A stretch of DNA of 64,000 nucleotides from contig PGXV01000001.1 of assembly GCA_002839315.1 (NCBI GenBank), positions 124,001 to 188,000 of the forward strand, read 5' to 3'. Below, piece by piece: positions 1-64,000 of the stretch. Source of the DNA: Spirochaetae bacterium HGW-Spirochaetae-3 (GTDB taxonomy: Bacteria; Spirochaetota; Spirochaetia; Treponematales; UBA12059). Below the pieces are notes generated by a model. The model was not told the origin of the DNA and did no database searches. It saw only the letters and a program-made list of their open reading frames with translations. Position 1 is the stretch's first letter, and each line of letters starts with the position of its first letter. The position numbers were made by a program, and so were the translations under genes.

Positions 1-54
1 CGCCGCCGTCGCGCATAGAGCCAGCGCGACCGTCAGTATCATGCTCTTCTTCAT
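1..54 (-). CDS. N-terminus of an exported protein (partial)
   Basis: The minus strand reads ATG at 52-54 followed by an open frame to the window edge encoding MKKSMILTVALALCATAA. Two lysines followed by a hydrophobic Ala/Leu-rich core are a typical Sec signal peptide. A perfect Shine-Dalgarno AGGAGGT lies at 61-67, six bases before the start. Only 18 codons are visible, so the mature protein and its function cannot be named. Confidence 0.7.
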   Translation of the reverse strand, partial: MKKSMILTVALALCATAA

Positions 55-194
55 TCCAAGACCTCCTCTTAGATTCTAGGCGCTGGGGAAATCTCAGCAC
101 CTTCCTATGTATAATTGGTAATATAGCAAAATAAGTCAATATGTATATATAGATACTAGGATAGTCAAGCTCGCGAATCAATGAAAACAAGAGT

Positions 195-223
195 TTGACG
201 CGGTCAACGTCTTTAAGTATTGT
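195..223 (+). promoter_or_regulatory. sigma70-type promoter, possibly giving a leaderless transcript
   Basis: TTGACG (195-200), a 17-bp spacer and TATTGT (218-223) form a plausible promoter. The ATG at 232 lies only 8 nt after the -10 box, about where transcription should start, and there is no Shine-Dalgarno. The rest of 55-231 is AT-rich and presumably also carries the promoter of the leftward gene that starts at 54. Confidence 0.5.
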
Positions 224-231
224 TCATCATC

Positions 232-978
232 ATGATACTTGCCATACCTTCGGGCATTCTTAGCTATCTTTTATATTTCTATAGTATGTCCTTCGCGGGA
301 TGGCTACTTGAGACAACGTACCGATCGACCGTAGAGAGACGGTTCGTGAACGCAGGATTCCTGTCGGGCCCGTTCGTGCCGATATACGGATTCGGTTCCG
401 TGGCGATAACGCTGATCGGGCATGCCACCATGCAATTCTCGCCGCTGATCGCGTGGGCGGCCATGGCGCTATCTCCGACCGTACTCGAGTACGTCACCTC
501 ATGGTTGCTCGAACGTTTCTTCGGCATAGCGCTATGGGATTACAAAGACCAGCGGCTGAATATTCATGGACGCGTATGCTTGCGTTTCTCCCTGTACTGG
601 ATAGTCCTGTCCCCGGTATTGGTCTTCGGTATCAATCCGTTCATTTTTGCCTGGCTCGCCGCTCCCGGACCGTATATGAACCACTTTTTCGCAGGCGCGT
701 TGCTGTCCTATTTTACGGTAGACACCTGGCGGTCGGCCCGTTCCGTGTTCGATTACAAGGCGGCCCTGGCCGATATTCGCGCGCTCGTCGCGCAGGGGCG
801 ATCATTCCTGCCTTCGTTCGATACGAAGGGCTCGAAACGGATGCCCGTCGAGCTGCGACGCTTGCTCAAGCCCATAAGCGCGTTCCCGACGCTCGCACGG
901 GAATTCCGGCCTCATCTGCACGCCTTCCCTGACTGGATACGCGAGCGTATAGAGCGGAGGATGAGCCGTCCCCGTTGA
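232..978 (+). CDS. membrane protein of the putative ABC-transporter type IV (CmpB-like) family
   Basis: A 248-residue polytopic membrane protein. The N-terminal half carries the pattern of the PF06541-type family: FAGWLLETTYRS followed by NAGFLSGPFVPIYGFG, with about five hydrophobic segments up to roughly residue 165. The C-terminal third is basic and probably cytoplasmic. The family is widespread in Firmicutes and spirochaetes and has no proven substrate; the ABC label is historical. I chose the ATG at 232 over the TTG at 220 because neither has a Shine-Dalgarno and a promoter (195-223) sits just upstream of 232. The gene stands alone and is followed by a terminator. Confidence 0.7.
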   Translation: MILAIPSGILSYLLYFYSMSFAGWLLETTYRSTVERRFVNAGFLSGPFVPIYGFGSVAITLIGHATMQFSPLIAWAAMALSPTVLEYVTSWLLERFFGIALWDYKDQRLNIHGRVCLRFSLYWIVLSPVLVFGINPFIFAWLAAPGPYMNHFFAGALLSYFTVDTWRSARSVFDYKAALADIRALVAQGRSFLPSFDTKGSKRMPVELRRLLKPISAFPTLAREFRPHLHAFPDWIRERIERRMSRPR

Positions 979-1024
979 CGCTCGTCGCGGCCTAGAGGCT
1001 TCGCTTAGCTAGGTTTCCTCCTGG

Positions 1025-1057
1025 AAGGAATCGCGTCGAAGGCGCGGTTCCTTTTTT
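1025..1057 (+). terminator. rho-independent terminator
   Basis: An 11-bp stem (1025-1035 with 1043-1053, one G-U pair), a 7-nt loop and a run of six T at 1052-1057. It ends the transcript of the membrane protein gene and insulates it from the TRAP operon. Confidence 0.85.
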
Positions 1058-1059
1058 GA

Positions 1060-1088
1060 TTGACAGGTGCTTGATTCGGTCCTACCAT
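1060..1088 (+). promoter_or_regulatory. promoter of the TRAP/amine-dehydrogenase operon
   Basis: Perfect -35 TTGACA at 1060-1065, 17-bp spacer and -10-like TACCAT at 1083-1088. It lies directly after the terminator of the upstream gene and 48 bp before the start of the binding-protein gene. Confidence 0.75.
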
Positions 1089-1089
1089 T

Positions 1090-1107
1090 ACTCATCTGCT
1101 GATGAGT
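1090..1107. promoter_or_regulatory. inverted repeat at the transcription start (candidate operator)
   Basis: ACTCATC-TGCT-GATGAGT is a perfect 7-bp dyad with a 4-nt spacer that begins one base after the -10 box, so it covers the expected transcription start. A bound repressor here would block transcription. The FCD-domain regulator encoded in the same operon (5513-6271) is the natural candidate; this link is inferred from position only. Confidence 0.55.
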
Positions 1108-1136
1108 GGATCAAGATTGTTAAGGAGGACGGATGT

Positions 1137-2186
1137 ATGGAAAAGCTCAAGAGAGCGCTCGTAGTCGCGTTGGTACTCGGCGTCGCCGTCAGCGGGGCCT
1201 TCGCTAACGGCGAAAAAGAAGGCGGGGCAACCGCTGGTAGTTCCGCGGAGATGAAGTCGATGACCTATACCTGGGTCGCCGGAGGCATGGGCGGCGGTTG
1301 GTATACGGTGGCCGGCGGGTTCGCCCGTCTCGTCAGCGAGAAGGAGCCGCGGATCACGATCAAGGTGATACCGGGCGGCGGCGTCGCCAATCCCATCGCG
1401 CTCGCGCAGGGCGAAGCCGATATAGCCTGGGGCGTCGGTTATGTCGATAAGGCAGCCTATAACGGTATAGCTCCTATCTATAACCAGGCCTACAAGGGGC
1501 TTGCGTCCATAGCGGGTACGCTCTCGGTCGATTATTACCATTTCCTGGCCGCCAAGGATCAGAACGTCACGACGCTCGAGCAGTTCGTCGACAAGGTAAA
1601 GAAGGGCGAGAAGCTCAAGGTAGCGGCTCCTATGACCGGTACCTCCGAATACGTTATGACTTCGTTCGTGCTTGAGCACTACGGCGTATCGTACGACTTG
1701 ATCAAGAAGAACGGCGGAACCGTCGTGCAGGCCGTGTACGGCGATATGACGAGCCTCTTCAAGGATAGGCACGTAGACTACGCGTTCGCCTGCGTGGGCC
1801 TTCCCGGAGCGATCATGACCGAGATGGCGATGGGCCGCCCCGCGACCCTCCTCGCGCTATCAGACGAGACGCTCGATTATTGCGCCAAGACCTACGGCAC
1901 CGTCGCCAAGGCTTCCGGCTTGTGCAGGGTCCCCGGCGGCACCTACACGGGCATGCCCAACGACATCCAGACACTCTGCCATTCCACTGAAATCCTCGTC
2001 AGCCCGAAGATGCCCGACGAGGTGGTGTACATGATCACCAAGATACTCAACGAGAACAAGGCGTTCCTCGTGCAGCTCGGCGCGGGTTATAAGGTGTTCG
2101 ATCCCAAGACGACCGCCGGCTCGGTACAGGTTCCTCTTCATCCTGGTGCCGCGAAGTACTACAGGGAAGTCGGACTCCTCAAGTAA
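1137..2186 (+). CDS. TAXI family TRAP transporter solute-binding protein
   Basis: The 349-residue precursor has a Sec signal peptide (basic start, hydrophobic core, likely cleavage after AFA near residue 22) followed by the NGEKEGG-type linker common in spirochaete binding proteins. The mature part fits the TAXI class: TYTWVAGGMGGGWYTVAGG near the start, then IKVIPGGGVANPIALAQGEADIAWG. Such proteins bind small organic acids or amino acids in the periplasm and deliver them to a TRAP membrane subunit. The ATG at 1137 is preceded by AAGGAGG (1122-1128). The membrane subunit follows at 2337. The substrate is not shown by the sequence; the catabolic genes downstream suggest an amino acid. Confidence 0.9.
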   Translation: MEKLKRALVVALVLGVAVSGAFANGEKEGGATAGSSAEMKSMTYTWVAGGMGGGWYTVAGGFARLVSEKEPRITIKVIPGGGVANPIALAQGEADIAWGVGYVDKAAYNGIAPIYNQAYKGLASIAGTLSVDYYHFLAAKDQNVTTLEQFVDKVKKGEKLKVAAPMTGTSEYVMTSFVLEHYGVSYDLIKKNGGTVVQAVYGDMTSLFKDRHVDYAFACVGLPGAIMTEMAMGRPATLLALSDETLDYCAKTYGTVAKASGLCRVPGGTYTGMPNDIQTLCHSTEILVSPKMPDEVVYMITKILNENKAFLVQLGAGYKVFDPKTTAGSVQVPLHPGAAKYYREVGLLK

Positions 2187-2207
2187 CGATCGTCCTTGTC
2201 TATCACC

Positions 2208-2238
2208 GGAAGCCGCCGCGCCTGGCGCGGCGGCTTCC
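2208..2238 (+). other. strong intercistronic hairpin
   Basis: A perfect 14-bp GC-rich inverted repeat (2208-2221 with 2225-2238) with a 3-nt loop. It has no T-run, so it is probably a 3'-end stabiliser or partial attenuator that keeps binding-protein mRNA more abundant than the downstream permease message. Confidence 0.7.
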
Positions 2239-2336
2239 AACCCCCGTTATTAATCGCGTGAACGCGGATCGCCGGCATTCCTGGAATGTGCGGCTTCGCG
2301 CGGCATCTACGTACCCAATTCCACAAGGCGGAATCG

Positions 2337-4250
2337 ATGAGAAAGCTATCTGGTCCCCTTAAGACGTTCATAGCAGTCTGGTCCGCGGCGATCGCGGGCT
2401 TCTACTTATACACCGCCGTTTTCGGCATCATGCAACCGCGGATACAGCGCGGCGTGCACATGCTCTTCCTGATGCCGATGGCCTTCATACTGTTCCCGGC
2501 GACGAAGAAATCCCCGGTCGATAGGCCGACGTTCATGGACTGCGCCCTGGCTCTCGTCTCGCTGGTTCCGGCCCTGTACGTCATGCTGCTGAACGAGCCG
2601 CTCAACATGCGTATGGTCATGGTATCCTCGGTGTCGACGGTCGAGGTCGTCCTCGGCGCGCTCAATATAATCCTGGTCATAGAGGCTATCCGTCGCGTAG
2701 TGGTACCGGCGATGGCCGTGCTCGTCGGGGCTTTCTTCGCGTATACGTATATCGCTCCTCTACTGAGCGGAATATTCTATTCGCGGCCCCTGCGTTTCGC
2801 TCGCCTAGTGGAGATGAACTTCCTCACTACCGACGTAGGAATATACGGCTCGATAACGGGTATCACCGCGACCTTCGTGGCGATATTCGTCATATTCGGC
2901 TCGTTCATGGAAGGCACGAAGACCGGCGCCTTCTTCACCAACTTCGCATGCAAGGCGGCCGGGCGAGGGCCCGGCGGCCCCGCCAAGATCGCCGTCGTTA
3001 GTTCCGGGCTCTTCGGTTCGATCTCCGGCGTCGCTTCGGCGAACGTATACGCGACGGGTACCTTTACCATCCCGCTCATGAAGCGGCTAGGGTATAGGCC
3101 GCAGTTCGCCGGCGCCGTCGAGGCCGCGGCCTCGACCGGGGGCCTCATCATGCCGCCGATCATGGGAGCCGGCGCGTTCGTCATGGCCGAGATGACCGGC
3201 ATCCCGTACGGTACCATAGCGCTCGGAGCGGCCATCGCGGCGGTGCTCTACTACGTCAGCATCGCGTTCCGCGTCCATTTCATAGCGCTCAAGGAAAACC
3301 TGAAGCCGATGGACGATAGCGAGATGCTGTCGTGGAAGCAGATCATCAAGGACTCGTATCTGCTTATCCCGATGGTCATCCTGATAGCCTTCCTCATAAT
3401 CGGATACTCTCCGTTCGGAGCGTGCACCTTTAGCATCGCGGCGACCTTCCTCCTTAGTTTCTTGCGTAAGGAAACGCGACTCACGCCGAAGAAGCTGTTC
3501 AAGATATTCGAGACCTCGGGGTACAACTGCATAATGCTCGGCGTTACCTGCGCCGGCGCCGGCATGGTCGTCAGCATCGTCACCTATACGGGCCTGGCAC
3601 TGGGAATCGCAACGGCGATATCGAGCTTCTCGGGGGGATTCCTCCTGCCGGCGCTGATACTGGTAATGATAACATCGCTCATCCTCGGCATGGGCCTGCC
3701 TTGCACGCCGGCCTACATAATAGCGGCGACGATAGGCGCGCCGGCCATGTACGCGCTAGGGATCGATCCTCTGCCCGCCCATCTCTTCGTCTTCTATTTC
3801 GCTATACTCGCGGAGATAACGCCTCCCGTCTGCATCGCTTCGTATTGCGGAGCGGCCATCGCGGGATCCAAGCCAATGGCGACGGGATGGGAAGCTACGC
3901 TTCTCGGCATCATGGGCTACGTCATTCCGTTCGTATTCGTATACAACCAGGCCCTGCTGATGCAGGGGCCGGCATTGGCCGTCGTCGCGACGGCGCTTCT
4001 CATGCTCGTGGTCGCGATCATGACTTCCTCGTCGATATCCGGATTCATGTTCAAGCGGCTCCATATGATTACCAGGTTCCTGATGGGCGGCGGCGTCGTG
4101 GCACTGATTATGCTGTCCGCCAACGAGAAGCTACTGGCGCTATCCGGACCGGCGATGATCGTTATCGCGGCGTCGGGTTTCGCGCTGATCGTATTCTTCA
4201 TACGCAACTATAGGGTAAGCAAGGCATTCGTCGCGATGCACGCGGCGTGA
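2337..4250 (+). CDS. TRAP transporter permease, fused 4TM/12TM type
   Basis: A 637-residue integral membrane protein with about 16 hydrophobic segments. It corresponds to the fused small (DctQ-like) and large (DctM-like) subunits that accompany TAXI binding proteins. The DctM part shows family-like signatures: GSISGVASANVYATGTFTIPLMKR, SGGLIMPPIMGAGAF-like Gly/Pro segments around residues 260-285, and ILGMGLPCTPAYI further on. It would import the substrate of the upstream binding protein using an ion gradient. The ATG at 2337 starts a clean membrane-protein N-terminus; an upstream in-frame ATG at 2286 would add 17 atypical residues. The next operon gene starts 75 bp downstream. Confidence 0.9.
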   Translation: MRKLSGPLKTFIAVWSAAIAGFYLYTAVFGIMQPRIQRGVHMLFLMPMAFILFPATKKSPVDRPTFMDCALALVSLVPALYVMLLNEPLNMRMVMVSSVSTVEVVLGALNIILVIEAIRRVVVPAMAVLVGAFFAYTYIAPLLSGIFYSRPLRFARLVEMNFLTTDVGIYGSITGITATFVAIFVIFGSFMEGTKTGAFFTNFACKAAGRGPGGPAKIAVVSSGLFGSISGVASANVYATGTFTIPLMKRLGYRPQFAGAVEAAASTGGLIMPPIMGAGAFVMAEMTGIPYGTIALGAAIAAVLYYVSIAFRVHFIALKENLKPMDDSEMLSWKQIIKDSYLLIPMVILIAFLIIGYSPFGACTFSIAATFLLSFLRKETRLTPKKLFKIFETSGYNCIMLGVTCAGAGMVVSIVTYTGLALGIATAISSFSGGFLLPALILVMITSLILGMGLPCTPAYIIAATIGAPAMYALGIDPLPAHLFVFYFAILAEITPPVCIASYCGAAIAGSKPMATGWEATLLGIMGYVIPFVFVYNQALLMQGPALAVVATALLMLVVAIMTSSSISGFMFKRLHMITRFLMGGGVVALIMLSANEKLLALSGPAMIVIAASGFALIVFFIRNYRVSKAFVAMHAA

Positions 4251-4263
4251 TTCCGGAAACAGG

Positions 4264-4298
4264 GCGTCGTCCCGCGTACGCGCGCGGGACGCTGACGC
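4264..4298 (+). other. intercistronic hairpin
   Basis: GTCCCGCG (4269-4276) and CGCGGGAC (4283-4290) form an 8-bp stem, extended by GCGTC/GACGC at 4264-4268 and 4294-4298 with a small bulge. There is no T-run. It probably marks an RNA-processing or stability site between transporter and enzyme genes. Confidence 0.5.
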
Positions 4299-4325
4299 CT
4301 CGGTAATTTCTACTGTAAGGCAGCA

Positions 4326-5501
4326 ATGATGACTATCAAATCGGATATTGCGGTTCTAGGCGCCGGCGTCAACGGTTTGTCGACGGCCTATGAACTATGT
4401 AAGAGGGGAAAGAGCGTAACGCTCGTAGATAAGGGCGTCATGGGCGCGGGTGCCTCCGGCTCATGCGACGACATGATACTGCTTCAGTCGAAGAAGCCGG
4501 GCATCCTCCTCGAGATGGCGTTCAGGAGCCTGGAGCTGTTCAAGGGCCTGTCGACGGAGCTGCCCTGCGATATCGAGTTCGAGACCCGAGGCGGCACGAT
4601 ACTCATAGAGGATCAGGCCCAGCTGAGCGTCATGGAAGAATTCGTGGCCAGCCAGAGACGCTCTGGCCTCGACGTGGAGATAATCGGCAAGGACAGGCTC
4701 CGGCAACTCCAGCCCCACGTATCGCAGCACGTCATAGCGTCGACGTATAGCGCCGCCGACTCGCAGGTCAACCCTATGCAGCTGATGAAGGGCTACATGC
4801 TCGGCGCCCAGGCCCAGGGCATGCGCTATATAAGCAGGGCGGCGCCGGAGGAGATAGCGCGAGAGGGCGGCCATTGGCTGCTCAGGCTATCGAACGGCGA
4901 TAGCCTCGAGGCGGGCATCGTCGTAAACGCGACGGGCGCCTACGCCAATTCGGTGTGCGGGCTCCTCGGATTCGAGTTGCCGATAAAGCCGCGCAAGGGC
5001 CAGGTGCTCGTGACCGAACAGCTCCCGCCGCTCGGCGAGACGAACGTGTGGAGCGCCCAGTACATCGTCTCGAAGCTGAAGCCCGAACTGACGGCCGCCA
5101 GTACCGGACTGGCGGCGCGCTACGGTCTAGGCTTCGCGTTCACGGGTACCCATAACGGTAATTACCTCATAGGCAGCACGCGCGAGGACGCCGGCTTCGA
5201 CAAAGAAACCAAGCCAGACGCGCTCGAGTTGATCGCGGCTCAAGCCAGGAGATTCTTCCCCGTGATAGCGGAGGCGCACGTGATCCGTAGCTTCGCCGGG
5301 CTCAGGCCCTCCACCTTCGATGGCATGCCGTTCCTGGGAGAGGTGCCGGGGCACGAAGGATTCTTCATGGCCGCGGGGCATGAAGGGGACGGCATAGCGC
5401 TAGCGCCGATTACCGGCCGCTTTATCGCGGATCTGGTGTGCGGGACCAAGCCCGAATTCGATACGGCTCCGTTCCGGGTGGAAAGAGCCCTGAAGGCCTG
5501 A
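4326..5501 (+). CDS. FAD-dependent amine/D-amino acid oxidoreductase (DAO family, SoxB/HcnC/LhpB-like)
   Basis: 391 residues. An N-terminal Rossmann motif (VLGAGVNGLSTAYEL, then E/D-type end of strand two VDKGVMGAGAS) binds FAD, and the C-terminal part has the DAO-family IRSFAGLRPSTFDGMPFLG and AAGHEGDGIALAP elements that close the flavin site. Relatives oxidise secondary amines or D-amino acids (sarcosine, proline, D-hydroxyproline). Here it is probably the catalytic subunit of a heteromeric dehydrogenase whose other parts are encoded at 6268, 7465, 7793 and 8887. A TAAGG Shine-Dalgarno lies five bases before the ATG; a second ATG follows immediately. Which substrate is oxidised cannot be read from sequence. 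Confidence 0.85.
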   Translation: MMTIKSDIAVLGAGVNGLSTAYELCKRGKSVTLVDKGVMGAGASGSCDDMILLQSKKPGILLEMAFRSLELFKGLSTELPCDIEFETRGGTILIEDQAQLSVMEEFVASQRRSGLDVEIIGKDRLRQLQPHVSQHVIASTYSAADSQVNPMQLMKGYMLGAQAQGMRYISRAAPEEIAREGGHWLLRLSNGDSLEAGIVVNATGAYANSVCGLLGFELPIKPRKGQVLVTEQLPPLGETNVWSAQYIVSKLKPELTAASTGLAARYGLGFAFTGTHNGNYLIGSTREDAGFDKETKPDALELIAAQARRFFPVIAEAHVIRSFAGLRPSTFDGMPFLGEVPGHEGFFMAAGHEGDGIALAPITGRFIADLVCGTKPEFDTAPFRVERALKA

Positions 5502-5512
5502 GGAAGGACGAC

Positions 5513-6271
5513 ATGGAATCCAGACTTGACGAACTGGACATCATCGTCCTCGAGTGCATACGGGACTCCGGGGACCCGATGGGGTCGTGGGCGATCGTAG
5601 ACCGTCTCGAGGCGCTGGGACACAAGGTCAGCTCGGCCTCGATAGGCCGGATGCTCTACCGTTTCGAGCGGCTCGGCTTCGTGATGGGGCAGGGAAATCG
5701 CGGCAGGACCATAACCCCGCTTGGGTACCGGGCTATAGACCTGTCGAAGGCCCGGCATACTATCGATTCGCACCGTAAGCGCCTGGAGAGCCTCATCAAT
5801 AGCTCCATCCTCGAGGAGTACGTGATGGTGCTACAGGCGAGGCGCGCCATAGAGAGGGAAACCGCGCGGCTCGCCGCCGAGAATATTACCGAGGCGCAGG
5901 AACGCGAGCTAGAGCGGCTGCTCGAGGAGCAGGAAGAGAAGGCCAGGCGGGGCGAAAGCATCGCGGACGTCGATATCGCCTTCCATCGCGGGATAGCCAA
6001 GGCGTCGCATAATAACGCGCTCCAGGCCCTGTACGAGATACTGTCGACGATGCGGCAGCAGTCCGAGATGTTCGAGTTCCTCCGTAGCCAGGTGGACTCT
6101 ACGTACCGCCAGGCGCATCGATCCATCCTGAAGGCGATAGCGGCCCACGATCCCGACGACGCGGAGCGCTGCATCATCCTGCACATGGATTCCCTGATCG
6201 GCGACGTGACGAAATACTGGGACTTATATACAGACGGCGGGGCGACGGACCCGGACGAAGCAGGAGTATGA
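5513..6271 (+). CDS. FCD-domain transcriptional regulator with atypical winged-helix N-terminus
   Basis: 252 residues. The C-terminal part (about 85-245) is an FCD ligand-binding domain: it has the DVDIAFHRGIA segment with Asp and His metal ligands, then AHRSILKAIAAHDPDDAER and LHMDSL supplying further His residues. The N-terminal ~75 residues form a winged helix (ILECIRDSGDPMGSWAIVDR, SSASIGRMLYRFERLGFV) but lack the usual GntR pattern and look more like an HTH_12/NrpR-type wing. It likely senses the pathway substrate or an acid intermediate and controls this operon, perhaps at the dyad 1090-1107. The ATG at 5513 has AGGAAGGA upstream. Its stop overlaps the next start (ATGA). Confidence 0.8.
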   Translation: MESRLDELDIIVLECIRDSGDPMGSWAIVDRLEALGHKVSSASIGRMLYRFERLGFVMGQGNRGRTITPLGYRAIDLSKARHTIDSHRKRLESLINSSILEEYVMVLQARRAIERETARLAAENITEAQERELERLLEEQEEKARRGESIADVDIAFHRGIAKASHNNALQALYEILSTMRQQSEMFEFLRSQVDSTYRQAHRSILKAIAAHDPDDAERCIILHMDSLIGDVTKYWDLYTDGGATDPDEAGV

Positions 6272-6576
6272 AGATGAATTCCGACGATGAACGGTATATA
6301 TGCCGTTGCGAAGAGGTGACCGAGAAGGAAATACGGGAAGCCGTGCGCGCGGGAGCGCGAACGGTCACGGAGGTCAAGCGCTGGACCAGGGCGGGCATGG
6401 GCATCTGCCAGGGCCGGTCATGCAAGCGCCTCGTGGAGCGTATCCTGGCCGAGGAGCTTGGCGTGAGCCCGGCTGAACTCGAGCCTTCGACGGTACGGCC
6501 TCCGATTAGGCCGGTTTCGATATCGGCCATCAACATGGAAGAAACGCGCGAACGTAACGATAGAGAGGAAGGTTGA
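6268..6576 (+). CDS. BFD-like [2Fe-2S]-binding protein
   Basis: 102 residues. The first 60 carry the BFD-type four-cysteine motif: ICRCEEV (Cys-x-Cys) and later GICQGRSC (Cys-x4-Cys), which ligate a [2Fe-2S] cluster. In large sarcosine oxidase alpha-type proteins this domain is fused behind the FAD/NAD domain; here it is a free subunit. The C-terminal 40 residues are Pro- and Glu-rich and probably flexible. It overlaps the regulator stop by 4 bp, indicating translational coupling. It probably passes electrons between flavin subunits of the dehydrogenase. Confidence 0.85.
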   Translation: MKMNSDDERYICRCEEVTEKEIREAVRAGARTVTEVKRWTRAGMGICQGRSCKRLVERILAEELGVSPAELEPSTVRPPIRPVSISAINMEETRERNDREEG

Positions 6577-6577
6577 T

Positions 6578-7450
6578 ATGGATTTCGGAAGGTTGATTGT
6601 CGCGATGGCGACTCCGTTCGACGATACGATGGAACTGGACGCGAAGAAGGCCGGTGAACTCGCGAGGATGCTGGTAGGCGAGGGCGTCGAATGCCTCGTC
6701 GTCAGCGGGACGACGGGGGAATCCCCGACCCTGAGCCGCGAAGAGAAGATCGCCTTGATAAAGGCGACCAAGGCGGCCGTGAGCGTACCGATCATCGCGA
6801 ACGTAGGGACGAACGATACCAGAGCATCCATAGCGAACGCGCGGGACGCCGAAGCGGCCGGAGCCGACGGGATACTGCTCGTCGCGCCATATTACAACAA
6901 GCCCGACCAAGGGATGCTGTACGACCATTTCAAGGCGATAGCCGAATCGGTCGGCATACCCTCGATGCTGTACAACGTCCCCGGCCGTACCGGTATATCG
7001 ATTCGCCCGGAAACCGTCGTCAAGCTTTCGCTTGACGTACCGAGCATAATCGCTATCAAGGACGCGTCGGGGGATCTCGAGGCCCTGACCGTGATAGTGA
7101 ACGAGGCCGGCAAGGGATTTAAGGTCTATACCGGCGAGGACGCCCTGACGCTGCCCAGCCTCGCTTGCGGCGCATACGGCGTCGTCAGCGTCGCGGGCCA
7201 CGTCGTCGCGCCGCAGATGAAGGCGATGATAGCGGCGTACCTTCGGGGCGACGTCGCCGAGGCCGCCCGCCTTCACGGAAAGCTGCGGGACATAAACCGC
7301 GCCCTGTTCCTCCAGCCCAATCCCGTGCCGCTCAAGAAGGCCTTGGCCCTCAGGGGCTTCGCCGTCGGAAGCCTGCGACCTCCGCTCAAGAACGCTTCCG
7401 CCGAGGTCACGCTCCAGCTCGAGAAGGCCCTCGCCGGCCTCAAGTCGTGA
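6578..7450 (+). CDS. DapA-family (class I aldolase-like) lyase/deaminase; candidate 1-pyrroline-4-hydroxy-2-carboxylate deaminase
   Basis: 290 residues with a full DapA-type TIM barrel: GTTGESPTLS for carboxylate binding, APYYNKP, the LYNVPGRTGI tyrosine/arginine segment, the Schiff-base lysine in AIKDASGD and GVVSVAGH near the end of the barrel. By sequence alone it would be called 4-hydroxy-tetrahydrodipicolinate synthase. No lysine biosynthesis genes are nearby, and it sits between subunits of an amine dehydrogenase, exactly as the DapA-family deaminase of the D-hydroxyproline route does. It could therefore convert the cyclic imine formed by the dehydrogenase to an open-chain oxo acid. GAGGAAGG precedes the ATG. 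Family certain, substrate inferred. Confidence 0.8.
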   Translation: MDFGRLIVAMATPFDDTMELDAKKAGELARMLVGEGVECLVVSGTTGESPTLSREEKIALIKATKAAVSVPIIANVGTNDTRASIANARDAEAAGADGILLVAPYYNKPDQGMLYDHFKAIAESVGIPSMLYNVPGRTGISIRPETVVKLSLDVPSIIAIKDASGDLEALTVIVNEAGKGFKVYTGEDALTLPSLACGAYGVVSVAGHVVAPQMKAMIAAYLRGDVAEAARLHGKLRDINRALFLQPNPVPLKKALALRGFAVGSLRPPLKNASAEVTLQLEKALAGLKS

Positions 7451-7464
7451 ACGGAGTCGGCGAA

Positions 7465-7806
7465 ATGGAACGAACGAATCGCGTTGCGGACCACGTCGTG
7501 CTCGGGCCGGCGCCCGAGGTCGAGGAAGTCTGCATCTACCTGGACGGAAAGCCGATCCCGGCCAAGAAGGGCGAACCGGTGATGTCCGCCCTCGTCGCCG
7601 CCGGAGTCACCGTATTCAGGCATACGGCCAAGGGATCGCCTCGCCGCATGTTCTGCGGCATCGGCCGCTGTACGGACTGCGTCATGAAGGTCGACGGCGT
7701 ACCGGGCGTGCGTACCTGCGTAACGCGGGTACGCGACGGAATGCGCGTCGAGAGGCAAGAAGGCAAGGGCAGTTGGGCAGAGGAGGCGGCGGATGGAAAA
7801 GCATAA
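7465..7806 (+). CDS. (2Fe-2S)-binding ferredoxin-like subunit (SoxA N-terminal/HcnA type)
   Basis: 113 residues. The core matches Fer2_4: VCIYLDGKPIPAKKGEPVM, then the cysteine motif MFCGIGRCTDC and a fourth Cys in VRTCVTRV. This equals the first domain of sarcosine oxidase alpha and the small subunit of hydrogen-cyanide synthase or hydroxyproline dehydrogenase complexes. The ATG at 7465 is preceded by GGAG (7453-7456); a GTG at 7447 overlapping the upstream stop (GTGA) is a possible alternative start. The gene overlaps the next one by 14 bp. Confidence 0.85.
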   Translation: MERTNRVADHVVLGPAPEVEEVCIYLDGKPIPAKKGEPVMSALVAAGVTVFRHTAKGSPRRMFCGIGRCTDCVMKVDGVPGVRTCVTRVRDGMRVERQEGKGSWAEEAADGKA

Positions 7807-8890
7807 GCCGGTCGTCGTGGTCGGCGCCGGGCCCGCCGGCTTGTGCGCGGCCATCGAGCTGAAGAAGGCCGGGGCGCCCGTGATACTCCTCGACGAGAAC
7901 GACAAGCCTGGCGGCCAGCTCTTCAAGCAGATCCATAAATTCTTCGGGTCGCGCGAGCACAAGGCGGGTACGAGGGGCTTCACCATCGGAACGAGCCTCC
8001 TTGATGAGTCGTTGAAGCTCGGCATAGACGTCCGACTAGAGACGGAGGTCGTCGGCGTCGACCCCGGGCTGCGCGTCTGGGCCGTGCGGCAGCGCGCGAG
8101 CTCTGAGCTCATCGAGGCGTCTCGGCTCATCCTGGCTACGGGGGCAACGGAGAACGCGCTGTCGTTCCCCGGATGGACGCTGCCCGGCGTCATGACCGCC
8201 GGTTGCGCTCAGACGCTTATAAACGTCTACCGCGTGCTCCCGGGCAAGCGCGTGCTTATCATCGGCTCGGGAAATGTCGGCGTCATAGTCGGCTATCAGC
8301 TGATGCAGTCCGGCGCCGAGGTCGTAGGCATCGTCGAGGCGTTGCCGTCGCTTGGAGGCTACGGTGTCCATACGGCGAAGCTGGCCCGCGCTGGCGTCCC
8401 GTTCTATACCGGGACGACGGTCGTACGGGCGGAGGGAGTCGAGAGCCTCGAACGGGCGACCATAGCCCAGGTAGACGGTTCCTTCAAGCCGATCGCCTCT
8501 ACGGAACGGACTCTCGATGTCGATACCATCTGCCTGGCCGTCGGCCTGACGCCGTCGCTGGAGCTTTCGAGCCTGGCCGGCTGCCGCACCATATACGTGC
8601 CGGAGCTGGGCGGCAGGATGCCGCTGCACGACGAGTACATGCGGTCCAGCGTGCAGGAAGTCTACGTCGTGGGCGACACGGCGGGCGTGGAGGAAGCGAG
8701 CACGGCGATGGAAGAGGGGCGGCTCGCCGGCGTTCACGCCGCCTGGTCGCTCGGATACATGAGCGACGACGATATGAAAGAACGTGTGGACGAGACCAAG
8801 CAGCGTCTCAACGCGCTTCGCCAAGGCGTGTTCGGCCAGAAGCGCTTTAACGCGAAGGCGCGCATCATACAGGAGAGTCAACTACGATGA
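7793..8890 (+). CDS. NAD(P)/FAD-dependent oxidoreductase subunit (SoxA middle domain/HcnB type)
   Basis: 365 residues with two dinucleotide-binding motifs: VVVVGAGPAGLCAAIELKK at the N-terminus for FAD and VLIIGSGNVGVIVGYQLMQ near residue 160 for a second nucleotide. The closing motif VYVVGDTAGVEEASTAMEEG, near residue 290, completes the FAD site. It matches the pyridine-nucleotide-disulfide-type subunit of multi-component proline, hydroxyproline or sarcosine dehydrogenases. It would take electrons from the DAO-type subunit (4326) through the two [2Fe-2S] proteins. The stop overlaps the next start by ATGA. Confidence 0.85.
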   Translation: MEKHKPVVVVGAGPAGLCAAIELKKAGAPVILLDENDKPGGQLFKQIHKFFGSREHKAGTRGFTIGTSLLDESLKLGIDVRLETEVVGVDPGLRVWAVRQRASSELIEASRLILATGATENALSFPGWTLPGVMTAGCAQTLINVYRVLPGKRVLIIGSGNVGVIVGYQLMQSGAEVVGIVEALPSLGGYGVHTAKLARAGVPFYTGTTVVRAEGVESLERATIAQVDGSFKPIASTERTLDVDTICLAVGLTPSLELSSLAGCRTIYVPELGGRMPLHDEYMRSSVQEVYVVGDTAGVEEASTAMEEGRLAGVHAAWSLGYMSDDDMKERVDETKQRLNALRQGVFGQKRFNAKARIIQESQLR

Positions 8891-9396
8891 GCGCTACCGA
8901 AAGATACTTGAAGACCAAGGGGGCGCCGTCCCTGGCCGAGCTCGAGGCCGTCGGCATGCTTCCCAAGCTCGAGGACCTGGCGCGCGGCGCGTGCCTGTGC
9001 ATAGAGTGCGTCGAGGAAATTCCCTGCAATCCATGCGAGACGAGCTGCCCTAACGGGGCTATAAAGGTAGGCGACCCTATTACGAACCTTCCGGTTATCG
9101 ACCGGGAGAAGTGCACCGCCTGCGGGCTGTGCATACCGTCCTGCCCGGGGCTCGCTATTACGATGAAGCGGGTGCAAGGCGATAGGGCCACTATCCGCTT
9201 CCCGTGGGAGTACGTGCCCGTGCCGGTCGTAGGCGACGAAGTGGAGATGGTCGACAGGCTCGGCAACGTCGTCTGCCCGGGTAAGGTCATAGGCGTCAAC
9301 GCCGCGGCCAGGAACGACCGGACGCTCGTCGTCGGCGCGGAGTTCGCGGCGGAGCACGTGCTGTCGGTCATATCGATGAAACGGAAACGAAGCTAG
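8887..9396 (+). CDS. 4Fe-4S ferredoxin-type electron-transfer subunit
   Basis: 169 residues. Two cysteine groups are visible: CLCIECVEEIPCNPCETSCP (residues about 36-55, an unusual enlarged group) and the standard CTACGLCIPSCPG (about 77-89). The C-terminal third resembles a small beta domain (VVGDEVEMVDRLGNVVCPGKV) of unknown role. It is the last gene of the operon and overlaps its predecessor by 4 bp. It is probably the exit point for electrons to a soluble ferredoxin or membrane carrier. Confidence 0.8.
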   Translation: MSATERYLKTKGAPSLAELEAVGMLPKLEDLARGACLCIECVEEIPCNPCETSCPNGAIKVGDPITNLPVIDREKCTACGLCIPSCPGLAITMKRVQGDRATIRFPWEYVPVPVVGDEVEMVDRLGNVVCPGKVIGVNAAARNDRTLVVGAEFAAEHVLSVISMKRKRS

Positions 9397-9426
9397 GAAA
9401 CGGGAACAACGGGCGGCTCGGGATGC

Positions 9427-10200
9427 TCAGCGTTTCCACGGAAACAGGAGATCCCCGAGCCCTCGTTCCCCGAGCGCCTCCCTGTCGTCGGCGAGCAGCT
9501 CCGGCCACGGCGTACGCCCCGGCTTGCCTTCTCCGGTACGTCCCGCGACCCAGCGCATCCTATGCAGCCTCAGCCGCGTCGCCTCGCACGATACGAGGAC
9601 GGCCGCCGAGGGGCCGGGTAGCAGGAACGCGACGATCGGCGACAACGCCACGCACAGCGCGCCGTCGATGGCCGACGCGAGCGCGAAGAACGGCGCGTCC
9701 ATGAACAGCAGGAATGAGGTTTTCAGCGTGTCCGAGAAATCGCCGCCGCGCGCGGCTTTCAGCGGCAGGAAGTACTGCAGCGTCAGCCAGATGCCTACGA
9801 ACAGCCAGAACGCGAGGCTGGACGCGAAGAGCCCGAGGAAGCCGCCGATGGACGCGTAGAACGGGAACGCCACCGAGGCGAGGAGCACGGTGGCGGCGAC
9901 GACCGCGCCCAGCTGCAGGCCCGGGGCCCATCCGGCCGCGAAGGCCGCCTTTACGTCATCGAGCCGGACGGTCTTGAATTCCGCTACGCGCCATAGCGCG
10001 TGCGCGGCGACCGACCACCATACCGATCCGGCGGCGGCGGCGATAGCCAATCCGGCTACGGCGAGCGCAGGGGAGCCCGATAGGGAGGGAAGCCATACCC
10101 CGACGCCGACTATAGCGAGGAAGGCTCCGTTGAAGCCGGCGAGCGCCAGCATATTGTCCCAGCCGTCGTAGAAGCTTTTCTTCAGGAAGAACTTGAGCAT
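9427..10200 (-). CDS. polytopic membrane protein of unknown function
   Basis: 257 residues with about six hydrophobic segments and a basic C-terminal tail (WVAGRTGEGKPGRT). I do not recognise a specific family with certainty; the overall look (short soluble N-terminus FFLKKSFYDGWDN followed by paired helices) is reminiscent of small DUF624/YesL-type membrane proteins that accompany sugar ABC transporters. I chose the ATG ending at 10200; a longer reading to 10278 would place a perfect palindrome (10238-10273) in the coding sequence. It is divergent from the sugar ABC operon, which supports an associated role, but this is only context. Confidence 0.55.
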   Translation of the reverse strand: MLKFFLKKSFYDGWDNMLALAGFNGAFLAIVGVGVWLPSLSGSPALAVAGLAIAAAAGSVWWSVAAHALWRVAEFKTVRLDDVKAAFAAGWAPGLQLGAVVAATVLLASVAFPFYASIGGFLGLFASSLAFWLFVGIWLTLQYFLPLKAARGGDFSDTLKTSFLLFMDAPFFALASAIDGALCVALSPIVAFLLPGPSAAVLVSCEATRLRLHRMRWVAGRTGEGKPGRTPWPELLADDREALGERGLGDLLFPWKR

Positions 10201-10237
10201 CGTTAGAGATATAGCAGGCAACAGCCATATTGGCAAG

Positions 10238-10273
10238 GCTATGCCGGTATTCCGAACATAATACCGGCATAGC
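10238..10273. promoter_or_regulatory. 14-bp palindrome in a divergent promoter region
   Basis: GCTATGCCGGTATT (10238-10251) is perfectly repeated in inverse at 10260-10273 with an 8-nt spacer. It sits between the leftward membrane protein gene and the rightward ABC binding-protein gene. It may be an operator for a dimeric or tetrameric regulator, or an RNA hairpin in one of the leaders. Confidence 0.6.
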
Positions 10274-10336
10274 GGCATTGCGGGGATCGTGGAACGCTTC
10301 GATCATAGTCTACGAAGTTATCCATAGGAGGATTCC

Positions 10337-11635
10337 ATGAAACGTCTCGTAGCGATTCTGCTCGCCGTCGCTCTCGTAGCGCCCGCGTTCGCTCAGGCTC
10401 CGACCGTATCCGCCCTCAAGGGGAAGAAGGTCGAAATCGTCATCTGGACCCATGAGGACTCGGCGAGGACCGCCCTGGAGAAGCGCCTGATCGATGAATT
10501 CATCAAGGCCAATCCGAGCGTTACCGTCAACTACGTCACCTACCCGTCAGGCAAGATCAAGGATATCGTCGTAGCCGGCTTCGCCGCCAACGCCGGTCCC
10601 GATATCTTCAACCTGGAGATATTCGAGGAGTACCAGTTCATCGATAACGGCCGCGTGGCCCCGGTGGATTACAAGGCCGCCGGCTTCAGGAACATGAAGG
10701 ACATGCAGGCCAAGTACATGGCCGGCATGCTGGACCCGGTAATCGAAGGCGGCAAGATCTACGGCATGCCCCTCGAGCTGACCAACTGGGCGATGTACCT
10801 AAACAAGAAGATCTTCCGCGACGCAGGGCTCGATCCCATGAAGGATTATCCCAAGACCTGGGAAGACGTGATGGCCGTATCCGAGAAGATCGTCAAGCGC
10901 GACGGCCAGATCATCACCCGCCGCGGCTTCGACTTCCGCTATCCGTACTACCTGACATCGGTCGTGCCCATGGTCGAGCAGCTCGGAGGGGAGCTCGTAT
11001 CTAAGGACGGCAAGTCCGTGATCACCGGCGACGCCGCGTGGCTCAAGGTCCTTAATTACTTCAGGGATTTCGGCCCGAACGGAAAGAACCTCGGGTCGCC
11101 GACCTATACCGCCGCCCGCAAGGTCTTCGACAACGACAAGAACGAGATCGCTATGTCGCTTTCCGGCCTGTATCAGGAAGCCCGCATGAAGGGCGCTAAC
11201 CCCGCGTTCTACGACTCCGGCGAATGGATGGTCGTGCCGTATCCGCAGTGGAAGGACGCCGTCAGGAAGGTGCCGAACAACTACTACGGCCATTACTACA
11301 TGGTCAACGCGCAGTCTCCCAAGCTCGACCAGCAGGCCGCGTGGGCCCTACTCGGCTACATGCTACAGCACGGCGAGGAATACCTCGACAAGGTGGCTAT
11401 CGTCCAGCCGACCAAGGCGCTGTTCGATTCCAAGACCTTCAAGGATACGCCGTATTCCGACGTCTTCGCCAAGGACATGGCCGACGGTCATATCGTCTAC
11501 TACGGCGCCGCGAGCTCTAAGATCGAGTCTCTGCTCAAGGAGGCCTTCGAGTCGGTGATGCTGTCCGGCGTCGAGCCCGCCAAGGCCCTCGACAAGCTGC
11601 GCCGCGACACCAAGGCCGCCCTCGAGGATATCTGA
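10337..11635 (+). CDS. carbohydrate ABC transporter solute-binding protein (family 1)
   Basis: 432 residues. The signal peptide MKRLVAILLAVALVAPAFA is followed by a mature protein with the family 1 sugar-binding layout: VEIVIWTHEDSARTALEKRL, the GPDIFNLEIFEEYQFID domain-one segment, IYGMPLELTNWAMYLNKKIF and GLDPMKDYPKTWEDVMAVSEK. It captures a sugar or oligosaccharide in the periplasm for the permeases at 11781 and 12689. The ATG follows TAGGAGG with good spacing. No cysteine lipobox is seen. No ATP-binding subunit is encoded in the window, so a shared MsiK-like ATPase elsewhere is likely. Confidence 0.9.
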   Translation: MKRLVAILLAVALVAPAFAQAPTVSALKGKKVEIVIWTHEDSARTALEKRLIDEFIKANPSVTVNYVTYPSGKIKDIVVAGFAANAGPDIFNLEIFEEYQFIDNGRVAPVDYKAAGFRNMKDMQAKYMAGMLDPVIEGGKIYGMPLELTNWAMYLNKKIFRDAGLDPMKDYPKTWEDVMAVSEKIVKRDGQIITRRGFDFRYPYYLTSVVPMVEQLGGELVSKDGKSVITGDAAWLKVLNYFRDFGPNGKNLGSPTYTAARKVFDNDKNEIAMSLSGLYQEARMKGANPAFYDSGEWMVVPYPQWKDAVRKVPNNYYGHYYMVNAQSPKLDQQAAWALLGYMLQHGEEYLDKVAIVQPTKALFDSKTFKDTPYSDVFAKDMADGHIVYYGAASSKIESLLKEAFESVMLSGVEPAKALDKLRRDTKAALEDI

Positions 11636-11637
11636 TA

Positions 11638-11714
11638 GAGGAAGTGTGAGTGGGGGAAGTGTGAGTGCGAGGATACGCTATCTTCCACTCACACTCACAC
11701 TCACACATTTTTTC
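11638..11714 (+). terminator. large repeat-containing hairpin with T-run (attenuator/terminator)
   Basis: The nonamer GTGTGAGTG occurs twice (11644-11652, 11659-11667) and is answered by overlapping CACTCACAC copies between 11686 and 11706. The arms can fold in more than one register around a CGC loop. A T-run (11708-11713) follows. It lies between binding protein and permease, so it probably lowers transcription into the permease genes. Confidence 0.65.
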
Positions 11715-11780
11715 CGTGATCTCTCGCATGCAATCCATTACCATTGACTGCGCAACGATATTACCCCCGGAGGTGCTTCC

Positions 11781-12692
11781 ATGAAACCGCGCGAATCCGC
11801 GGGCGGCCTCGAGCGGAACAGGGCGAGGTGGGGTTGGGCCTTCGTGGCGCCCGGGCTCGTTTTCTTCTCGATATTCTCGTTCTACCCGATGCTCAACGCC
11901 ATCTGGACGAGCTTCTTCAACAAGAGGCTCCTCTCCCTTAAGGCTCCCAAATTCATAGGGCTACAGAATTACCAGCGCGTGCTGATGTCCGAGGATTTCT
12001 GGAATTCGGCGCGGGCGACCGCCACGTTCACCGTCGGCGTCTTCGTACCGCTGTTCTTCCTGAGCCTGCTCTTCGCGACCCTTATAACGTCCATGAAACG
12101 CGGGAAAAGGCTGGCCCAGGCCGCGCTATACTCTCCCGCGGTGCTATCGTCCGTCGTCGCGGCCCTCATCTGGCTCCTGATGCTCGATCCGCGAGGCCTG
12201 GCCAACCAGTTCGTCAACTGGGTCGGCTCGACTCCAGGCATCGACCATCGATGGCTCTCGGACGGGTGGATGGTCCAGGTCTCGACGATGATAGTCTACG
12301 TATGGAAGTACCTCGGATACTTCACGATCCTGTTCATAACGGGAATCGGCAAGATACCCGATTCGGTCAACGAGGCGGCCCTGATGGACGGAGCCGGTCC
12401 CTTCCGACGCTTCTTCTCCATTACGCTACCGCTCCTACGGCCCACGACGGTGCTCGTCTCGGTGATGATACTGATACAGTGCATGAAGACGTTCAGCACG
12501 CAGTATCTGTTCACGCAGAGCGGCGCTCCGCTCGCTCCCGTAAACGTTATAACCCTGAATATCTATAATACCGCGATGCGGGACCTGAATATCGGCAAGG
12601 CGAGCGTGATGAGCACGCTCCTGTTCCTGTTGATGTTAGGCCTGACCTGGATTCAGCTGCGCGTATCCAAGAAAGACGAGGCCGAGCTATGA
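11781..12692 (+). CDS. carbohydrate ABC transporter permease, MalF/UgpA type
   Basis: 303 residues with six predicted membrane helices. The N-terminus (WGWAFVAPGLVFFSIFSFYPM) and the EAALMDGAGPFRRFFSITLPLL segment near residue 210 are the family pattern; the latter contains the EAA loop that docks on the ATPase. With the partner at 12689 it forms the sugar channel. A Shine-Dalgarno GGAGG lies before the ATG. The last four bases overlap the next start (ATGA). Confidence 0.9.
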   Translation: MKPRESAGGLERNRARWGWAFVAPGLVFFSIFSFYPMLNAIWTSFFNKRLLSLKAPKFIGLQNYQRVLMSEDFWNSARATATFTVGVFVPLFFLSLLFATLITSMKRGKRLAQAALYSPAVLSSVVAALIWLLMLDPRGLANQFVNWVGSTPGIDHRWLSDGWMVQVSTMIVYVWKYLGYFTILFITGIGKIPDSVNEAALMDGAGPFRRFFSITLPLLRPTTVLVSVMILIQCMKTFSTQYLFTQSGAPLAPVNVITLNIYNTAMRDLNIGKASVMSTLLFLLMLGLTWIQLRVSKKDEAEL

Positions 12693-13543
12693 TCGGCGCC
12701 AACAAGCTGCGCGACGGGGCCGGTTCCGCCGCGAGGACCGTCATCATAGTCGCTTCATGCGTCTTCGTGCTCGTACCGCTCGCATTCATGCTCGGCTCGT
12801 CGCTTATGCCGGCGATGGACATAATGCGGATGCCCTACAGGTGGATCCCGGAGACGTGGAAGCCGGCGAACTACCTGCGCGCGCTCGCGGGCAACGACGG
12901 ATCGTGGATGTACCTGCGCAATATCCTTAACTCGGTGATAGTCTCGACGACGATAGCCGCGTCCACGGTGCTCCTGTCGTCGCTCGTCGGCTACGGCCTC
13001 GCCAAATTCCGCTTCAAGGGACGCGACGCGGTGTTCATGGCCATCATGGGCACGATGATGATCCCGTTCGAGACGGTGATGATCCCGCTGTACCTGATCG
13101 TCGTCAAGGCGGGCATGCAGAATACCTACGCGGGCCTCATCGTGCCGTTCCTGATGAACGCGTTCGGCGTGTTCATCATGCGGCAGTACCTGATAACCTT
13201 CCCCGACGAGATGCTCGACGCGGCCCGTATAGACGGCTGCTCCGAGCCCAGGATATTCTGGGATATAGTGTTCAGGAATTCCGGGCCGGCCGCGGCGACG
13301 CTCGCCGTCCTGTCGTTCAGGCAGCAATGGGATAATCTCCTCTGGCCGCTCCTCGTGGCCCAGGAGGAGAAGATGAAGACGATACCGGCGTACATCGTCA
13401 AGTTCACCGCCGAGAAGCACGCGGACGAAGGGGCGATGATGGCCGTCGCCGTCATCGCGTCGCTACCGGTCTTCATCATGTTCTTCTCGCTCTCGAAATA
13501 CTTCCTGGGAGGTTCGGCCGTCTATCAGGCCGGTAAGGAATGA
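12689..13543 (+). CDS. carbohydrate ABC transporter permease, MalG/UgpE type
   Basis: 284 residues, six membrane helices, with the MalG-type start (FVLVPLAFMLGSSLM) and the conserved EMLDAARIDGCSEPRIFWDIVF loop that contacts the ATPase. It pairs with the permease at 11781. The first codons overlap the previous gene (ATGA), and its stop overlaps the HAD gene start, so the three genes are translationally coupled. Confidence 0.9.
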   Translation: MIGANKLRDGAGSAARTVIIVASCVFVLVPLAFMLGSSLMPAMDIMRMPYRWIPETWKPANYLRALAGNDGSWMYLRNILNSVIVSTTIAASTVLLSSLVGYGLAKFRFKGRDAVFMAIMGTMMIPFETVMIPLYLIVVKAGMQNTYAGLIVPFLMNAFGVFIMRQYLITFPDEMLDAARIDGCSEPRIFWDIVFRNSGPAAATLAVLSFRQQWDNLLWPLLVAQEEKMKTIPAYIVKFTAEKHADEGAMMAVAVIASLPVFIMFFSLSKYFLGGSAVYQAGKE

Positions 13544-14142
13544 TGCTGTATATATTCGATATGGGCGGCGTCCTGGTACGATCCTTCGACGTGATACCGG
13601 CGGCCGCCCGCCTGAGCGGCATGTCAGAGCCCGACTTCAGGCGATTCGCCGCGGCGGATATGGACGCCCTGATGGTCGGGAGCATGGGCGCGGACGAGTA
13701 CTGGTCCAGGTTCTCGGCGGCCTCTGGCGCGACGGTGCCGGAGGACTACTGGTCGACGCTGTTCGCGCCCGAGCTCGATCCCGCGGTCGAGCGGCTGATA
13801 CGCGGGCTCCGCGAGGAGAACCGCGTCGTCAGCGGAACGAATACCGTAGCCTGCCATTACGGGTACCTCGAGTCACGCGGTATGTACGGCTGCTTCGACG
13901 CGGTCTACGCGTCGCACCTGATGGGGCTATGCAAGCCGGATCCGTCGTTCTGGCTGGAGATACTGCGGGCCGAGGGGCGAGACCCGGAGGACGCGTTCTT
14001 CATCGACGACATGGAAGAGAACGTAGCGGTCGCAAGGGGTCTGGGCATACGCTCGCACCTGTTCCGGGACGCGGAGTCGCTTGAGACGGCGCTCGAAGAG
14101 GAGCCGGAAGTAGCGATAGCGAGACCGAGGACGGGCGGGTGA
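13540..14142 (+). CDS. HAD-superfamily sugar-phosphate phosphatase, YihX-like
   Basis: 200 residues. MMLYIFDMGGVLV is motif I; as in the YihX alpha-D-glucose-1-phosphate phosphatase group the second Asp of the usual DxD is Gly. SGTNTVACH fits motif II, LCKPDPSFW motif III (lysine) and FFIDDMEENVAVARGLG motif IV. Placement in a sugar-uptake operon suggests dephosphorylation of an imported or intermediate sugar phosphate. Start overlaps the permease stop; its own stop overlaps the next start (GTGA). Confidence 0.75.
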   Translation: MMLYIFDMGGVLVRSFDVIPAAARLSGMSEPDFRRFAAADMDALMVGSMGADEYWSRFSAASGATVPEDYWSTLFAPELDPAVERLIRGLREENRVVSGTNTVACHYGYLESRGMYGCFDAVYASHLMGLCKPDPSFWLEILRAEGRDPEDAFFIDDMEENVAVARGLGIRSHLFRDAESLETALEEEPEVAIARPRTGG

Positions 14143-15215
14143 TATTCGATAGAGCCTCGCCGGCGGCTGCGACGCTTGCCGCCGCGATCCTGTCGATCGC
14201 CGCGGCCCTGTCCTCGTGCGCGCCCGAGCGGGTCGTGGAGGCGGAAGCCGATCTCGTCGTCTATTCATCGCATCCGGCGGATCTCGCCAAGACGATCGTA
14301 GACGAATTCAGGGAACGTACCGGCTCGCGGGTGCGCATCGTCTCGGACGGTACCGGCGCGCTGCTCGAGCGGCTCGCCAGCGGAGAAGGCGACGACGCCG
14401 ACGTGCTATGGGGCGGCGGAGCCGAGAGCCTGGTCGCGAATATAAATCTTTTCGAGGCGTACCTATCCCCGGAACGCTCCGCGATACCCGCGAGCCTGCG
14501 CGACGAGGCGGGCTACTGGACGGGCTTCACCGTATTGCCCATGGTCATAATCTATAATGCCAGGCTCGTTCCCGAGTCGGTGGCTCCCAGTCGATGGTCG
14601 GACCTCTTGAACCCGGCCTTAGCCGGCAGCGTCGCCTTCGCCGATCCTGCGACATCGGGTAGCTCGTATACCATACTACGCACGATGCTCGTCGCAGGAC
14701 GCGCCGCCGTCGCAGGACGCGCCGCCGTCGCAGGAAGTAGCGAAACGGACCCCGCGGATGAAGCCGCATGGCGCCTGGTCGAGCGATTCGTAGGAGCCAT
14801 CGGCGGCAGTCCGTTGGACGAGTCGGCGCAGGTGTACCGCGGAGTGGCGTCTGGAGAATACCTCGCCGGCGTGACCTACGAGAACGCCGGGGCCGAATCG
14901 CGGCGCCTCGGTTCCGACGTCAGGCTGGTCTACCCGGCCGACGGCACCTCGGCCGTACCGGACGGCGTGGCGATACTGCGAGGCGCGCCGCATGCGGAAG
15001 CCGCCAGGAAATTCGTCGATTTCGTTCTCGGATCCGACGTGGCGGGCGTAGTCGCCGCGAGGTTCGGGCGACGCTCGGCGCGACGAGACGCGCCGGTACC
15101 CGATGGCTTGCCGCCCTTCGAATCGATTCGCCTGCTAGACTATGACTTCGACGCCGCCGTCTCTCATAGAAAGGCGACGATAGAGCGATTCGCCGACCTG
15201 ACCTCGACGTTCTAA
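14139..15215 (+). CDS. ferric/phosphonate-type ABC solute-binding lipoprotein
   Basis: 358 residues from a GTG that overlaps the HAD stop (GTGA). The signal region ends in a lipobox LSSC (Cys near residue 27). The mature part matches the iron(III)/2-aminoethylphosphonate/PgtC binding group: LVVYSSHPADLAKTIVDEF, then RIVSDGTGALLERL, DADVLWGGGAESL and YWTGFTVLPMVIIYN. It is a second binding protein in an operon that already begins with a sugar-binding protein, so it may serve sensing by the adjacent kinase rather than transport; that is inference. An 18-bp tandem repeat encodes VAGRAA twice at 14691-14735. The end overlaps the response-regulator gene tail-to-tail by 4 bp. Confidence 0.8.
   Translation: MIFDRASPAAATLAAAILSIAAALSSCAPERVVEAEADLVVYSSHPADLAKTIVDEFRERTGSRVRIVSDGTGALLERLASGEGDDADVLWGGGAESLVANINLFEAYLSPERSAIPASLRDEAGYWTGFTVLPMVIIYNARLVPESVAPSRWSDLLNPALAGSVAFADPATSGSSYTILRTMLVAGRAAVAGRAAVAGSSETDPADEAAWRLVERFVGAIGGSPLDESAQVYRGVASGEYLAGVTYENAGAESRRLGSDVRLVYPADGTSAVPDGVAILRGAPHAEAARKFVDFVLGSDVAGVVAARFGRRSARRDAPVPDGLPPFESIRLLDYDFDAAVSHRKATIERFADLTSTF
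14691..14735 (+). repeat. 18-bp tandem repeat inside a coding sequence
   Basis: Two full copies of an 18-bp unit (14691-14708, 14709-14726) plus a 9-bp partial third copy. The unit starts GTCGCAGGACG and keeps the reading frame, encoding repeated VAGRAA in the binding-protein gene. Confidence 0.9.
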
Positions 15216-16045
15216 TCGTCCGTATTCCGTCCTTCGCCGCCTGCCTGAGGTATCCGCCCATGCCTGAATTCGCTCGGGGTCATACCCACGACTCGCCTGA
15301 AGAGAGTGCTGAAGTAGCGGGCATCCTTGTACCCCGAAAGATCGGCTACCTCTCCTATTCGTACGGACGGATCGCGTAACAGCTCCATCGCCCGCTTCAT
15401 GCGAAGCCGCGTAAGGTATTCGTTGAAGGTGAGGCCCGTCGCGCGCTTGAGGAGCCGTGAAAGATGGTCTCCCGAGATGCCTATGCGCTCGGCCACCGAA
15501 TCGGCCGAGAGGTCTACGACGAAGCGATCCTGCAAGTCGGCTATCGCGGCCTCCACGTACTCGTCGCCGGAATCGATCATCCGGTCCCGTGTCAGGTCGC
15601 GGAGCAGGCCGAAGGCCCTGTCGGTCGCCGCCGCCCTCTCGAGCCCGGCGAGGTGCTCGAGCTCGTCCGCCCGCCTGGCCGCGCGCCGCATGGCGTCCTC
15701 GAGTTCCGCGTCGTCGATCGGCTTGATGAGATAATCGAAGGCCCCGAGCCTGACGGCCTCTCGCGCGTACTCGAAGTCGGCGTGGCCCGATACGATTATG
15801 AACAGGGGCCGCGCGGACGGTTCGAGCTCGTTCCCCGCCTTGCGCATCAGCGACATGCCGTCGAGGCCAGGCATGCGTATATCGGTTACCACGACCTCGG
15901 CCCGGCGCTCTACAATCAGGTCCCACGCCTGGGCGCCGTCTTCCGCGGCGCCGACGAGCATATAGCCCCATCGTTCCCAGGGGACGGTCGTCTCGAGCTC
16001 GCGCCTGGCGAGTTCCTCGTCCTCGGCTACGAGGAGGCGTCTCAT
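15212..16045 (-). CDS. response regulator, YesN/AraC type
   Basis: 277 residues. The receiver domain (1-120) has the acidic pair in LLVAEDEELARRE, the phospho-acceptor Asp in VVVTDIRMPGLDG, and Lys in FDYLIKPID. The C-terminal ~100 residues are an AraC helix-turn-helix: VAERIGISGDHLSRLLKRAT followed by IGEVADLSGYKDARYFSTLF. It is encoded with the kinase upstream (start overlaps its stop by ATGA). Such pairs usually control adjacent sugar-transport genes, here the converging ABC operon 10337-15215. Confidence 0.9.
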   Translation of the reverse strand: MRRLLVAEDEELARRELETTVPWERWGYMLVGAAEDGAQAWDLIVERRAEVVVTDIRMPGLDGMSLMRKAGNELEPSARPLFIIVSGHADFEYAREAVRLGAFDYLIKPIDDAELEDAMRRAARRADELEHLAGLERAAATDRAFGLLRDLTRDRMIDSGDEYVEAAIADLQDRFVVDLSADSVAERIGISGDHLSRLLKRATGLTFNEYLTRLRMKRAMELLRDPSVRIGEVADLSGYKDARYFSTLFRRVVGMTPSEFRHGRIPQAGGEGRNTDD

Positions 16046-17745
16046 CCCGGGCCTCCGGACGGGATGCGAAGCTCGGCGACGAAGCCACCGCTCGGCCCCC
16101 GTGCGTAGACGCGGATACCGTATCCCGGGCCGTATTCGAGCGCCATTCGCCTGTTCGTGCCGAGCAGCCCGATGCCGTGATCGCCCGCGGGCGGTTCGGC
16201 GGCCTCCAGCGACCTGGACAGGTCCTCCATAGCCTTCGCCTCCATGCCGGGGCCGTCGTCCTCGAATCGTATCACGGCGTCGTCACCGTCCTTACGGCCC
16301 GTTATCCTGAGCGTCCCGTGGCCGCGCTTCCGCTCGAGGCCGTGCGTCAGAGCGTTCTCCGCCAAGGGCTCTAGCGTCAACGGCGGCACCGGAAGATCCT
16401 CGAGGTCATCTGCTATATCGATGTCGAACGAGAACCGCTCGCCGAAGCGTACTTTCTCGATGCTCAGATAGTCCCTGACGAACGAGAGGCTGTCCCCGAC
16501 GGTCGAGGATCCGTCCCTTCGCCCCGTCCCGGCCCGCAGTATCTTGCCGAGCCTTGAGACGACCTCGGCGATCTCGGCCGAGCGTCCCAGTTTAGCCAAC
16601 GACTTTATGGACGCGAGGGTATTGTGGAGGAAGTGGGGATTCATCTGCGCCGCAAGCGCCTTGAGCTCGGCCTCGCGGAGCAATTCCTGCCTCTCAACCT
16701 CGCTCTTAAGGAGCGTGTCGACCTCCGCGGTCATCGCGTTGAACGACCTGGCCAGATCGCCGAGCTCGTCGTCGCCGGACGGCTTGATGCGTATCGACAG
16801 GTCCCCGTCCTCGACGAGCCGCATCGACCGCGCCATCTCAAGCACCGGCTCCGTCACAGACGCCGACGCGCGCAGGGCCAGGGCCGCGGCCAGGGCGGCC
16901 GCCCCGGCCAGGCCCGCCATGGCGACCATCCTCGCGGATCGCCCGAACCCGTCATAGAGGCCGGCAGGGGCCTCGGCGAATACGGTAAGCTCGCCGCCGG
17001 CGCCTACGGCGCGCGCAACGGATACGCGGCGCGAATCGGTTGCGCGCTCGACGTCGTCGATGAACCCGCCTTCGCGGGAGGGGTCCGATTGGTCGAAGAC
17101 CACCTTGCCCGAAGGGAACACGAGCGACGCGCCGCCCTGCAACCCGCTGGCGACAGCCGCCTCCGCGACCGCGGATCGCCTGATATCGGCCAGCGCGTAA
17201 CCGAGGCGGGATCCGTCGGGCCCGCGTATAGGGACGCCTATCGTGAACGCCCCGACCGATCCGTCGGACAGGGGGGCGACGCGGGGCGCCAACGCCAGAG
17301 CGGAGCTAGCGAGGGAACGGAATATTCCCCAGGAGCCGTATACCGCGAGGTCCCTGTCGGGCGGCGCGTCGCCGAGGAGGAGCGCCACCGATCCGTCCGA
17401 CGACAGCACGCTCGCCTCCGCGGGGCCGGCGTAGCGCGGGAATGAAGAGAGTATACGCCTGAACGCCATCGCCGTGAGGGCCGGATCGTCACTGCCGTCG
17501 CGGCCGAGCACGGCGAGCACGGATGCGTCCGAGGCTACCGCCGCGAGATCCCGGGAGCAGGAATCGGCTAGCGACGATACCGCGCTCGCGAAAGCCGCGG
17601 CTTGGGAATCGAGGCGGGACTCGGCCTCGCCGCGAAGGGCGGCCCCGGCCAGCGCGGTATAGACGACGGATATGGCGGCGGCCGGAGCCATCGCGGCGGC
17701 GAGGAACAACGCGAATATTCGCCTGAAGTATCGAGGCCGGCCCAA
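16042..17745 (-). CDS. sensor histidine kinase, YesM type
   Basis: 567 residues. A first membrane helix lies near residues 10-30 and a second near 265-290, with a ~235-residue extracytoplasmic sensor between. A HAMP linker follows, then the His_kinase domain with phospho-acceptor His in QMNPHFLHNTLASIKSL. The ATPase domain shows PLAENALTHGLE, a DDGPGM loop and HGIGLLGTNRRM. It probably responds to a sugar or a binding protein outside the membrane and phosphorylates the partner at 15212. It starts 4 bp after the stop of the AAA ATPase gene, so the three form one operon. Confidence 0.9.
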   Translation of the reverse strand: MGRPRYFRRIFALFLAAAMAPAAAISVVYTALAGAALRGEAESRLDSQAAAFASAVSSLADSCSRDLAAVASDASVLAVLGRDGSDDPALTAMAFRRILSSFPRYAGPAEASVLSSDGSVALLLGDAPPDRDLAVYGSWGIFRSLASSALALAPRVAPLSDGSVGAFTIGVPIRGPDGSRLGYALADIRRSAVAEAAVASGLQGGASLVFPSGKVVFDQSDPSREGGFIDDVERATDSRRVSVARAVGAGGELTVFAEAPAGLYDGFGRSARMVAMAGLAGAAALAAALALRASASVTEPVLEMARSMRLVEDGDLSIRIKPSGDDELGDLARSFNAMTAEVDTLLKSEVERQELLREAELKALAAQMNPHFLHNTLASIKSLAKLGRSAEIAEVVSRLGKILRAGTGRRDGSSTVGDSLSFVRDYLSIEKVRFGERFSFDIDIADDLEDLPVPPLTLEPLAENALTHGLERKRGHGTLRITGRKDGDDAVIRFEDDGPGMEAKAMEDLSRSLEAAEPPAGDHGIGLLGTNRRMALEYGPGYGIRVYARGPSGGFVAELRIPSGGPG

Positions 17746-17749
17746 GGGG

Positions 17750-19498
17750 CTAACGCTCCCCGAGCAGGCTCTTGAGCTCCTGTATGTCCTTCACGAGCCG
17801 GGAGCGGTCGAGGTTCTGGAATCGCCTGGGCACCATCTCCTTGCTCGTGCACTCTACGACCGCGACGAGGTTCTGGAGCTCTATCTCGTGCGGGTACGCG
17901 GGGGGTACGAAATCTGCCATCGTCTCCTCGAGATCCTCCTTCGTCACGAAGGAACGCCCGTCCATCGTCGCCTTGAGTTTTGCGCGTATTAGCACCGCCT
18001 CGAGGTCGGCGCCCGAGAACTCGTGCTTGAAGCGCTTGAACATGTCGGATATGGGGAATTTCCGTATCGACAGGCCGAGCTTGCGCACGAGGACGTCGTA
18101 CAGGGCCTCTTTGTCCACGTCGTTGTCGGGGTAGAAGAGGGCGAGGTGCTCCTCCGCGCGGCCCTGCCGCTTCAGGTCGATAGGCAGCAGGTCGGGACGG
18201 CAGGTGATGAGGAACCAGATGATCTTGCCGCGGAACTCGGTGTTGCCCATGAAGCTCGCGAGCTGAGCGAATATGCGGTTGGACGTGCCGGAGTCGCCGT
18301 CCTGGTCGCGGTCTCCGAGGAACGCGTCCGCCTCGTCTATCATCACCGCTACCGGGGCCATCGCCTTGAGTATGGTAAGCACCTTCTCGAGGTTAGACTC
18401 GGTGACGCCTTGCCACTTCGACCTGAAATTCTTGAACTTGACCATCGGTACGCCGATCTCGCCGGCGAAGGCCGAGACCATGAAGCTCTTGCCCGTACCG
18501 ACGGGACCCGCGATGAGGTAGCCCATCGGCAGGACGTCGAGGCGCCCCTGCTTGAGCGCCCGCGCCGCGTGCTTGAAGCGCTTCTTGACGAAATCATGGC
18601 CTGACACGTAGGACAGGTCGTGCTCCGTCTCGAGGAATTCGAGGAGCCCCCCCGCCTCGCTCTCTATGATCTCGCGCTTCTTGGCCTTGAGGTAGTCCAT
18701 CGATATGGGCTTGTCCTCCTGCCAGCTCTCGGCGGCGAGGCGGTTGAGGTTGACCAGGTTGAGCCCGGACGTGATGGAACCGACCGCCGCCGCGGACAGT
18801 CCCTTGTCGAGGAGGAGCGTGCCCTTGCCCTCGAGGAATTCGAGGAAGGAGGAACGGACCGTCTCGTCGGGGATAGGTATCTCCACCTTGATGGTCGAGG
18901 GGCTGGCGACGATGCGCGGGTTAAGGTCGGCGAGGTTCTCGGAGAGCAATAGCACGGAGACGTCGCCCTTGGTGAACACGGGATCGTGCGACCAGCGGTT
19001 CAGCGTGACGAAGCAGTATCGGTCCGATTCATCCAGCTTGGCGACGTCGGCGGCCGGCAGTATCGTCTCCGCGTAGTCGATGATCATGACGATTCGCTTC
19101 TTCTGCGGGATGTTGAGGAGGAAATAGCGCTCCAGCGTCCTGAACGCTACCGCCGGGTCGGCCGATAGCAGCTCGTCGTCGGTCGTATCCGGATAGCGCT
19201 CGCGCATCGACCGGATATAGTCCCTCTGCATCTCCGGCGAGCAGAAGCTGACGCCCGAGGAACGGTCCCAGAAGACGATGATGTCGCGATTGCCGAACAG
19301 CACCTCCGAGACGTAATCCTGTATCTTTACGAAGTTGAATTCGCCTTCGTTCATCTTGTGGGGCAGGAAATCACGAATATTGCCGTGTACGATATAAAGA
19401 TTCGCGGTCTTGGAGCAGTATTTATAGGAAAGCTCCTGCGCCCAGGACGGCAGGATCTTGATGAAAGGCAGGTTCTTGACGATGAGCTGTTCCTTCAT
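17750..19498 (-). CDS. two-module AAA ATPase with inactive N-terminal module (Ycf46-like)
   Basis: 582 residues. The C-terminal module is intact: Walker A GPVGTGKS (331-338), Walker B VAVMIDEADAF (383-392), a sensor-type segment IIWFLITCRPDLLP and GRAEEH where AAA proteins keep the arginine-containing GR motif. The N-terminal ~270 residues resemble a second AAA fold (RIVMIIDYAETI looks like Walker B) but lack Walker A. The layout is similar to Ycf46-type AAA proteins, whose role is poorly known. I chose the ATG ending at 19498 because GGAGG lies five bases upstream; a start at 19513 has none. It heads the operon with the YesM/YesN pair. Confidence 0.75.
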   Translation of the reverse strand: MKEQLIVKNLPFIKILPSWAQELSYKYCSKTANLYIVHGNIRDFLPHKMNEGEFNFVKIQDYVSEVLFGNRDIIVFWDRSSGVSFCSPEMQRDYIRSMRERYPDTTDDELLSADPAVAFRTLERYFLLNIPQKKRIVMIIDYAETILPAADVAKLDESDRYCFVTLNRWSHDPVFTKGDVSVLLLSENLADLNPRIVASPSTIKVEIPIPDETVRSSFLEFLEGKGTLLLDKGLSAAAVGSITSGLNLVNLNRLAAESWQEDKPISMDYLKAKKREIIESEAGGLLEFLETEHDLSYVSGHDFVKKRFKHAARALKQGRLDVLPMGYLIAGPVGTGKSFMVSAFAGEIGVPMVKFKNFRSKWQGVTESNLEKVLTILKAMAPVAVMIDEADAFLGDRDQDGDSGTSNRIFAQLASFMGNTEFRGKIIWFLITCRPDLLPIDLKRQGRAEEHLALFYPDNDVDKEALYDVLVRKLGLSIRKFPISDMFKRFKHEFSGADLEAVLIRAKLKATMDGRSFVTKEDLEETMADFVPPAYPHEIELQNLVAVVECTSKEMVPRRFQNLDRSRLVKDIQELKSLLGER

Positions 19499-19605
19499 GC
19501 GCCCCTCCGTCATCGAGTATGTACGATCGGGAGCCTCGGGAGCAAGTGCGATTATCTAGAGCTCGCCCCCTACCCGAAAATGTAGGCTGTGATTATTTTA
19601 ATCGC

Positions 19606-20745
19606 ATGCTATATAAACAGCCGCGTATATTGATGACGATGCTCGAATGCGGATTCGGCCACAAGAATCCCGCCATAGCCGTCGCCGACGCTATAGAGGA
19701 TAATTTCCCGGGTGCTTACCACGTCGATATAGTCGATTTCGCCAAGGAAAGCGGCGCGCGATCGAGCGACGAGCTGCTAAAAAAATCATGGGACTTCTCT
19801 CTCGCTTTTCCCCCTCCCTCGCGTATAGGATACCTGCTCGTGGAACTCGCCGGGGACAGGAAGGAATACATCGACGTCCTGCTCAAGGAGTTCGTCGTCA
19901 AGGGAATGGCGTACATCCGCGACTACGCGCCCGACCTTATCTTCTCTACGCATCCGCTGTGCACGTATATCGCGGTCAAGGCCAGGGAGACTCTTGGGCT
20001 GACCTTCAAGCTTACCACCTACGTCGTCGATCCCTTCGACGGCTATTCGTGGTGGGCGGAGGAAGGATCCGACTACACGCTGGTAGCGAGCGAACGTTCC
20101 AAGGAACGCCTTCTGAAGCACGGCATCCCGCTTCGTAAGATCAAGGTCCTAGGCTTCCCGATAAACAAGAAATTCCTGAGGATCGAGTCTACGCCGACGG
20201 CCGTCCTGGAGAACCTCGGGCTGGATCCCAGGCGCAAGACCATCCTCGTATCGGCCGGGGGTCAGGGCATCGGCAAGGTATTCATGTACGTCGAGGCGCT
20301 CGCCCTGCTGCACCTGCCGATAAACGTCATCACTGTCGCGGGAAAGAACGCCGACACCAAGAGACGGATGGACCGTATCGTGAAGATGTCGTCGAAGACG
20401 AGGATAGTCTCGCTCGGCTACGTCTCCAACATGAACGAGCTAGCCTCCGCGTCCGACGCCATCGTCGGAAAGGCGGGGGCGTCGACCGCGATGGAGTCCA
20501 TCTTCCTCAACAAGCCGATGATATTCACCGAATGGGCTACCTACAACGACCGGTATATCATCAACTTCATACTCGACTACAAGATAGGCATGTACTGCCC
20601 GACAGTATTCTCGTTCCTGAGGGAGATGCGCGCCGTCGCCGAAGGCGACAGGCTGAGGCGATGCGCCGAGAACCTCGCCGAGCTTAACATGAAGCCCGGG
20701 ACCGACGACGTCGCCAGGTTCCTCGCGGAGCAGCTGGAGCCCTGA
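19606..20745 (+). CDS. MGDG synthase/processive diacylglycerol glycosyltransferase family protein
   Basis: 379 residues. LECGFGHKNPAIAVADAI is the GGGHxxAA-type N-terminal loop of MGDG-synthase proteins, and KLTTYVVDPFD, SAGGQGIGKVF and IVGKAGASTAMESIFLNKPMI are the GT28-type donor-binding segments. These enzymes put glucose or galactose on diacylglycerol at the inner membrane face; spirochaetes are known for glycosyl-diacylglycerols. The start is uncertain: the ATG at 19606 has no clear Shine-Dalgarno, and an ATG at 19633 would also keep the core intact. The 107 bp before it (19499-19605) are shared with the divergent AAA ATPase gene. Confidence 0.8.
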   Translation: MLYKQPRILMTMLECGFGHKNPAIAVADAIEDNFPGAYHVDIVDFAKESGARSSDELLKKSWDFSLAFPPPSRIGYLLVELAGDRKEYIDVLLKEFVVKGMAYIRDYAPDLIFSTHPLCTYIAVKARETLGLTFKLTTYVVDPFDGYSWWAEEGSDYTLVASERSKERLLKHGIPLRKIKVLGFPINKKFLRIESTPTAVLENLGLDPRRKTILVSAGGQGIGKVFMYVEALALLHLPINVITVAGKNADTKRRMDRIVKMSSKTRIVSLGYVSNMNELASASDAIVGKAGASTAMESIFLNKPMIFTEWATYNDRYIINFILDYKIGMYCPTVFSFLREMRAVAEGDRLRRCAENLAELNMKPGTDDVARFLAEQLEP

Positions 20746-20762
20746 CGGAGCCTCCGGCGATC

Positions 20763-20791
20763 TTGCGCTGGACCGCCTCGTATGGTAAAAT
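20763..20791 (+). promoter_or_regulatory. promoter of the ferredoxin gene
   Basis: TTGCGC (20763-20768), 17-bp spacer and TAAAAT (20786-20791). It lies just after the glycosyltransferase gene and 33 bp before the ferredoxin start. Confidence 0.65.
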
Positions 20792-20824
20792 CGCCTTACA
20801 TCTACATTACGAGGAGATCCTACT

Positions 20825-20995
20825 ATGGCATACAAGGTAACCGACGCGTGCGTTAACTGCGGAGCCTGCGAGTCCGAGTGTCCGGTCCAGGCTATCAGCG
20901 AGAAGAACGGCTTGCGCTGGATCGATCCCGACAAGTGCACCGACTGCGGTTCCTGCGCTTCCGTCTGCCCCACCGAGGCCATCATCCAGGGCTAA
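20825..20995 (+). CDS. 2[4Fe-4S] ferredoxin
   Basis: 56 residues, a classic small clostridial-type ferredoxin. Two complete motifs are seen, [12 protein letters not shown] and [12 protein letters not shown], each binding one [4Fe-4S] cluster. GAGGAG lies upstream of the ATG at 20825, and a promoter and a terminator show that it is a single-gene unit. It is a likely general electron carrier, and a possible donor to the ferredoxin:thioredoxin reductase at 42695. Confidence 0.95.
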
Positions 20996-21014
20996 GTCTT
21001 CCGTTAACGAAAAG

Positions 21015-21054
21015 AGAGCCCCCTTCGCATACGGTCGTACGCGAAGGGGGCTCT
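21015..21054. terminator. bidirectional terminator
   Basis: AGAGCCCCCTTCGC (21015-21028) pairs perfectly with 21041-21054, with a short extra stem in the loop. T-rich flanks occur on both strands (CTTTCT after it on plus, CTCTTTTCG on minus). It serves the convergent ferredoxin and arginine deiminase genes. Confidence 0.85.
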
Positions 21055-21077
21055 TTCTCGTATGTGCGTTTTCCCGG

Positions 21078-22322
21078 CTAGTCCTCGCGTTCTATGGGGC
21101 AGGTCATGCAACGGGCTCCGCCGCCGCCTCGGGCGAGCTCGACGCCGTCGAAACCCACCGCGAGCCGCTTGAACGATAGCGGGTCGACGCCGCCCTCTAG
21201 GAAGTCGTCGGCCGAGCGTATCTCGAAGCCGGCGTTGGACAGGGATTCGAGCGTATGCACGTTGCACGAGTACATGATGATCCTTCCGGGAGCGAAGCTG
21301 AATGAGTTCGCTCCGGACAGCCACTGTTCCCGCTCCTGCCGGAGGGGATCGGCGCCGCCGGTCAGCACCGGTCGTAATACGATCCCTACCGACTCGAGGC
21401 CCGACAACAGCGAATCGGCCTCTGAGAGCCGCGCTTCCTTGCCCGGCGCCGCCTCGATGCGTATGACCTTGGCCCTCCGCTGCCCGAGCATAACCGGCTC
21501 GTAGACGAGGCAGGCGTCGCGGTCGATGACGGTAAACGCCATATCGAGGTGTATGGTCGCCCTGGCGACGGGTAGCACGACCGCGAATACGGTTACCGGC
21601 TCGCCGAAAGTATCTGCGATAGTACGGGCTACCTGATCCACGGCGTCAGCGCTCGTACGCTCGGAGACGCCGATCACCACGACGTCCTTGCGTAATACTT
21701 GGAAATCCCCGCCCTCGAGGGAGAATCCGTCCCTGACGAGCGCGGGCCCGTCGACGAGACGGCCGCCGCCCGTGAAGTCGGGATGCCGCTCGAAGACGAA
21801 TCGGTTGATCAGCGCCTCGGCGCGGCGCACCGGGAAACGCATAGCCGACGATATCGACTTGTCCCTGTAAACCATCGCCGCGTCGCGCATGAAGTACATG
21901 TTGGGTAGCGGCGGGATATCGAAATCGGCGCCTCTGATGAAGTTGGAGAGCTGCACGTGACGAGCCGCTAAACCGCCGATCGACGCCTTCGCGAGAGCCC
22001 CCGCGTCCATCGCCTTTAGTTCTTCGAGCCTATGCCCAGCCTTGTAGAAAGTGCATAGCAGGGACGAAAAGTCGTTCCTGGCCTCGGGCGTCGCGAGGCA
22101 GTCGGTCAGCAGGTCTCGAAGCTCGCTTACTTCCGCCACCTTCGCGAGAAAACCCTTGAGTTGCGAATGCTCGCGCCTGACGACTCCCATAGGAATAATG
22201 TCGTTATAGAGCTCTTCCGCGGCTCTGCTCGGGCGCATGGCCTCGACTTCCTCGCCGGGCGTATGAACGATCACTCTACGGAGACGTCCGGTCTCCGAGA
22301 GTATTCTCAGCCTCCTATCCAT
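21078..22322 (-). CDS. arcA: arginine deiminase
   Basis: 414 residues, the usual length. Family signatures are present in order: VIVHTPGEEVEAMRP at the N-terminus, MYFMRDAAM (usual FTRDP), FSLEGGDFQVL, ATIHLDMAFTVIDRDACLVYEP with the catalytic His and Asp, and GGARCMTCPIER with the nucleophilic Cys. It hydrolyses arginine to citrulline and ammonia. No ornithine carbamoyltransferase, carbamate kinase or ArcD antiporter is encoded nearby, so the full ADI pathway is not shown. The active-site loop has a second Cys (CMTC) where many relatives have Met-Ser/Met-Pro. Confidence 0.92.
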   Translation of the reverse strand: MDRRLRILSETGRLRRVIVHTPGEEVEAMRPSRAAEELYNDIIPMGVVRREHSQLKGFLAKVAEVSELRDLLTDCLATPEARNDFSSLLCTFYKAGHRLEELKAMDAGALAKASIGGLAARHVQLSNFIRGADFDIPPLPNMYFMRDAAMVYRDKSISSAMRFPVRRAEALINRFVFERHPDFTGGGRLVDGPALVRDGFSLEGGDFQVLRKDVVVIGVSERTSADAVDQVARTIADTFGEPVTVFAVVLPVARATIHLDMAFTVIDRDACLVYEPVMLGQRRAKVIRIEAAPGKEARLSEADSLLSGLESVGIVLRPVLTGGADPLRQEREQWLSGANSFSFAPGRIIMYSCNVHTLESLSNAGFEIRSADDFLEGGVDPLSFKRLAVGFDGVELARGGGGARCMTCPIERED

Positions 22323-22558
22323 TAAAGCCTCCCTTTTGCCGAATAGGATACCAAGTTACTAGTCACTTCGCAAGGAAAGCTTGAAGTATGCGAAATATGG
22401 TACTATATGCTTCAATACAGTATATATTAGTATGATACCGTATGGGGTACTTGCAAAAACTCATGAGGCTAGACGATACTATCACCTGCTTTGTATCTGT
22501 CGCGAGTAGCGTCCTCGGGACCGCGCCCGCAATCGTTGTCGCCAGAAAGGATCAGCGC
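22323..22558. other. AT-rich divergent regulatory region
   Basis: About 240 bp between arcA and the EIIA-CBS gene, much more AT-rich than its surroundings between 22370 and 22440. It holds an imperfect dyad TTGAAGTAT (22381-22389) / ATGCTTCAA (22407-22415) and -10-like boxes such as TATGAT at 22431-22436. An in-frame extension of the plus-strand gene to an ATG at 22442 is possible. Confidence 0.5.
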
Positions 22559-23467
22559 ATGAAGTTAGCGAATCTTCTGGATCCGAGGCTCGTCATGCTC
22601 GACAGGGACGTGTCATCCATCGACGAGGCGATCATCGCCGGCGTAACGGCGTTCTCGGGCAATCACCTGCGCGCCATGAAACGCGAGGAGGTACTGGAGC
22701 GCGTCCGCGAACGCCAGGCGCTCGGAGGCACGATCTTCCCGACGGGCATAGCCATTCCCCACGCGCGCCTGCCGGGGTTCGACGATATCGTCATAGCCGT
22801 CGTCAGGCCGAGGGTCCCCATCGTCGTGCCCGTCGACGGGCAGGTTCCCGTTCGGCTCGTATGGGTCGTACTGACCTCTCAATCGGCGTCGTCGACGTAC
22901 CTGAAGGTCCTCGCGAACCTCGCCGCGATATCGAAGGACGATGCCGCTATGCGCTCCCTGCTATCCGCCGATTCCGCCTCCCGGTTCATCGAGTCCGTCG
23001 AGGCGGGGGGATACGAGGTGGAGAAGGGCCTCCACGTCAGCGACATCATGACGTGCGACGTGCTATCGATCCGCGACGACGCCACGCTCCGCGAGCTCAC
23101 CGACAAGATGTTCTCCCACAAGCTACGGTACCTGCCCGTCGTCGACGCGACCGGCCTGCTCGTCGGCGAGGTCGGCGTACTCGACCTTATCGCCGCGGGC
23201 ATACCGGATTACGTCTACCGGGTGGGGAGCCTCAAGTTCCTGGACGAGTTCGAGCCGATGGCCGACCTGCTCAAGAACGAGGACAAGATACTCGTCGGTA
23301 GCATCATGAAGCCTCCCGTACGCTCGATAGCTCCAGACAGCTCGGTTCTCGCGGTCGCCTTCGAGATGACCAGGAGCCGCAAGCGTCACTTCCCCGTCGT
23401 AGAGGACGGCCAAATCGTCGGCGTCGTCTCGTCGATGGATATCCTGTCCAAGGTCCTTCGGGCCTGA
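22559..23467 (+). CDS. PTS EIIA-like domain fused to a CBS-domain pair
   Basis: 302 residues. Residues ~1-150 are a PTS IIA (fructose/nitrogen type) domain with the phospho-acceptor His in TGIAIPHARLPGF. Residues ~165-300 hold two CBS motifs: VSDIMTCDVLSIRDDATLREL with LRYLPVVDATGLLVG, and VGSIMKPPVRSIAPDSSVLAV with RKRHFPVVEDGQIVGVVS. CBS pairs bind adenine nucleotides. The gene lies 11 bp before an NhaD/ArsB-type permease, so it may regulate that transporter by phosphorylation state and energy charge. The ATG at 22559 has AAAGG upstream and begins the typical IIA start; an ATG at 22442 would add 39 unrelated residues. Confidence 0.8.
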   Translation: MKLANLLDPRLVMLDRDVSSIDEAIIAGVTAFSGNHLRAMKREEVLERVRERQALGGTIFPTGIAIPHARLPGFDDIVIAVVRPRVPIVVPVDGQVPVRLVWVVLTSQSASSTYLKVLANLAAISKDDAAMRSLLSADSASRFIESVEAGGYEVEKGLHVSDIMTCDVLSIRDDATLRELTDKMFSHKLRYLPVVDATGLLVGEVGVLDLIAAGIPDYVYRVGSLKFLDEFEPMADLLKNEDKILVGSIMKPPVRSIAPDSSVLAVAFEMTRSRKRHFPVVEDGQIVGVVSSMDILSKVLRA

Positions 23468-23478
23468 GAAGAGGAACC

Positions 23479-24753
23479 ATGTACCCAGCAATCCCCATCG
23501 CACTCGCGATATTCGCCGTCGCGATGATCGCCATTACCACCGAGAAGGTGAACAAGACGTCGGCGGCGATCCTCGGCGGCATGCTGATGGTGATCTTCGG
23601 GATAGAGAGCCAGTCGAAGGCCTTCTCCTATATCGACTGGAACGTGATCTTCCTGTTGATCGGCATGATGATAATCACCAACATCACGAAGCGGACCGGG
23701 CTTTTCCAGTATATCGCGATCCGGCTCGCGAAGCTCGCGCGCGGAGAACCGGTGGCTATCATCATCATGCTCTCCGTCGCTACGGCCGTGATCTCGGCGT
23801 TGCTCGATAACGTAACGACTGTACTCATCCTGGTCCCTATCACCTTCCTGATCGCCGTCGAGCTCAACGTGGCCCCTACGCCGTTCGTGATCGCGCTGGC
23901 GCTCGCGTCCAACGTGGGCGGTACGGCGACGCTTATAGGCGATCCTCCGAATATCATGATAGGCTCGGCCGCAGGGCTCGGATTCGTCGACTTCCTGACT
24001 ACCACCGCGCCTATAGTCGCCATAGACATCGTAGCCCTATGCGGGTTCATATTCGTCGCGTTCAGGAAGAGCCTCGTCGTATCCAACGAGCGCAAGGCGC
24101 GAATCATGGCGTTCGACGACACCAAGGCGATAGAAGATAAACCGCTCCTCGTAAAGTCGTTGATCGTCCTCGGATCCGTGACGGCCGCATTCGTACTCCA
24201 TTCCAGCCTGGGCATAGAGCCGGCGACCATAGCGCTCAGCGGCGCCGCCGTCCTCCTCATAGCCTCCGGTACGCACGACGTGGAAACGATACTAGGCGAG
24301 ATCGAATGGACGACGATCATGTTCTTCCTGGGATTGTTCATGCTCGTCGGAGGGCTCGTCGAGACCGGGTTGATGACGCAGGTCTCCTCGTCGCTCCTCG
24401 GCGCTACCACCGGGCATATGACCGCGACGACGATGCTCGTGCTCTGGGCTTCAGGGACGCTCTCCGGGTTTCTCGACAACATCCCGTTCGTGGCCACGAT
24501 GATACCGCTGATACAGGACATGGGCGCGACGCTCGGAGCGCGGACCATAGAACCGCTGTGGTGGGCGCTGTCGCTCGGGGCCTGCCTCGGAGGCAACGGC
24601 ACGCTGATAGGCGCCTCGGCCAACGTCGTCTCGGTCGGCATATCGCGCAAGAACGGGAATCCCATATCGTTCTGGGATTTCACCAAGTACGGCGCCGTCT
24701 ATACGCTTCTGTCGCTCGTGCTGTCGAGTCTCTATATGCTTATCCGATTCTGA
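23479..24753 (+). CDS. ArsB/NhaD-family ion permease (probable Na+/H+ antiporter)
   Basis: 424 residues with 10-12 membrane helices. Family elements include IDWNVIFLLIGMMIITNI, the LDNVTTVLILVPI repeat half, NVGGTATLIGDPPNIMIG, and the second half SGFLDNIPFVATMIPLI and GACLGGNGTLIGASANVVS. The paired inverted repeats with DN-V/P and GGN/T-GT motifs are typical of NhaD and related anion transporters. Substrate may be sodium/proton or an anion; the sequence does not decide. It follows the EIIA-CBS gene with a short gap. Confidence 0.85.
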   Translation: MYPAIPIALAIFAVAMIAITTEKVNKTSAAILGGMLMVIFGIESQSKAFSYIDWNVIFLLIGMMIITNITKRTGLFQYIAIRLAKLARGEPVAIIIMLSVATAVISALLDNVTTVLILVPITFLIAVELNVAPTPFVIALALASNVGGTATLIGDPPNIMIGSAAGLGFVDFLTTTAPIVAIDIVALCGFIFVAFRKSLVVSNERKARIMAFDDTKAIEDKPLLVKSLIVLGSVTAAFVLHSSLGIEPATIALSGAAVLLIASGTHDVETILGEIEWTTIMFFLGLFMLVGGLVETGLMTQVSSSLLGATTGHMTATTMLVLWASGTLSGFLDNIPFVATMIPLIQDMGATLGARTIEPLWWALSLGACLGGNGTLIGASANVVSVGISRKNGNPISFWDFTKYGAVYTLLSLVLSSLYMLIRF

Positions 24754-24805
24754 TAGCTCGCGCGGGTGCGCGCGGCGCGATCCCTAAGGATCGCGGAGCT
24801 ATAAA

Positions 24806-24838
24806 GCGGCCTGAAATGCGAGACGCATTACAGGCCGC
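24806..24838. terminator. bidirectional terminator-like hairpin
   Basis: GCGGCCTG (24806-24813) and AATGCG (24815-24820) pair with CGCATT (24824-24829) and CAGGCCGC (24831-24838) with one A-A mismatch and a 3-nt loop. On the minus strand the stem is followed by TTTATA. It separates the convergent permease and nrdJ genes. Confidence 0.65.
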
Positions 24839-24853
24839 CGTCGCTTTACGGGC

Positions 24854-27800
24854 TCAGCTGCAGCCGGTGGTGCTACCGCAAGTCTCGCACTTGAGGCAGG
24901 TGCCGTTGCGGACCAGGGTCAGGTGGCCGCAGACGGGGCAGGGGTCGCCCTCGTAGCCCTTCATCCTTGCCTTCTTCGAGTCGTCCTTCGGTCTATGGGC
25001 CTGCTGCGCCGGAGCGGCGCGCTCGGCCGTCTCCTGGGCCCGACGTTCAGCCTCTCGCTTGCCCTTGCCGTTCTGCATGTTGGTGGCGTTCAGGTCCTCG
25101 GGCTTGACCTGACCGAGGTCGAAACGGTCCTGGTAGCTTATGGCCAGGTCGCGGAACACGTAATCGAGCACGCTCGTCGCCATCTTGATGTACTCGTGGC
25201 CCTGGACCATGCCGTTCGGCTCGAAGCGGCTGAAGGTGAAGGCGTCGACGTATTCATCGAGGGGGACGCCGTACTGCAGGCCGAGCGACACCGCTATAGC
25301 GAACGAATTGAGCAGGCTCCTGAACGCGGCGCCTTCCTTGTGCATGTCGAGGAAAATCTCGCCCAGGCGGCCGTCGTCGTACTCGCCGGTACGAACGAAT
25401 ACCGAGTGTCCGCCTATCTTGGCCTTCTGGGTGTACCCGTCGCGCCGGTTGGGCAGCGAATGCCTGGCGCTCGCGTAGCTTACGGGCTGCTCGGAGGGCT
25501 TTTCCGCCTCCGGGGCCGGCGGCGCCGACTGTAGCGCGACGAGGCTCTCCGCGAGGGGATTGGCGCTAGCCGCGATAGACGATAGCGGCTGGGACAGCTT
25601 CGAGCCGTCGCGATACAGAGCGATCGACTTGAGCATGCTCTTCCAGGCGGTCATATACGCGCCCTTCACGTCGTCGAAGCTGGCCGAGTCGGGCATGTTG
25701 ATGGTCTTCGAGATGGCGCCGGAGACGAATGGCTGGGTCGCGGCCATCATGGCGATATGCGCTTCCCACGCTATGGAGCGCGTGGCGTTCCTGCCTGACG
25801 GAGTCGCCGTGTCGAATACCGCGTAGTGCGCCTTCTTGACGTGCGGCGCGCCTTCGATGCCCATCGAGCCGCAGGCCCAGGTTTCCGCCGCCGCTATATC
25901 CTCGGCGGGGAAGCCCATGAACGACAGCAGGTCGAAGTCCTGCTCGCTCCGGACGTCGGCGACGGCGCCTACGGCGTCGTACGCCTCGGATCCGAGGGTG
26001 AACGGATTGAAGGCGGCGTCCAGTCCCATAGCGTCCTTCAGCGCCTTCTCCGCCTTCGCGATGGCGGCCTCGGGTAGCCCCTTGTCGCGGAGCGCGGCGA
26101 GCGATACGCCGGGCGCCCCTTCCAGGGATCCCCTGCCGACCATATAGAGCCTGACGTCCTCGATCTGATCCTCGGCGTAGCCGAGGGCGCGCAGGGCGGG
26201 CGGGATGGAATGGTTGACGATCTTGAAGTACCCGCCTCCGGCGAGCTTCTTGAACTTGACGAGCGCGAAGTCGGGCTCGATGCCGGTCGTGTCGCAATCC
26301 ATGAGGAGGCCGATGGTTCCCGTCGGCGCTATGGCGGTGGTCTGGGCGTTGCGGTAGCCGTGGGCCTCGCCTATCGAAAGCGCGTCGTCCCAGGCGGCCT
26401 TCGCGGCGGCGACCAGGGCGGCGGGCGCCTTGGTCGCGTCGAGCCCGCGGGGTACGACGGACAGCTCCTCGTATTCGCCGGCCGCGGCGTCGTAGGCGGC
26501 GCGGCGGTGGTTACGCATGACGCGGAGCATCGCGTCGGCGTTGGCGCCGTAGCGCGCGAAGGGCCCGAACTCGGCGGCCATGCGCGCGGAGTGGGCGTAG
26601 GCCTCTCCGGTCATTATAGCGGACAGCGCGGCGGCCGTGGCCCTTCCGTCGTTGGAGTCGTAGGGCTGGCCCATCAGCATCAACAGGGTGCCGAGGTTGG
26701 CGTAGCCCAGGCCGAGCGTCCTGTAGTCGTAGCTCCTGCGGGCTATCTCCTTGGACGGGAACTGGGCCATCGCGACGGATATCTCCAGGGTCATGGTCCA
26801 GAGCCTGACGGCGTGCCTATAGAGGTCCGCGTCGAACGCGCGGGCCTTCTCGTCGTAGAACGACGTCAGGTTGAGCGAGGCGAGGTTGCAGGCGGTGTCG
26901 TCGAGGAACATGTATTCCGAGCAGGGATTGGAGCCGCGGATCGCGCCGTCGACGGGGCAGGTGTGCCAGTCGTTGACGGTGGTGTGGAACTGCAGCCCCG
27001 GGTCTGCGCATTGCCACGCCGACTTGGCTATGCGGTCCCACAGCGAGCGCGCCTTGACCGTCTTCATCGTCTTGCCGCCCCTGCGCATCGTCAGCGCCCA
27101 GTCCTTGTTCTTGGCGACGGCCTCCATGAACTCGTTGGTGACGCGGATCGAGTTGTTCGACGATTGGCCCGAGACGGTGTTGTAGGCCTCGCCTTCCCAG
27201 CTGGCGTCGAATACGGGACCGTCTACGTCGGGGTCGCCGTCGGCGATCCGCCTGAGGAGCTGGTATACGTACGCTCCCGGCACGCCCGCGTCGAGCGCTT
27301 CCTTGGCGGCGGAGCGTAGCCAGGGGTTCGCGTCGATGGACAGCCTGTCCGCCGCGGGCACGTCGGTCCTCGCGGCGGCGTCGCGCATGGCCGTGGAATA
27401 CCGCTTGAGGGCCTTGCTGCCGGTGACGAGGCTGGCGACCTTGAACTCCTCGCCGGTCTTCCATTCTACGAAGGCCTCGATGTCTGGATGGTCGGCGTCG
27501 AGTATGACCATCTTCGCGGCGCGGCGCGTGGTGCCGCCGGACTTGATCGCCGCAGCGGAGCGGTCGGCTATCTTGAGGAACGACAGGAGCCCGCTGGATA
27601 CGCCTCCCCCGGAAAGCGACTCGTTGGCGCCCCTGATCTTGGAGAAATTAGAGCCGGTGCCGGAGCCGTACTTGAACAGGCGCGCCTCGCGCTCGACGAG
27701 ATCCATGATACCGCCGTCGTTGACGAGGTCGTCCTCGACGTTGAGGATGAAGCACGCGTGGGGCTGGGGACGCTCGTAGGCGCTGGTCGACGCGACTACC

Positions 27801-28321
27801 TCGCCCGACGCGGGATCGACGTAGTAGTGACCCTGGGCCGGCCCTTCGAGGCCGTACACGGCGTGGAGGCCGGTGTTGAACCATTGGGGGCTGTTGGGCG
27901 CGCCCATCTGGGTCGAGAGCATCCGGCATATCTCGTCATAATAGGCCTTCTCGTCGGCCTCGGAATCGAAGTAGCCGGATTCCTTGCCCCAGAGGAGCCA
28001 TGTGTACGCCAGTCGATGGAATACCTGGCGGGCGTCGTGCTCGGATCCGGCGGTCGGAGAGGCCCCGGCCAGTCCCTGCTGTGACGCGGGTACCCAGGCG
28101 CGCCATGCCTCCGCCTTGTCGGCCGGAACGCCGGCCTTGCGGAAGTATTTCTGGGCGATGATATCGGTGGCTATCTGGCTCCAGGTCGACGGAACGACGA
28201 CGCCGTCCATCCTGAAAACAGTCCTGCCGTCGGGGTTACGGATCTCGGAGACGCGGCGCTCCCACTGTATGCCTTCATACGGTCCCTTGCCGACCGTCGT
28301 GAATTTCCTGTCTATCTTCAT
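24854..28321 (-). CDS. nrdJ: adenosylcobalamin-dependent (class II) ribonucleotide reductase
   Basis: 1155 residues. Seen in order: an N-terminal segment typical of long NrdJ ([21 protein letters not shown]), [36 protein letters not shown], the active-site [40 protein letters not shown], and a C-terminal zinc ribbon ([22 protein letters not shown]). It reduces ribonucleotides using a radical from coenzyme B12 and needs no oxygen. The ATG ending at 28321 has GGAGG upstream. A cobalamin adenosyltransferase, which makes the cofactor, is encoded at 50887. The 136-bp upstream region is AT-rich and shared with the divergent radical SAM gene; no B12 riboswitch was recognised. Confidence 0.95.
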
Positions 28322-28457
28322 TTTTTCCTCCAGTATCAGTAAAAATACATACAACATATAGTATACATCATAGAATATAGCGCGATATGCTGTATCTGTC
28401 TAGAGTCGTATTAGCAACTAACGAGAGGGCTCGAGCGGACCGATACTGTAAACGAGT

Positions 28458-29975
28458 ATGGAAACACTAGCGATTATCAACGCGACGAGCGTAAACGAAT
28501 TCGCGACGAGGCCGCTTGCGGGCGGTCCGAGCGCCCTGGCCCGGGCTGAAACCCTGGCGAGATCCGTAGCCGGCGGCAATATCCTGGTCCTGGCTTCTTC
28601 GCCTCTTCCGGATACGGGGTTGCCGACCGTCCTGAAGCCATCCTGGAGCATGCACGACGTCCTGTCGGAGGCCGCCGCGTTCGCCTCGTCAAAACCGGAA
28701 TCCGATACCGTACTCTACCTGCAGGGCGACGCCCCGTTCGTGGATGCCGCCCTTACCGATACGCTCCTGGAGCTGCATCGAAGGTACCGCGCGGAATATA
28801 CGTTCGCGGATGGGTACCCGCCGGGATTCGCGCCCGAGCTACTCGCGGTCAAGACGCTACCCAACCTCGTCGGGCTGGCGGCGAAGCATGACGTCCCCGT
28901 GGACCGCGACGGGCTATTCGCCGTTATACAGAAGGACATAAACTCGTACGATATAGAGACGCACCTGTCTCCCGTCGACCTCAGGGCATACCGATTCTCA
29001 CCCGTTTGCGACTCTAAACGTAACGCGCTGTCGGCGGAGCGCCTCTGGAACCTCGGGGCCCGCTCCGCGGCGGACGCTGTCAGGCTACTACCGGTCCATC
29101 CGGAGCTGTTGCGGACCGTTCCCGCGTTCATGTGGGTCCAGGTCGCCGAGGGTTGCCCCCAGGCATGCTCGTACTGTCCCTATCCCATGATGGTCGGCGA
29201 TCCCAGGAGCCTGTCCGGGGTAATGCCGACCGATCGATTCGAGCGGCTCATGGCCGACGCGGAGGCTCTCTGCGACGACCTGGTCGTCGACGTATCCCTA
29301 TGGGGCGAGCCTTCGTTGCATCCGGACTTTCAGAAGATAGCCGACTCCGTCATGGCGAGGCCGCGATTCACGCTGATAGTCGAGACGAGCGGCGTAGGCT
29401 GGCCCGCCGGAGCGGCCGAAGCGGTAGCGAAGAAGGCCGGAGCCCGCGTACAGTGGATCGTATCGCTCGATGACGAGGACGACGCGGGCTATCGATCCCT
29501 CCGCGGCGAGCGTCGGGACGAGGCGATCGCCTTCGCCGACCGCATGATAGGCGTCAGCCCCGGCAACGTGCACGTCCAGGCGGTCAGGATGCGGGACAAC
29601 GAGCCTCGCCTCGAGTCGTTCTATCGAGGCTGGAAGAAGCGCGGGGACAAGGTGATCGTGCAGAAGTACGACTCGTTCGCCGGTTGCCTGCCTGACAGGA
29701 CGGTCGCTGAACTGTCTCCGCTGGATCGGCTGCCGTGCAGGCACCTGGCCAGGGATATCGCCGTGCTTATCGACGGACGCGTACCTAACTGCAAGCATTG
29801 CCTGGTCCGCGGCGCCGACTCCCGGCTGGAATACGCCGGGAGCGCGGGCAACGCCTTCGACGACGGCTTGGAGACGACATGGAATCGGATGGGCGCCTGG
29901 TACGAACGGCATCTCGCATCCGATTATCCCGAACCCTGCGGACGTTGCGATGAATACCATACCTTTAACGCTTGA
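28458..29975 (+). CDS. spirochaete-type radical SAM/SPASM protein with nucleotidyltransferase-like N-terminus
   Basis: 505 residues in three parts. Residues 1-~175 look like a GT-A nucleotidyltransferase fold of the SpsF/MobA kind (LYLQGDAPFVDAALTDTLLEL, then ADGYPPGFAPELLAVK). Residues ~220-400 are a radical SAM domain with C233-x3-C237-x2-C240 binding the [4Fe-4S] cluster. The C-terminal part carries SPASM-like cysteines (LPCRHLA, NCKHC, CGRCDEY) for further clusters. It resembles the spirochaete-restricted spiro-SPASM group, whose reaction I do not know. It begins a five-gene run and overlaps the next gene by 26 bp. Radical modification of a nucleotide sugar or an amino acid is an inference. 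Confidence 0.75.
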   Translation: METLAIINATSVNEFATRPLAGGPSALARAETLARSVAGGNILVLASSPLPDTGLPTVLKPSWSMHDVLSEAAAFASSKPESDTVLYLQGDAPFVDAALTDTLLELHRRYRAEYTFADGYPPGFAPELLAVKTLPNLVGLAAKHDVPVDRDGLFAVIQKDINSYDIETHLSPVDLRAYRFSPVCDSKRNALSAERLWNLGARSAADAVRLLPVHPELLRTVPAFMWVQVAEGCPQACSYCPYPMMVGDPRSLSGVMPTDRFERLMADAEALCDDLVVDVSLWGEPSLHPDFQKIADSVMARPRFTLIVETSGVGWPAGAAEAVAKKAGARVQWIVSLDDEDDAGYRSLRGERRDEAIAFADRMIGVSPGNVHVQAVRMRDNEPRLESFYRGWKKRGDKVIVQKYDSFAGCLPDRTVAELSPLDRLPCRHLARDIAVLIDGRVPNCKHCLVRGADSRLEYAGSAGNAFDDGLETTWNRMGAWYERHLASDYPEPCGRCDEYHTFNA

Positions 29976-30912
29976 CTCGTATAAGCCGACGTATACGGTG
30001 CTCGGCGGAGGGCGCGGCTCGGGCTGCAAGGACGGCTTCCCGGTATCGGTACTATTGCTCAATCGAGGATCGAGGCTCTACCGCGCCTCGATGATCCAGG
30101 ACCTGGTGAAGGTAGGATTCGATTCGATCGTGTCCGTGGAGGGCCTGAGCGATTCGCCCGAGCTCGAGGGCCTCGCGTCCAGGTATCCCCAGGTCCGGTT
30201 CGTCTGCCTGCACGAGGAGGCGAACCTGGGCGTCAAGATCAACATCGGCGTCAGGGAGTCGTGCTCCCCCTTCGTCCTCGTGCTATGGAACGACATGCGC
30301 CTGGCCACGAGCACCCTCTCCAGCAGGTTCTTCGACAAGGTCGTCGACCTGGACGCGGCCTGCCTCGTACCGACGCTCAACGACCCGGCCGGGTCGACGG
30401 TCCCTTCGATCAGCCATCCCGCCCAATCGGGGAAGGCCTTCAGGGTCGTGCCGCTGCCGCCCAAGGCGGACGGCGAGAAGAGCCTGTATCCGTTCGACGC
30501 CTGCGGAATCTACTCGCGGGAGAAATTCACGTCGCTGGGCGGTTACGACTGGACCATAGCGAATCCGTATTGGCAGAAGATGGATTTCGGGATGCGCGCC
30601 TGGCTATGGGGCGAATCGATACGTTACGCCCAGGCCCTCCGCATTAATTACGAAGGCGCGCCGGCGTCCGAGGATACGACGCCAGACAGCGATTACGGAC
30701 GCTTCTGGCTCAAGAACCTCGCGCCCTCCTACCGCGGCGATTCGGCAGCGCTGCCCCGTTCCAGGATGCTGAGATATATCGCGCGGTCGCGCAAGAATCC
30801 CAGGACGGCATGGGAAGAGTACAAGGCCGCCCGGGACTGGATCGTGGCCTGCTCGTACCGTTTCAAGGCCGACGCGTCGAGGCTCGCCGACCTGTGGGAT
30901 CCGCTATCGTGA
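29950..30912 (+). CDS. glycosyltransferase-like (GT-A/GT2-type) protein
   Basis: 320 residues. VSVLLLNRGSRLYRASMIQDL, EEANLGVKINIGVRESCSPFVLVLWNDMRLA-type residues (about 95-125) and the later GGYDWTIANPYWQKMDFGMRAWLWG segment match the layout of GT2 enzymes: nucleotide-binding strand, acidic metal site (here the Asp of WND) and acceptor-side ED-like region. Weaker than a textbook GT2, so the reaction is not certain. It overlaps the radical SAM gene by 26 bp and the next gene by GTGA, which ties it closely to this cluster. Confidence 0.65.
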   Translation: MNTIPLTLDSYKPTYTVLGGGRGSGCKDGFPVSVLLLNRGSRLYRASMIQDLVKVGFDSIVSVEGLSDSPELEGLASRYPQVRFVCLHEEANLGVKINIGVRESCSPFVLVLWNDMRLATSTLSSRFFDKVVDLDAACLVPTLNDPAGSTVPSISHPAQSGKAFRVVPLPPKADGEKSLYPFDACGIYSREKFTSLGGYDWTIANPYWQKMDFGMRAWLWGESIRYAQALRINYEGAPASEDTTPDSDYGRFWLKNLAPSYRGDSAALPRSRMLRYIARSRKNPRTAWEEYKAARDWIVACSYRFKADASRLADLWDPLS

Positions 30913-31595
30913 GCCGAGGCGAGCGCGCCGGCGTCGTGGTTCAGATGCGCCTGGACTCGACGAGGCTGCCGGGCAAGGCGATGCTCGAGATCGGCGGTAC
31001 CACGCTCGCGGGCATGGTGATGCGCAGGCTCCGCGGTATACGGGCGGACGAGATGATCCTGGCGACGGACGCCGACGGAGCTCGCGCTCTCGCCGGCGTC
31101 GCGGCGGAATTCGGTTTCTCCGTGTTCGCCGGCCCCAAGGACGACGTGCTCGGCCGCTACGCTATGGTGGTCGACGCGTTCGGGCTCGGTCGCGTAATAC
31201 GGGCGACCGGCGACAATCCGTTCGTGTCGATCCCGTTAGCGGAGATCGCCGTCGCCGCCGCCGACGACTCGGGAGCCGAGTACGTCGGGCTCGTCGGCAT
31301 GCCCGCCGGCATGGGCGTCGAGGTGGTCGACGCGGCGGCGCTGATGGAGGCGTCGGCGTCCGCATCGACCGCGTTCGACCGGGAGCACGTCTGTCCGTTC
31401 CTGTACGGGAACCCCGGTCGTTTCAAGGTGCTGAGGCCCGGGTGCCCGGAGGCGTATCGCCTGCCCGAAGGCCGGTTGACCGTAGATACGGCGGAGGATT
31501 TCAGGCGAGCCGAGGCCATCGTCGCGTCGCTCGGGCCGGAGCCTTCCGACGCCCAGCTCCTGTCCTGGCTATCGGAACCAACGAGGGCGGGCTAA
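30909..31595 (+). CDS. SpsF-like cytidylyltransferase/nucleotidyltransferase
   Basis: 228 residues from a GTG that overlaps the previous stop (GTGA). VVVQMRLDSTRLPGKAMLEIGGTTL is the nucleotide-binding start of the CMP-NeuAc synthetase/SpsF family, followed by VFAGPKDDVLGRY and IRATGDNPFVSI with the metal-binding Asp. The C-terminal segment RLTVDTAEDFRRAEAI is also typical. Such enzymes activate nonulosonic acids or similar sugars with CTP, in spore-coat and flagellar glycan pathways. It sits directly before an SpsG-like gene, the usual partner. Confidence 0.85.
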   Translation: MSRGERAGVVVQMRLDSTRLPGKAMLEIGGTTLAGMVMRRLRGIRADEMILATDADGARALAGVAAEFGFSVFAGPKDDVLGRYAMVVDAFGLGRVIRATGDNPFVSIPLAEIAVAAADDSGAEYVGLVGMPAGMGVEVVDAAALMEASASASTAFDREHVCPFLYGNPGRFKVLRPGCPEAYRLPEGRLTVDTAEDFRRAEAIVASLGPEPSDAQLLSWLSEPTRAG

Positions 31596-31600
31596 GCGTC

Positions 31601-33409
31601 ATGATCGAAATTCTCCTCGTGCCTTCGGTTCGCCGCGGAAACGGCTCGGGACACCTCGTGCGATGCTTCGGTCTGGCGAGGGAGCTGGGCCCGCAGGCCG
31701 CCGTCTACCTGCCCGATGATCCAGGCATCGGCTCATGGAGCTCTGACGAGCTCAAGCTGGCATATCCCCGGGAAATGGGGTCGGTAAGGACCATCGGCGC
31801 GCTACGTTCCGATGCGCGCTTCCGTCTCGTCGTCCTTGACAATCGCGAGACGAGCGCATCCGTCCTGGAAAAGTGGGCGGTCCAGGGAGCCGTCGTCGCG
31901 GTGGACGAAGGAGGGGAGGCGAGGAACGCCGCTCCCTATCTCGTGGATATACTGCCGCGGCCCGCCGGACGCGTTAAGGCCGGAACCCCTCCCAATATAG
32001 CGTCCCTCGGATTCCTGCCTCTGCCAGCCGGGAGGCGAGAGCCCCCGACGTCGATACATCGGGTGCTCGTCAGCTTCGGCGGCGAGGATCCGGCCGGCCT
32101 GGCTAACGCGTTCCTCTCTGCGGCGGTCGGGGACGGGTTGCTGGGCGCCGAGCGCGTTACCGTCGTCTCGGGCGCGCTGTCGAACTCCGAGGCCATGTTC
32201 CCCGGCGTTACCGCCATCGGACCGGTGCAGGATCTCAAGGAAAAGCTACAGGCGTTCGACCTCGTCGTCACGCAATTCGGCCTGACCGCCTTCGAGGCGG
32301 CCTGGGCGGGCTGCGCGGTGTTGCTCCTCAACCCGGGCATCGTGCACGAGAGGCTATCCGACGCCGCTGGCTTCACGAGCCTCGGTGTCGGGAGGCCGAA
32401 CAAGCGGGCCCTGCGAGACGCTCTCGCCGACCCGCGGGCGATGCTGAAGGCTTCCCGCGACGCGGCTCCGCGCGAGCGCCTCGACCTGGCCGCTAGAATA
32501 TCGGCCCTGACGCCGAAACACGCGGGCGCATGCCCGGCCTGCGGAGAAGGCAATGGAATCGCGTTGTATCGGAACGAACGGAAGACCTATCTCCGCTGCC
32601 CGGCATGCGGTCTCGTGCGCATGGCCCATTTCGCGCCCAGGCAGAATCCGTACGCCGAGCGCTCGTATTTCTTCGAAGAATACAAGGCGCAGTATGGTCG
32701 GACCTATATAGAGGATATACCGATGATACGGGCGGCCGCGGCGAAACGGCTCACCGTTATCGAATCCATCATGCCGGCGGCTCACGAGGGGCAGAGCGTG
32801 CTGGACGTCGGCTGCGCCTACGGGGCGTTCGTCGCCGAGGCCCAGGCCAGGGGATGGAACGCCGTGGGATCGGACGTGGCGCCCGACGCCGTGGAATACG
32901 TCAAGGCGAATTACGGTATCCCGGCGTTCATCGCGGATTTCGCCGAGCCGGCCGCCGACGGTCTGTATCCCCGGGGGCTGGCCTGCCTGACGATGTGGTA
33001 CGTCATCGAGCACTTCGACGAGCTGGCGCGCGTACTCAGGCGCGTCGGGTCGCTGCTCCGCGAGGGCGGAGTATTCGCTTTCTCGACGCCGTCGTGCTCG
33101 GGCGTATCGGCGCGGAAGGACGCGGACGATTTCTACGATAGATCGCCCGACGATCACTTCACGGTCTGGAGCCCCGCTACCGCTCCCGGTATTCTCAAGC
33201 GATACGGTTTTGAGGTACAACGTATCGTCGTTACCGGACACCATCCGGAACGGTTCCCGGGCGTACGCGACGATAAGCGCTCGCTCGGATACAGGGCCGC
33301 GATGGCGGCCTCCAGGCTCTTCGGATTGGGCGACACCTTCGAGTGCTACGCCGTATACCGGGGCCGGGCAGACGGAGCCGCCCCCGCGCGGCCGGCGGAG
33401 CGAAGATGA
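31601..33409 (+). CDS. SpsG/PseG-like domain fused to zinc ribbon and SAM-dependent methyltransferase
   Basis: 602 residues. Residues ~1-300 match SpsG/PseG (RRGNGSGHLVRCFGLARELG with the key His, VVAVDEGGEA, VSFGGEDPAGLANAF, VVTQFGLTAFEAAWAG), which remove UDP from modified sugars. Then a CPAC...CPAC zinc ribbon (about 307-340) and a class I methyltransferase with motif I VLDVGCAYGAFVAEA and motif IV-like LTMWYVIEHFDEL. The two catalytic parts are usually separate proteins, so the fusion suggests successive steps on one sugar. The ATG at 31601 follows a short gap; no strong Shine-Dalgarno is seen. The stop overlaps the next start (ATGA). Confidence 0.8.
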   Translation: MIEILLVPSVRRGNGSGHLVRCFGLARELGPQAAVYLPDDPGIGSWSSDELKLAYPREMGSVRTIGALRSDARFRLVVLDNRETSASVLEKWAVQGAVVAVDEGGEARNAAPYLVDILPRPAGRVKAGTPPNIASLGFLPLPAGRREPPTSIHRVLVSFGGEDPAGLANAFLSAAVGDGLLGAERVTVVSGALSNSEAMFPGVTAIGPVQDLKEKLQAFDLVVTQFGLTAFEAAWAGCAVLLLNPGIVHERLSDAAGFTSLGVGRPNKRALRDALADPRAMLKASRDAAPRERLDLAARISALTPKHAGACPACGEGNGIALYRNERKTYLRCPACGLVRMAHFAPRQNPYAERSYFFEEYKAQYGRTYIEDIPMIRAAAAKRLTVIESIMPAAHEGQSVLDVGCAYGAFVAEAQARGWNAVGSDVAPDAVEYVKANYGIPAFIADFAEPAADGLYPRGLACLTMWYVIEHFDELARVLRRVGSLLREGGVFAFSTPSCSGVSARKDADDFYDRSPDDHFTVWSPATAPGILKRYGFEVQRIVVTGHHPERFPGVRDDKRSLGYRAAMAASRLFGLGDTFECYAVYRGRADGAAPARPAERR

Positions 33410-34986
33410 AGTCAGTATTGATACTGGGCGCGGGCGGTATGCAGGGCCCCGCGATTCGTTTGGCGAAGGCCAAGGGCTATCGCGTCTACGCGGCCGACGG
33501 GAATCCCCTCGCGGCGTGCGCGTCGATCGCCGATGAATTCCTCCACATCGACCTAAAGGACAAGGAAGCCCTGGCGGAGGCGGCCGCCGGTATTCGCGGC
33601 CTCGCGGGCGTCCTTACCGCCGGCACCGACTTCTCGGCGTCGGTAGCCTGGGTGGCCGAACGGTGCGGACTGCCGGGGATCCCGTACGAAGCGGCCCTCG
33701 ACGCCTCGGACAAGGCCCGGATGCGCGCCAGGCTCGAGGCGGCGGGAGTCCCCGTTCCGCCGTACGCCTTCGGAACGTCGGCAGACGATCCCGAGGCGCT
33801 GGCCTCCCGAGTCTCGCCGTTGCCCGTCGTCGTAAAGCCGGTCGACAATATGGGCGCCCGCGGTTGCAGGCTGGCGCGCACTATTCCCGAGCTCCGCATG
33901 GCATGGGACGACGCCGTCTCGTATTCCAGGTCCGGCCGCGCGATAGTCGAGGCCTATATGAGAGGCCCCGAATTCAGCCTGGACGCGATCGTCCGGGATG
34001 GCGAGGTTACGCTGCGCGGCATAGCAGACCGAGTCGTCGTATTCGAGCCGTTCTTCGTCGAGATGGGCCACACGATGCCTACTGCGTTCGGGCCGGAGGT
34101 GGTCGACGAGGTCGTCGCCGTATTCAAGGCGGGCATCGAGGCGCTAGGCATCCGCGACGGCGCGGCGAAGGGCGATATCAAGTATACCGAACGCGGAGCC
34201 TTCGTCGGGGAGATAGCGGCGCGGCTCTCGGGCGGCTATATGTCAGGCTGGACCTATCCATACGCCAGCGGCATAGAGGCGACCGCGGAAGCCATAGACA
34301 TCGCCTGCGGCGTATCGCCGGGCCGCGCCGAGCCGACCTTGGACCTCGTCTGTTCCGAGAGGGCATGGATATCGATTCCCGGCAGGATAGCCGAGATACG
34401 CGGACTCGACCTGGCCGCCGGCCGGGACGGCGTCCGCGACGTATTCCCCCGGGCGTCCGTCGGCGACCGCGTCGTGTTCCCGTGCAACAACGTCGAGAAA
34501 TGCGGTAACGTGCTCGCCGTCGCCTCGTCGATAGCCGAGGCGGACGATGTCGCGGAGGCCGCGGCCCGGGCAATCCTCCTACGACTGGAGCCCGGCGACG
34601 GGGATACGGCGGCCTTCCTCCGCGGCGAGGGACGCATCGTCGGGCCCGACGGTACCAGCTGGCCGCCTGACGCCTTCGAGGGGCTGTCGGCCATGACCCG
34701 TTCGTCTCTGGCCAAGATGCCGGACATGCTGCGGATTGACCCCGAGGCGGAGACGGTATCCATAGCGCCGTTACGCGGCTCGGAGACCGAGTCGGCCGTA
34801 GACTGGCAAGACCGGACCATCACGATGGCGCTCGAGGCCGTGAAGGAGCTGACCGGCGCGACGGTGGGCATGCACGGCGACGCTGTAGTGGGCGCGGCCT
34901 TCTGGAAGGCGTTCTTCCGCGGCGGGTACCAGGCCGGCGCGTGGGTCGTCGATAGCGTGTCGCGTCGCGGGAATAAGCCCAGATGA
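33406..34986 (+). CDS. ATP-grasp ligase with C-terminal extension
   Basis: 526 residues. The N-terminal preATP-grasp domain starts KSVLILGAGGMQGPAIRLAK. The ATP-grasp core has PLPVVVKPVDNMGARG (lysine and glycine-rich loop), VEAYMRGPEFSLDAIV and the catalytic EIAARLSGG with a preceding D/E pair. Relatives join an acid to an amine (amino acid ligases, carbamoyl-phosphate synthase L-like). The C-terminal ~120 residues after the core are not recognised. In this cluster it could attach an amino acid to a sugar amine or carboxylate; that is inference. It overlaps both neighbours by ATGA. Confidence 0.75.
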   Translation: MKSVLILGAGGMQGPAIRLAKAKGYRVYAADGNPLAACASIADEFLHIDLKDKEALAEAAAGIRGLAGVLTAGTDFSASVAWVAERCGLPGIPYEAALDASDKARMRARLEAAGVPVPPYAFGTSADDPEALASRVSPLPVVVKPVDNMGARGCRLARTIPELRMAWDDAVSYSRSGRAIVEAYMRGPEFSLDAIVRDGEVTLRGIADRVVVFEPFFVEMGHTMPTAFGPEVVDEVVAVFKAGIEALGIRDGAAKGDIKYTERGAFVGEIAARLSGGYMSGWTYPYASGIEATAEAIDIACGVSPGRAEPTLDLVCSERAWISIPGRIAEIRGLDLAAGRDGVRDVFPRASVGDRVVFPCNNVEKCGNVLAVASSIAEADDVAEAAARAILLRLEPGDGDTAAFLRGEGRIVGPDGTSWPPDAFEGLSAMTRSSLAKMPDMLRIDPEAETVSIAPLRGSETESAVDWQDRTITMALEAVKELTGATVGMHGDAVVGAAFWKAFFRGGYQAGAWVVDSVSRRGNKPR

Positions 34987-36035
34987 GGAAGAGGACGGGC
35001 GCGCTCGCGACCATCATCCTGGCTCTCTCCGTTTCGGCGGCGGCGCAAGGCGCGTCGGCCGCGACGCGCGACGTCATGGCCGTCGCAGCGGAATGGAAGG
35101 CCTCGGTCGCTTACGACCCGCTGACCGGTACCGGGCATATCCTACGCGGCGGGGACCTCGTGCGATTCAAGCGCGACTATCCCGTCTTCTCCGCAGGGGC
35201 GGGGATAGCGATCCGCGCCCCCGCCATTCGCGACTCCGGCGCCCGACTGGAAATACGCGTCGAAACCGTCGTAGCGCTGGAACGATGGTTCGCCGAACGC
35301 GACGCGGAGCGGGCCTCACGCTTCAGCATCGCCGCGATACTCATCGATCCGGGCCATGGCGGAAAGGATTCCGGCGCGATAGGCGAATTCGGTTCGGGCA
35401 AGGATCGCCTCCGCATACTCGAGAAGGACGTCGTCCTGGCGATAGGCAAGGACGTATACGGCAGGCTCCAGTCCAGATGGCCCGACAAGCGTATCCTCCT
35501 CACGCGGTCGGGCGATACGTACCCGTCTCTCGACGCCCGGGTCGATATGGGCAACGACGTGCAGCTTGGTATAAACGAGGCCATAATATACGTCTCTATC
35601 CACGCTAACGCCTCGTTCAACAAGTCCGCCTCGGGCTACGAGGTCTGGTACCTTAACCCCGAATATAGGCGGACGGTCGTTGACTCAAAGAAAGCCGAGG
35701 GCGTCGACAAGCACGTCCTGCCTATACTCAACGCCATGCTCGAGGAAGAGTACACGACCGAGAGCGTCTTCCTCGCCAAGAGCATCCTCGGCGGTGTCAC
35801 GAAGAGCATCGGGGACCTTTCTATAGACCGGGGCATACGCGAGGAAGAGTGGTTCGTCGTAAGAAACGCCAAGATGCCGTCGGTTCTGGTCGAGGTGGGA
35901 TTCGTTACGAACGAGGCCGAGGCGAGGATGCTTTCCGACCCCGAACACTTGCGCAAGCTCGCGGACGGCATCTATAATGGCGTAGTTGATTTTGTAGATT
36001 ATTTCGAACACAGGAAAGGCACCGGCGCACCGTGA
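34983..36035 (+). CDS. N-acetylmuramoyl-L-alanine amidase (Amidase_3)
   Basis: 350 residues. A signal peptide (RTGALATIILALSVSAAAQGASA) precedes a ~100-residue N-terminal region and an Amidase_3 catalytic domain: ILIDPGHGGKDSGAIG (first zinc His), later the conserved Glu region around ILEKDVVLAIGKDV, IYVSIHANASFN (second His) and VLVEVGFVTNEAEARML (catalytic Glu). It cuts the bond between MurNAc and the peptide in the periplasm. The order amidase, small membrane protein, flaA is seen also in Treponema genomes, which suggests a link between wall remodelling and periplasmic flagella. Confidence 0.9.
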   Translation: MRKRTGALATIILALSVSAAAQGASAATRDVMAVAAEWKASVAYDPLTGTGHILRGGDLVRFKRDYPVFSAGAGIAIRAPAIRDSGARLEIRVETVVALERWFAERDAERASRFSIAAILIDPGHGGKDSGAIGEFGSGKDRLRILEKDVVLAIGKDVYGRLQSRWPDKRILLTRSGDTYPSLDARVDMGNDVQLGINEAIIYVSIHANASFNKSASGYEVWYLNPEYRRTVVDSKKAEGVDKHVLPILNAMLEEEYTTESVFLAKSILGGVTKSIGDLSIDRGIREEEWFVVRNAKMPSVLVEVGFVTNEAEARMLSDPEHLRKLADGIYNGVVDFVDYFEHRKGTGAP

Positions 36036-36586
36036 ATCGATCGTTAGAAACCTTCCTGAATGCGGCCCGCGGGGCTCTGAACGTCGCTTTGCAGCCCAGG
36101 ATCCTATGGTCCGCGATACTCTCTGTCGTATTCCTTACCAGCGCCATATCCTTGATGACCGTCCATAGGCAGAGCGCGGTCGTCGTATGGTTCCCCGATT
36201 CCCGATCCGAGGGGAGAGCCAAGGCCAGGCCCGAGATACGGTACGTACGATATTCGAGGGACGTCGCGTCTCAGGCGTCGGCCGTCGTAGAGGAAATCCT
36301 ATTGGGGCCTCTCGACGCGTCGTCGAGGCCCATTTGCGTACCGACGGCTACGGTACGATCCGTCATACGTTCCAAGAAGACGCTATACGTCGATATCGCT
36401 GGATCGATGCTTTTCGGCAGGGTCTCCGCATCGGGTATATACGAGGCGCCTCCATTGGAGCCTCGCGTCGCCCTCGGCTATATCGAGCGGGCCTTGCGGT
36501 ATAATTTCAGTTTTTTTTCCATCGTATTGACCGTCGATGGCCTGGAGCCGGCCTGGAGACCGCGAGAAGTGCCTATAGGGGCTTAA
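36032..36586 (+). CDS. membrane-anchored GerMN-domain protein
   Basis: 184 residues from a GTG overlapping the amidase stop (GTGA). One membrane helix (about 24-43, ILWSAILSVVFLTSAISLMTV) is followed by a GerMN-type domain: VVVWFPDS, VVEEILLGPLDASSRPI, a short beta region ending in LYVDIAGSMLF and ALGYIERALRYNF. GerMN domains occur in spore germination and cell-wall-linked proteins and are probably structural or protein-binding. It is cotranscribed with the amidase and lies just before flaA. Confidence 0.75.
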   Translation: MNRSLETFLNAARGALNVALQPRILWSAILSVVFLTSAISLMTVHRQSAVVVWFPDSRSEGRAKARPEIRYVRYSRDVASQASAVVEEILLGPLDASSRPICVPTATVRSVIRSKKTLYVDIAGSMLFGRVSASGIYEAPPLEPRVALGYIERALRYNFSFFSIVLTVDGLEPAWRPREVPIGA

Positions 36587-36600
36587 ATTGAATAAAATAA

Positions 36601-36628
36601 TTGACAAAGGGTATGGCTTGACTATAAT
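36601..36628 (+). promoter_or_regulatory. strong consensus promoter of flaA
   Basis: Exact TTGACA (36601-36606), 16-bp spacer and exact TATAAT (36623-36628) in an AT-rich stretch, with AAGGAG (36665-36670) before the start at 36678. This is the best sigma70 promoter in the window and fits an abundant structural protein. Confidence 0.92.
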
Positions 36629-36677
36629 CAAATCAAATTGGGTAAATTGTACGCGCACTATGGAAAGGAGCATTTGA

Positions 36678-37760
36678 ATGAGAAGGCCGTTAGCACTGAT
36701 CGTCGCCGCTCTATTGATCGCGAACGCATCGGTCGTTTTCGCGGATGAAGCAGTCCTTATAGATTTTTCCCTCCTCGGAGTGGATATTATCGAGGACCCC
36801 ATCCAGAAGGGAACGATGACGCAGAACCGCGCGACGATGATGGATTTCTCCACCGTCGCCGGAGCCAGCTATACCGAAGAGCAGAAGAAGCAGATGGCGA
36901 TATCGCTCGCTATCGAGAACTGGGACGTGATACTCGCTTCGTCCTCCAGGACCGGCGCTCGCCAGTCGCTCTCGTATACCCGAGAGGCGCAGATCGCGCA
37001 GGACGCGAAGCAGTTCCCCGGAGCCAAGGCGCTCGGCGTACGCATTAACTTCCCGCTCGAGGCGTTCAACTCCTGGGCCAGGATCGTTCCTCCCTTCGAC
37101 GTCCCCGCCTTCGAGCCGAAGGCCGATATCGACGACGCGGGCGTTATCGTTCCCAAGGCGGATGCCCAGGGTTCCGATCCCGTCAATGCGAGGCTTTCCC
37201 GCTTCGAAGGCAGCTATAACGCCGAATCCAAGATCACGACCGCCCTCGGCGTCGTGAAGAACGTCGGCGTTATCAAGTCTCTCGCGATCAACGTAAAGGG
37301 GCTTAACTTCCCGCACGGTCTGTCGGTCATCCTCAAGGATAACGACGGCGCCGAGCACGTTATGTTCATGGGTTACCTCAACTTCGACGGCTGGCGCGAG
37401 CTGCGCTGGGACAATCCCCAGTACATCACCGACGTACGCAACCGCGAGCTCAGGATCGACCCGCTGTACCCGCGCTCTACTCCGTTCGTAAAGTTCGGCG
37501 GGCTCATCGTCTCTAGGGACGCCGGAGCTATCGGCGGCGACTTCATCGTCTACGTAAAGGACGTCAAGATACTCTATGACAAGGCCGTCCTTGAGCCCGT
37601 ACGGGACATCGACGACGAGGCTATCTGGGGTATCGTCGGCCAGAAGGAAGACGATCGCAAGCGCATGGAGAGCCAGCGCTTCGGATCTTCTCAGGTCATG
37701 CGCTATATCGAGCGCATGAAGCAGGAGACCAAGACCGAGTTTACCGGTACCACTGAGTAA
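36678..37760 (+). CDS. flaA: flagellar filament outer layer (sheath) protein FlaA
   Basis: 360 residues with a cleavable signal peptide (MRRPLALIVAALLIANASVVFA). The mature protein matches spirochaete FlaA: VLIDFSLLG, NWDVILASSSR, LGVRINFPLEAFNSWARIVPPF, SLAINVKGLNFPHGLSVIL, YLNFDGWRELRWDNPQYI and a C-terminal coil-rich tail. FlaA forms the outer layer of the periplasmic flagellar filament around the FlaB core. It has its own consensus promoter and terminator. It is the main marker that places this window in the spirochaetes. Confidence 0.95.
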   Translation: MRRPLALIVAALLIANASVVFADEAVLIDFSLLGVDIIEDPIQKGTMTQNRATMMDFSTVAGASYTEEQKKQMAISLAIENWDVILASSSRTGARQSLSYTREAQIAQDAKQFPGAKALGVRINFPLEAFNSWARIVPPFDVPAFEPKADIDDAGVIVPKADAQGSDPVNARLSRFEGSYNAESKITTALGVVKNVGVIKSLAINVKGLNFPHGLSVILKDNDGAEHVMFMGYLNFDGWRELRWDNPQYITDVRNRELRIDPLYPRSTPFVKFGGLIVSRDAGAIGGDFIVYVKDVKILYDKAVLEPVRDIDDEAIWGIVGQKEDDRKRMESQRFGSSQVMRYIERMKQETKTEFTGTTE

Positions 37761-37784
37761 TCAGTAGCGCGCGCTAATATATGA

Positions 37785-37818
37785 GGCCGCCCGTTCAGGG
37801 CGGCCTTCTTGTTTTTTT
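37785..37818 (+). terminator. rho-independent terminator of flaA
   Basis: GGCCGCCC (37785-37792), 5-nt loop, GGGCGGCC (37798-37805), followed by TTCTTGTTTTTTT. Perfect 8-bp GC stem and long T tract. Confidence 0.95.
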
Positions 37819-37827
37819 AATCTTCGC

Positions 37828-37856
37828 TTGCCCGCCCGCGCGGATAGGCGTATCCT
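37828..37856 (+). promoter_or_regulatory. promoter with possible leaderless start
   Basis: TTGCCC (37828-37833), 17-bp spacer, TATCCT (37851-37856). The ATG at 37864 lies 7 nt after the -10 box and no Shine-Dalgarno is present, so the transcript may begin at or next to the start codon. Confidence 0.45.
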
Positions 37857-37863
37857 TCATCCC

Positions 37864-39108
37864 ATGGATAGCATTGAACCCATACCGAGCAGGGCATCGC
37901 TTGAGAAAGCGTATAAGTCCAACAAGAAACTACTTGAAAGCATTTTGGGCGAGATGGTTGCGAGAATGCAGGGAACCCTGGATACCGCGGGCCTTTTCCC
38001 CGCGTATAAGAACAGGATCAAGTCGTTCCAGAGCTATTTCGCGAAGAAGATCAAGTTCATGCGGGACGCGTCATCGGCCGGTACTCCGCCATTGCCAATA
38101 ACCGACCTTCTAGCGGTCCGCATTATCTGTCCGTTCATAGGGGACCTTGATCGCGTAGAGAAGGCGTTGGCGGAGCGGTTCACGGTTCGCGAAGTAGAAC
38201 GGAAGGGCGCCGAACGTTCCTTCAAGGAATTCGGCTACGAATCGACGCATCTACTCCTGGAGGTACCGCCTGAATTAGCGAAAGGATCGAGCTTCCTCGA
38301 TCCTCCGGTATGCGAGGTCCAGATACGTACCATCCTGCAGGACGCATGGGCGGAGGTAGAGCACGAGCTCGTATATAAGGCCGAATTTACCCCGTTCGAC
38401 GACCCCATGAAGCGTAAGCTGGCGGCGTTGAACGCGAACCTGACGCTATCGGATATGCTTTTCCAGGAGATTCGGGATTATCAGCACCAATTGACCAATG
38501 AGCTGGCTAAACGGCGGGTCGCGTTCTTCAAGAAGATAGAAGACGCCATAGACAAGGATCTATACGCCGGTATAAAGGAATTGCCCGTAGCCGGCGGTGA
38601 AGAACCGAAGCAGCCCGCCTGGCTCGGTCCCTGGAAGTCGTTGGACGACCTGCTCCTCGAGGCGCTGAACGCCCATAACCGCGCCGACTACGTGCGCGCT
38701 ATCGATATCTATTCGCATATCCTGGCCATGAACCCGAAGCCGGAGATACGCGCGTTGATATTCAAGCATCGCGGCATGGCCTTCTTCGCCGAGAGCAGGT
38801 ACGACGAGGCCAGGGAGGATTTTACCGCGACTATCGATATAGACCCGAAATGCTATAAGGCCGCGTACTATCGCGGCGTCGTGCATAGCGTCAAGCAGAA
38901 TTATTCGGCCGCGATAGACGATTTTAATAACGCGCTAGCGATACACCCGTACCACTTCTATTCGACCTACAGAAGGGCGCAAGCCTATTACCATATCGAG
39001 GATTATCCCAAGGCGTTGGCCGATTGCGACTCGGCCCTCGAGCTGGAGCCCGAGAACGAATCGTTGAAGAAGCTGAAGGGGATGGTGCTCAAGAAACTCA
39101 AGATGTGA
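37864..39108 (+). CDS. RelA/SpoT-domain protein with C-terminal TPR repeats
   Basis: 414 residues. The first ~215 form a (p)ppGpp synthetase-like domain: KNRIKSFQSYFAKKIKF, ITDLLAVRIICPFIGDLDRVEKAL, FGYESTHLLLEVP and VCEVQIRTILQDAWAEVEHELVYK, all key synthetase positions including the Asp and the Glu of EVQIRT. No HD hydrolase domain is present. After a linker, about 130 residues hold three to four TPR repeats (KHRGMAFFAESRYDEAREDF, AYYRGVVHSVKQNYSAAIDDF, YRRAQAYYHIEDYPKALADCD). It would be a small alarmone synthetase regulated by protein contacts. It follows flaA but has its own promoter. Confidence 0.85.
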   Translation: MDSIEPIPSRASLEKAYKSNKKLLESILGEMVARMQGTLDTAGLFPAYKNRIKSFQSYFAKKIKFMRDASSAGTPPLPITDLLAVRIICPFIGDLDRVEKALAERFTVREVERKGAERSFKEFGYESTHLLLEVPPELAKGSSFLDPPVCEVQIRTILQDAWAEVEHELVYKAEFTPFDDPMKRKLAALNANLTLSDMLFQEIRDYQHQLTNELAKRRVAFFKKIEDAIDKDLYAGIKELPVAGGEEPKQPAWLGPWKSLDDLLLEALNAHNRADYVRAIDIYSHILAMNPKPEIRALIFKHRGMAFFAESRYDEAREDFTATIDIDPKCYKAAYYRGVVHSVKQNYSAAIDDFNNALAIHPYHFYSTYRRAQAYYHIEDYPKALADCDSALELEPENESLKKLKGMVLKKLKM

Positions 39109-39114
39109 TGTATG

Positions 39115-39186
39115 CATCCCCTGGGAGAATTGAACTCCCGTTGCCGGGATGAAAACCCGGTGTCCTAACCACTAGACGAAGGGGAC
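39115..39186 (-). tRNA. tRNA-Glu (anticodon TTC)
   Basis: Minus strand folds as a 72-nt cloverleaf: acceptor GTCCCCT/AGGGGAT (one G-U pair), D-arm with TAGTGGTTAGG, anticodon stem CCGGG/CCCGG with loop TTTTCAT and anticodon TTC at 39151-39153, and T-arm GGGAGTTCAATTCTCCC. CCA is not encoded. It lies 6 bp from the stop of the RelA/SpoT gene on the opposite strand. Confidence 0.95.
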
Positions 39187-39271
39187 AAGCTCCGTAGAGC
39201 GATCGAACAGTACCAAAAAACCGGGCGGCATGTCAATGAGCCGGGTTCCCGTAGGCGATATGCGACGCTTC

Positions 39272-39300
39272 TTGAAAACGCGTCTAGCATGCGCTAGACT
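39272..39300 (+). promoter_or_regulatory. promoter with an overlapping operator-like dyad
   Basis: TTGAAA (39272-39277), 17-bp spacer and TAGACT (39295-39300). A perfect inverted repeat GTCTAGC-ATGC-GCTAGAC occupies 39282-39299, covering the spacer and the -10 box. A regulator bound there would exclude RNA polymerase. Confidence 0.6.
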
Positions 39301-39330
39301 ATCGACGTCAAACATAACGTTGGAGGGATC

Positions 39331-39798
39331 ATGAGAAGTAAGGTGCTGATTATCGCAATCGTTCTAATGCTGGCCGTCGCGGTGCCAATGACGTTCGCTA
39401 CGGGCGTAGGCGCGGCCTTCGGCCTGCCCTTCGGGGGCGGCCTGCCGGGATCTAACATCATGTTGTCGCTCAAGGTTCCCCAGGTACCGTTCCTCATGGG
39501 GCTCGGGTTCAATATCGGCGAGACTACCACCGCATTCGGATTCACCGGAGACTGGTGGATAGCGAACCAGAACCTGTTCTCGTTCGTCAACTACTATCTA
39601 GGGCCGGGATTCTATATCGGGTATTCCGAGTCTCTCCTGCTCGGCGGTCGATTCCCCGTCGGCCTCAATATCTATCCCATAAAGAATCTGGAGCTGTTCC
39701 TCGAGGTGGCTCCGACGCTCGCCGTTGGGATCGGCGACGCGATAACCTTCCCGGTGTGGGGCTTCCAAAGTTCGTGCGGTCTGCGTTTCTGGTTCTGA
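39331..39798 (+). CDS. small outer-membrane beta-barrel-like protein
   Basis: 155 residues. A signal peptide (SKVLIIAIVLMLAVAVPMTFA) is followed by a Gly-rich, beta-strand-rich mature part with alternating aromatic residues (FTGDWWIANQNLFSFVNYYLG, LLLGGRFPVGLNIYP) and a final Phe (LRFWF), as in eight-stranded barrels. Similar small OmpW/OmpX-like proteins are known in Borrelia and Treponema. A TTGGAGG-type Shine-Dalgarno precedes the ATG. Single-gene unit with its own promoter and terminator. Confidence 0.7.
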   Translation: MRSKVLIIAIVLMLAVAVPMTFATGVGAAFGLPFGGGLPGSNIMLSLKVPQVPFLMGLGFNIGETTTAFGFTGDWWIANQNLFSFVNYYLGPGFYIGYSESLLLGGRFPVGLNIYPIKNLELFLEVAPTLAVGIGDAITFPVWGFQSSCGLRFWF

Positions 39799-39819
39799 GC
39801 TCGATTCCATAGTCGGAGA

Positions 39820-39846
39820 GGTCGCCCTAGCGGCGGCCTTTTTTTT
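39820..39846 (+). terminator. rho-independent terminator
   Basis: GGTCGCC (39820-39826) pairs with GGCGGCC (39832-39838, one G-U pair) and is followed by eight T. It ends the outer-membrane protein transcript. Confidence 0.85.
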
Positions 39847-39864
39847 CCCCAATGTAGTGGACTG

Positions 39865-39886
39865 AATATAGTAAAATCACTATATT
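39865..39886. promoter_or_regulatory. AT-rich inverted repeat upstream of thioredoxin
   Basis: AATATAGT (39865-39872) and ACTATATT (39879-39886), a perfect 8-bp dyad with a 6-nt spacer, 30 bp before the thioredoxin start. It overlaps the likely promoter and may be an operator. Confidence 0.5.
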
Positions 39887-39915
39887 AACGGTATAAACGA
39901 CCACGGAGGATGACG

Positions 39916-40278
39916 ATGAGCGAAAAACTGACCCTCAGCGCTTTCAAGGAACGGATCTTCGATTACGAGAGCGAGAAGGAATGGAAATTCAAGGGCGACG
40001 TGCCGGCCATCATAGATTTCTATGCCGATTGGTGCGGACCGTGCAAGATGGTCGCTCCGATCATGGAGAAGCTGAGCGCGAAGTACGACGGCAAGCTGTC
40101 GATCTACAAGGTCGATACGGAAGCGGAGCAGGAGCTCGCGTCGATGTTCGGCGTGCAGAGCATCCCGACTATCCTGTTCATTCCCAAGGACGGGCAGCCG
40201 CGGGTGTCCATGGGGGCGATGCCCGAGAAGGAATTCGACCGCATCATCGCGGAACTTCTGCTGCCCGCGGAGGCGTGA
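39916..40278 (+). CDS. thioredoxin
   Basis: 120 residues with the active site W39-C40-G41-P42-C43 in FYADWCGPCKM and the cis-proline in VQSIPTILF. Slightly longer at the N-terminus than E. coli TrxA. It reduces protein disulfides in the cytoplasm. The start at 39916 is six bases after GGAGG; the ATG at 39910 touches the Shine-Dalgarno and is unlikely. The 3' end overlaps thiI on the other strand by 35 bp. Together with FtrB and the glutaredoxin-like protein (42695-43320) it forms a local redox set. Confidence 0.93.
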   Translation: MSEKLTLSAFKERIFDYESEKEWKFKGDVPAIIDFYADWCGPCKMVAPIMEKLSAKYDGKLSIYKVDTEAEQELASMFGVQSIPTILFIPKDGQPRVSMGAMPEKEFDRIIAELLLPAEA

Positions 40279-41443
40279 ACGTGAAGGGGAGCTCGACGGT
40301 CTCGACGCCCGCTACCGCCTCCGCGACGACATCGCGGAAGCCGAGGGCGTCGAACGCGGCTCGCTCCTCTTCGAATTTGGCCTTGAGGACGGGATGCTTC
40401 GGCGAGAACAGCACGCAACAGTCCTCGTAAGGCAGTATCGAGATATCGTAGGTGCCTATGGTCCTCGCGGTCCTGATAGTGTCTTCCTTATCCGTTCCGG
40501 CCAGGGGGCGCAGGATGGCCAGATCGGTATACGCCCCGGTGAACCGCATGTTCTCGGCGGTTTGGCTGGCGACCTGTCCGAGGCTCTCGCCGCTGACTAT
40601 CGAGTTGAGTCCGCGCCGCTTGGCCAGCATGTCCGCGGCTAGCATCATGCACGCCCTTAGGTAGAGCGTGGTTTTTTCTGGCAGCGCGTCTTTCTTTATC
40701 TTGAGCTGTACCTCGGTGAAATGCGCCGTATGCAGGAGCATGCCGCCGGAGTACGTGGCGAGGTTAGCGGCGAGGTCCCTGACTTTTTCCCAGGCCTCGC
40801 GCGACGTATAGGGGTACGCGTGGAAGTACAGGGATTCCAGCGCCAATCCGCGCCCGAGCATCATGTAACCCGCGACGGGGGAGTCGATGCCGCCGGATAG
40901 CAGCAGGAGGCCTCTACCGCCGGAGCCTACGGGAAGCCCGCGTACTCCGGAAGTCCCGTCGGTGTATACGTACGCTTTCTCCCTTACCTCGACGTATACG
41001 GTGGCGTGCGGATTATGCACGTCAACGCGCATGGCGGGGAAGCGTTCGAGGATAGCTCCTCCGACTTCTCTGGAGATTCCGTACGAATCTAGCGGGAATC
41101 CTTTATCCGATCTCCTGGATTCCACCTTGAAGGTCGATATACCGCGCGCAGCCAGCGGCGCCATCGCGTCGAGCGCCGCTCCCGCTATTCGGTCCATGGT
41201 CTTTGGGGTCTTGACGGCGCGCGCCCAGCCGTTAACGCCCGGCGTCCTCGATAGGGCGAATTCGGCCTGGGCCGCGTTCTCCTCGTCTACCTTCAGGTAG
41301 TACCTGCCCTCGCGCGATGTCAGCTCGCTATGGAACGAGGAGAGCCTCCGCTTGATATCACGCTTGAGCCGATTCTCGAATTCGGCCCTGTTGCCGTCCT
41401 TCAAGCGTATCTCGCCTATCTTGATCAGGAATAGCGCATCCAT
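40244..41443 (-). CDS. thiI: tRNA 4-thiouridine synthase ThiI
   Basis: 399 residues. An N-terminal ferredoxin-like plus THUMP region (IKIGEIRLKDGNRAEFENRL, YLKVDEENAAQAEFAL) precedes the PP-loop ATP pyrophosphatase motif LLLSGGIDSPVAGYMM. C344-type region GQVASQTAENM and the later YEDCCVLFSPKHP match ThiI. It lacks the C-terminal rhodanese domain, so persulfide sulfur must be accepted by an internal Cys. Upstream is a cysteine desulfurase, its normal donor. I chose the ATG ending at 41443; a GTG ending at 41467 overlaps the desulfurase stop and is an alternative. Confidence 0.92.
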   Translation of the reverse strand: MDALFLIKIGEIRLKDGNRAEFENRLKRDIKRRLSSFHSELTSREGRYYLKVDEENAAQAEFALSRTPGVNGWARAVKTPKTMDRIAGAALDAMAPLAARGISTFKVESRRSDKGFPLDSYGISREVGGAILERFPAMRVDVHNPHATVYVEVREKAYVYTDGTSGVRGLPVGSGGRGLLLLSGGIDSPVAGYMMLGRGLALESLYFHAYPYTSREAWEKVRDLAANLATYSGGMLLHTAHFTEVQLKIKKDALPEKTTLYLRACMMLAADMLAKRRGLNSIVSGESLGQVASQTAENMRFTGAYTDLAILRPLAGTDKEDTIRTARTIGTYDISILPYEDCCVLFSPKHPVLKAKFEEERAAFDALGFRDVVAEAVAGVETVELPFTFTPPRAAEVPR

Positions 41444-41463
41444 CCCGGTACTGTCTCCTTGGC

Positions 41464-42618
41464 TCACACTCTGTAGCGCGCGTACGCCGCGGCGGCGCGC
41501 TCCAGGAATAGGTCGATATCAGAGATGGTCGTATCTCGTCCCGTGGAAATTCGAATCGACGAGAAGGAGAGCTCGCGGCTGACGCCCATCGCGTCGAGGA
41601 CTCGACGTTCCTTCTTCGCGCCGGAACAGGCAGCCCCGGTAGCTACGGCGATGCCGGCCTCGTCGAGGAGTCTGGCGAGGATCTCTCCGCCGATTCCGGG
41701 GAAGGTGGCGCAGACGATATACGGGCTATAGCGGTCGTCTCCCGGGCGGCGTGACAGCGGAAGCGGCGCGGCGCCCGGAATAGACCGGAGGCCGTCCAGG
41801 AGCGCGCGCTCATGGTCCCTGGCGCGTATGAAGGATTCCGCGCGGGCGGCCGACGACCGTTCCGCCGCGCGGGAAAAAGCCCAGGCGCCGGCGGTATTGT
41901 GCGTACCCGGCCTGACGCCGCGTTCTTGACCGCCGCCGCGGGCGAGGGGCGTGATGCTCTTGCGAAGGTACATGGCGCCGACGCCGCGCGGCCCCCCCAG
42001 CTTATGGGCGCTGAACGCGGCGCCGTCGACGCCGAGCGCCGCGGCGTCGAATCCGATGGAACCGAGGCCCTGTACCGCGTCGCAGTGGAAGAACGGGGTT
42101 CGCCCCGAATCCGCCGTCGCGGCTCGCACGGCCTCGACGATACGGTCGATGGGCTGGACGGCGCCTGTCTCGTTGTTGACGGCCATGACAGCTACGATCG
42201 CCGTATCCGGCCGGACCGCGTCCGCGACGGCTCCTGGGTCGACTACGCCGTCGGCGCCGGGCCTGACGCGAATCACCTTTACGCCCAGTTCCTCGATGAC
42301 GCGCGCCTGCTCGAAGACGGCGGCGTGCTCTATGGCGCTGATGACGATCGACCTCTGGCCCTTGGCGACGATTGCGGAGAGAAGCGCTATTGAGTCGGCC
42401 TCGGTTCCGCCGGACGTGAAGACGATACGTTCGGGCGCTGCGCCGACGACACGTCCGAACACGGCCCTGGCGTCTTCGAGCGCCGTCCTCGCGGACTTTC
42501 CTGTCGAGTGGAGGCTGGAGGGGTTCCCGTAGTCGCTGGCGGCCAGCGCCGCGGATTCCTGGAGTATGTCCAGGTACGGCGGAGCGCTTGCGGCCCAGTC
42601 AAGGTAGCATGTCGGCAT
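41464..42618 (-). CDS. cysteine desulfurase (NifS/IscS class V aminotransferase)
   Basis: 384 residues. YLDWAASAPPYLDIL, the SGGTEADSIALL segment, HCDAVQG, the PLP lysine in FSAHKLGGPRGVGAMYLR, and the catalytic Cys in GAACSGAKKERRVL define the family. It moves sulfur from cysteine to acceptors such as ThiI, whose gene follows. The ATG ending at 42618 starts the conserved region; upstream in-frame ATGs would add unrelated residues. A -10-like TATCAT lies only 6 nt before this ATG with TTGCCT 18 bp further, and no Shine-Dalgarno, so its transcript may be leaderless. Confidence 0.92.
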   Translation of the reverse strand: MPTCYLDWAASAPPYLDILQESAALAASDYGNPSSLHSTGKSARTALEDARAVFGRVVGAAPERIVFTSGGTEADSIALLSAIVAKGQRSIVISAIEHAAVFEQARVIEELGVKVIRVRPGADGVVDPGAVADAVRPDTAIVAVMAVNNETGAVQPIDRIVEAVRAATADSGRTPFFHCDAVQGLGSIGFDAAALGVDGAAFSAHKLGGPRGVGAMYLRKSITPLARGGGQERGVRPGTHNTAGAWAFSRAAERSSAARAESFIRARDHERALLDGLRSIPGAAPLPLSRRPGDDRYSPYIVCATFPGIGGEILARLLDEAGIAVATGAACSGAKKERRVLDAMGVSRELSFSSIRISTGRDTTISDIDLFLERAAAAYARYRV

Positions 42619-42624
42619 CGCGGC

Positions 42625-42654
42625 ATGATACCGCGGGGGGGGGAGGGTAGGCAA
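42625..42654 (-). promoter_or_regulatory. candidate promoter of the desulfurase gene
   Basis: On the minus strand TTGCCT (42649-42654), an 18-bp spacer and TATCAT (42625-42630), ending 6 nt before the ATG (42618). The GC-rich spacer makes it weaker than others here. Confidence 0.4.
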
Positions 42655-42694
42655 GACGCCGGTCATTGACGCGGCGTCTTTCTGGACCTCCTCG

Positions 42695-43018
42695 CTACGA
42701 GAAGCGCCTGTCCGGAATGCCTCCGGGAACGCCGCCCGATGCCGTGAATCCGGTCTTGAGGTATAGCGCGCAATAGCAGTGCCCATGTTCCGCCACGTCT
42801 GGCTTAGCGAAGGCGCAGGGGCAGATTACCGAGGAATCCGCCTCCCTGGAGCCTTCGCTGTCCCTGCAGGGGCACAGGAAATAGCCGTAGCGATTCCAGT
42901 TCACCGTAAGGCCCTCGAGCAGGCTCTCGGTAAATTCCGCGTCGGGATTGAGTTCCCAACCCTGCTTGGTTGAGACCATGGAGGCGAAACGCCTGGTATC
43001 GTCTATGCTTTTTTCCAT
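42695..43018 (-). CDS. ferredoxin:thioredoxin reductase, catalytic (beta) subunit
   Basis: 107 residues. The six cluster and redox cysteines are in the expected pattern: CPC (C49, C51), CPC (C66, C68) and HGHCYC (C81, C83). They hold a [4Fe-4S] cluster next to an active disulfide, which lets ferredoxin electrons reduce thioredoxin-like proteins. No variable (alpha) subunit is seen, as in several anaerobes. It starts 2 bp after the stop of the glutaredoxin-like gene, so that small protein may be its direct partner. Confidence 0.92.
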   Translation of the reverse strand: MEKSIDDTRRFASMVSTKQGWELNPDAEFTESLLEGLTVNWNRYGYFLCPCRDSEGSREADSSVICPCAFAKPDVAEHGHCYCALYLKTGFTASGGVPGGIPDRRFS

Positions 43019-43020
43019 GG

Positions 43021-43320
43021 TTAGACGCCCAGGGTCCGTTTCCAGTCCGCCTCGATGAAGCCGACCAGGTGATCGGAATCGCCTACGGTAGCGAAAGGGA
43101 AGGCGATATCGGTCTTGTAACGATCCTTCAGTATGCGCTTGACCTCGGTTTTCGTCTCTAGCGGTATGGTATCGATATAGATGTAGCGGTAGGCGAAGCC
43201 GTTGTTCTGCAGGAAGGTCATCGAGCGCTTACAGAACCCGCAGGTGGACAACGCGAATATGGTTATTGACGGCTTCGTTTTAGAGCCTTGGACGGCGGTA
43301 TAAGACAGGGTGTCAAGCAT
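43021..43320 (-). CDS. glutaredoxin/NrdH-like protein
   Basis: 99 residues with the redox pair C27-G-F-C30 in ITIFALSTCGFCKRSM and the cis-proline-like FPFATVGDSDHLVGF near the end. The CGFC site is unlike the usual CPYC of glutaredoxins and CVQC of NrdH. AAGGAG lies about nine bases before the ATG. It opens the minus-strand operon with FtrB, and so is likely reduced by ferredoxin through FtrB instead of glutathione. Confidence 0.85.
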   Translation of the reverse strand: MLDTLSYTAVQGSKTKPSITIFALSTCGFCKRSMTFLQNNGFAYRYIYIDTIPLETKTEVKRILKDRYKTDIAFPFATVGDSDHLVGFIEADWKRTLGV

Positions 43321-43398
43321 CGATATGATCTCCTTTATGCCAATAGTAGACAGGCGCGCCGAATTTGGCAACTAGAAGCGGCGCCCCGTATGCCCGCA

Positions 43399-43428
43399 TT
43401 GAACAACGAGGCCCGTTCAGAGTACATT
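43399..43428 (+). promoter_or_regulatory. candidate promoter of lepA
   Basis: TTGAAC (43399-43404), 18-bp spacer, TACATT (43423-43428), 6 nt before the ATG at 43435. No Shine-Dalgarno is visible, so a leaderless transcript is possible. The 114 bp between the divergent glutaredoxin-like and lepA genes hold the promoters of both. Confidence 0.4.
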
Positions 43429-43434
43429 CTGGGC

Positions 43435-45255
43435 ATGCACGACATCGCCAGAACACGTAACTTCTGCATAATAGCCCATATAGACCACGGCAAGTCCACG
43501 CTCGCCGACCGTTTCATCGAGCGGGCGAAGATCGTCGACCAGCGCAAGATCCAGATGCAGATGCTCGACAATATGGATATCGAGCGCGAGCGCGGCATTA
43601 CGATCAAGAGCCAGGCCGTCACGCTGTCGTACGTGGCGAAGGACGGCCTGGAATACACGCTTAACCTGGTCGATACGCCCGGGCACGTAGACTTCTCGTA
43701 CGAGGTCTCGCGGGCTATCAGCTCGTGCGAAGGCGCTATCCTGCTCGTGGACGCGACCCAGGGCGTAGAGGCTCAGACCCTGTCGAATATGTACATGGCC
43801 CTGGAGCACGACCTCGAGATCCTGCCGGTGATCAACAAGATCGACATGCCCGCCGCCGATATAGACGAGACGCGGAACCAGATCAGCCACGACCTGGGCC
43901 TGGACGGCGACGAGGCGCTCTGCGTGTCCGGCAAGCTGGGCACCGGCATCGACGAGCTGTTCGAGGCCATCGTCGCGCGCGTTCCCTGCCCCAAGGGCTC
44001 GCCTGGCGAGCCCTTGCGGGCGCTCATCTTCGACAGCCATTACGACCCGTACCGCGGCGTCGTCGTGCACATGCGCGTCTTCGGCGGCAAGGTGAAGCCG
44101 GGCATGAAGATACGGCTCATGTACAACGATTCCGAGTACGAGGTCGAGGAGACCGGCTATTTCAAGCTCGCCCTGGTGAAGTCGGACGAGCTTACGGCGG
44201 GCGACGTCGGGTACTTCATAGCCGGCATCAAGACGGTCTCTGACGTACGCGTAGGCGATACGGTTACCGGAGTCGATAACCCGGCGACCGAGCCGCTTCC
44301 CGGGTTCCGCGAGGTCAAGCCGGTCGTCTACAGTTCCATCTACCCTATGGACACCGAGGATTACGCCGAGCTCAAGGTGGCGATGGAGAAGCTGAAGCTC
44401 AACGACGCCTCGCTTATCTACGATAAGGATAGCTCCGCGGCCCTCGGCTTCGGCTTCCGCTGCGGATTCCTCGGCATGCTGCACCTGGAAGTGGTTCAGG
44501 AGCGTCTGGAGCGGGAATACGGCCAGGCTATCATCATGACGGCGCCGAGCGTGCGCTATAGGCTGACCATAACGCATTCCGGCGACGTAGTCATAATCGA
44601 CAATCCTGCCGATTATCCGGATCCGTCCAGGATAGAGGCCGCCGAAGAACCGTACATCAAGGCGCAGATAATCACCCCGCTCGCGTATATCGGCAACCTG
44701 ATGACGCTGTGCGTCAACAAGCGGGGGTCTCAGACCGGATTCACCCACCTCGACGAGAAGCGCGTCGAGATGACCTTCGAGATGCCTCTCGCCGAAGTGC
44801 TGTTCGACTTCTACGACAAGCTCAAGAGCACGAGCCGCGGATACGCGAGCTTCGACTACGAGATCATCGACTACCGTCCCACCGAACTGTCCAAGCTCGA
44901 TATACTCATCAACTCGAAGCCCGTCGACGCGCTCGCCCAGCTCGTCTACCGGCCCTCGGCGATGGAGCGCGGCCGCAAGGTATGCGAGCGGCTCAAGGAC
45001 TCGATGAGCCGGCAGCAGTTCAAGATAGCCATACAGGCCGCGATAGGAGGGTCCATCGTCGCGAGGGAGACCGTCAATCCCTTGCGGAAGGACGTCCTTG
45101 CCAAGTGCTACGGCGGCGATATCAGCCGAAAGCGCAAGCTCCTCGAGAAGCAGAAGGAAGGCAAGAAGCGCATGAAGATGGTCGGCGACGTCGAGCTGAC
45201 ACAGGAATCGTTCATGGCGGTGCTCCGTGAGAATGAGAACGACGATAAGCGCTGA
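43435..45255 (+). CDS. lepA: elongation factor 4 (LepA)
   Basis: 606 residues, the normal length. The GTPase domain has [13 protein letters not shown] (G1), ERGITIKSQ (G2), VDTPGHVDF (G3) and INKIDMP (G4). The C-terminal LepA-specific region is intact ([47 protein letters not shown]-type residues). It back-translocates or remobilises stalled ribosomes. The start at 43435 gives the usual [17 protein letters not shown] beginning; in-frame ATGs further upstream (43390) would add 15 residues. Confidence 0.96.
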   Translation: [606 protein letters not shown]

Positions 45256-45267
45256 CGCCGTTCGCGG

Positions 45268-46872
45268 CTAACGACGGGCCGCGTCCGCGAGCGCCGCTTC
45301 CAGGCGGCCGCTCCAGTATGCAGCCTCCGCCGATACGCGCCTGAGCGCGTCGCCTTCGAGGCCGAGGACCCGCTCGGGATCGGGGAAGTGCGCGTACAGG
45401 AAATCTGCTTCCTTGAGCAACGCCCGCATATCCCCGTCGCTCGCGCCCGTTCGTAGCGCGCTCGCCACATTCCCGGACCGTTCCAGCTCGCCGGAAAGGA
45501 ATCTAGACGCGTTGTCCCTGCAGAGGGCAGGATCGGCCTCTGAACCGAATGCGCGTCCATCGCCGCTACCTTCCCGCCCTGGCGTCATCGATTCAAGATC
45601 CTCGACGGTTATGAGGGGGATCGGCAACCGAGCTCCGAAGCCTCCGCGCAGGTCGCCGTAGATTCGTCCGTGGTCGATGAATTCCGCCGCCGCCAATGAC
45701 GCGTACATCGTCAGGGCCGGGTCCGTCAGCGAGCCGTCTTCCTTGCGCTCGCAACCGTCGCGGAACGACGCGGCCCACGCGGCGTCGCCCTTGCGTAGCC
45801 TCGTTTCCGATCGCCTCGACCGCAGGTCGGCGGGGCTGCCGGCGCAGTGGGTAGCGCCCTGGATGAAGGAGAAGTCGAGTCCCGCGACGACGACGGGACC
45901 GCCTAGCTCCCTGGCGATCCGTATGGCGAGCACGCCGACCGATCCGAGCGGCGGAACCGGCGCTACAGGCAGGCCGGCGGCCTTCAGGCGGCTCAGGAAC
46001 GCGCTTTCCGTATATTCGCTCAAGGTAAGGGTCCTGCGGCCCCCGGTGGCCCTGTACGACGAAGGGTGGGACGTCAGATCGACGACGATCCCGGCAGGCG
46101 CGCCGTCGAGCGGAAGGAAATCCTCCAGATTATAGACCTGCCCCTCTAGGCATACTATGGCGTCGGGCACGATCCCTGCCTTGGCCAACGCTCCTGCCGC
46201 CGTATCGCAGGCCAGCACGAACGCGCGCTTGCCGAGGCGCCTGAGCGCGGGTATCGCTATATCCAGGGACGGCCCCGCTCCGCAGGCTACGACCGGCCGT
46301 CCATCAGCGGAAAGAGGGCCTACGCTCTCCCAATCCATCGATCCCAGATTCGAAATGACGTTCCTCGTCCAGAGACGGCCCATCCTGACGAGCGATAGCC
46401 TGTTACGGAAGCGTATAGAGATATCGGCGTCTATAGCTGCGAGCGATCGTCGATAGGCCTCTTCGTGCAGGGAACGGCCTCCGGACAGGCGTACCTCGAC
46501 GACGCGCCTGAACCGACGGGGTTCCGCCCCTGTTTCGAGCGCCTTGTACGCGTCGACGCAGGCTGCCGTATCCGAGACCGGCGCATCGATGCCATCCGCC
46601 GCGAGGGTTCGGCGCGCGATAGCTCCAAGGCTCTCGTCGACCTCTATGAGCAGCATGGCGCTGGAGCTCGGTAGCCTGCCCGCCAGCTCTCGTACGCCGT
46701 AGCAAAGGCACGGGGACGGTACGACGTAGAGTGTGTCCGGAAGTATGTCCGCGGCATGGGCGGCGGCGACCGGCGAGGCGCTCGGATCGCGGCTCGAGTA
46801 CAGCCACCGGCCACCGTATCGAATAGAAAGTCCCCTGCCCGTATCGACGAGCAGGGGACCGGGATCTTCCAT
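45268..46872 (-). CDS. Maf-like (DUF115) flagellin glycosyltransferase
   Basis: 534 residues. The middle carries the DUF115/MAF core: VVACGAGPSLDIAIPALRRLG, then FVLACDTAAGALAKAGIVPDAIV and, further on, VAGLDFSFIQGATHC. The Gly-rich loop and the DTA...GI.PD pattern are the family signature; Maf proteins transfer nonulosonic acids onto flagellin. The N-terminal ~180 residues and the C-terminal ~130 are less conserved. It starts 10 bp after the stop of the PpiD-like gene. With the SpsF/SpsG-type cluster (28458-34986) in the same window, a flagellin-glycosylation role is likely. Confidence 0.8.
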   Translation of the reverse strand: MEDPGPLLVDTGRGLSIRYGGRWLYSSRDPSASPVAAAHAADILPDTLYVVPSPCLCYGVRELAGRLPSSSAMLLIEVDESLGAIARRTLAADGIDAPVSDTAACVDAYKALETGAEPRRFRRVVEVRLSGGRSLHEEAYRRSLAAIDADISIRFRNRLSLVRMGRLWTRNVISNLGSMDWESVGPLSADGRPVVACGAGPSLDIAIPALRRLGKRAFVLACDTAAGALAKAGIVPDAIVCLEGQVYNLEDFLPLDGAPAGIVVDLTSHPSSYRATGGRRTLTLSEYTESAFLSRLKAAGLPVAPVPPLGSVGVLAIRIARELGGPVVVAGLDFSFIQGATHCAGSPADLRSRRSETRLRKGDAAWAASFRDGCERKEDGSLTDPALTMYASLAAAEFIDHGRIYGDLRGGFGARLPIPLITVEDLESMTPGREGSGDGRAFGSEADPALCRDNASRFLSGELERSGNVASALRTGASDGDMRALLKEADFLYAHFPDPERVLGLEGDALRRVSAEAAYWSGRLEAALADAARR

Positions 46873-46882
46873 GGAGACGCTA

Positions 46883-48415
46883 TCAGTTCGCCTGGGCGTA
46901 TACTCGCGAGAAGGTCGTCATGAAGTCGTCCATGAGGGACGGGTTCGCGAGTATCGACGCGGCGAGTTCGTTCGAGACGCCCTGCTGGACGACGGTCGGA
47001 TAGTAGGCCTCGAGAAGGCCGAGCTCGCCTTCGTCGGCCGTCTTGATTTCCTTGACGCGGGCGACGATGGCGTTGTCGCCAAGCACGATAGGCTCGGAAA
47101 CCTGTCCCGCGTCTAGACCGAAGACGGCGGACAGGAAGCGCTCGCTCGTATCGGCGCCCTTGAGCTCGGGGAGATCGGTCGTATCGAGGGATCCGAGCAG
47201 CGAGAAGTATCCGATGTCGAGAGCCTTGCCGTAATTCAGTGGGAAGGGCTGTGTTTCCTTGACGGAATAGCCGCGAGCGGCGGCGGTACCGGAGAAGTCG
47301 GAAACGGCGGACGAAGCGAAGCCCTTCGCGACCGAGACGGCCCAATCCTCTATACGGCCTTTCTCGTTGCGGTTCAGGTAATCGGAGACGGACTTGGCGA
47401 GATCCGCGGACGCGAAATCCGGCTCGGTCGCGGTATCCTCCGCCCGATAGAACGACCATGAACCGGAAATCGTCTCGTAAACCGCCGATATCTCGCCCTT
47501 GGGAAGCGCGAGTACCGCGTCGAGGTCCGTTGCGTTCTTAAGGTCGCCCTTTAGCTCCCATACGTACCGCGATCCGATATCGCCGCCCTTGGATGCGTAC
47601 GAGTCCTTAGAGTAGTTCTTGGCGGCGTCCTCGAACGAGAGGGAACCGGAGCGTATCTTCGCGAGAACCTGCTCTGCTTCCTTGGTCGAGGAGGAGATCG
47701 TGACCTTGGACAGGCGTATGCGCCTGAACGCGGCCGGATTGGCCCTCGCGAAGGCGATCCGCTCCTCGTCGGGATATGCGCTGAACGGAATGGCCACGTA
47801 CTCGATGATGCGCTGAGACTGCGCCATTGACTTGAGGAAGGCCGTCTCGGCCTTGCTCGGTACGAAGGAGACGGCGTCCGATACGTAGCGCCCCTTGAGG
47901 GTGGCGCTCTCTATTTCCTTGCGCAATGAAAGCTTATAGGAGTTACTGGCCTCTCGGTACTTACGCTTGGAGAACGTTCCGTTATCCTGGAAGGCTTGGT
48001 TTTCGATGATCTTGAGGTCTATGTACGAGTCGCTGACCTTGATTCCAGCCTTGGCGGCGTAATCGAGCAAGGCCAGGTGAATGGCCGTATTCTCGAACGC
48101 GCGCCTCCATACCTGGTACGCGAAGAACTGGTCGCCCGTATCCTTGTACCCTTGGCTCTCGTACTGGGCCTTGATCTGCTGGACCTGCGTGGAAAAATAC
48201 CCGCCCTGTACGAACGAGATCGACTTTCCGTTCCAGGATCCGAACGTCAGGCCGTTTCCGTCGTCCGAGCCCATGCTTCCCATGGCGGGGACGAATACGA
48301 AAGCCAATACGGTTATCACGAGGAGTACCACGGTACCGATATAGACGAAAGAGTTGCCTTTGTGGCGATTATCGCTCGATTCGGGCTTATCATGCTTGTC
48401 GTTGGTGGATGCCAT
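46883..48415 (-). CDS. PpiD/SurA-like peptidyl-prolyl isomerase, membrane-anchored
   Basis: 510 residues. After a ~20-residue cytoplasmic tail (polar, His/Asp-rich) comes one membrane helix (about 24-45, YIGTVVLLVITVLAFVFVPAM), so it is anchored in the inner membrane with the rest in the periplasm. A SurA_N-like helical region spans ~60-200. A parvulin-type rotamase domain follows around 225-340 (AEQVLAKIRSGSLSFEDAAKNYSKD, SKGGDIGSRYVWELKG). The arrangement matches PpiD, a chaperone for exported proteins. GGAAGG lies before the ATG. Confidence 0.85.
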   Translation of the reverse strand: MASTNDKHDKPESSDNRHKGNSFVYIGTVVLLVITVLAFVFVPAMGSMGSDDGNGLTFGSWNGKSISFVQGGYFSTQVQQIKAQYESQGYKDTGDQFFAYQVWRRAFENTAIHLALLDYAAKAGIKVSDSYIDLKIIENQAFQDNGTFSKRKYREASNSYKLSLRKEIESATLKGRYVSDAVSFVPSKAETAFLKSMAQSQRIIEYVAIPFSAYPDEERIAFARANPAAFRRIRLSKVTISSSTKEAEQVLAKIRSGSLSFEDAAKNYSKDSYASKGGDIGSRYVWELKGDLKNATDLDAVLALPKGEISAVYETISGSWSFYRAEDTATEPDFASADLAKSVSDYLNRNEKGRIEDWAVSVAKGFASSAVSDFSGTAAARGYSVKETQPFPLNYGKALDIGYFSLLGSLDTTDLPELKGADTSERFLSAVFGLDAGQVSEPIVLGDNAIVARVKEIKTADEGELGLLEAYYPTVVQQGVSNELAASILANPSLMDDFMTTFSRVYAQAN

Positions 48416-48575
48416 CGAAACCTTCCTGGGTAGTAAGTGATGCTATGTCGGTCGTTTTACCGTGTCAGGTGCGCGGCGAGCGTAGCTTCTCTTAGACGTA
48501 AAGCGCGGAAAAACATAACACGGGGGAATAGCAGTGTCAATCGAGGCTATACAGGAACGTCTGTTACGGTTGTTC
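48416..48575. other. intergenic region without recognised gene
   Basis: 160 bp between two leftward genes. It must hold the promoter of the PpiD-like gene and the 3' end of the diguanylate cyclase transcript. A short inverted repeat AGGAAC...GTTCCT near 48550-48573 could end the latter, but it has no T-run. Confidence 0.4.
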
Positions 48576-50753
48576 CTACTCCGAGCTGAACGAATATGAG
48601 TTCTTGTCGATATGCTTGACGCGGTACATTGCAGAATCGGCTTTGTTCACCAGTTCCTCGATGATTTCACCGTCGTCGGGGTAAACCGAGATACCCATGG
48701 ATAGCCCTACGCCGTACGTCTTGCCGGAGAACGAAAGCGGTCTGGCGCATTCGGCTACGATCTTCTTGGCTACCCGCTCTATATCCTCGCGGTTCCTCAC
48801 GTTAGTGACGATCGCGACGAATTCGTCGCCCCCGATGCGCGCTACGATGTCGGACGCCCGGACCAGCCCGCGTATCCGTTCCGACATGGCTATCAACGCG
48901 CTGTCGCCCGCCGCATGGCCGAACATGTCGTTGATCGGCTTGAAATCGTCGAGATCCATGAATACGACGCCGATCTTGCTGTCGGCCCGCTTGGCAGTCT
49001 CCACGGATTTTCCCATCAGTTCGAACAGGAGCCTACGGTTCGGCAGGCCGGTCAGGGAATCATGGTTGGCGAGGTGGCTGATCTTGAGCGTCGCGCGCTC
49101 GAGGCGGCGCTTCTCGTCTGAAAGCGCCTTGTTCAGCTCCTCGAGCCTGTCATGGATAATTGCGTTCTCCACGGCGATGCCGATGTATGGCGCGAGCGCC
49201 TCCACGAAGGACAGGTGGCTGGCCGTATACGCGCGCACCCTATAGCTCTGTACCGTCATGACGCCGATGGCCTTTTCCTCGATGAAGAGCGGAAGGCATA
49301 CTATGGATTGCGACGGCATGTTCCTCCTCGTGGAAGGGCGGGACAGGTACGTCGTGTACTCTTTGTCCTTATCGGATATCAGCACGGGCTTACGGTTCCT
49401 GAACGCCCACGCGGCGAAGCTGCTGTCTGATTGATCGTCGATACGGTGCCCGCTTTTCCTGACGCCGTCCTCGTAGTAGCGTCTATACACGAGCTGGCCC
49501 CGAGCGGGATCGTGGAGCGCTATCCCGAACATGTCCATCTCCAGGTACGGCTTAAGGCATTCATAGATGGTCTGGACGACCGTGCCGAAGTCCAGGCTGG
49601 CCGTGATGCGGCGGCCGATACTGGAAATGGACATGATCTGGCGGTTGCTGTCTTCCAGGGCCTCGGATTTTTCCTTCAGGTCGATGTTCTTGAGACGATA
49701 TATTTCGGCTTCCTGCTGCGCCCTCTCCGTCTCGGACTGGGTCTGGACGTTGCGTAGCTTGTTGACGGTGTCCTCGTGCTGAACCTGCGCCCTGAAATCG
49801 GCGAATCTCTTGAAGTAGAAAAGCGCCCGCTCGTAGTCTCCTATCGCCTCGTAAGACCGGGACAGCTGCTCGTGCGCCTTGAATAGCTTGCTCTTGAGCC
49901 GGATGCTTTCGCAGAGCTGTTCCGCCTCGAGCAGGACCTCGAACGCCCGCTCGGCTTGCCCGAGGTCGTTGAGCGCGGAGCCGCGGACGATGAGCAGGCT
50001 CGCTCGTTGGCTCAGGTTGCCCGTCTCGGCGACGAGGGCGAGCCCCTTCGACACCAATGCCTCGGCTTCGGCCAGGTCTCCTCTCGCGATGGCCACGGTC
50101 GCCAGCGTCTCTATGCTGTCAGTGGCGTGGATCGTCTCGTTGGCAGCCAACGCGATCTCGTATGACCTCTCGGTAAATTCGGTAGCCAGCGCCAGGTTGT
50201 CCATCGCCAGGAACGCTTCGCCGATGTTCCTGAGGCAGTCTGCCACGATGTATGAACCCAGGACGCCGTACATGCGGTCGTACGCCGGGACGAGGTAGTC
50301 CAGCGCCTCCTGCGGATTGCCCAGCTCCAGGCATAGCTCGCCGAGGTTCCCCATGGCGATCAGCTCTCTGTCGAGCAGGTCGTTGGCCTTGGCCGTTTCG
50401 AGGCTCTGCGTGTAATAATAGATCGCCTTGTCGAGCGTGAATACGGCGTGATAGTACACGCCGAACGCGTTGAAGACCCTGCAAAGGCCTAGTACGTCGC
50501 CTAGATCTTTATATAGTCGCTGGGCCCGTGAGAACGAGTCGTACGCCTCCGGGAGGCGTGAAAGGTAATACATAGACCAGCCGATATTTAGTATCGCGTC
50601 GGCCTGCCCTTTAGGGTAGTCGATGATAGAGGCGGAATCCAGTATCCGGTTCGATTCGGCGAGCGTCGACAGTGGATTCAGGGTAGACGAGTCCCATACC
50701 CGATCGTTCGCGGCGTCTATAGCGATGATGCTGCAATTATTCTTGACAGGCAT
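48576..50753 (-). CDS. TPR-GAF-GGDEF diguanylate cyclase
   Basis: 725 residues. The first ~330 consist of about seven TPR-like repeats (for example YDSFSRAQRLYKDLGDV, AIYYYTQSLETAKANDL). A coiled segment (~335-375) leads to a GAF domain (~380-540: GRRITASLDFGTVVQTIYEC, SQSIVCLPLFIEEKAIGVM). The C-terminal GGDEF domain has an intact active site (ARIGGDEFVAIV) and the inhibitory I-site RASD just before it, so it should make cyclic di-GMP with product inhibition. No signal peptide or membrane helix is seen. No Shine-Dalgarno is visible at the ATG ending at 50753. It is monocistronic. Confidence 0.9.
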   Translation of the reverse strand: MPVKNNCSIIAIDAANDRVWDSSTLNPLSTLAESNRILDSASIIDYPKGQADAILNIGWSMYYLSRLPEAYDSFSRAQRLYKDLGDVLGLCRVFNAFGVYYHAVFTLDKAIYYYTQSLETAKANDLLDRELIAMGNLGELCLELGNPQEALDYLVPAYDRMYGVLGSYIVADCLRNIGEAFLAMDNLALATEFTERSYEIALAANETIHATDSIETLATVAIARGDLAEAEALVSKGLALVAETGNLSQRASLLIVRGSALNDLGQAERAFEVLLEAEQLCESIRLKSKLFKAHEQLSRSYEAIGDYERALFYFKRFADFRAQVQHEDTVNKLRNVQTQSETERAQQEAEIYRLKNIDLKEKSEALEDSNRQIMSISSIGRRITASLDFGTVVQTIYECLKPYLEMDMFGIALHDPARGQLVYRRYYEDGVRKSGHRIDDQSDSSFAAWAFRNRKPVLISDKDKEYTTYLSRPSTRRNMPSQSIVCLPLFIEEKAIGVMTVQSYRVRAYTASHLSFVEALAPYIGIAVENAIIHDRLEELNKALSDEKRRLERATLKISHLANHDSLTGLPNRRLLFELMGKSVETAKRADSKIGVVFMDLDDFKPINDMFGHAAGDSALIAMSERIRGLVRASDIVARIGGDEFVAIVTNVRNREDIERVAKKIVAECARPLSFSGKTYGVGLSMGISVYPDDGEIIEELVNKADSAMYRVKHIDKNSYSFSSE

Positions 50754-50886
50754 ATGGATCGTTGTTTTCCTTGGTTCCTTCGCTCACCTAGGCAAAGACG
50801 CCTTATCTTATCATGAATCTGCCAAAGTAGTATAAATTGTATACTCGGAAGATTGAAATAGATATGTATACGGGAAAGGAGCCGGC

Positions 50887-51414
50887 ATGAGTATCATAAC
50901 TAAAACGGGGGATGATGGCCTTACAGGTCTCTGGTCCGGAGAGCGGGTCAGGAAGGACGATCCCCGGGTCGAGGCCTACGGTACCATCGATGAGCTCGAT
51001 TCCGTGATAGGCGAGGCTCGGCATTGGCTGAAGCGCGAGGATTGCAGGCGTTTCGCGGAGGAGATCCAGAACGATCTATACCGGATAGCCGGCGAGCTCG
51101 CGACCCGCTCCGGAGATTTCTCCAAGCCGGTGACCGAGGCGGATGACGCGAGGCTCGCGCGCTACGTCGCCGAACTGGAAGAGGAAATTCCGATAAAGGG
51201 ATTCGTCATTCCAGGGGCGACTCTACAATCCGCTAAACTGGATGTCGCGAGGACGGTGTGCCGGCGGGCAGAGCGCCGCATCGTGGCCCTCGCATGGGAC
51301 GCCGACGTCCCCCTGCCTCTGCGACGATACGTTAATCGACTCTCGGACCTGCTCTTCATGATGGCCCGCGCCGAAGAATCCTCGGACGGAGGTGTCCGGT
51401 ACGCCAAGCCCTGA
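50887..51414 (+). CDS. cob(I)yrinic acid a,c-diamide adenosyltransferase, PduO type
   Basis: 175 residues. ITKTGDDGLTGLWSGERVRKDD and EAYGTIDELDSVIGEAR near the N-terminus and CRRAERRIVALA with YVNRLSDLLFMMAR near the C-terminus are the ATP- and cobalamin-binding motifs. It transfers the adenosyl group from ATP to cob(I)alamin, making the cofactor needed by NrdJ (24854-28321). AAAGGAG lies six bases before the ATG. The 133 bp upstream are AT-rich promoter sequence. Confidence 0.93.
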   Translation: MSIITKTGDDGLTGLWSGERVRKDDPRVEAYGTIDELDSVIGEARHWLKREDCRRFAEEIQNDLYRIAGELATRSGDFSKPVTEADDARLARYVAELEEEIPIKGFVIPGATLQSAKLDVARTVCRRAERRIVALAWDADVPLPLRRYVNRLSDLLFMMARAEESSDGGVRYAKP

Positions 51415-51428
51415 ACGAAGCGCGGCGC

Positions 51429-52634
51429 TCAGTCTATCAGGTCGTCGTCGCCTTCCAGTATCAGGTCTCCGTCTTCCCACTTGCGCTTGTAGAAGTCTAT
51501 GAACGATTTCGTGGCCTTCTCGGCCTCGTCGCGCCTGACCGTGCCCATGATGTCGTATTCTTCCATGACCATGGTCCGCTTGCCCTGCGATACGTTGGCC
51601 AGGACCTTGTCCCTGAACGCCTGGCTCTTGCCCTTGAGCACGAGCGCTATATCCCGTTCGGAGAGGTCGCGGAGCCCTTTCTGCATGTCCCTGTCGGCGA
51701 CGCGCAGTATATCGTCGGCCGTGAACAAACGTTCTCGAATATCCTTGGACAGGGTGGGGTTGTCTTCCTCTATGCCGGAAAGGATGCTGTCCTCGAGGCC
51801 GCCGTCTACGTGCTTGAGTATGCCCGCCAGGACCGCGGCGCCGTCGATGCGCTCTCCCGAGTCCATCCGGCCTATCCTCGCCGCCTTGTCGCGGAGTACC
51901 GTCTCCACGCGCTCTATCACGTCGGGCGAGCTGCGGTCGAGGCGCGCTATCCGCTGTATCACGTCGGCGCGCGTCGCCTTGGGCAGTTCGGAGATGACGC
52001 CGCTCGCGAGCTTCGCCCCGATATAGGGGAGGATCATCGCTATCATCTGCGGGGACTCGTCCTTGAATAGGACTATGAGCTGGCGCGCCTCGAAGTCGTT
52101 AAGGAAAGCGAACGGCTTCCTAGACTCGGGAACGGCCTTGCGGATGACTTCCTTGGCTTTTTCGGCGCCGAAGGCCGCGGCGAGCATGCTCTCGGCTATC
52201 TCGGGGCCGCCTTCCAGGTTGGCGCCCTGGGTCTTGGCGAGCCAGCCGAATTCGGTGAGTATCTCGTTCGCCTCCACGGTATCGATACGGTCTATCCGGG
52301 CGATCTCGCGGGAGACCTTCTCTATTTCATCAGATTTCAGGTGCCTGATGACGTTGGCCGCCTCGTCCCGGCCCAGGAGGAGCAGGAATTTCGCAGCCTT
52401 CTCTATACCGGGCCGACCCGTCTTTATATAGCTTTCGGACGCGGCGACGGCCTTCGCGCCGACGCTTTTCGCCGGCGCCTTCGCCGGACCGCCTCGCGCG
52501 GGAGCCCCGGGCGACGCCGTAGAGCGGGGAGAGATGGGGCGCCTGGGACCCGAATCCTGAGGCTTGGAATCGCTATGCGCGTCGTCCTTGCCCGTAACGC
52601 CGTATGCCTGTCCGAGTCTTCTCTTTATATCCAT
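51429..52634 (-). CDS. FliG-family flagellar switch protein (FliG1-like paralogue)
   Basis: 401 residues, longer than typical FliG because of an N-terminal Ala/Pro/Ser-rich tail (about 1-70). The three FliG domains follow: KAAKFLLLLGRDEAANVIRHL, the middle PFAFLNDFEARQLIVLFKDESPQMIAMIL armadillo segment, and the C-terminal RLFTADDILRVADRDMQKGLRDL with the charged face that meets MotA. A second FliG is expected in spirochaetes; the long tail and acidic end (LILEGDDDLID) suggest the FliG1 type. A near-consensus promoter lies just before the ATG and no Shine-Dalgarno is seen. Confidence 0.85.
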   Translation of the reverse strand: MDIKRRLGQAYGVTGKDDAHSDSKPQDSGPRRPISPRSTASPGAPARGGPAKAPAKSVGAKAVAASESYIKTGRPGIEKAAKFLLLLGRDEAANVIRHLKSDEIEKVSREIARIDRIDTVEANEILTEFGWLAKTQGANLEGGPEIAESMLAAAFGAEKAKEVIRKAVPESRKPFAFLNDFEARQLIVLFKDESPQMIAMILPYIGAKLASGVISELPKATRADVIQRIARLDRSSPDVIERVETVLRDKAARIGRMDSGERIDGAAVLAGILKHVDGGLEDSILSGIEEDNPTLSKDIRERLFTADDILRVADRDMQKGLRDLSERDIALVLKGKSQAFRDKVLANVSQGKRTMVMEEYDIMGTVRRDEAEKATKSFIDFYKRKWEDGDLILEGDDDLID

Positions 52635-52642
52635 TGCCGATA

Positions 52643-52671
52643 ATAGTACCCGTCGTTCGTTCCGCGGTCAA
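52643..52671 (-). promoter_or_regulatory. promoter of the fliG-like gene, probably leaderless
   Basis: On the minus strand TTGACC (52666-52671), exactly 17 bp, TACTAT (52643-52648). The ATG begins at 52634, 8 nt after the -10 box, so transcription should start at or one or two bases before it. Confidence 0.65.
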
Positions 52672-52698
52672 TCCGATTAAGGATTACGGCGACGGGCG

Positions 52699-52727
52699 TT
52701 GGCGATTCGCGGCAAGACATGTATATT
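52699..52727 (+). promoter_or_regulatory. promoter of the htrA-like gene
   Basis: TTGGCG (52699-52704), 17-bp spacer, TATATT (52722-52727), about 50 bp before the GTG start. It is divergent from the fliG promoter. Confidence 0.6.
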
Positions 52728-52777
52728 CATGTGGAAGAGCATCGATCGAAGACGAGCGTCTTCGCCGGAGGATTCAC

Positions 52778-54022
<1,245 letters not shown>

Positions 54023-54028
54023 GCGGCT

Positions 54029-55465
54029 ATGGATCTGGGGTTCCGCCTCTTCAAGGACGACGAGACGCCGCTGTACGTACAGGCGGCCGACGCGGTGCGC
54101 TCCAGGATCGTCGGAGGCGAATTCCGGCCCGGGGATCGCCTGCCCTCGGTACGCGGCCTTTCGGACGACCTGGGCGTCAATCCGGCGACCGTCGTCGCGG
54201 CGTACCGTATCCTGACGCGCGAGGGCTTCGTCGCCACCAGAGCCGGATCGGGCGCCTTCGTCGCCGAGGGCGCCCCCGTGGACGAATGGACCGCAGGTTG
54301 CGGGGTCTCCGCGCCGGCCGACGAGACGGCCGCCCCCGTCGTCGTCGATATGGCGGCGAACGCTCCTCCCCTGGATCTGTTCCCTCTCGATGACATGAAA
54401 CGCTTCATAGCCGAGGCGATAGACGCCGACGGAGGACGAGCGTTCGAGTACCAGGATACCGCGGGCTACGGACCGCTACGCGCAGTCGTCGCCGGTCGCC
54501 TTTCCGCGGGACTGGGCGGGCAGCGGTCGCCGGTGGACCCGGGCGACGTGCATATCGTCTCGGGCGCCCAGCAGGGCATCGACCTCGCGGCCAGGGTCCT
54601 CCTGCGGCGCGGCGACGTCGCGGCCGTCGAGTCGCCGGGATACCGCGGAGCGAGGGACGCCTTCATCGCCGCGGGCGCTCGGGTGGACGCCGTACCGGTG
54701 GTCGGAGGCGCGCTAGACCTCCGCGCCCTGGAAAGGCTGGCGTCGAGCAGGCCGCTGCGGCTCGTGCACGTCAATCCGACGTTCCAGAACCCCACCGGCG
54801 CCGTCTACGCCGCGGAGCGCCGCGACGAGCTGGCTTTCCTGGCGGAGCGCTACGGTTTCTACGTTATTGAGGACGATCAGTTCTCGGATCTCGCCTGGGA
54901 CGGCTCGTCCGTGCCGTCGGTGCGATCGTTCGACGGCGCGGGGAGGGTTATCTTCGTCAAGAGCTTCTCCAAGTCGTTGATGCCGGGATTACGCATCGCC
55001 TATCTCGAGGCGCCGTCGTCGCTTCGAGAACGCTTCGAGGGGGTCAAGCGATCCATAGATATCTCGTCCAACGGGCTGATGCAGCGCGTGCTGGAGCGCT
55101 TCCTGTCAAGCGGCCGCTTCGAGGCTCATGTCGCAGCGGCCAGGACTCGATACGCTGCCGCCTACGCCGCCTTCGACGTAGCGCTGGCGCCGTTCACGCC
55201 CTCCGGCTTGTCATGGGAAAGCCCCGGAGGCAGCCTGAACCTGTGGCTGTCCCTGCCTCCGGGCATTCCGGCCCGCTCGTTCGCCTCCACGAGCCTCGCC
55301 GAGGGGTGCGCCGTGGTTCCCGAATCAGCGTTCCGCTACGAGCAGGACGTCGAGGGCGAGTCCGATCGCCACGTCAGGGTCAGCTTCGGATCGGTAGCGT
55401 CGGACTCGCTCGCGAGGAGCGCGATGATACTCGGATCGGTCGCCTCGGGCCGGGTAAGCCAGTAA
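54029..55465 (+). CDS. MocR/PdxR-type regulator: GntR helix-turn-helix fused to aminotransferase
   Basis: 478 residues. The N-terminal GntR wing has PLYVQAADAVRSRIVGGEF, RPGDRLPSVRGLSDDLGVNP and TVVAAYRILTREGFV. After a linker (~85-115) comes a class I aminotransferase domain with SGAQQGIDLAARVLL, VNPTFQNPTG and the PLP-binding lysine in VKSFSKSLMPGLRIAYL. Members bind pyridoxal phosphate and regulate vitamin B6 or amine-metabolism genes. It follows the htrA gene by 6 bp and may share its transcript. Confidence 0.9.
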   Translation: MDLGFRLFKDDETPLYVQAADAVRSRIVGGEFRPGDRLPSVRGLSDDLGVNPATVVAAYRILTREGFVATRAGSGAFVAEGAPVDEWTAGCGVSAPADETAAPVVVDMAANAPPLDLFPLDDMKRFIAEAIDADGGRAFEYQDTAGYGPLRAVVAGRLSAGLGGQRSPVDPGDVHIVSGAQQGIDLAARVLLRRGDVAAVESPGYRGARDAFIAAGARVDAVPVVGGALDLRALERLASSRPLRLVHVNPTFQNPTGAVYAAERRDELAFLAERYGFYVIEDDQFSDLAWDGSSVPSVRSFDGAGRVIFVKSFSKSLMPGLRIAYLEAPSSLRERFEGVKRSIDISSNGLMQRVLERFLSSGRFEAHVAAARTRYAAAYAAFDVALAPFTPSGLSWESPGGSLNLWLSLPPGIPARSFASTSLAEGCAVVPESAFRYEQDVEGESDRHVRVSFGSVASDSLARSAMILGSVASGRVSQ

Positions 55466-55479
55466 ATCGATTTTATAGC

Positions 55480-55508
55480 TTTTCTAGCCGTGACTTGGGA
55501 ATTATACT
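55480..55508 (+). promoter_or_regulatory. candidate promoter before the uvrB leader ORF
   Basis: Clear -10 TATACT at 55503-55508; the -35 position (55480-55485, TTTTCT) is poor. The ATG of the mini-ORF at 55515 is 6 nt after the -10 box. Confidence 0.45.
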
Positions 55509-55514
55509 CCCCGT

Positions 55515-55643
55515 ATGAAAGCATTCAGAGTCGTAGCGCCGTTCGAGCCGGCCGGTGTACCGCACGTCGCTCGAGCGACGCCGTTCAATCCATTCCTCGC
55601 GGTCCTCCGGCCGGAGCCTGCTCCACGAGGGAGGCGACTGTGA
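55515..55643 (+). CDS. 42-codon leader ORF duplicating the start of uvrB
   Basis: Encodes MKAFRVVAPFEPAG followed by about 28 Pro/Arg-rich residues. The first 14 residues match the uvrB start (MKPFKVVAPFEPAG) with two changes, and 26 bases (55530-55555) are identical to 55655-55680. The last codon and stop (CTG TGA) contain the GTG start of uvrB, giving a GTGA overlap. No Shine-Dalgarno is seen; the ATG lies about at the expected transcription start. It may be a translated leader that controls uvrB, or the remnant of a partial duplication. Confidence 0.55.
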   Translation: MKAFRVVAPFEPAGVPHVARATPFNPFLAVLRPEPAPRGRRL

Positions 55644-55680
55644 AGCCGTTCAAGGTCGTAGCGCCGTTCGAGCCGGCCGG
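55530..55680 (+). repeat. 26-bp direct repeat from a duplicated uvrB 5' end
   Basis: The 26-bp segment starting GTCGTAGCGCCGTTCG at 55530-55555 recurs without change at 55655-55680, 125 bp later. The bases just before each copy also correspond codon by codon, so the duplicated unit begins at the start codons (55515 and 55640). Confidence 0.9.
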
Positions 55681-57628
55681 AGATCAGCCGGAGGCCATAG
55701 CGGCCTTGGCCGCGGGCATTAAGGCCGGTGACCGTTTCCAGACCCTGAAAGGCGTGACGGGCTCGGGTAAGACCTTCACGATGGCCAAGGTCATAGAGTC
55801 CGTCCAGAAGCCCACCCTAATCGTAAGCCATAACAAGACGCTGTCGGCCCAGCTCTTCAGGGAATTCAAGGATTTCTTCCCGGACAACGCGGTCGAGTAC
55901 TTCGTATCGTATTACGACTACTACCAACCCGAGGCCTACGTGCCGACGCGCGACCTCTATATAGAAAAAGACGCCGACATAAATCAGGAGATCGAGCGCC
56001 ATAGGCTCTCCGCGACCAGGAGCCTGATGGAGCGCCGCGACGTCATCATCGTCGCTACCGTGTCCTGCATCTACGGCCTAGCGACGCCGGAGGTCTATCG
56101 CGAGATGAAGGTAGACGCGGCGGTCGGCGGCGAGCTCGACTCGGAAGCGTTCAAGCGCGAGCTGATATCGCTCCAGTACGAGCGAAACGACGCCGTGCTC
56201 GACCGGGGCCGCTTCCGCGTGCGCGGCGACGTCATCGAGGTGTATCCCGCCTACGCCAAGGAAGCGTATCGTATAGAGCTGGATTTCGACACGGTTAAGC
56301 GCATCAGGCGCTTCGACCCCGTGTCCGGCAACGTCATCGAGGAGCTGGACGCAGCGGTCATCTATCCCGCGAAGCAGTTCGTGATGCCGGAGACCATGGT
56401 CCAGCGGGCCCTGTCCGGCATCAAGGCGGAGCTCGCGGAGCGCTACGAGGAGCTTATGGTCGCCAAGAAGCTCGTCGAGGCCCAACGCCTCAAGACGCGC
56501 GTAGAGTACGACATCGAGCTGCTCGAGGAGATGGGCTACTGTCCCGGCATAGAGAACTATTCCGGACCGCTGTCGGGCCGCGCTCGGGGTCAGCGGCCCT
56601 CGGTGCTACTCGACTACTTCCCCGATGATTTCCTGACATTCATCGACGAATCCCACGTCAGCCTGCCACAGATCGGCGCCATGTACGCGGGAGATCGGTC
56701 CCGCAAGCAGAACCTCGTCGACTATGGCTTCAGGCTCCCCTGCGCCATGGACAACCGCCCGCTCAAATTCGACGAGTTCGAAAGCTTGACGAAGCGCGTC
56801 GTCTACGTATCGGCGACCCCGAGCGCGTTGGAGACGAACAAGTCGGCCCGCATCGTCGAGCAGCTCATACGCCCGACCGGCCTCGTCGACCCCGAGATAA
56901 TCGTACGCCCGAGCGAGGGCCAGATGGAGGACATCTACGCCGAGATCAAGAAACGGATAGCGGTAGGAGAGCGCAGCTTGATCCTGACCCTGACGAAACG
57001 CATGGCGGAGGAGCTGTCGGAGTACCTGAGCTCGCTTTCGCTCAAGGTCAGGTACATACACAGCGAGGTGGAGACGATAGAACGGGTGGAGATACTCACC
57101 CAGCTCCGCACCGGCGAGTACGACGTGCTCGTCGGCATCAACCTGCTGCGCGAGGGCATCGACCTGCCCGAGGTCTCGTTCATAGCGATACTCGACGCGG
57201 ATAAGATAGGCTTCCTGCGTTCCGCCACCAGCCTCGTGCAGATCATCGGAAGGGCGGCCCGTAACGCGGCGGGCATCGTCGTCATGTACGCGGACCGCAT
57301 GTCCGACGCCATGCGCATAGCGATAGACGAGACGAACCGGCGCCGCGCCGTGCAACAGGCGTATAACGAGACCCACGGTATCACGCCTACCACCGTGAAG
57401 AAGGCTATCCACGATATCCTGCAGCGGCATAAGGAAGAGAAGTCCGAGGCGCTCGGTACCGAGCTCGAGACCATAAAGGGAGCTTACAACCTGCTCGTGC
57501 CCGAGCAGAAGAACGCCCTCGTCAGGCGCCTCGAGCGCGAGATGCTCGAGAAGGCCAAGAACCTCGATTTCGAGGCCGCCGCCGTGCTGCGCGACGAGAT
57601 AGAGCGCATCAAGGGGGGCGAGTCGTGA
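55640..57628 (+). CDS. uvrB: excinuclease ABC subunit B
   Basis: 662 residues, the normal length. Seen: LKGVTGSGKTFTMAKV (Walker A), the SYYDYYQPEAYVP beta-hairpin, ESHVSLPQIGAMYAGDRSRK, helicase motifs including GINLLREGIDLPEVSF and QIIGRAARN, and the C-terminal UVR motif REMLEKAKNLDFEAAAVLRDEI. It loads onto damage with UvrA and recruits UvrC. The GTG at 55640 follows GGAGG and fits the family start; it overlaps the stop of a leader ORF. The end overlaps the next gene (GTGA). Confidence 0.96.
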   Translation: MKPFKVVAPFEPAGDQPEAIAALAAGIKAGDRFQTLKGVTGSGKTFTMAKVIESVQKPTLIVSHNKTLSAQLFREFKDFFPDNAVEYFVSYYDYYQPEAYVPTRDLYIEKDADINQEIERHRLSATRSLMERRDVIIVATVSCIYGLATPEVYREMKVDAAVGGELDSEAFKRELISLQYERNDAVLDRGRFRVRGDVIEVYPAYAKEAYRIELDFDTVKRIRRFDPVSGNVIEELDAAVIYPAKQFVMPETMVQRALSGIKAELAERYEELMVAKKLVEAQRLKTRVEYDIELLEEMGYCPGIENYSGPLSGRARGQRPSVLLDYFPDDFLTFIDESHVSLPQIGAMYAGDRSRKQNLVDYGFRLPCAMDNRPLKFDEFESLTKRVVYVSATPSALETNKSARIVEQLIRPTGLVDPEIIVRPSEGQMEDIYAEIKKRIAVGERSLILTLTKRMAEELSEYLSSLSLKVRYIHSEVETIERVEILTQLRTGEYDVLVGINLLREGIDLPEVSFIAILDADKIGFLRSATSLVQIIGRAARNAAGIVVMYADRMSDAMRIAIDETNRRRAVQQAYNETHGITPTTVKKAIHDILQRHKEEKSEALGTELETIKGAYNLLVPEQKNALVRRLEREMLEKAKNLDFEAAAVLRDEIERIKGGES

Positions 57629-58554
57629 CCGTGTGCCTGCCTGTCGGCCTCGAGGACCTGGTTAGCCTCTCTCCCGAGGAGCGCGGCGAGGTCGAGGAGC
57701 TGATCGCCGAATGCAAGTCCGCCGACGGTTTCGACCCGTGCATGCATTTCGACACTCACCTGAACGCCGAGGCCGGGATGCCCGCATGGCGATTGGCCTG
57801 GGCGGAGTCTTCGGTCGGCGGGTCCTCCGGCGGGAGGATACTGGTCGGCGCCGCCTGCGTGTTCGCGCCCACCCGGTCCGAAGGAGAGATAAGCGCCTGC
57901 GTATCGCCGGTATTCAGGAGGCAGGGCATATTCAAGTCTCTTTACGGCGGCCTGGCCCGGACGCTATCCCGCGCTGGAGTGACGTCGGTGATGATCGTCT
58001 GCGAAGGAACCTCTCCGTTCGGGTCGGCTATCGCGGAACGGCTCGGGGCCGCGCTGGATCACGGAGAGTACCGGATGAGGCTTCCGGCGGATCGCCTGTC
58101 CGGCGTATCCGCCCCCGAGGGACTTAGGCTCCTGTCCGTGACGCCTGGCGCGTCCGGAGAATTCGCGGCTATATCCGCCCGCGTATTCGGAGAGCCGCTA
58201 CGCGACGCGACGGACTTCGCGGGCGCGACTCTGGCCGATCCATCGCGCGAGCTGTTCGTAGCAAGGGCGACGGAAGGCGCGGTCGGCGTCGCGGCCATCG
58301 CCAGGCAGGGAGACGCCTACGAGTTCTTCGGGTTGGGCGTACTATCCGAACTGCGACGCCGCGGGCTGGGCGGGGCGATCCTTGACGCTTGCCTCGTCGT
58401 GCTCAGGAAGCGCGGGGCCTCCGCGATATCGCTGGAAGTGGACGCGAAGAACGGCCCCGCGCTCGCCCTGTACCGATCGCGCGGCTTCGTTGAGGAAAGC
58501 CGTGCGGATTATTGGTTGTTGCCCGTGCCCGGTAAACCGGAAGACATTATATAA
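57625..58554 (+). CDS. tandem GNAT acetyltransferase
   Basis: 309 residues with two acetyltransferase-like halves. The first has ISACVSPVFRRQGIFKSLYG (acetyl-CoA loop), the second FGLGVLSELRRRGLGGAILD followed by ALALYRSRGFVEES, the classic C-terminal GNAT motif. The substrate is unknown. It starts with a GTG overlapping the uvrB stop and is translationally coupled to it; why a GNAT follows uvrB is unclear. Confidence 0.8.
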   Translation: MTVCLPVGLEDLVSLSPEERGEVEELIAECKSADGFDPCMHFDTHLNAEAGMPAWRLAWAESSVGGSSGGRILVGAACVFAPTRSEGEISACVSPVFRRQGIFKSLYGGLARTLSRAGVTSVMIVCEGTSPFGSAIAERLGAALDHGEYRMRLPADRLSGVSAPEGLRLLSVTPGASGEFAAISARVFGEPLRDATDFAGATLADPSRELFVARATEGAVGVAAIARQGDAYEFFGLGVLSELRRRGLGGAILDACLVVLRKRGASAISLEVDAKNGPALALYRSRGFVEESRADYWLLPVPGKPEDII

Positions 58555-58605
58555 GTATAATTTTCGACAAAGCTATCGACGCGCTCGTTTTCATTGTTAA
58601 AATAG

Positions 58606-58634
58606 TTGACAAGGAGAAAAACCGGTTTTATGCT
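58606..58634 (+). promoter_or_regulatory. promoter of cstA
   Basis: Perfect TTGACA (58606-58611), 17-bp spacer, TATGCT (58629-58634). AAGGAGG (58665-58671) follows before the ATG at 58680. Confidence 0.75.
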
Positions 58635-58679
58635 GGCCACGTATTCTAATAACCCATACCCCTTAAGGAGGAAAGCGCA

Positions 58680-60365
58680 ATGACAACATTTATAGCGCTT
58701 TTCGCGTTGGCTCTCTACCTCGTTTTCTACTTCACGTTCGGAAAGACCCTGCGTGACAAACTGCTCAAGAGCGACAAGGCTCCAGCGGCTCCGTCAGAGC
58801 GCCTCTCCGATGGCGTCGACTACGTACCGACTAACAAGTACGTACTGTTCGGCCATCATTTCGCGTCGATCGCCGGAGCCGGTCCGATTACCGGTCCCGC
58901 GATGGCCGTCGCCTGGGGCTGGCTACCCGGCCTCCTGTGGATCTGGTTCGGCAATATCTTCCTGGGCGCCATCCACGACTACCTGGCGCTCGCCGCCTCC
59001 GTGCGTTACGACGGCCGCTCGGTGCAGTTCGTCGCGCAGGATATGATCGGCAAGAAGGCCGGAAAGACCTTCAGCTGGTTCATCCTCTTCCTCTGCATCC
59101 TCGTCGTCGCCGCCTTCGGCGACATCGTCGCCGGTCAGTTCGCCGCCGACGGGCGCGTGTTCTTCTCGTTCGTTTTCTTCTGCGTAGCCGCTCTAATAGC
59201 CGGCTTCTTCATGTATAAGTCAAAGCTAGGCCTCGGCGGCGGCACTATCATAGGCATCGCCCTCGTAATCGTGGCCTTCATCGCCGGAAACGCGATGCCG
59301 GTCAAGTGGAACAAGGACGTCTACTACCTGATCATCCTCGTTTACATCATTCTCGCGTCCACGCTGCCTGTTAACCTGCTGCTGCAGCCTCGCGACTATC
59401 TGTCTTCGTACTTCCTGTACTTCGGCCTCCTCGCCGGCGGCATCTCCGCTCTTATCAGCTTCAGGCCGCTCGACGCGATCCCCGTCTTCACGAGCTTCAG
59501 CGCCAAGCTGATCTCGGGGCAGCCCACGCCTCTGTGGCCGGCCATCCCGCTTATTATCGCGTGCGGCGCCCTCTCAGGCTTCCACTCGCTCGTAGCGTCG
59601 GGAACCAGCTCCAAGCAGCTTAGGAAGGAGAGCGACGCTCTCTTCGTAGGCTACGGCGCGATGCTCGTCGAAGGCTTCCTGTCGACGCTCGTCATCATCT
59701 CGATCGCCGGATTCGGATTCTTCGCGCTCGGCGACAAGCTGATGGCCACCCCGGCCCTCGGCCGCTTCGTGCAGTCCTTCGCCAAGATGGTCAGCATGAA
59801 CCTGCCGTTCCTGCCCATGAGCTTCATGACCCTGTTCGCCGCCGTCTGGGTGTCCACCTTCGCGCTGACCACCCTCGACACGACCAACCGCCTGGGCCGC
59901 TACATCATCCAGGAGATGGCGCTGCCTCTCAAGGAGAAGAATCCCGGCGTATTCAAGGTCTTCAGCAACAAGTGGGTCGCCTCGCTCGTGATAGCGTGCG
60001 TCGGTATCTTCCTCGCCCGTTCCGGCGGCTATACCACGCTGTGGCCGGCTTTCTCCGGCGCCAACCAGCTCCTCGCCTCCGTGGTGATGCTGACCGTGGC
60101 CGTCTGGGTAAAGAAGCGCCTCGATCCCAAGTACACGATGACCGTGCTCGTCCCGGCCATCTTCCTGTGGGTGACGGTAACCGCCGCCCTCATCTGGTAC
60201 GAGATCGTCATCATCCCCGTGTTCTTCAGGGACATGGCCAAGACGCAGAGCGTAATCACCGGAAGCGTCGTAGGCGCGATCAACCTGTTCATGCTAATAC
60301 TCAATTTCATCATGATCGCCGGCTTCCTCAAGAACTGGAAAGAGAAGTCGGTAACGGCGGCCTAA
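58680..60365 (+). CDS. cstA: carbon starvation protein A (CstA) family transporter
   Basis: 561 residues with about 15 membrane helices. The N-terminal signature YVLFGHHFASIAGAGPITGP and GNIFLGAIHDYLALAASVRYDGRS identify CstA. Later segments GFHSLVASGTSSKQL and FALTTLDTTNRLGRYIIQEM are also typical. Relatives take up pyruvate or peptides. This shorter form lacks the C-terminal extension of E. coli CstA. It has its own promoter and terminator; strong codon preference (C-ending codons) and these signals suggest high expression. Confidence 0.93.
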   Translation: MTTFIALFALALYLVFYFTFGKTLRDKLLKSDKAPAAPSERLSDGVDYVPTNKYVLFGHHFASIAGAGPITGPAMAVAWGWLPGLLWIWFGNIFLGAIHDYLALAASVRYDGRSVQFVAQDMIGKKAGKTFSWFILFLCILVVAAFGDIVAGQFAADGRVFFSFVFFCVAALIAGFFMYKSKLGLGGGTIIGIALVIVAFIAGNAMPVKWNKDVYYLIILVYIILASTLPVNLLLQPRDYLSSYFLYFGLLAGGISALISFRPLDAIPVFTSFSAKLISGQPTPLWPAIPLIIACGALSGFHSLVASGTSSKQLRKESDALFVGYGAMLVEGFLSTLVIISIAGFGFFALGDKLMATPALGRFVQSFAKMVSMNLPFLPMSFMTLFAAVWVSTFALTTLDTTNRLGRYIIQEMALPLKEKNPGVFKVFSNKWVASLVIACVGIFLARSGGYTTLWPAFSGANQLLASVVMLTVAVWVKKRLDPKYTMTVLVPAIFLWVTVTAALIWYEIVIIPVFFRDMAKTQSVITGSVVGAINLFMLILNFIMIAGFLKNWKEKSVTAA

Positions 60366-60431
60366 TCCCTATCTATAGGACGGACGGCCGGCGACGGCTA
60401 TCCGTCCGTATGCCGGGGCCTCAGACCTCTG

Positions 60432-60460
60432 GAAGGGCTTCATGCGAAGCCCTTCTTTTT
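60432..60460 (+). terminator. rho-independent terminator of cstA
   Basis: GAAGGGCTTC (60432-60441), loop ATGC, GAAGCCCTTC (60446-60455), then TTTTT. A second hairpin, ACGGACGG...CCGTCCGT, lies just before it around 60380-60412. Confidence 0.9.
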
Positions 60461-60495
60461 ATTTCAGGCGGCGCGGGCCGGCCTTGGGAGTGACG

Positions 60496-60774
60496 ATGGA
60501 CTCTTTTTTCAGCTTCTTTCGAAAGGCCTTCGGAGTACTTCGCCAGATCAATAGGGATCGCGCTACCGATATGATAGAATTCGAGCTCAAGGAGCTCGAG
60601 AATATTTTCACCCTGATGATCATCGGCGGTTTCGTAGGTATGCCTTCGCCCCCGGCCCCTATCGCGATAGAGCTCCTGCCGCTCTTGGAACGCGAGCTAA
60701 CAATAATGCTTTCACGCTCAGATTTCGCCCAAGATCCGCTGGGAGCCCTTATGGGCGTTCTAGAAGTAGACTGA
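60496..60774 (+). CDS. small protein of an ArsA-like module, unknown function
   Basis: 92 residues, no signal peptide. The N-terminus is aromatic and basic (MDSFFSFFRKAFGVLRQINRD), the middle acidic and helical (MIEFELKELENIFTLM), followed by a Gly/Pro-rich hydrophobic stretch (IIGGFVGMPSPPAPIAIELL). I do not recognise it. GGGAG lies upstream of the ATG at 60496. It ends 15 bp before an ArsA-like ATPase gene, so it is probably a partner of that protein. Confidence 0.65.
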   Translation: MDSFFSFFRKAFGVLRQINRDRATDMIEFELKELENIFTLMIIGGFVGMPSPPAPIAIELLPLLERELTIMLSRSDFAQDPLGALMGVLEVD

Positions 60775-60789
60775 AGACAAGGTGTGACC

Positions 60790-61722
60790 ATGCTTTCAAA
60801 CGCATTTTTCCTGGGCAAGGGCGGTGTCGGCAAGACTACCATGTCGGCGTCCTTCGCCTTATCGCTGGCGCGTTCGGGCAAACGCGTCCTCGTCGCATCG
60901 CTGGATCCCGCCCATAACCTCGGCGACGTGCTGGGTACGCGCCTCCGTGACAGGCCGACTCGGGTAGAACCGAACCTGGACGCCCTGGAGGTCGACCTCG
61001 CCGCCTGGGTAGCGAAGTACCTAGAGGAAAGCCGGTCGGAACTGAAGGAGACGTACGCCTACGCGGGTACTCTCAACCTCGATTCGTTCTTCGATATCAT
61101 GAAATACTCGCCGGGCACCGAGGAATACGCGGTGCTTTGGGCTATAGAGCATATACATTGCGAGCTGTCGGCCGATTACGACGTCGTGGTATTCGATACG
61201 CCCCCGACCGCGCTGTCGCTACGGTTCCTTGCGATGCCCGCCATATCGAACCTATGGATCGACCAGCTCTCGAAGCTACGCGAACGTATACTCAATAAGC
61301 GAGAATCCATCAGCAGGCTGAATCCGTCATCGCCGGTCGCGTCGAGCTGCGTGGATCCTGCCGACGACAAGGTGTACGGGCGCCTCGGATCGATACGCAA
61401 GCGGCTCGCGGGGCTCTCCGCGCTTTTCAGCGACGAGAGCTACGTAGCGGTAGTCCTCAATCCGGACCAGCTGTCCGTTTCCGAGGCGCTACGCATCAAG
61501 GAAGAGCTCGACCGCATCGACGTCCCGCTTTCGAGTCTCTGCGTGAACAAGCGCGGAGTCTCGGCCGCGGCCTGGTCCCTCGACCGCCGGCTTTCAGGCT
61601 CGCCGGCATTCGACTTCAATTTCCTACCGGAAGGCTTGCGTGAACGCGAGGATCTCCTTACTATCGACACTAGCGGCCTCGTCGACGATTTCTTGGCGTC
61701 GGGCCCCAAAGGAAGCACATGA
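60790..61722 (+). CDS. ArsA/Get3-like ATPase
   Basis: 310 residues. The deviant Walker A FLGKGGVGKTTMSASFAL contains the signature lysine of the SIMIBI ATPases; the switch I Asp is in ASLDPAHNLGDVLG and switch II is VVVFDTPPTALSLRFL, as in ArsA and Get3. It is a single-domain form and lacks the cysteine pair typical of arsenite-binding or zinc-bound Get3 in the usual places. No ars genes are nearby. A membrane-anchored protein and a MIP18-like protein follow with overlapping starts, suggesting delivery of a cofactor or protein. AAGG lies before the ATG at 60790; a GTG at 60784 is an alternative. Confidence 0.8.
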   Translation: MLSNAFFLGKGGVGKTTMSASFALSLARSGKRVLVASLDPAHNLGDVLGTRLRDRPTRVEPNLDALEVDLAAWVAKYLEESRSELKETYAYAGTLNLDSFFDIMKYSPGTEEYAVLWAIEHIHCELSADYDVVVFDTPPTALSLRFLAMPAISNLWIDQLSKLRERILNKRESISRLNPSSPVASSCVDPADDKVYGRLGSIRKRLAGLSALFSDESYVAVVLNPDQLSVSEALRIKEELDRIDVPLSSLCVNKRGVSAAAWSLDRRLSGSPAFDFNFLPEGLREREDLLTIDTSGLVDDFLASGPKGST

Positions 61723-62357
61723 ATCCATACGCATTGGTAGCGCTCGTCCTGCTCGCGGTTGCCGCGACGGCGCAATACTACATCGGCACCAAGAAGAACC
61801 GGGTGATCACCTCTAACATGTCCCGGGACCTAGAGGCGCTTCTGAAGCCTACGAATACCAATTACGTCAATATCGGAGGCACGATAGGCTATAACTTCGC
61901 TTACGCGCTCTCCGGCGACTGGACGAAGGCGAAGGGCACCTTTACGGTAAACGCGCGCCACTCCCTGCTGTACTTCCCGCTGTCGCGGCTCATGGGCATC
62001 CGCGATCGCTTCTTCATCAATCTATTCACGAAGAAGAAGCTGCTCGGCGAGGCCCATATCGTAAACGCCAACTTCCTGAGGAAGGCTAATATCGACGGAG
62101 TCGAATCCATGCAGCGCCGCGGGGCCGAAGCGGGAGGAAAGCGATTCGTCCTGCTATGGAGAGATAAAGACCTCTCGGCGGAGATGGAGAGAATGCTCCT
62201 GTCGCTCGCAGAGCCCTCGCGGCTCAGGCATTTCTGCTCGTTTCCCGAGACGAAGACGTTCTTCGTGCATTCGCTACCTAAGGACGGCATGATCAAGGAT
62301 GATATGGCCGCCATTCTAAGGCAACTGCCTGCTTTCATCGACGGAGGCAAGTCGTGA
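61719..62357 (+). CDS. membrane-anchored protein of unknown function
   Basis: 212 residues. One N-terminal hydrophobic helix (about 4-20, YALVALVLLAVAATAQYYIG) is the only membrane segment. The rest is soluble, basic and mixed alpha/beta (NIGGTIGYNFAYALSGDWTKAKGTF, KKLLGEAHIVNANFLRKANIDG). I do not recognise a family. It overlaps the ArsA-like gene by ATGA and the next gene by GTGA, so all three are made together. It may be the membrane docking site for the ATPase. Confidence 0.65.
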   Translation: MNPYALVALVLLAVAATAQYYIGTKKNRVITSNMSRDLEALLKPTNTNYVNIGGTIGYNFAYALSGDWTKAKGTFTVNARHSLLYFPLSRLMGIRDRFFINLFTKKKLLGEAHIVNANFLRKANIDGVESMQRRGAEAGGKRFVLLWRDKDLSAEMERMLLSLAEPSRLRHFCSFPETKTFFVHSLPKDGMIKDDMAAILRQLPAFIDGGKS

Positions 62358-62641
62358 GCGCGGAGCTACCGATGGATATACGTGGGAAATTCGACGCTAT
62401 CCTCGATCGCGTCAAGGAGCCCCAGTCCGAACTAAGCCTTGCCGAGCTCGGCCTCGTGAAGAAGCTGACCTACTTCAAGGCCGAGAAGACTATCGTCGCT
62501 CATATGAACTACGGCAAGCCCGACGCCGCGGAATGCCCGGCGTGCAGAGTGGCCACCGATATGATGAAGGATTCGATAGACCGCGACCTGAAGGCGGCTA
62601 TCCTGGAGGATTTTCCCGGTTGGACGATCGAGTTCGCTTGA
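62354..62641 (+). CDS. MIP18/PaaD-like (DUF59) protein
   Basis: 95 residues from a GTG overlapping the upstream stop (GTGA). LSLAELGLVKKLTYFKAEKTIVAHMNYG followed by CPACRVATDMMKDSI matches the DUF59 core, in which a conserved LGLV and a C-P segment occur; proteins of this group help Fe-S cluster delivery (MIP18, SufT, PaaD). The CPAC pair could bind metal. It closes a four-gene unit with the ArsA-like ATPase. Confidence 0.7.
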   Translation: MSAELPMDIRGKFDAILDRVKEPQSELSLAELGLVKKLTYFKAEKTIVAHMNYGKPDAAECPACRVATDMMKDSIDRDLKAAILEDFPGWTIEFA

Positions 62642-62648
62642 AATTTCG

Positions 62649-62694
62649 CGTCGGGCCATAACGCCCTGAGAGGCAAGGCGCTATAGCCCCGACG
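62649..62694. terminator. imperfect hairpin between convergent genes
   Basis: CGTCGGG (62649-62655) pairs with CCCGACG (62688-62694), with further pairing of CGCC/GGCG inside. No long T-run is present on either strand, so termination is plausible but not certain. Confidence 0.45.
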
Positions 62695-62706
62695 TAGTCC
62701 CCGGCT

Positions 62707-62889
62707 CTAGGAATCGACTTCTACGACAGCGGCGTCGCCGGCGTTTTTCTTCACGCTCTCGATACCGTTCATGCAGGAGTCCTTGGACTCGTACGCCTCG
62801 CTGACCGCGATGATCTGGCCGTTGCCCGCCTTGAGCCTGAACCGGAACTTATCCTTCTTGTCCTTGAACCATTCGAATTTGCCTGCCAT
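62707..62889 (-). CDS. YegP-like DUF1508 protein
   Basis: 60 residues. The single DUF1508 repeat is complete: FEWFKDKKDKFRFRLKAGNG, then IIAVSEAYESKDSCMNGIESV and a short acidic end. The family is small, soluble and of unknown function. The ATG ending at 62889 follows AGGAGG with a five-base gap; longer readings are not supported. Confidence 0.88.
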   Translation of the reverse strand: MAGKFEWFKDKKDKFRFRLKAGNGQIIAVSEAYESKDSCMNGIESVKKNAGDAAVVEVDS

Positions 62890-63012
62890 CGTTCCCTCCT
62901 GTCCCGCCATCGATTCTTGATCCGTATAAATACTAGTCCCGCGGCGGCCCCGGCGCAAGCGCCGGGGCCTACTTTCGCGTAGCCCCCGTATAGGGCCGCG
63001 GAAGGAGCGATC

Positions 63013-63672
63013 ATGGATGTGCGAAAGGGAATTCGGCTTCTGGCTATATTCGTCGCGCTCGCGGCTATAAGCGCGGGTTGCCGGGCGGCGGAGCGGGACG
63101 GGGCGATACTAGCCTACGCGAAGGCGGCGGATTACTACGACGCAGGGAATCTCGAGTCGGCGATCGTATCGGTAGCGGAATCGCTACGCGCCGATGGATC
63201 CTTCTATCCGGCGCTACTATTGTATGGTAAGGCCAGCTACTTAGCCGATGACGAAGCGACCGCGATAGCGAACCTGAAGAGAGCAGTTTCCGTATCGCCT
63301 AGATCCGGAGAGGCCGCCCTCTGGTTAGCTAGGTCCTATCGTATAGTAGGCGATAACGCTTCTGCGAAGCACTCTTGCGAGTTGGTCCTGTCGAGCGATC
63401 CGTCTGACGTGGCGGCGCTCCGCCTGGCTTCGCTTATAGCGTTCGACGAGGACGACGCGGCGAAGGGGATATACTTCCTCGATCGCGCTATCGATGCATC
63501 AGGAGAAACGGGGTTGGCCTTTATCGATAGGGCCGCCATTAGATGGGCAGCGGGGAACGCCGACGGCGCCATCGCGGACCTCGACGCGGCGCTGTCTACG
63601 CTACCCATCGGCTCGGCTTCCCATCAGGCTGCCGCGGCCCTGCGCACGAGCATATGGTCGACGAGCCGATGA
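63013..63672 (+). CDS. TPR-repeat lipoprotein
   Basis: 219 residues. The signal peptide ends in the lipobox ISAGC (Cys at 23), so it is a lipoprotein. The mature part holds about five TPR units (AYAKAADYYDAGNLESAIVS, LYGKASYLADDEATAIANL, LWLARSYRIVGDNASAKHSC), which mediate protein-protein contact. GGAAGGAG lies before the ATG. It overlaps the start of a TolC-like gene, so it may assist an export system. Confidence 0.8.
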   Translation: MDVRKGIRLLAIFVALAAISAGCRAAERDGAILAYAKAADYYDAGNLESAIVSVAESLRADGSFYPALLLYGKASYLADDEATAIANLKRAVSVSPRSGEAALWLARSYRIVGDNASAKHSCELVLSSDPSDVAALRLASLIAFDEDDAAKGIYFLDRAIDASGETGLAFIDRAAIRWAAGNADGAIADLDAALSTLPIGSASHQAAAALRTSIWSTSR

Positions 63673-64000
63673 TGCTGTCGCCGGCCCTGTTGGCGCTTGT
63701 ATGCACGGTATACACGGTATGCGGCTGCGCCGGCTTTTACGTGGGAACCGGACCGGAGAATGCGCCTGCTCCGCTACGATCCGCGCTCGAGACCGAAACG
63801 GAAACCGGCGTCCTGAGCGTACAGGAAGCCGCCGACCTGGCGATACGCAACTCGTACGCGATACGCGCGGAGTATTCATCGCTGGAGCTACGCGAAGGCG
63901 CCTGGCGCCTTGGCCTCAGGGCGTATCTACCGGGGATACGGATCAGCGCCGGTTCAGATGAGCGATTAATAACCAACGGCTCCGATACGTTTACCAAGTC
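63669..64000 (+). CDS. TolC-family outer membrane efflux protein (partial)
   Basis: 110 codons to the window edge. A hydrophobic leader (LSPALLALVCTVYTVCGCAG) with a possible lipobox is followed by a short linker and LSVQEAADLAIRNSYAIRAE, then LELREGAWRLGLRAYLPGIR, the usual start of outer-membrane efflux proteins. The ATG at 63669 overlaps the TPR lipoprotein stop (ATGA); a second ATG follows at once. The remainder is outside the window. Confidence 0.75.
   Translation, partial: MMLSPALLALVCTVYTVCGCAGFYVGTGPENAPAPLRSALETETETGVLSVQEAADLAIRNSYAIRAEYSSLELREGAWRLGLRAYLPGIRISAGSDERLITNGSDTFTK

Follow-up and report, generated by a model that had tools for sequence, protein, structure and literature searches.

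What do the five tightly coupled genes at positions 28458-34986 of the window (the whole 64,000-nucleotide stretch of Spirochaetae bacterium HGW-Spirochaetae-3 DNA analysed here) build, and for which part of the cell? The initial annotation proposed that they form the route to an amino-acid-decorated flagellar sugar. It is concluded here that the gene set very probably makes a sialic-acid-like sugar, a nonulosonic acid (NulO), for the internal flagella of spirochaetes, and that its ligase and methyltransferase could between them add a methylated side chain of an unusual kind.

Organization of the locus

The five co-directional genes, their coordinates, overlaps and domains were confirmed by translation and by comparison with Pfam and NCBIfam. 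The features referred to in the text are the following.

28458..29975, + strand: g1, TIGR04321 'spiroSPASM' protein (cytidylyltransferase-like N-domain, radical SAM and SPASM domains; C233, C237 and C240 intact)
29950..30912, + strand: g2, GT-A-fold glycosyltransferase-like protein without a Pfam family
30909..31595, + strand: g3, GTG start, SpsF-like cytidylyltransferase, predicted CMP-NulO synthetase
31601..33409, + strand: g4, ATG start, SpsG/PseG-like UDP-sugar hydrolase (GxGHxxR), zinc-ribbon and class I methyltransferase (GCAxGxF), fused
33406..34986, + strand: g5, ATG start, ATP-grasp carboxylate-amine ligase (ATP-grasp_4 and LAL_C2)
34983..36035, + strand: amidase (Amidase_3, N-acetylmuramoyl-L-alanine amidase), coupled to g5
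36032..36586, + strand: small protein resembling GerMN, with a weak match that stays under the cut-off
36601..36628, + strand: promoter-like site, perfect TTGACA-16-TATAAT, between the GerMN-like gene and flaA
36678..37760, + strand: flaA, periplasmic flagellar filament outer-layer (sheath) protein
37783-37807: terminator-like hairpin, 3' of flaA
45268..46872, - strand: Maf-type (PF01973) candidate flagellin glycosyltransferase, one of four in the genome

The overlap of g1 and g2 is 26 bp long, 4-bp overlaps join g2 to g3, g4 to g5, g5 to the amidase gene and the amidase gene to the GerMN-like gene, and a 5-bp gap lies between g3 and g4. The cluster had been described as running without a gap into flaA, which was wrong: the GerMN-like gene and flaA are 91 bp apart, and the spacer holds a sigma-70-type site that matches at 12/12 positions. 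One continuous transcript into flaA is thus doubtful, and since this promoter-like site precedes flaA and the hairpin follows it, transcription of flaA may be independent of the cluster.

There is no Pfam match for g2, and its AlphaFold model (pLDDT 86.8) has a GT-A fold closest to the GT27 polypeptide GalNAc-transferases (Foldseek E 3e-13; VIA Z about 20). g3 reaches 85.4 bits with CTP_transf_3 (cut-off 22.6), as an SpsF/PseF cytidylyltransferase; a regular expression for the SpsF motif matched 41 of 103 proteins, the pattern being too strict to inform. The N-terminal half of g4 matches TIGR03590 weakly (E 3.5e-4) and the profile of the PseG structure 3hbm at E 2e-7, its C-terminal part belongs to Methyltransf_23, and of 78 g4 proteins 77 have the PseG motif GxGHxxR and 76 the SAM motif.

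Conservation of the gene order

Sixty regions drawn from diverse Spirochaetota were compared, 24 loci from class Spirochaetia (L032-L055) and 36 from other classes. The order g1-g2-g3-g4-g5-amidase-(GerMN)-flaA is kept in most of the class Spirochaetia loci, the exceptions being G138 and two genomes of the size of T. denticola (G165; 2,843,201 bp) and T. pallidum (G056; 1,139,633 bp), in all of which g5 is placed elsewhere, apart from g1-g4 in G165 (at G165:C1:2247684-2249366) and G056. Among the 38 further loci with enough flank the whole set was found in 32, flaA in 36 and the amidase gene in all 38, always after g5. Because the same order recurs in 32/38 other loci and the 26-bp overlap of g1 and g2 is identical in 63 of 65 loci, the cluster is not a chance arrangement. 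In family f2 g3 and g4 are merged into one protein (an SpsF-SpsG fusion). Loci of the other classes have g1 followed by an SpsF-like gene and often by an SpsG-like gene too, with g5 elsewhere; g2 was detected in none of these 36 and in 23 of the 24 class Spirochaetia loci, L055 being the one where it was not detectable.

Association with flagella

The phyletic survey covered 247 Spirochaetota genomes. Matches to g1 occur in 222 of them (201 over the cut-off), g5 in 213, NeuB in 224 and flagellin in 240, and most flagellated Spirochaetota carry both g1 and g5. The seven genomes that lack flagellin come from two families (f9 and f12); g5 is absent from all seven and g1 from six, the seventh having a weak unspecific match (E 3e-5) that is not at family level. 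Family f6, the third without the set (16 genomes, 0.9-1.8 Mb, Borrelia-sized and presumably the Lyme-disease group), has flagellin with no g1, g5 or NeuB in any of the 16 genomes, so flagella do not always need the gene set. These three lineage-level losses support the flagellar link, though they are few. Maf genes follow the same pattern: the six carriers tested from class Spirochaetia have four each and the three from other classes three or four, and a single genome sampled per family without the set (f6, f9, f12) has none.

The predicted co-occurrence with flagellin and Maf-like genes was thus borne out within the phylum. The wide occurrence in non-flagellated bacteria that would speak against a flagellar role was not seen there; beyond the phylum, the view is confined to the best 80 of 574 candidate g5 relatives, which are all spirochaete-titled except one 'bacterium' and have little bearing on rare non-spirochaete carriers. 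Since the set is found together with flagellin, NeuB and Maf and is missing from every flagellin-less genome surveyed, it behaves as a flagellar NulO-glycan module, and to this extent the suggested route to a flagellar glycan stands, without the amino-acid decoration.

The constant amidase neighbour, found after g5 wherever the flank was long enough, could be taken as a sign of envelope work, in which case the NulO would be destined for a surface or cell-wall glycan and not for flagellin. We regard this as very improbable, given that the set tracks flagellin across the phylum, that Maf-family genes are present in the tested carriers and in none of the tested non-carriers, and that PseI (TDE0960) of T. 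denticola is needed for flagellin, its mutant failing in flagella (PMC9862357). PseI is the only one of the sugar-building genes for which published evidence could be traced.

Remaining genes of the probable NulO route

Genes for three steps that the cluster itself does not encode lie elsewhere in the genome. A NeuB-family synthase lies at G000:C11:339953-340636, and NeuB was present in 18/18 tested carriers. A dehydratase gene (PF02719) and an aminotransferase gene (PF01041) are adjacent at G000:C16:152841-155004; the same arrangement, a CapD-type dehydratase directly before a DegT aminotransferase, was found in five genomes, including the T. pallidum-sized G056, where this dehydratase is the sole PF02719 protein. 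G056 thus retains the dehydratase, the aminotransferase and NeuB, and it has Maf transferases as well. The best NCBIfam models for the dehydratase, aminotransferase and synthase of G056 are PseB, PseC and PseI, each scoring below its equivalog cut-off, and on these family matches the product would likely be a pseudaminic-like isomer.

PseH (TIGR03585) exceeded its cut-off in none of 12 genomes and gave no match at all in G056, G194 and G006. A hexapeptide (PglD/SpsD-type) or unrelated acyltransferase could serve in the carriers. In the PseH search the step left missing is acylation of the 4-amino group; the cluster holds an amide-forming ligase, and g5 is a candidate for this step.

The ligase and its proposed acid

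The ligase domains of g5 are above their cut-offs (ATP-grasp_4 44.1 against 27 bits, LAL_C2 56.6 against 29.4 bits). In most genomes of the other classes g5 is an open reading frame of about 715-809 amino acids, and the ones checked there carry a fused FMN alpha-hydroxy-acid dehydrogenase (in L076 by Pfam, with the same reading frame in G078 and G042). In G056 an FMN dehydrogenase is encoded two genes past the g1-g4 block; among the class Spirochaetia loci examined it was found as a neighbour in this genome only. These findings suggest that the group ligated by g5 may be a 2-hydroxy or 2-keto acid.

A 2017 study of T. denticola reportedly described a mono-acetylated pseudaminic-type NulO with a 2-methoxy-4,5,6-trihydroxyhexanoyl group at N7, a composition that computes to 450.185 Da. 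For T. denticola FlaB the measured glycan mass is 450.2 Da, and filament assembly depends on this glycan (PMC9481697). This mass can be divided into 274.1 + 176.1, where the core, 274.116 Da, equals the mono-N-acetyl Pse mass measured in Shewanella. By the nitrogen rule, the remaining 176 Da, being even, cannot be an acyl group that contains a single nitrogen on the 274-Da core, and therefore the ligase and the methyltransferase are easier to reconcile with an O-methylated acid than with an amino acid.

The same NulO pathway might nevertheless use the ligase to attach an amino acid, for example an N-methylated one, as the initial annotation had in mind. g5 carries LAL_C2 and its nearest well-annotated solved relatives are the L-amino-acid ligases 3vot and BacD; amino-acid-bearing NulOs also occur on other flagellins, such as that of Clostridium botulinum, to which the N-methyl-glutamyl sugar belongs and which may have been the source of the idea. 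We consider this reading unlikely, because the nitrogen rule stands against it in the sole Treponema glycan of known mass and the dehydrogenase fused to g5 outside the class hints at a 2-hydroxy or 2-keto acid. The modified amino acids ascribed to Treponema flagellins are likewise not supported, the Treponema glycan that can be traced being the 450.2-Da one of T. denticola (PMC9481697). Methylation and amide-bond formation stay plausible; the amino-acid nature of the decoration is not supported. In other species an amino acid or another acid is possible as substrate, since LAL_C2 relatives join amino acids.

The spiroSPASM protein

g1 is a full member of TIGR04321 (471 bits against an NCBIfam cut-off of 250), a family for which no pathway was found in the literature searched. 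Its N-terminus gives a weak NTP-transferase-like match and this domain resembles cytidylyltransferases (6oew); the protein matches the profile of BtrN (E 2e-19) and, structurally, SuiB and SkfB. These matches speak for a reading in which g1 is the key enzyme, acting by radical SAM/SPASM tailoring on a CMP- or UDP-sugar (BtrN-like) or on a flagellar protein (SuiB/SkfB-like) with the remaining genes in support, and the radical SAM motif CX3CX2C is indeed intact in the g1 of the window (C233, C237, C240) and complete in 77 of 105 family proteins; T. primitia, Gracilinema caldarium and Spirochaeta thermophila are among the species that keep it. The motif is lost, however, in the other 28 proteins, including those of the T. 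denticola-sized G165 and the T. pallidum-sized G056, while the SPASM cysteines stay (C427, C445 and C494 in 105/105, C497 in 104/105). On a quick g1 tree, built without the motif columns and having some long branches, the kept or lost label changes 13 times, and the starred branches force at least 7 changes. The pathway therefore cannot depend on radical chemistry in every lineage, a universal radical SAM role of g1 was rejected, and g1 as the key enzyme appears improbable. Its common role, at a guess, would be that of an Fe-S scaffold or of sugar binding, with optional tailoring where the motif survives. Beyond what is described for the TIGR04321 family, the present analysis assigns g1 to a flagellar NulO operon and shows that many lineages dispense with its radical-SAM motif.

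Comparison with known systems

A close parallel is the sfmABCDE operon of Shewanella oneidensis, which encodes a PseI-like protein, a SAM methyltransferase and an ATP-grasp ligase and makes modifications of 274 + 236/250/264 Da, the outer moiety carrying O-methyl groups and being nitrogen-free by the authors' reasoning; sfmA-D are needed for normal filaments and motility (PMC3765264). All three functions (the ligase of the ATP-grasp_4 type) are present in the spirochaete, though not in one operon, and Maf-like genes lie near sfm; the 274-Da mono-N-acetyl pseudaminic-type core with an O-methylated moiety is shared with the T. denticola glycan as reportedly described. Shewanella differs in that a TPP enzyme (SfmB) and a reductase (SfmC) belong to the operon while SpsF/SpsG do not, and sfm had been observed in only two Shewanella species (PMC3765264). 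The spirochaete set, in contrast, spans the phylum, its NeuB is encoded elsewhere in the genome, and it includes SpsG-methyltransferase and, in one family, SpsF-SpsG fusions.

The dehydratase, aminotransferase, SpsG, SpsE/NeuB and SpsF steps are also those of the SpsM-C-D-G-E-F legionaminic acid pathway of Bacillus subtilis, where acylation is achieved by SpsD (PMC7439481) and the target is the spore crust; the spirochaetes have no PseH over the cut-off, an ATP-grasp ligase and a methyltransferase stand beside SpsF/SpsG, and the likely target is flagellin. With the PseB-C-H-G-I-F pathway of Campylobacter and Helicobacter, served by Maf/PseD, the spirochaete set shares the flagellin target and Maf transfer, and PseB, PseC and PseI are the nearest models; however, the scores remain below the equivalog cut-offs, PseH over its cut-off is again missing, and the ligase, the methyltransferase and the spiroSPASM and GT-A proteins are additions.

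Proposed pathway and significance

From homology, gene order and phyletic pattern we propose, with a probability of about 0.6, that the cluster is the core of the spirochaete flagellin NulO (pseudaminic-type) glycan pathway, in which the ligase adds an O-methylated acid instead of the acetyl group of PseH. The unlinked dehydratase and aminotransferase would convert UDP-GlcNAc to a UDP-2-acetamido-4-amino-trideoxyhexose, and g5 would join a carboxylic acid to the 4-amino group of this sugar, replacing the acetylation by PseH/SpsD, with the methyltransferase half of g4 O-methylating the acid, either ahead of ligation or afterwards. UDP would then be stripped by the SpsG half of the same protein, NeuB would condense the sugar with phosphoenolpyruvate, whereby the acylated nitrogen would become N7, g3 (SpsF) would form the CMP sugar, and the Maf proteins would move it onto Ser/Thr of FlaB, while g2 (GT-A fold) and g1 would be auxiliary or serve in variable tailoring. 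The essential 450.2-Da glycan would be what this route yields in T. denticola. A more specific version can be offered tentatively: the ligase may install a 3-deoxy-hexonic acid, derived from a 2-keto acid (e.g. 2-keto-3-deoxygluconate) by an alpha-hydroxy-acid dehydrogenase and O-methylated by the SpsG-linked methyltransferase, and the spiroSPASM protein may be a CMP-sugar-binding Fe-S scaffold whose optional radical-SAM activity gives lineage-specific glycoforms.

Cryo-EM of Leptospira has placed putative glycans at the contact of core and sheath (PMC13144727). The present work provides a candidate gene list for the flagellin sugar, conserved down to the 1.14-Mb, T. pallidum-sized G056, and names g5 as the enzyme that may install the unusual acyl group at N7. 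The TIGR04321 protein gains a concrete candidate pathway, and whether its radical SAM motif is kept or lost predicts which spirochaetes would bear different glycoforms.

Results and Discussion

The radical-SAM motif CX3CX2C has been lost, with the SPASM cysteines retained, from the spiroSPASM (g1) proteins of loci L035, L036, L037, L042-L044, L048, L052-L059, L062, L063, L065-L069, L076, L083, L084, L089, L090 and L236. In the g1 tree, a metagenome bin labelled Treponema denticola (L204) was placed apart from the T. denticola-sized genome G165, and this label is probably wrong; the g1-g5 cluster is intact in the bin.

Outside class Spirochaetia the ATP-grasp ligase (g5) shares one polypeptide with a dehydrogenase domain of the FMN-dependent alpha-hydroxy-acid type:
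L076:16982-19210
G078:C1:1370199-1372337
G042:C1:774613-776835

Around flaA, the gene of the flagellar sheath protein, were recognized:
window 36601-36628, promoter-like TTGACA-16-TATAAT, a perfect match in a window of 61.7% GC, immediately 5' of flaA
window 37828-39108, immediately 3' of flaA, a gene for a protein that combines a RelA/SpoT domain with TPR repeats

Five neighbourhoods of the putative nonulosonic-acid dehydratase-aminotransferase pair were compared (L302:3351-9092, L303, L304, L305, L306), and in all five genomes a xanthine-dehydrogenase-like Mo-binding protein and a 2Fe-2S subunit lie downstream, usually together with an FAD subunit; a NusG-like antiterminator stands upstream in several. 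The three-subunit set is retained in the T. pallidum-sized genome G056 (L303).

Follow-up and report, generated by a model that had tools for sequence, protein, structure and literature searches.

In Treponema denticola, filament assembly and motility depend on a 450.2 Da glycan borne by the FlaB flagellin (PMC9481697), yet the near-universal spiro-SPASM protein of spirochaetes has no assigned role. A copy of its gene is found in the window analysed here, a stretch of 64,000 nucleotides from Spirochaetae bacterium HGW-Spirochaetae-3 (Table 1), and its product joins a fold of the sugar-nucleotide type to a radical SAM/SPASM enzyme. The match to the NCBIfam model TIGR04321 (spiroSPASM; score 471 bits, cut-off 250) runs from residue 8 to residue 505, that is, from position 6 to position 510 of the 510 in the model. 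Because this match spans nearly the whole protein, the fusion is the usual architecture of the family and no local accident, and the window protein is a member that shows no difference from it. The family is thus already known by name. A search of open-licence papers for that name found nothing, leaving the family named and its function undescribed, and a PHROGs search gave no match.

Table 1. Features of the spiro-SPASM gene and of the surrounding genes (positions in the window)
Position	Strand	Feature	Evidence or remark
28458..29975	+	Spiro-SPASM protein (TIGR04321), 505 aa, ATG start	NCBIfam, Pfam
28458..29060	+	N-terminal SpsF/CMP-sugar-synthetase-like (GT-A) domain, residues 1-201, degenerate catalytic motifs	AlphaFold2, 6oew, hhalign
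28722..28745	+	QGDAPFVD motif, residues 89-96	
29121..29642	+	Radical SAM barrel, residues 222-395	PF04055; SuiB/BlsE fold matches
29154..29177	+	CxxxCxxC motif C233/C237/C240	Intact in the window copy
29643..29972	+	Reduced SPASM domain, residues 396-505	C427, C445, C494, C497
29950..30912	+	Conserved partner, 320 aa, no known family	Seen within Spirochaetia
30909..31595	+	SpsF-type cytidylyltransferase, catalytic motifs intact	PF02348; 6oew 1.5e-21
31601..33409	+	Weakly PseG-like N-terminal part, zinc-ribbon-like segment and SAM methyltransferase	Methyltransf_23
33343..34986	+	ATP-grasp ligase with L-amino-acid-ligase C-terminal domain	PF13535, PF18603
34983..36035	+	N-acetylmuramoyl-L-alanine amidase	PF01520
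36032..36586	+	Small protein, order conserved	Weak Germane match under cut-off
36678..37760	+	FlaA flagellar sheath protein	PF04620
45268..46872	-	Maf/MptE-like glycosyltransferase candidate	PF01973; one of four PF01973 matches in the genome

An earlier note on this gene had read its N-terminal part as a nucleotide-binding fold of the SpsF/MobA type with an acidic site. The fold is borne out. AlphaFold2 models the isolated domain with a pLDDT of 92 and a pTM of 0.90, the best PDB match of this model is 6oew, a cytidylyltransferase from Leptospira borgpetersenii (Z 19.1, 2.7 Å over 199 residues), and the profile of the family N-domain aligns with 50 SpsF proteins of the neighbouring type (hhalign 99.5%, E 2e-22, 204 columns). 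The resemblance is to CMP-sugar synthetases; the MobA-like model NTP_transf_3 (PF12804) reaches 20.1 bits, under its gathering cut-off of 27. In the SpsF proteins, residues R47, S50, R52, L53, K56, R131, D135, E192, H193, T224 and D226 are 96-100% conserved. Compared with SpsF-type cytidylyltransferases such as 6oew and the SpsF of B. subtilis, with which it shares fold and homology, the spiro-SPASM N-domain is devoid of the Arg/His motifs, of the second metal aspartate and of the RxxSxRLPxK triphosphate motif, the latter being near-invariant in the neighbouring SpsF. The acidic site is not conserved family-wide: D91, the aspartate of QGDAPF, occurs in 78 of 117 relatives (51-70% by weighted count), and at the second metal position (D185) an aspartate is seen in 27-40% of the family, again weighted. 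The residues retained in the family are P93, P121, G123, E167, D174, R176 and R179. The N-domain is therefore an SpsF paralogue that has kept the binding fold and, for the most part, not the catalytic residues. Pairs made of a catalytically inactive nucleotidyltransferase paralogue and an active one are known from GMPPA/GMPPB. That complex is present in the Foldseek list; its likeness to spiro-SPASM and SpsF is one of analogy alone, and GMPPA/GMPPB has no radical SAM part.

The radical SAM core and the SPASM-like cysteines, also pointed out earlier, were recovered as well. PF04055 scores 34.8 bits, above its gathering cut-off of 29.5, and the CxxxCxxC motif is in place. With AlphaFold2, confidence is fair for the barrel and poor for the SPASM region (pLDDT about 24-64 by block). 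In structural comparisons of the model, residues 186-500 match SuiB (Z 18.8, 3.5 Å over 264 residues) and residues 220-505 match BlsE (Z 18.1, 3.4 Å over 257), among other SPASM enzymes. The SPASM model PF13186 itself scores 18.6 bits, under its gathering cut-off of 21.5. The canonical SPASM pattern comprises seven cysteines, CX9-15GX4C followed by CX2CX5CX3C and a last C. Here just C427-X12-G440-X4-C445 and C494-X2-C497 are found before the chain ends at residue 505. These four cysteines are invariant, occurring in every complete sequence among the 117 family proteins. Thus, the window protein shares with SuiB, SkfB and anSME the barrel, the SPASM fold and CxxxCxxC, whereas the family differs from them in having four of the seven canonical SPASM cysteines and in the loss of the radical cysteines in half of its members.

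This loss was followed across the family. Of the 117 proteins, 54 have an intact CxxxCxxC triad and 63 lack it. The set lacking it takes in the Brachyspira-like family as well as two genomes whose sizes match those of T. denticola ATCC 35405 (2,843,201 bases) and T. pallidum Nichols (1,139,633 bases). For 113 proteins, a maximum-likelihood tree was computed with the motif columns left out and by a quick method, so that single branches are less certain; on it, the state of the triad changes 15 times by parsimony, at least eight of these changes being forced by well-supported branches. Such a tree reads gains and losses alike; repeated independent gains of the exact CxxxCxxC within a radical SAM fold are implausible. 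Barrels that lack the cysteines evolve under purifying selection, with pairwise dN/dS of 0.04-0.31, similar to pairs that have them. Moreover, most genomes hold one spiro-SPASM copy, and hence no paralogue that would compensate for the missing triad. The SAM-pocket residues G283, E284, E309, T310 and G312 stay conserved in the members without the triad, where, judging from these residues, SAM or another ligand could still be bound, a point that weighs against the explanation favoured below. Replacement of CxxxCxxC by an alternative set of cysteines was considered and rejected, 39 of the 63 proteins having no cysteine at all in the loop. A single one of the 63, L150, shows a near motif, C-x3-C-x4-C (CPAHCDNKFC), perhaps an intermediate on the way to losing the triad.

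Since the triad was lost in 63 of the 117 proteins while the protein was kept, radical chemistry is unlikely as the common function of the family, and its core role is probably a non-radical one. This bears on the possibility that spiro-SPASM works on a CMP-sugar as a conventional radical SAM/SPASM enzyme, whose N-domain would present the nucleotide conjugate and whose barrel would remove or rearrange groups on it in the manner of BlsE. BlsE, the radical SAM decarboxylase of cytosylglucuronic acid, is indeed among the best structural matches and offers by analogy a nucleoside-sugar type of substrate; the intact CxxxCxxC of the window copy, the conserved SAM-site residues and the neighbouring genes of a sugar-nucleotide pathway agree with such an activity. 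However, BlsE belongs to another pathway and has no fused nucleotidyltransferase domain, and a family in which over half of the members examined lost the cysteines from an undecayed gene makes this explanation unlikely. The earlier suggestion that the substrate is a nucleotide conjugate is therefore divided: gene surroundings and co-occurrence support a sugar-nucleotide (CMP-nonulosonate) context, but the loss of the radical cysteines makes radical modification of such a conjugate unlikely as a shared function, possible as it is in this species.

The genes around spiro-SPASM point to the same context. The SpsF gene likely begins at a GTG that overlaps the stop of the preceding gene, and the PseG-like/methyltransferase gene (PseG-MT) at the ATG at 31601. 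The order SpsF, PseG-MT, ATP-grasp ligase, amidase, Germane-like protein and FlaA is widely conserved in Spirochaetia. Beyond this class, the SpsF and PseG-MT neighbours persist in the phylum and the others are lost. Among 78 neighbourhoods, at least 55 have SpsF on the downstream side and at least 53 have PseG-MT; the two are fused in several Treponema-like genera. In B. subtilis, the sps genes, including spsF, form the CMP-legionaminic acid pathway (PMC7439481). In the Brachyspira-like loci (L059, L075, L076, L148 and L149), spiro-SPASM has neither SpsF nor PseG neighbours. Outside Spirochaetia, inspection of the upstream genes by eye showed no NeuB; several were SurA-type PPIase-like or amino-acid biosynthesis-like. 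For the 320 aa partner, which in Spirochaetia follows spiro-SPASM immediately, searches of Pfam, NCBIfam and PDB sequences found no match; by its appearance it may be a GT-A glycosyltransferase.

Across the phylum, the spiro-SPASM gene is carried by 241 of 296 Spirochaetota genomes. The 55 others, counted by hand from two tables, are 30 of family f6, apparently Borreliaceae, 15 of families f9 and f12, apparently non-flagellated, and 10 more. Outside these three families, 241 of 251 genomes carry the gene, and the 10 that lack it are all less than 90% complete. The f6 genomes without the gene are small (0.9-1.9 Mb) and have FlaA; in the 15 genomes of f9 and f12, FlaA is absent too. Outside the Borreliaceae-like family, every FlaA-bearing genome examined that is at least 90% complete has the gene. 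NeuB (E below 1e-40) was found in 58 of 58 genomes bearing spiro-SPASM, 0 of 11 of f6 and 2 of 11 of f9/f12, and Maf-type proteins (PF01973) in 55 of 55, 0 of 4 and 1 of 6, respectively; these counts compare related lineages and are inflated by shared ancestry. In a subset bearing spiro-SPASM, PseB-like and PseC-like genes are present in 19 and 20 of 20 genomes, often adjacent, and both are missing from the two f6 genomes tested. As PseB, PseC, PseI and PseG all score under the equivalog cut-offs, these genes are named "-like" and do not specify the sugar. The gene set for nonulosonic-acid flagellin glycosylation, i.e. a NeuB-type synthase, PseB/PseC/PseG-like proteins, a CMP-synthetase and Maf, is found within the same genome. 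Spiro-SPASM is very probably linked to the nonulosonic-acid pathway, because its carriers also have this pathway and Maf, and because the gene is likewise missing from the flagellated lineage that lacks the pathway. Genomes bearing spiro-SPASM have two to five PF01973 matches each. A role of spiro-SPASM as the flagellin glycosyltransferase itself was set aside, given the Maf-type proteins in all 55 such genomes.

SPASM enzymes recognise precursor peptides, and the protein might instead bind flagellin, the barrel and SPASM domain recognising a FlaB peptide and either delivering it to the Maf transferases or modifying it directly. That the closest folds (SuiB, SkfB, anSME) act on peptides or proteins, that the SPASM cysteines are the invariant part and that FlaA and Maf occur in the same genomes would all fit; however, the N-domain and the adjacent genes are of the sugar-nucleotide type, and outside the barrel the structural comparison showed nothing that resembles a peptide-binding domain, so that we regard a flagellin-binding factor as improbable. 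An envelope or sheath biogenesis protein that merely shares an operon with the amidase and FlaA, unrelated to the flagellin sugar, is very improbable: these two genes do lie downstream in many Spirochaetia, but their linkage is lost in many families where that to SpsF/PseG persists, and the Borreliaceae-like genomes retain FlaA without spiro-SPASM.

Linkage to the pathway, paralogy, motif loss and continued selection, all computed directly, lead us to favour a pseudo-nucleotidyltransferase that would serve the CMP-nonulosonate machinery as an accessory subunit, radical chemistry being an optional addition in this species. As a whole, this is the best explanation at hand, and its chances fall a little short of even. 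Spiro-SPASM would then be a phylum-wide accessory in the pathway that makes a CMP-activated nonulosonic (pseudaminic-type) acid for the glycosylation of FlaB; a role there, like the substrate and any radical reaction, is suggested by genomic context. In Leptospira, putative glycans of FlaB1 are located at the core-sheath interface (PMC13144727). The N-domain, a paralogue of the catalytically complete SpsF, no longer has the residues needed to bind and activate the nucleotide triphosphate, and spiro-SPASM would most likely pair with SpsF, as inactive GMPPA does with GMPPB, or hold its CMP-sugar product. Homology and adjacency are what suggest the pairing, and a degenerate nucleotidyltransferase subunit or CMP-sugar holder, perhaps bound to SpsF, is put forward tentatively. 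The same reserve applies to the idea that the protein, fused to a dead copy of the neighbouring CMP-sugar synthetase, regulates flagellin sugar activation or acts as a scaffold for it, and that it would have shed its radical centre independently at least eight times and always kept its reduced SPASM metal site. The conserved working surface may consist of the four-cysteine SPASM site together with the barrel. Where a species retains CxxxCxxC, the barrel can probably still carry out radical SAM chemistry on the sugar or on its acyl arm; for such an optional activity where the cysteines persist, as in the window copy, the balance is modestly favourable. Elsewhere, radical activity would have been dropped repeatedly and the protein retained, which would imply that the conserved core job is non-radical. 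If the genome of 2,843,201 bases is that of T. denticola, the glycan of this organism does not require radical chemistry by spiro-SPASM.

In the open-licence papers searched, nothing was found on the N-domain being an SpsF paralogue, on the radical centre having been lost repeatedly or on the pathway to which the protein is assigned here. The family offers a natural series of repeated radical SAM site losses under continued selection, and the role of SPASM proteins devoid of radical chemistry thereby becomes directly testable.

Two further features of these loci may be mentioned. In the five Brachyspira-like loci, a protein of about 140 aa comes after spiro-SPASM. In the window, positions 37828-39108 encode a protein in which tetratricopeptide repeats are joined to a RelA/SpoT synthetase-like domain, an arrangement conserved after FlaA in several relatives.
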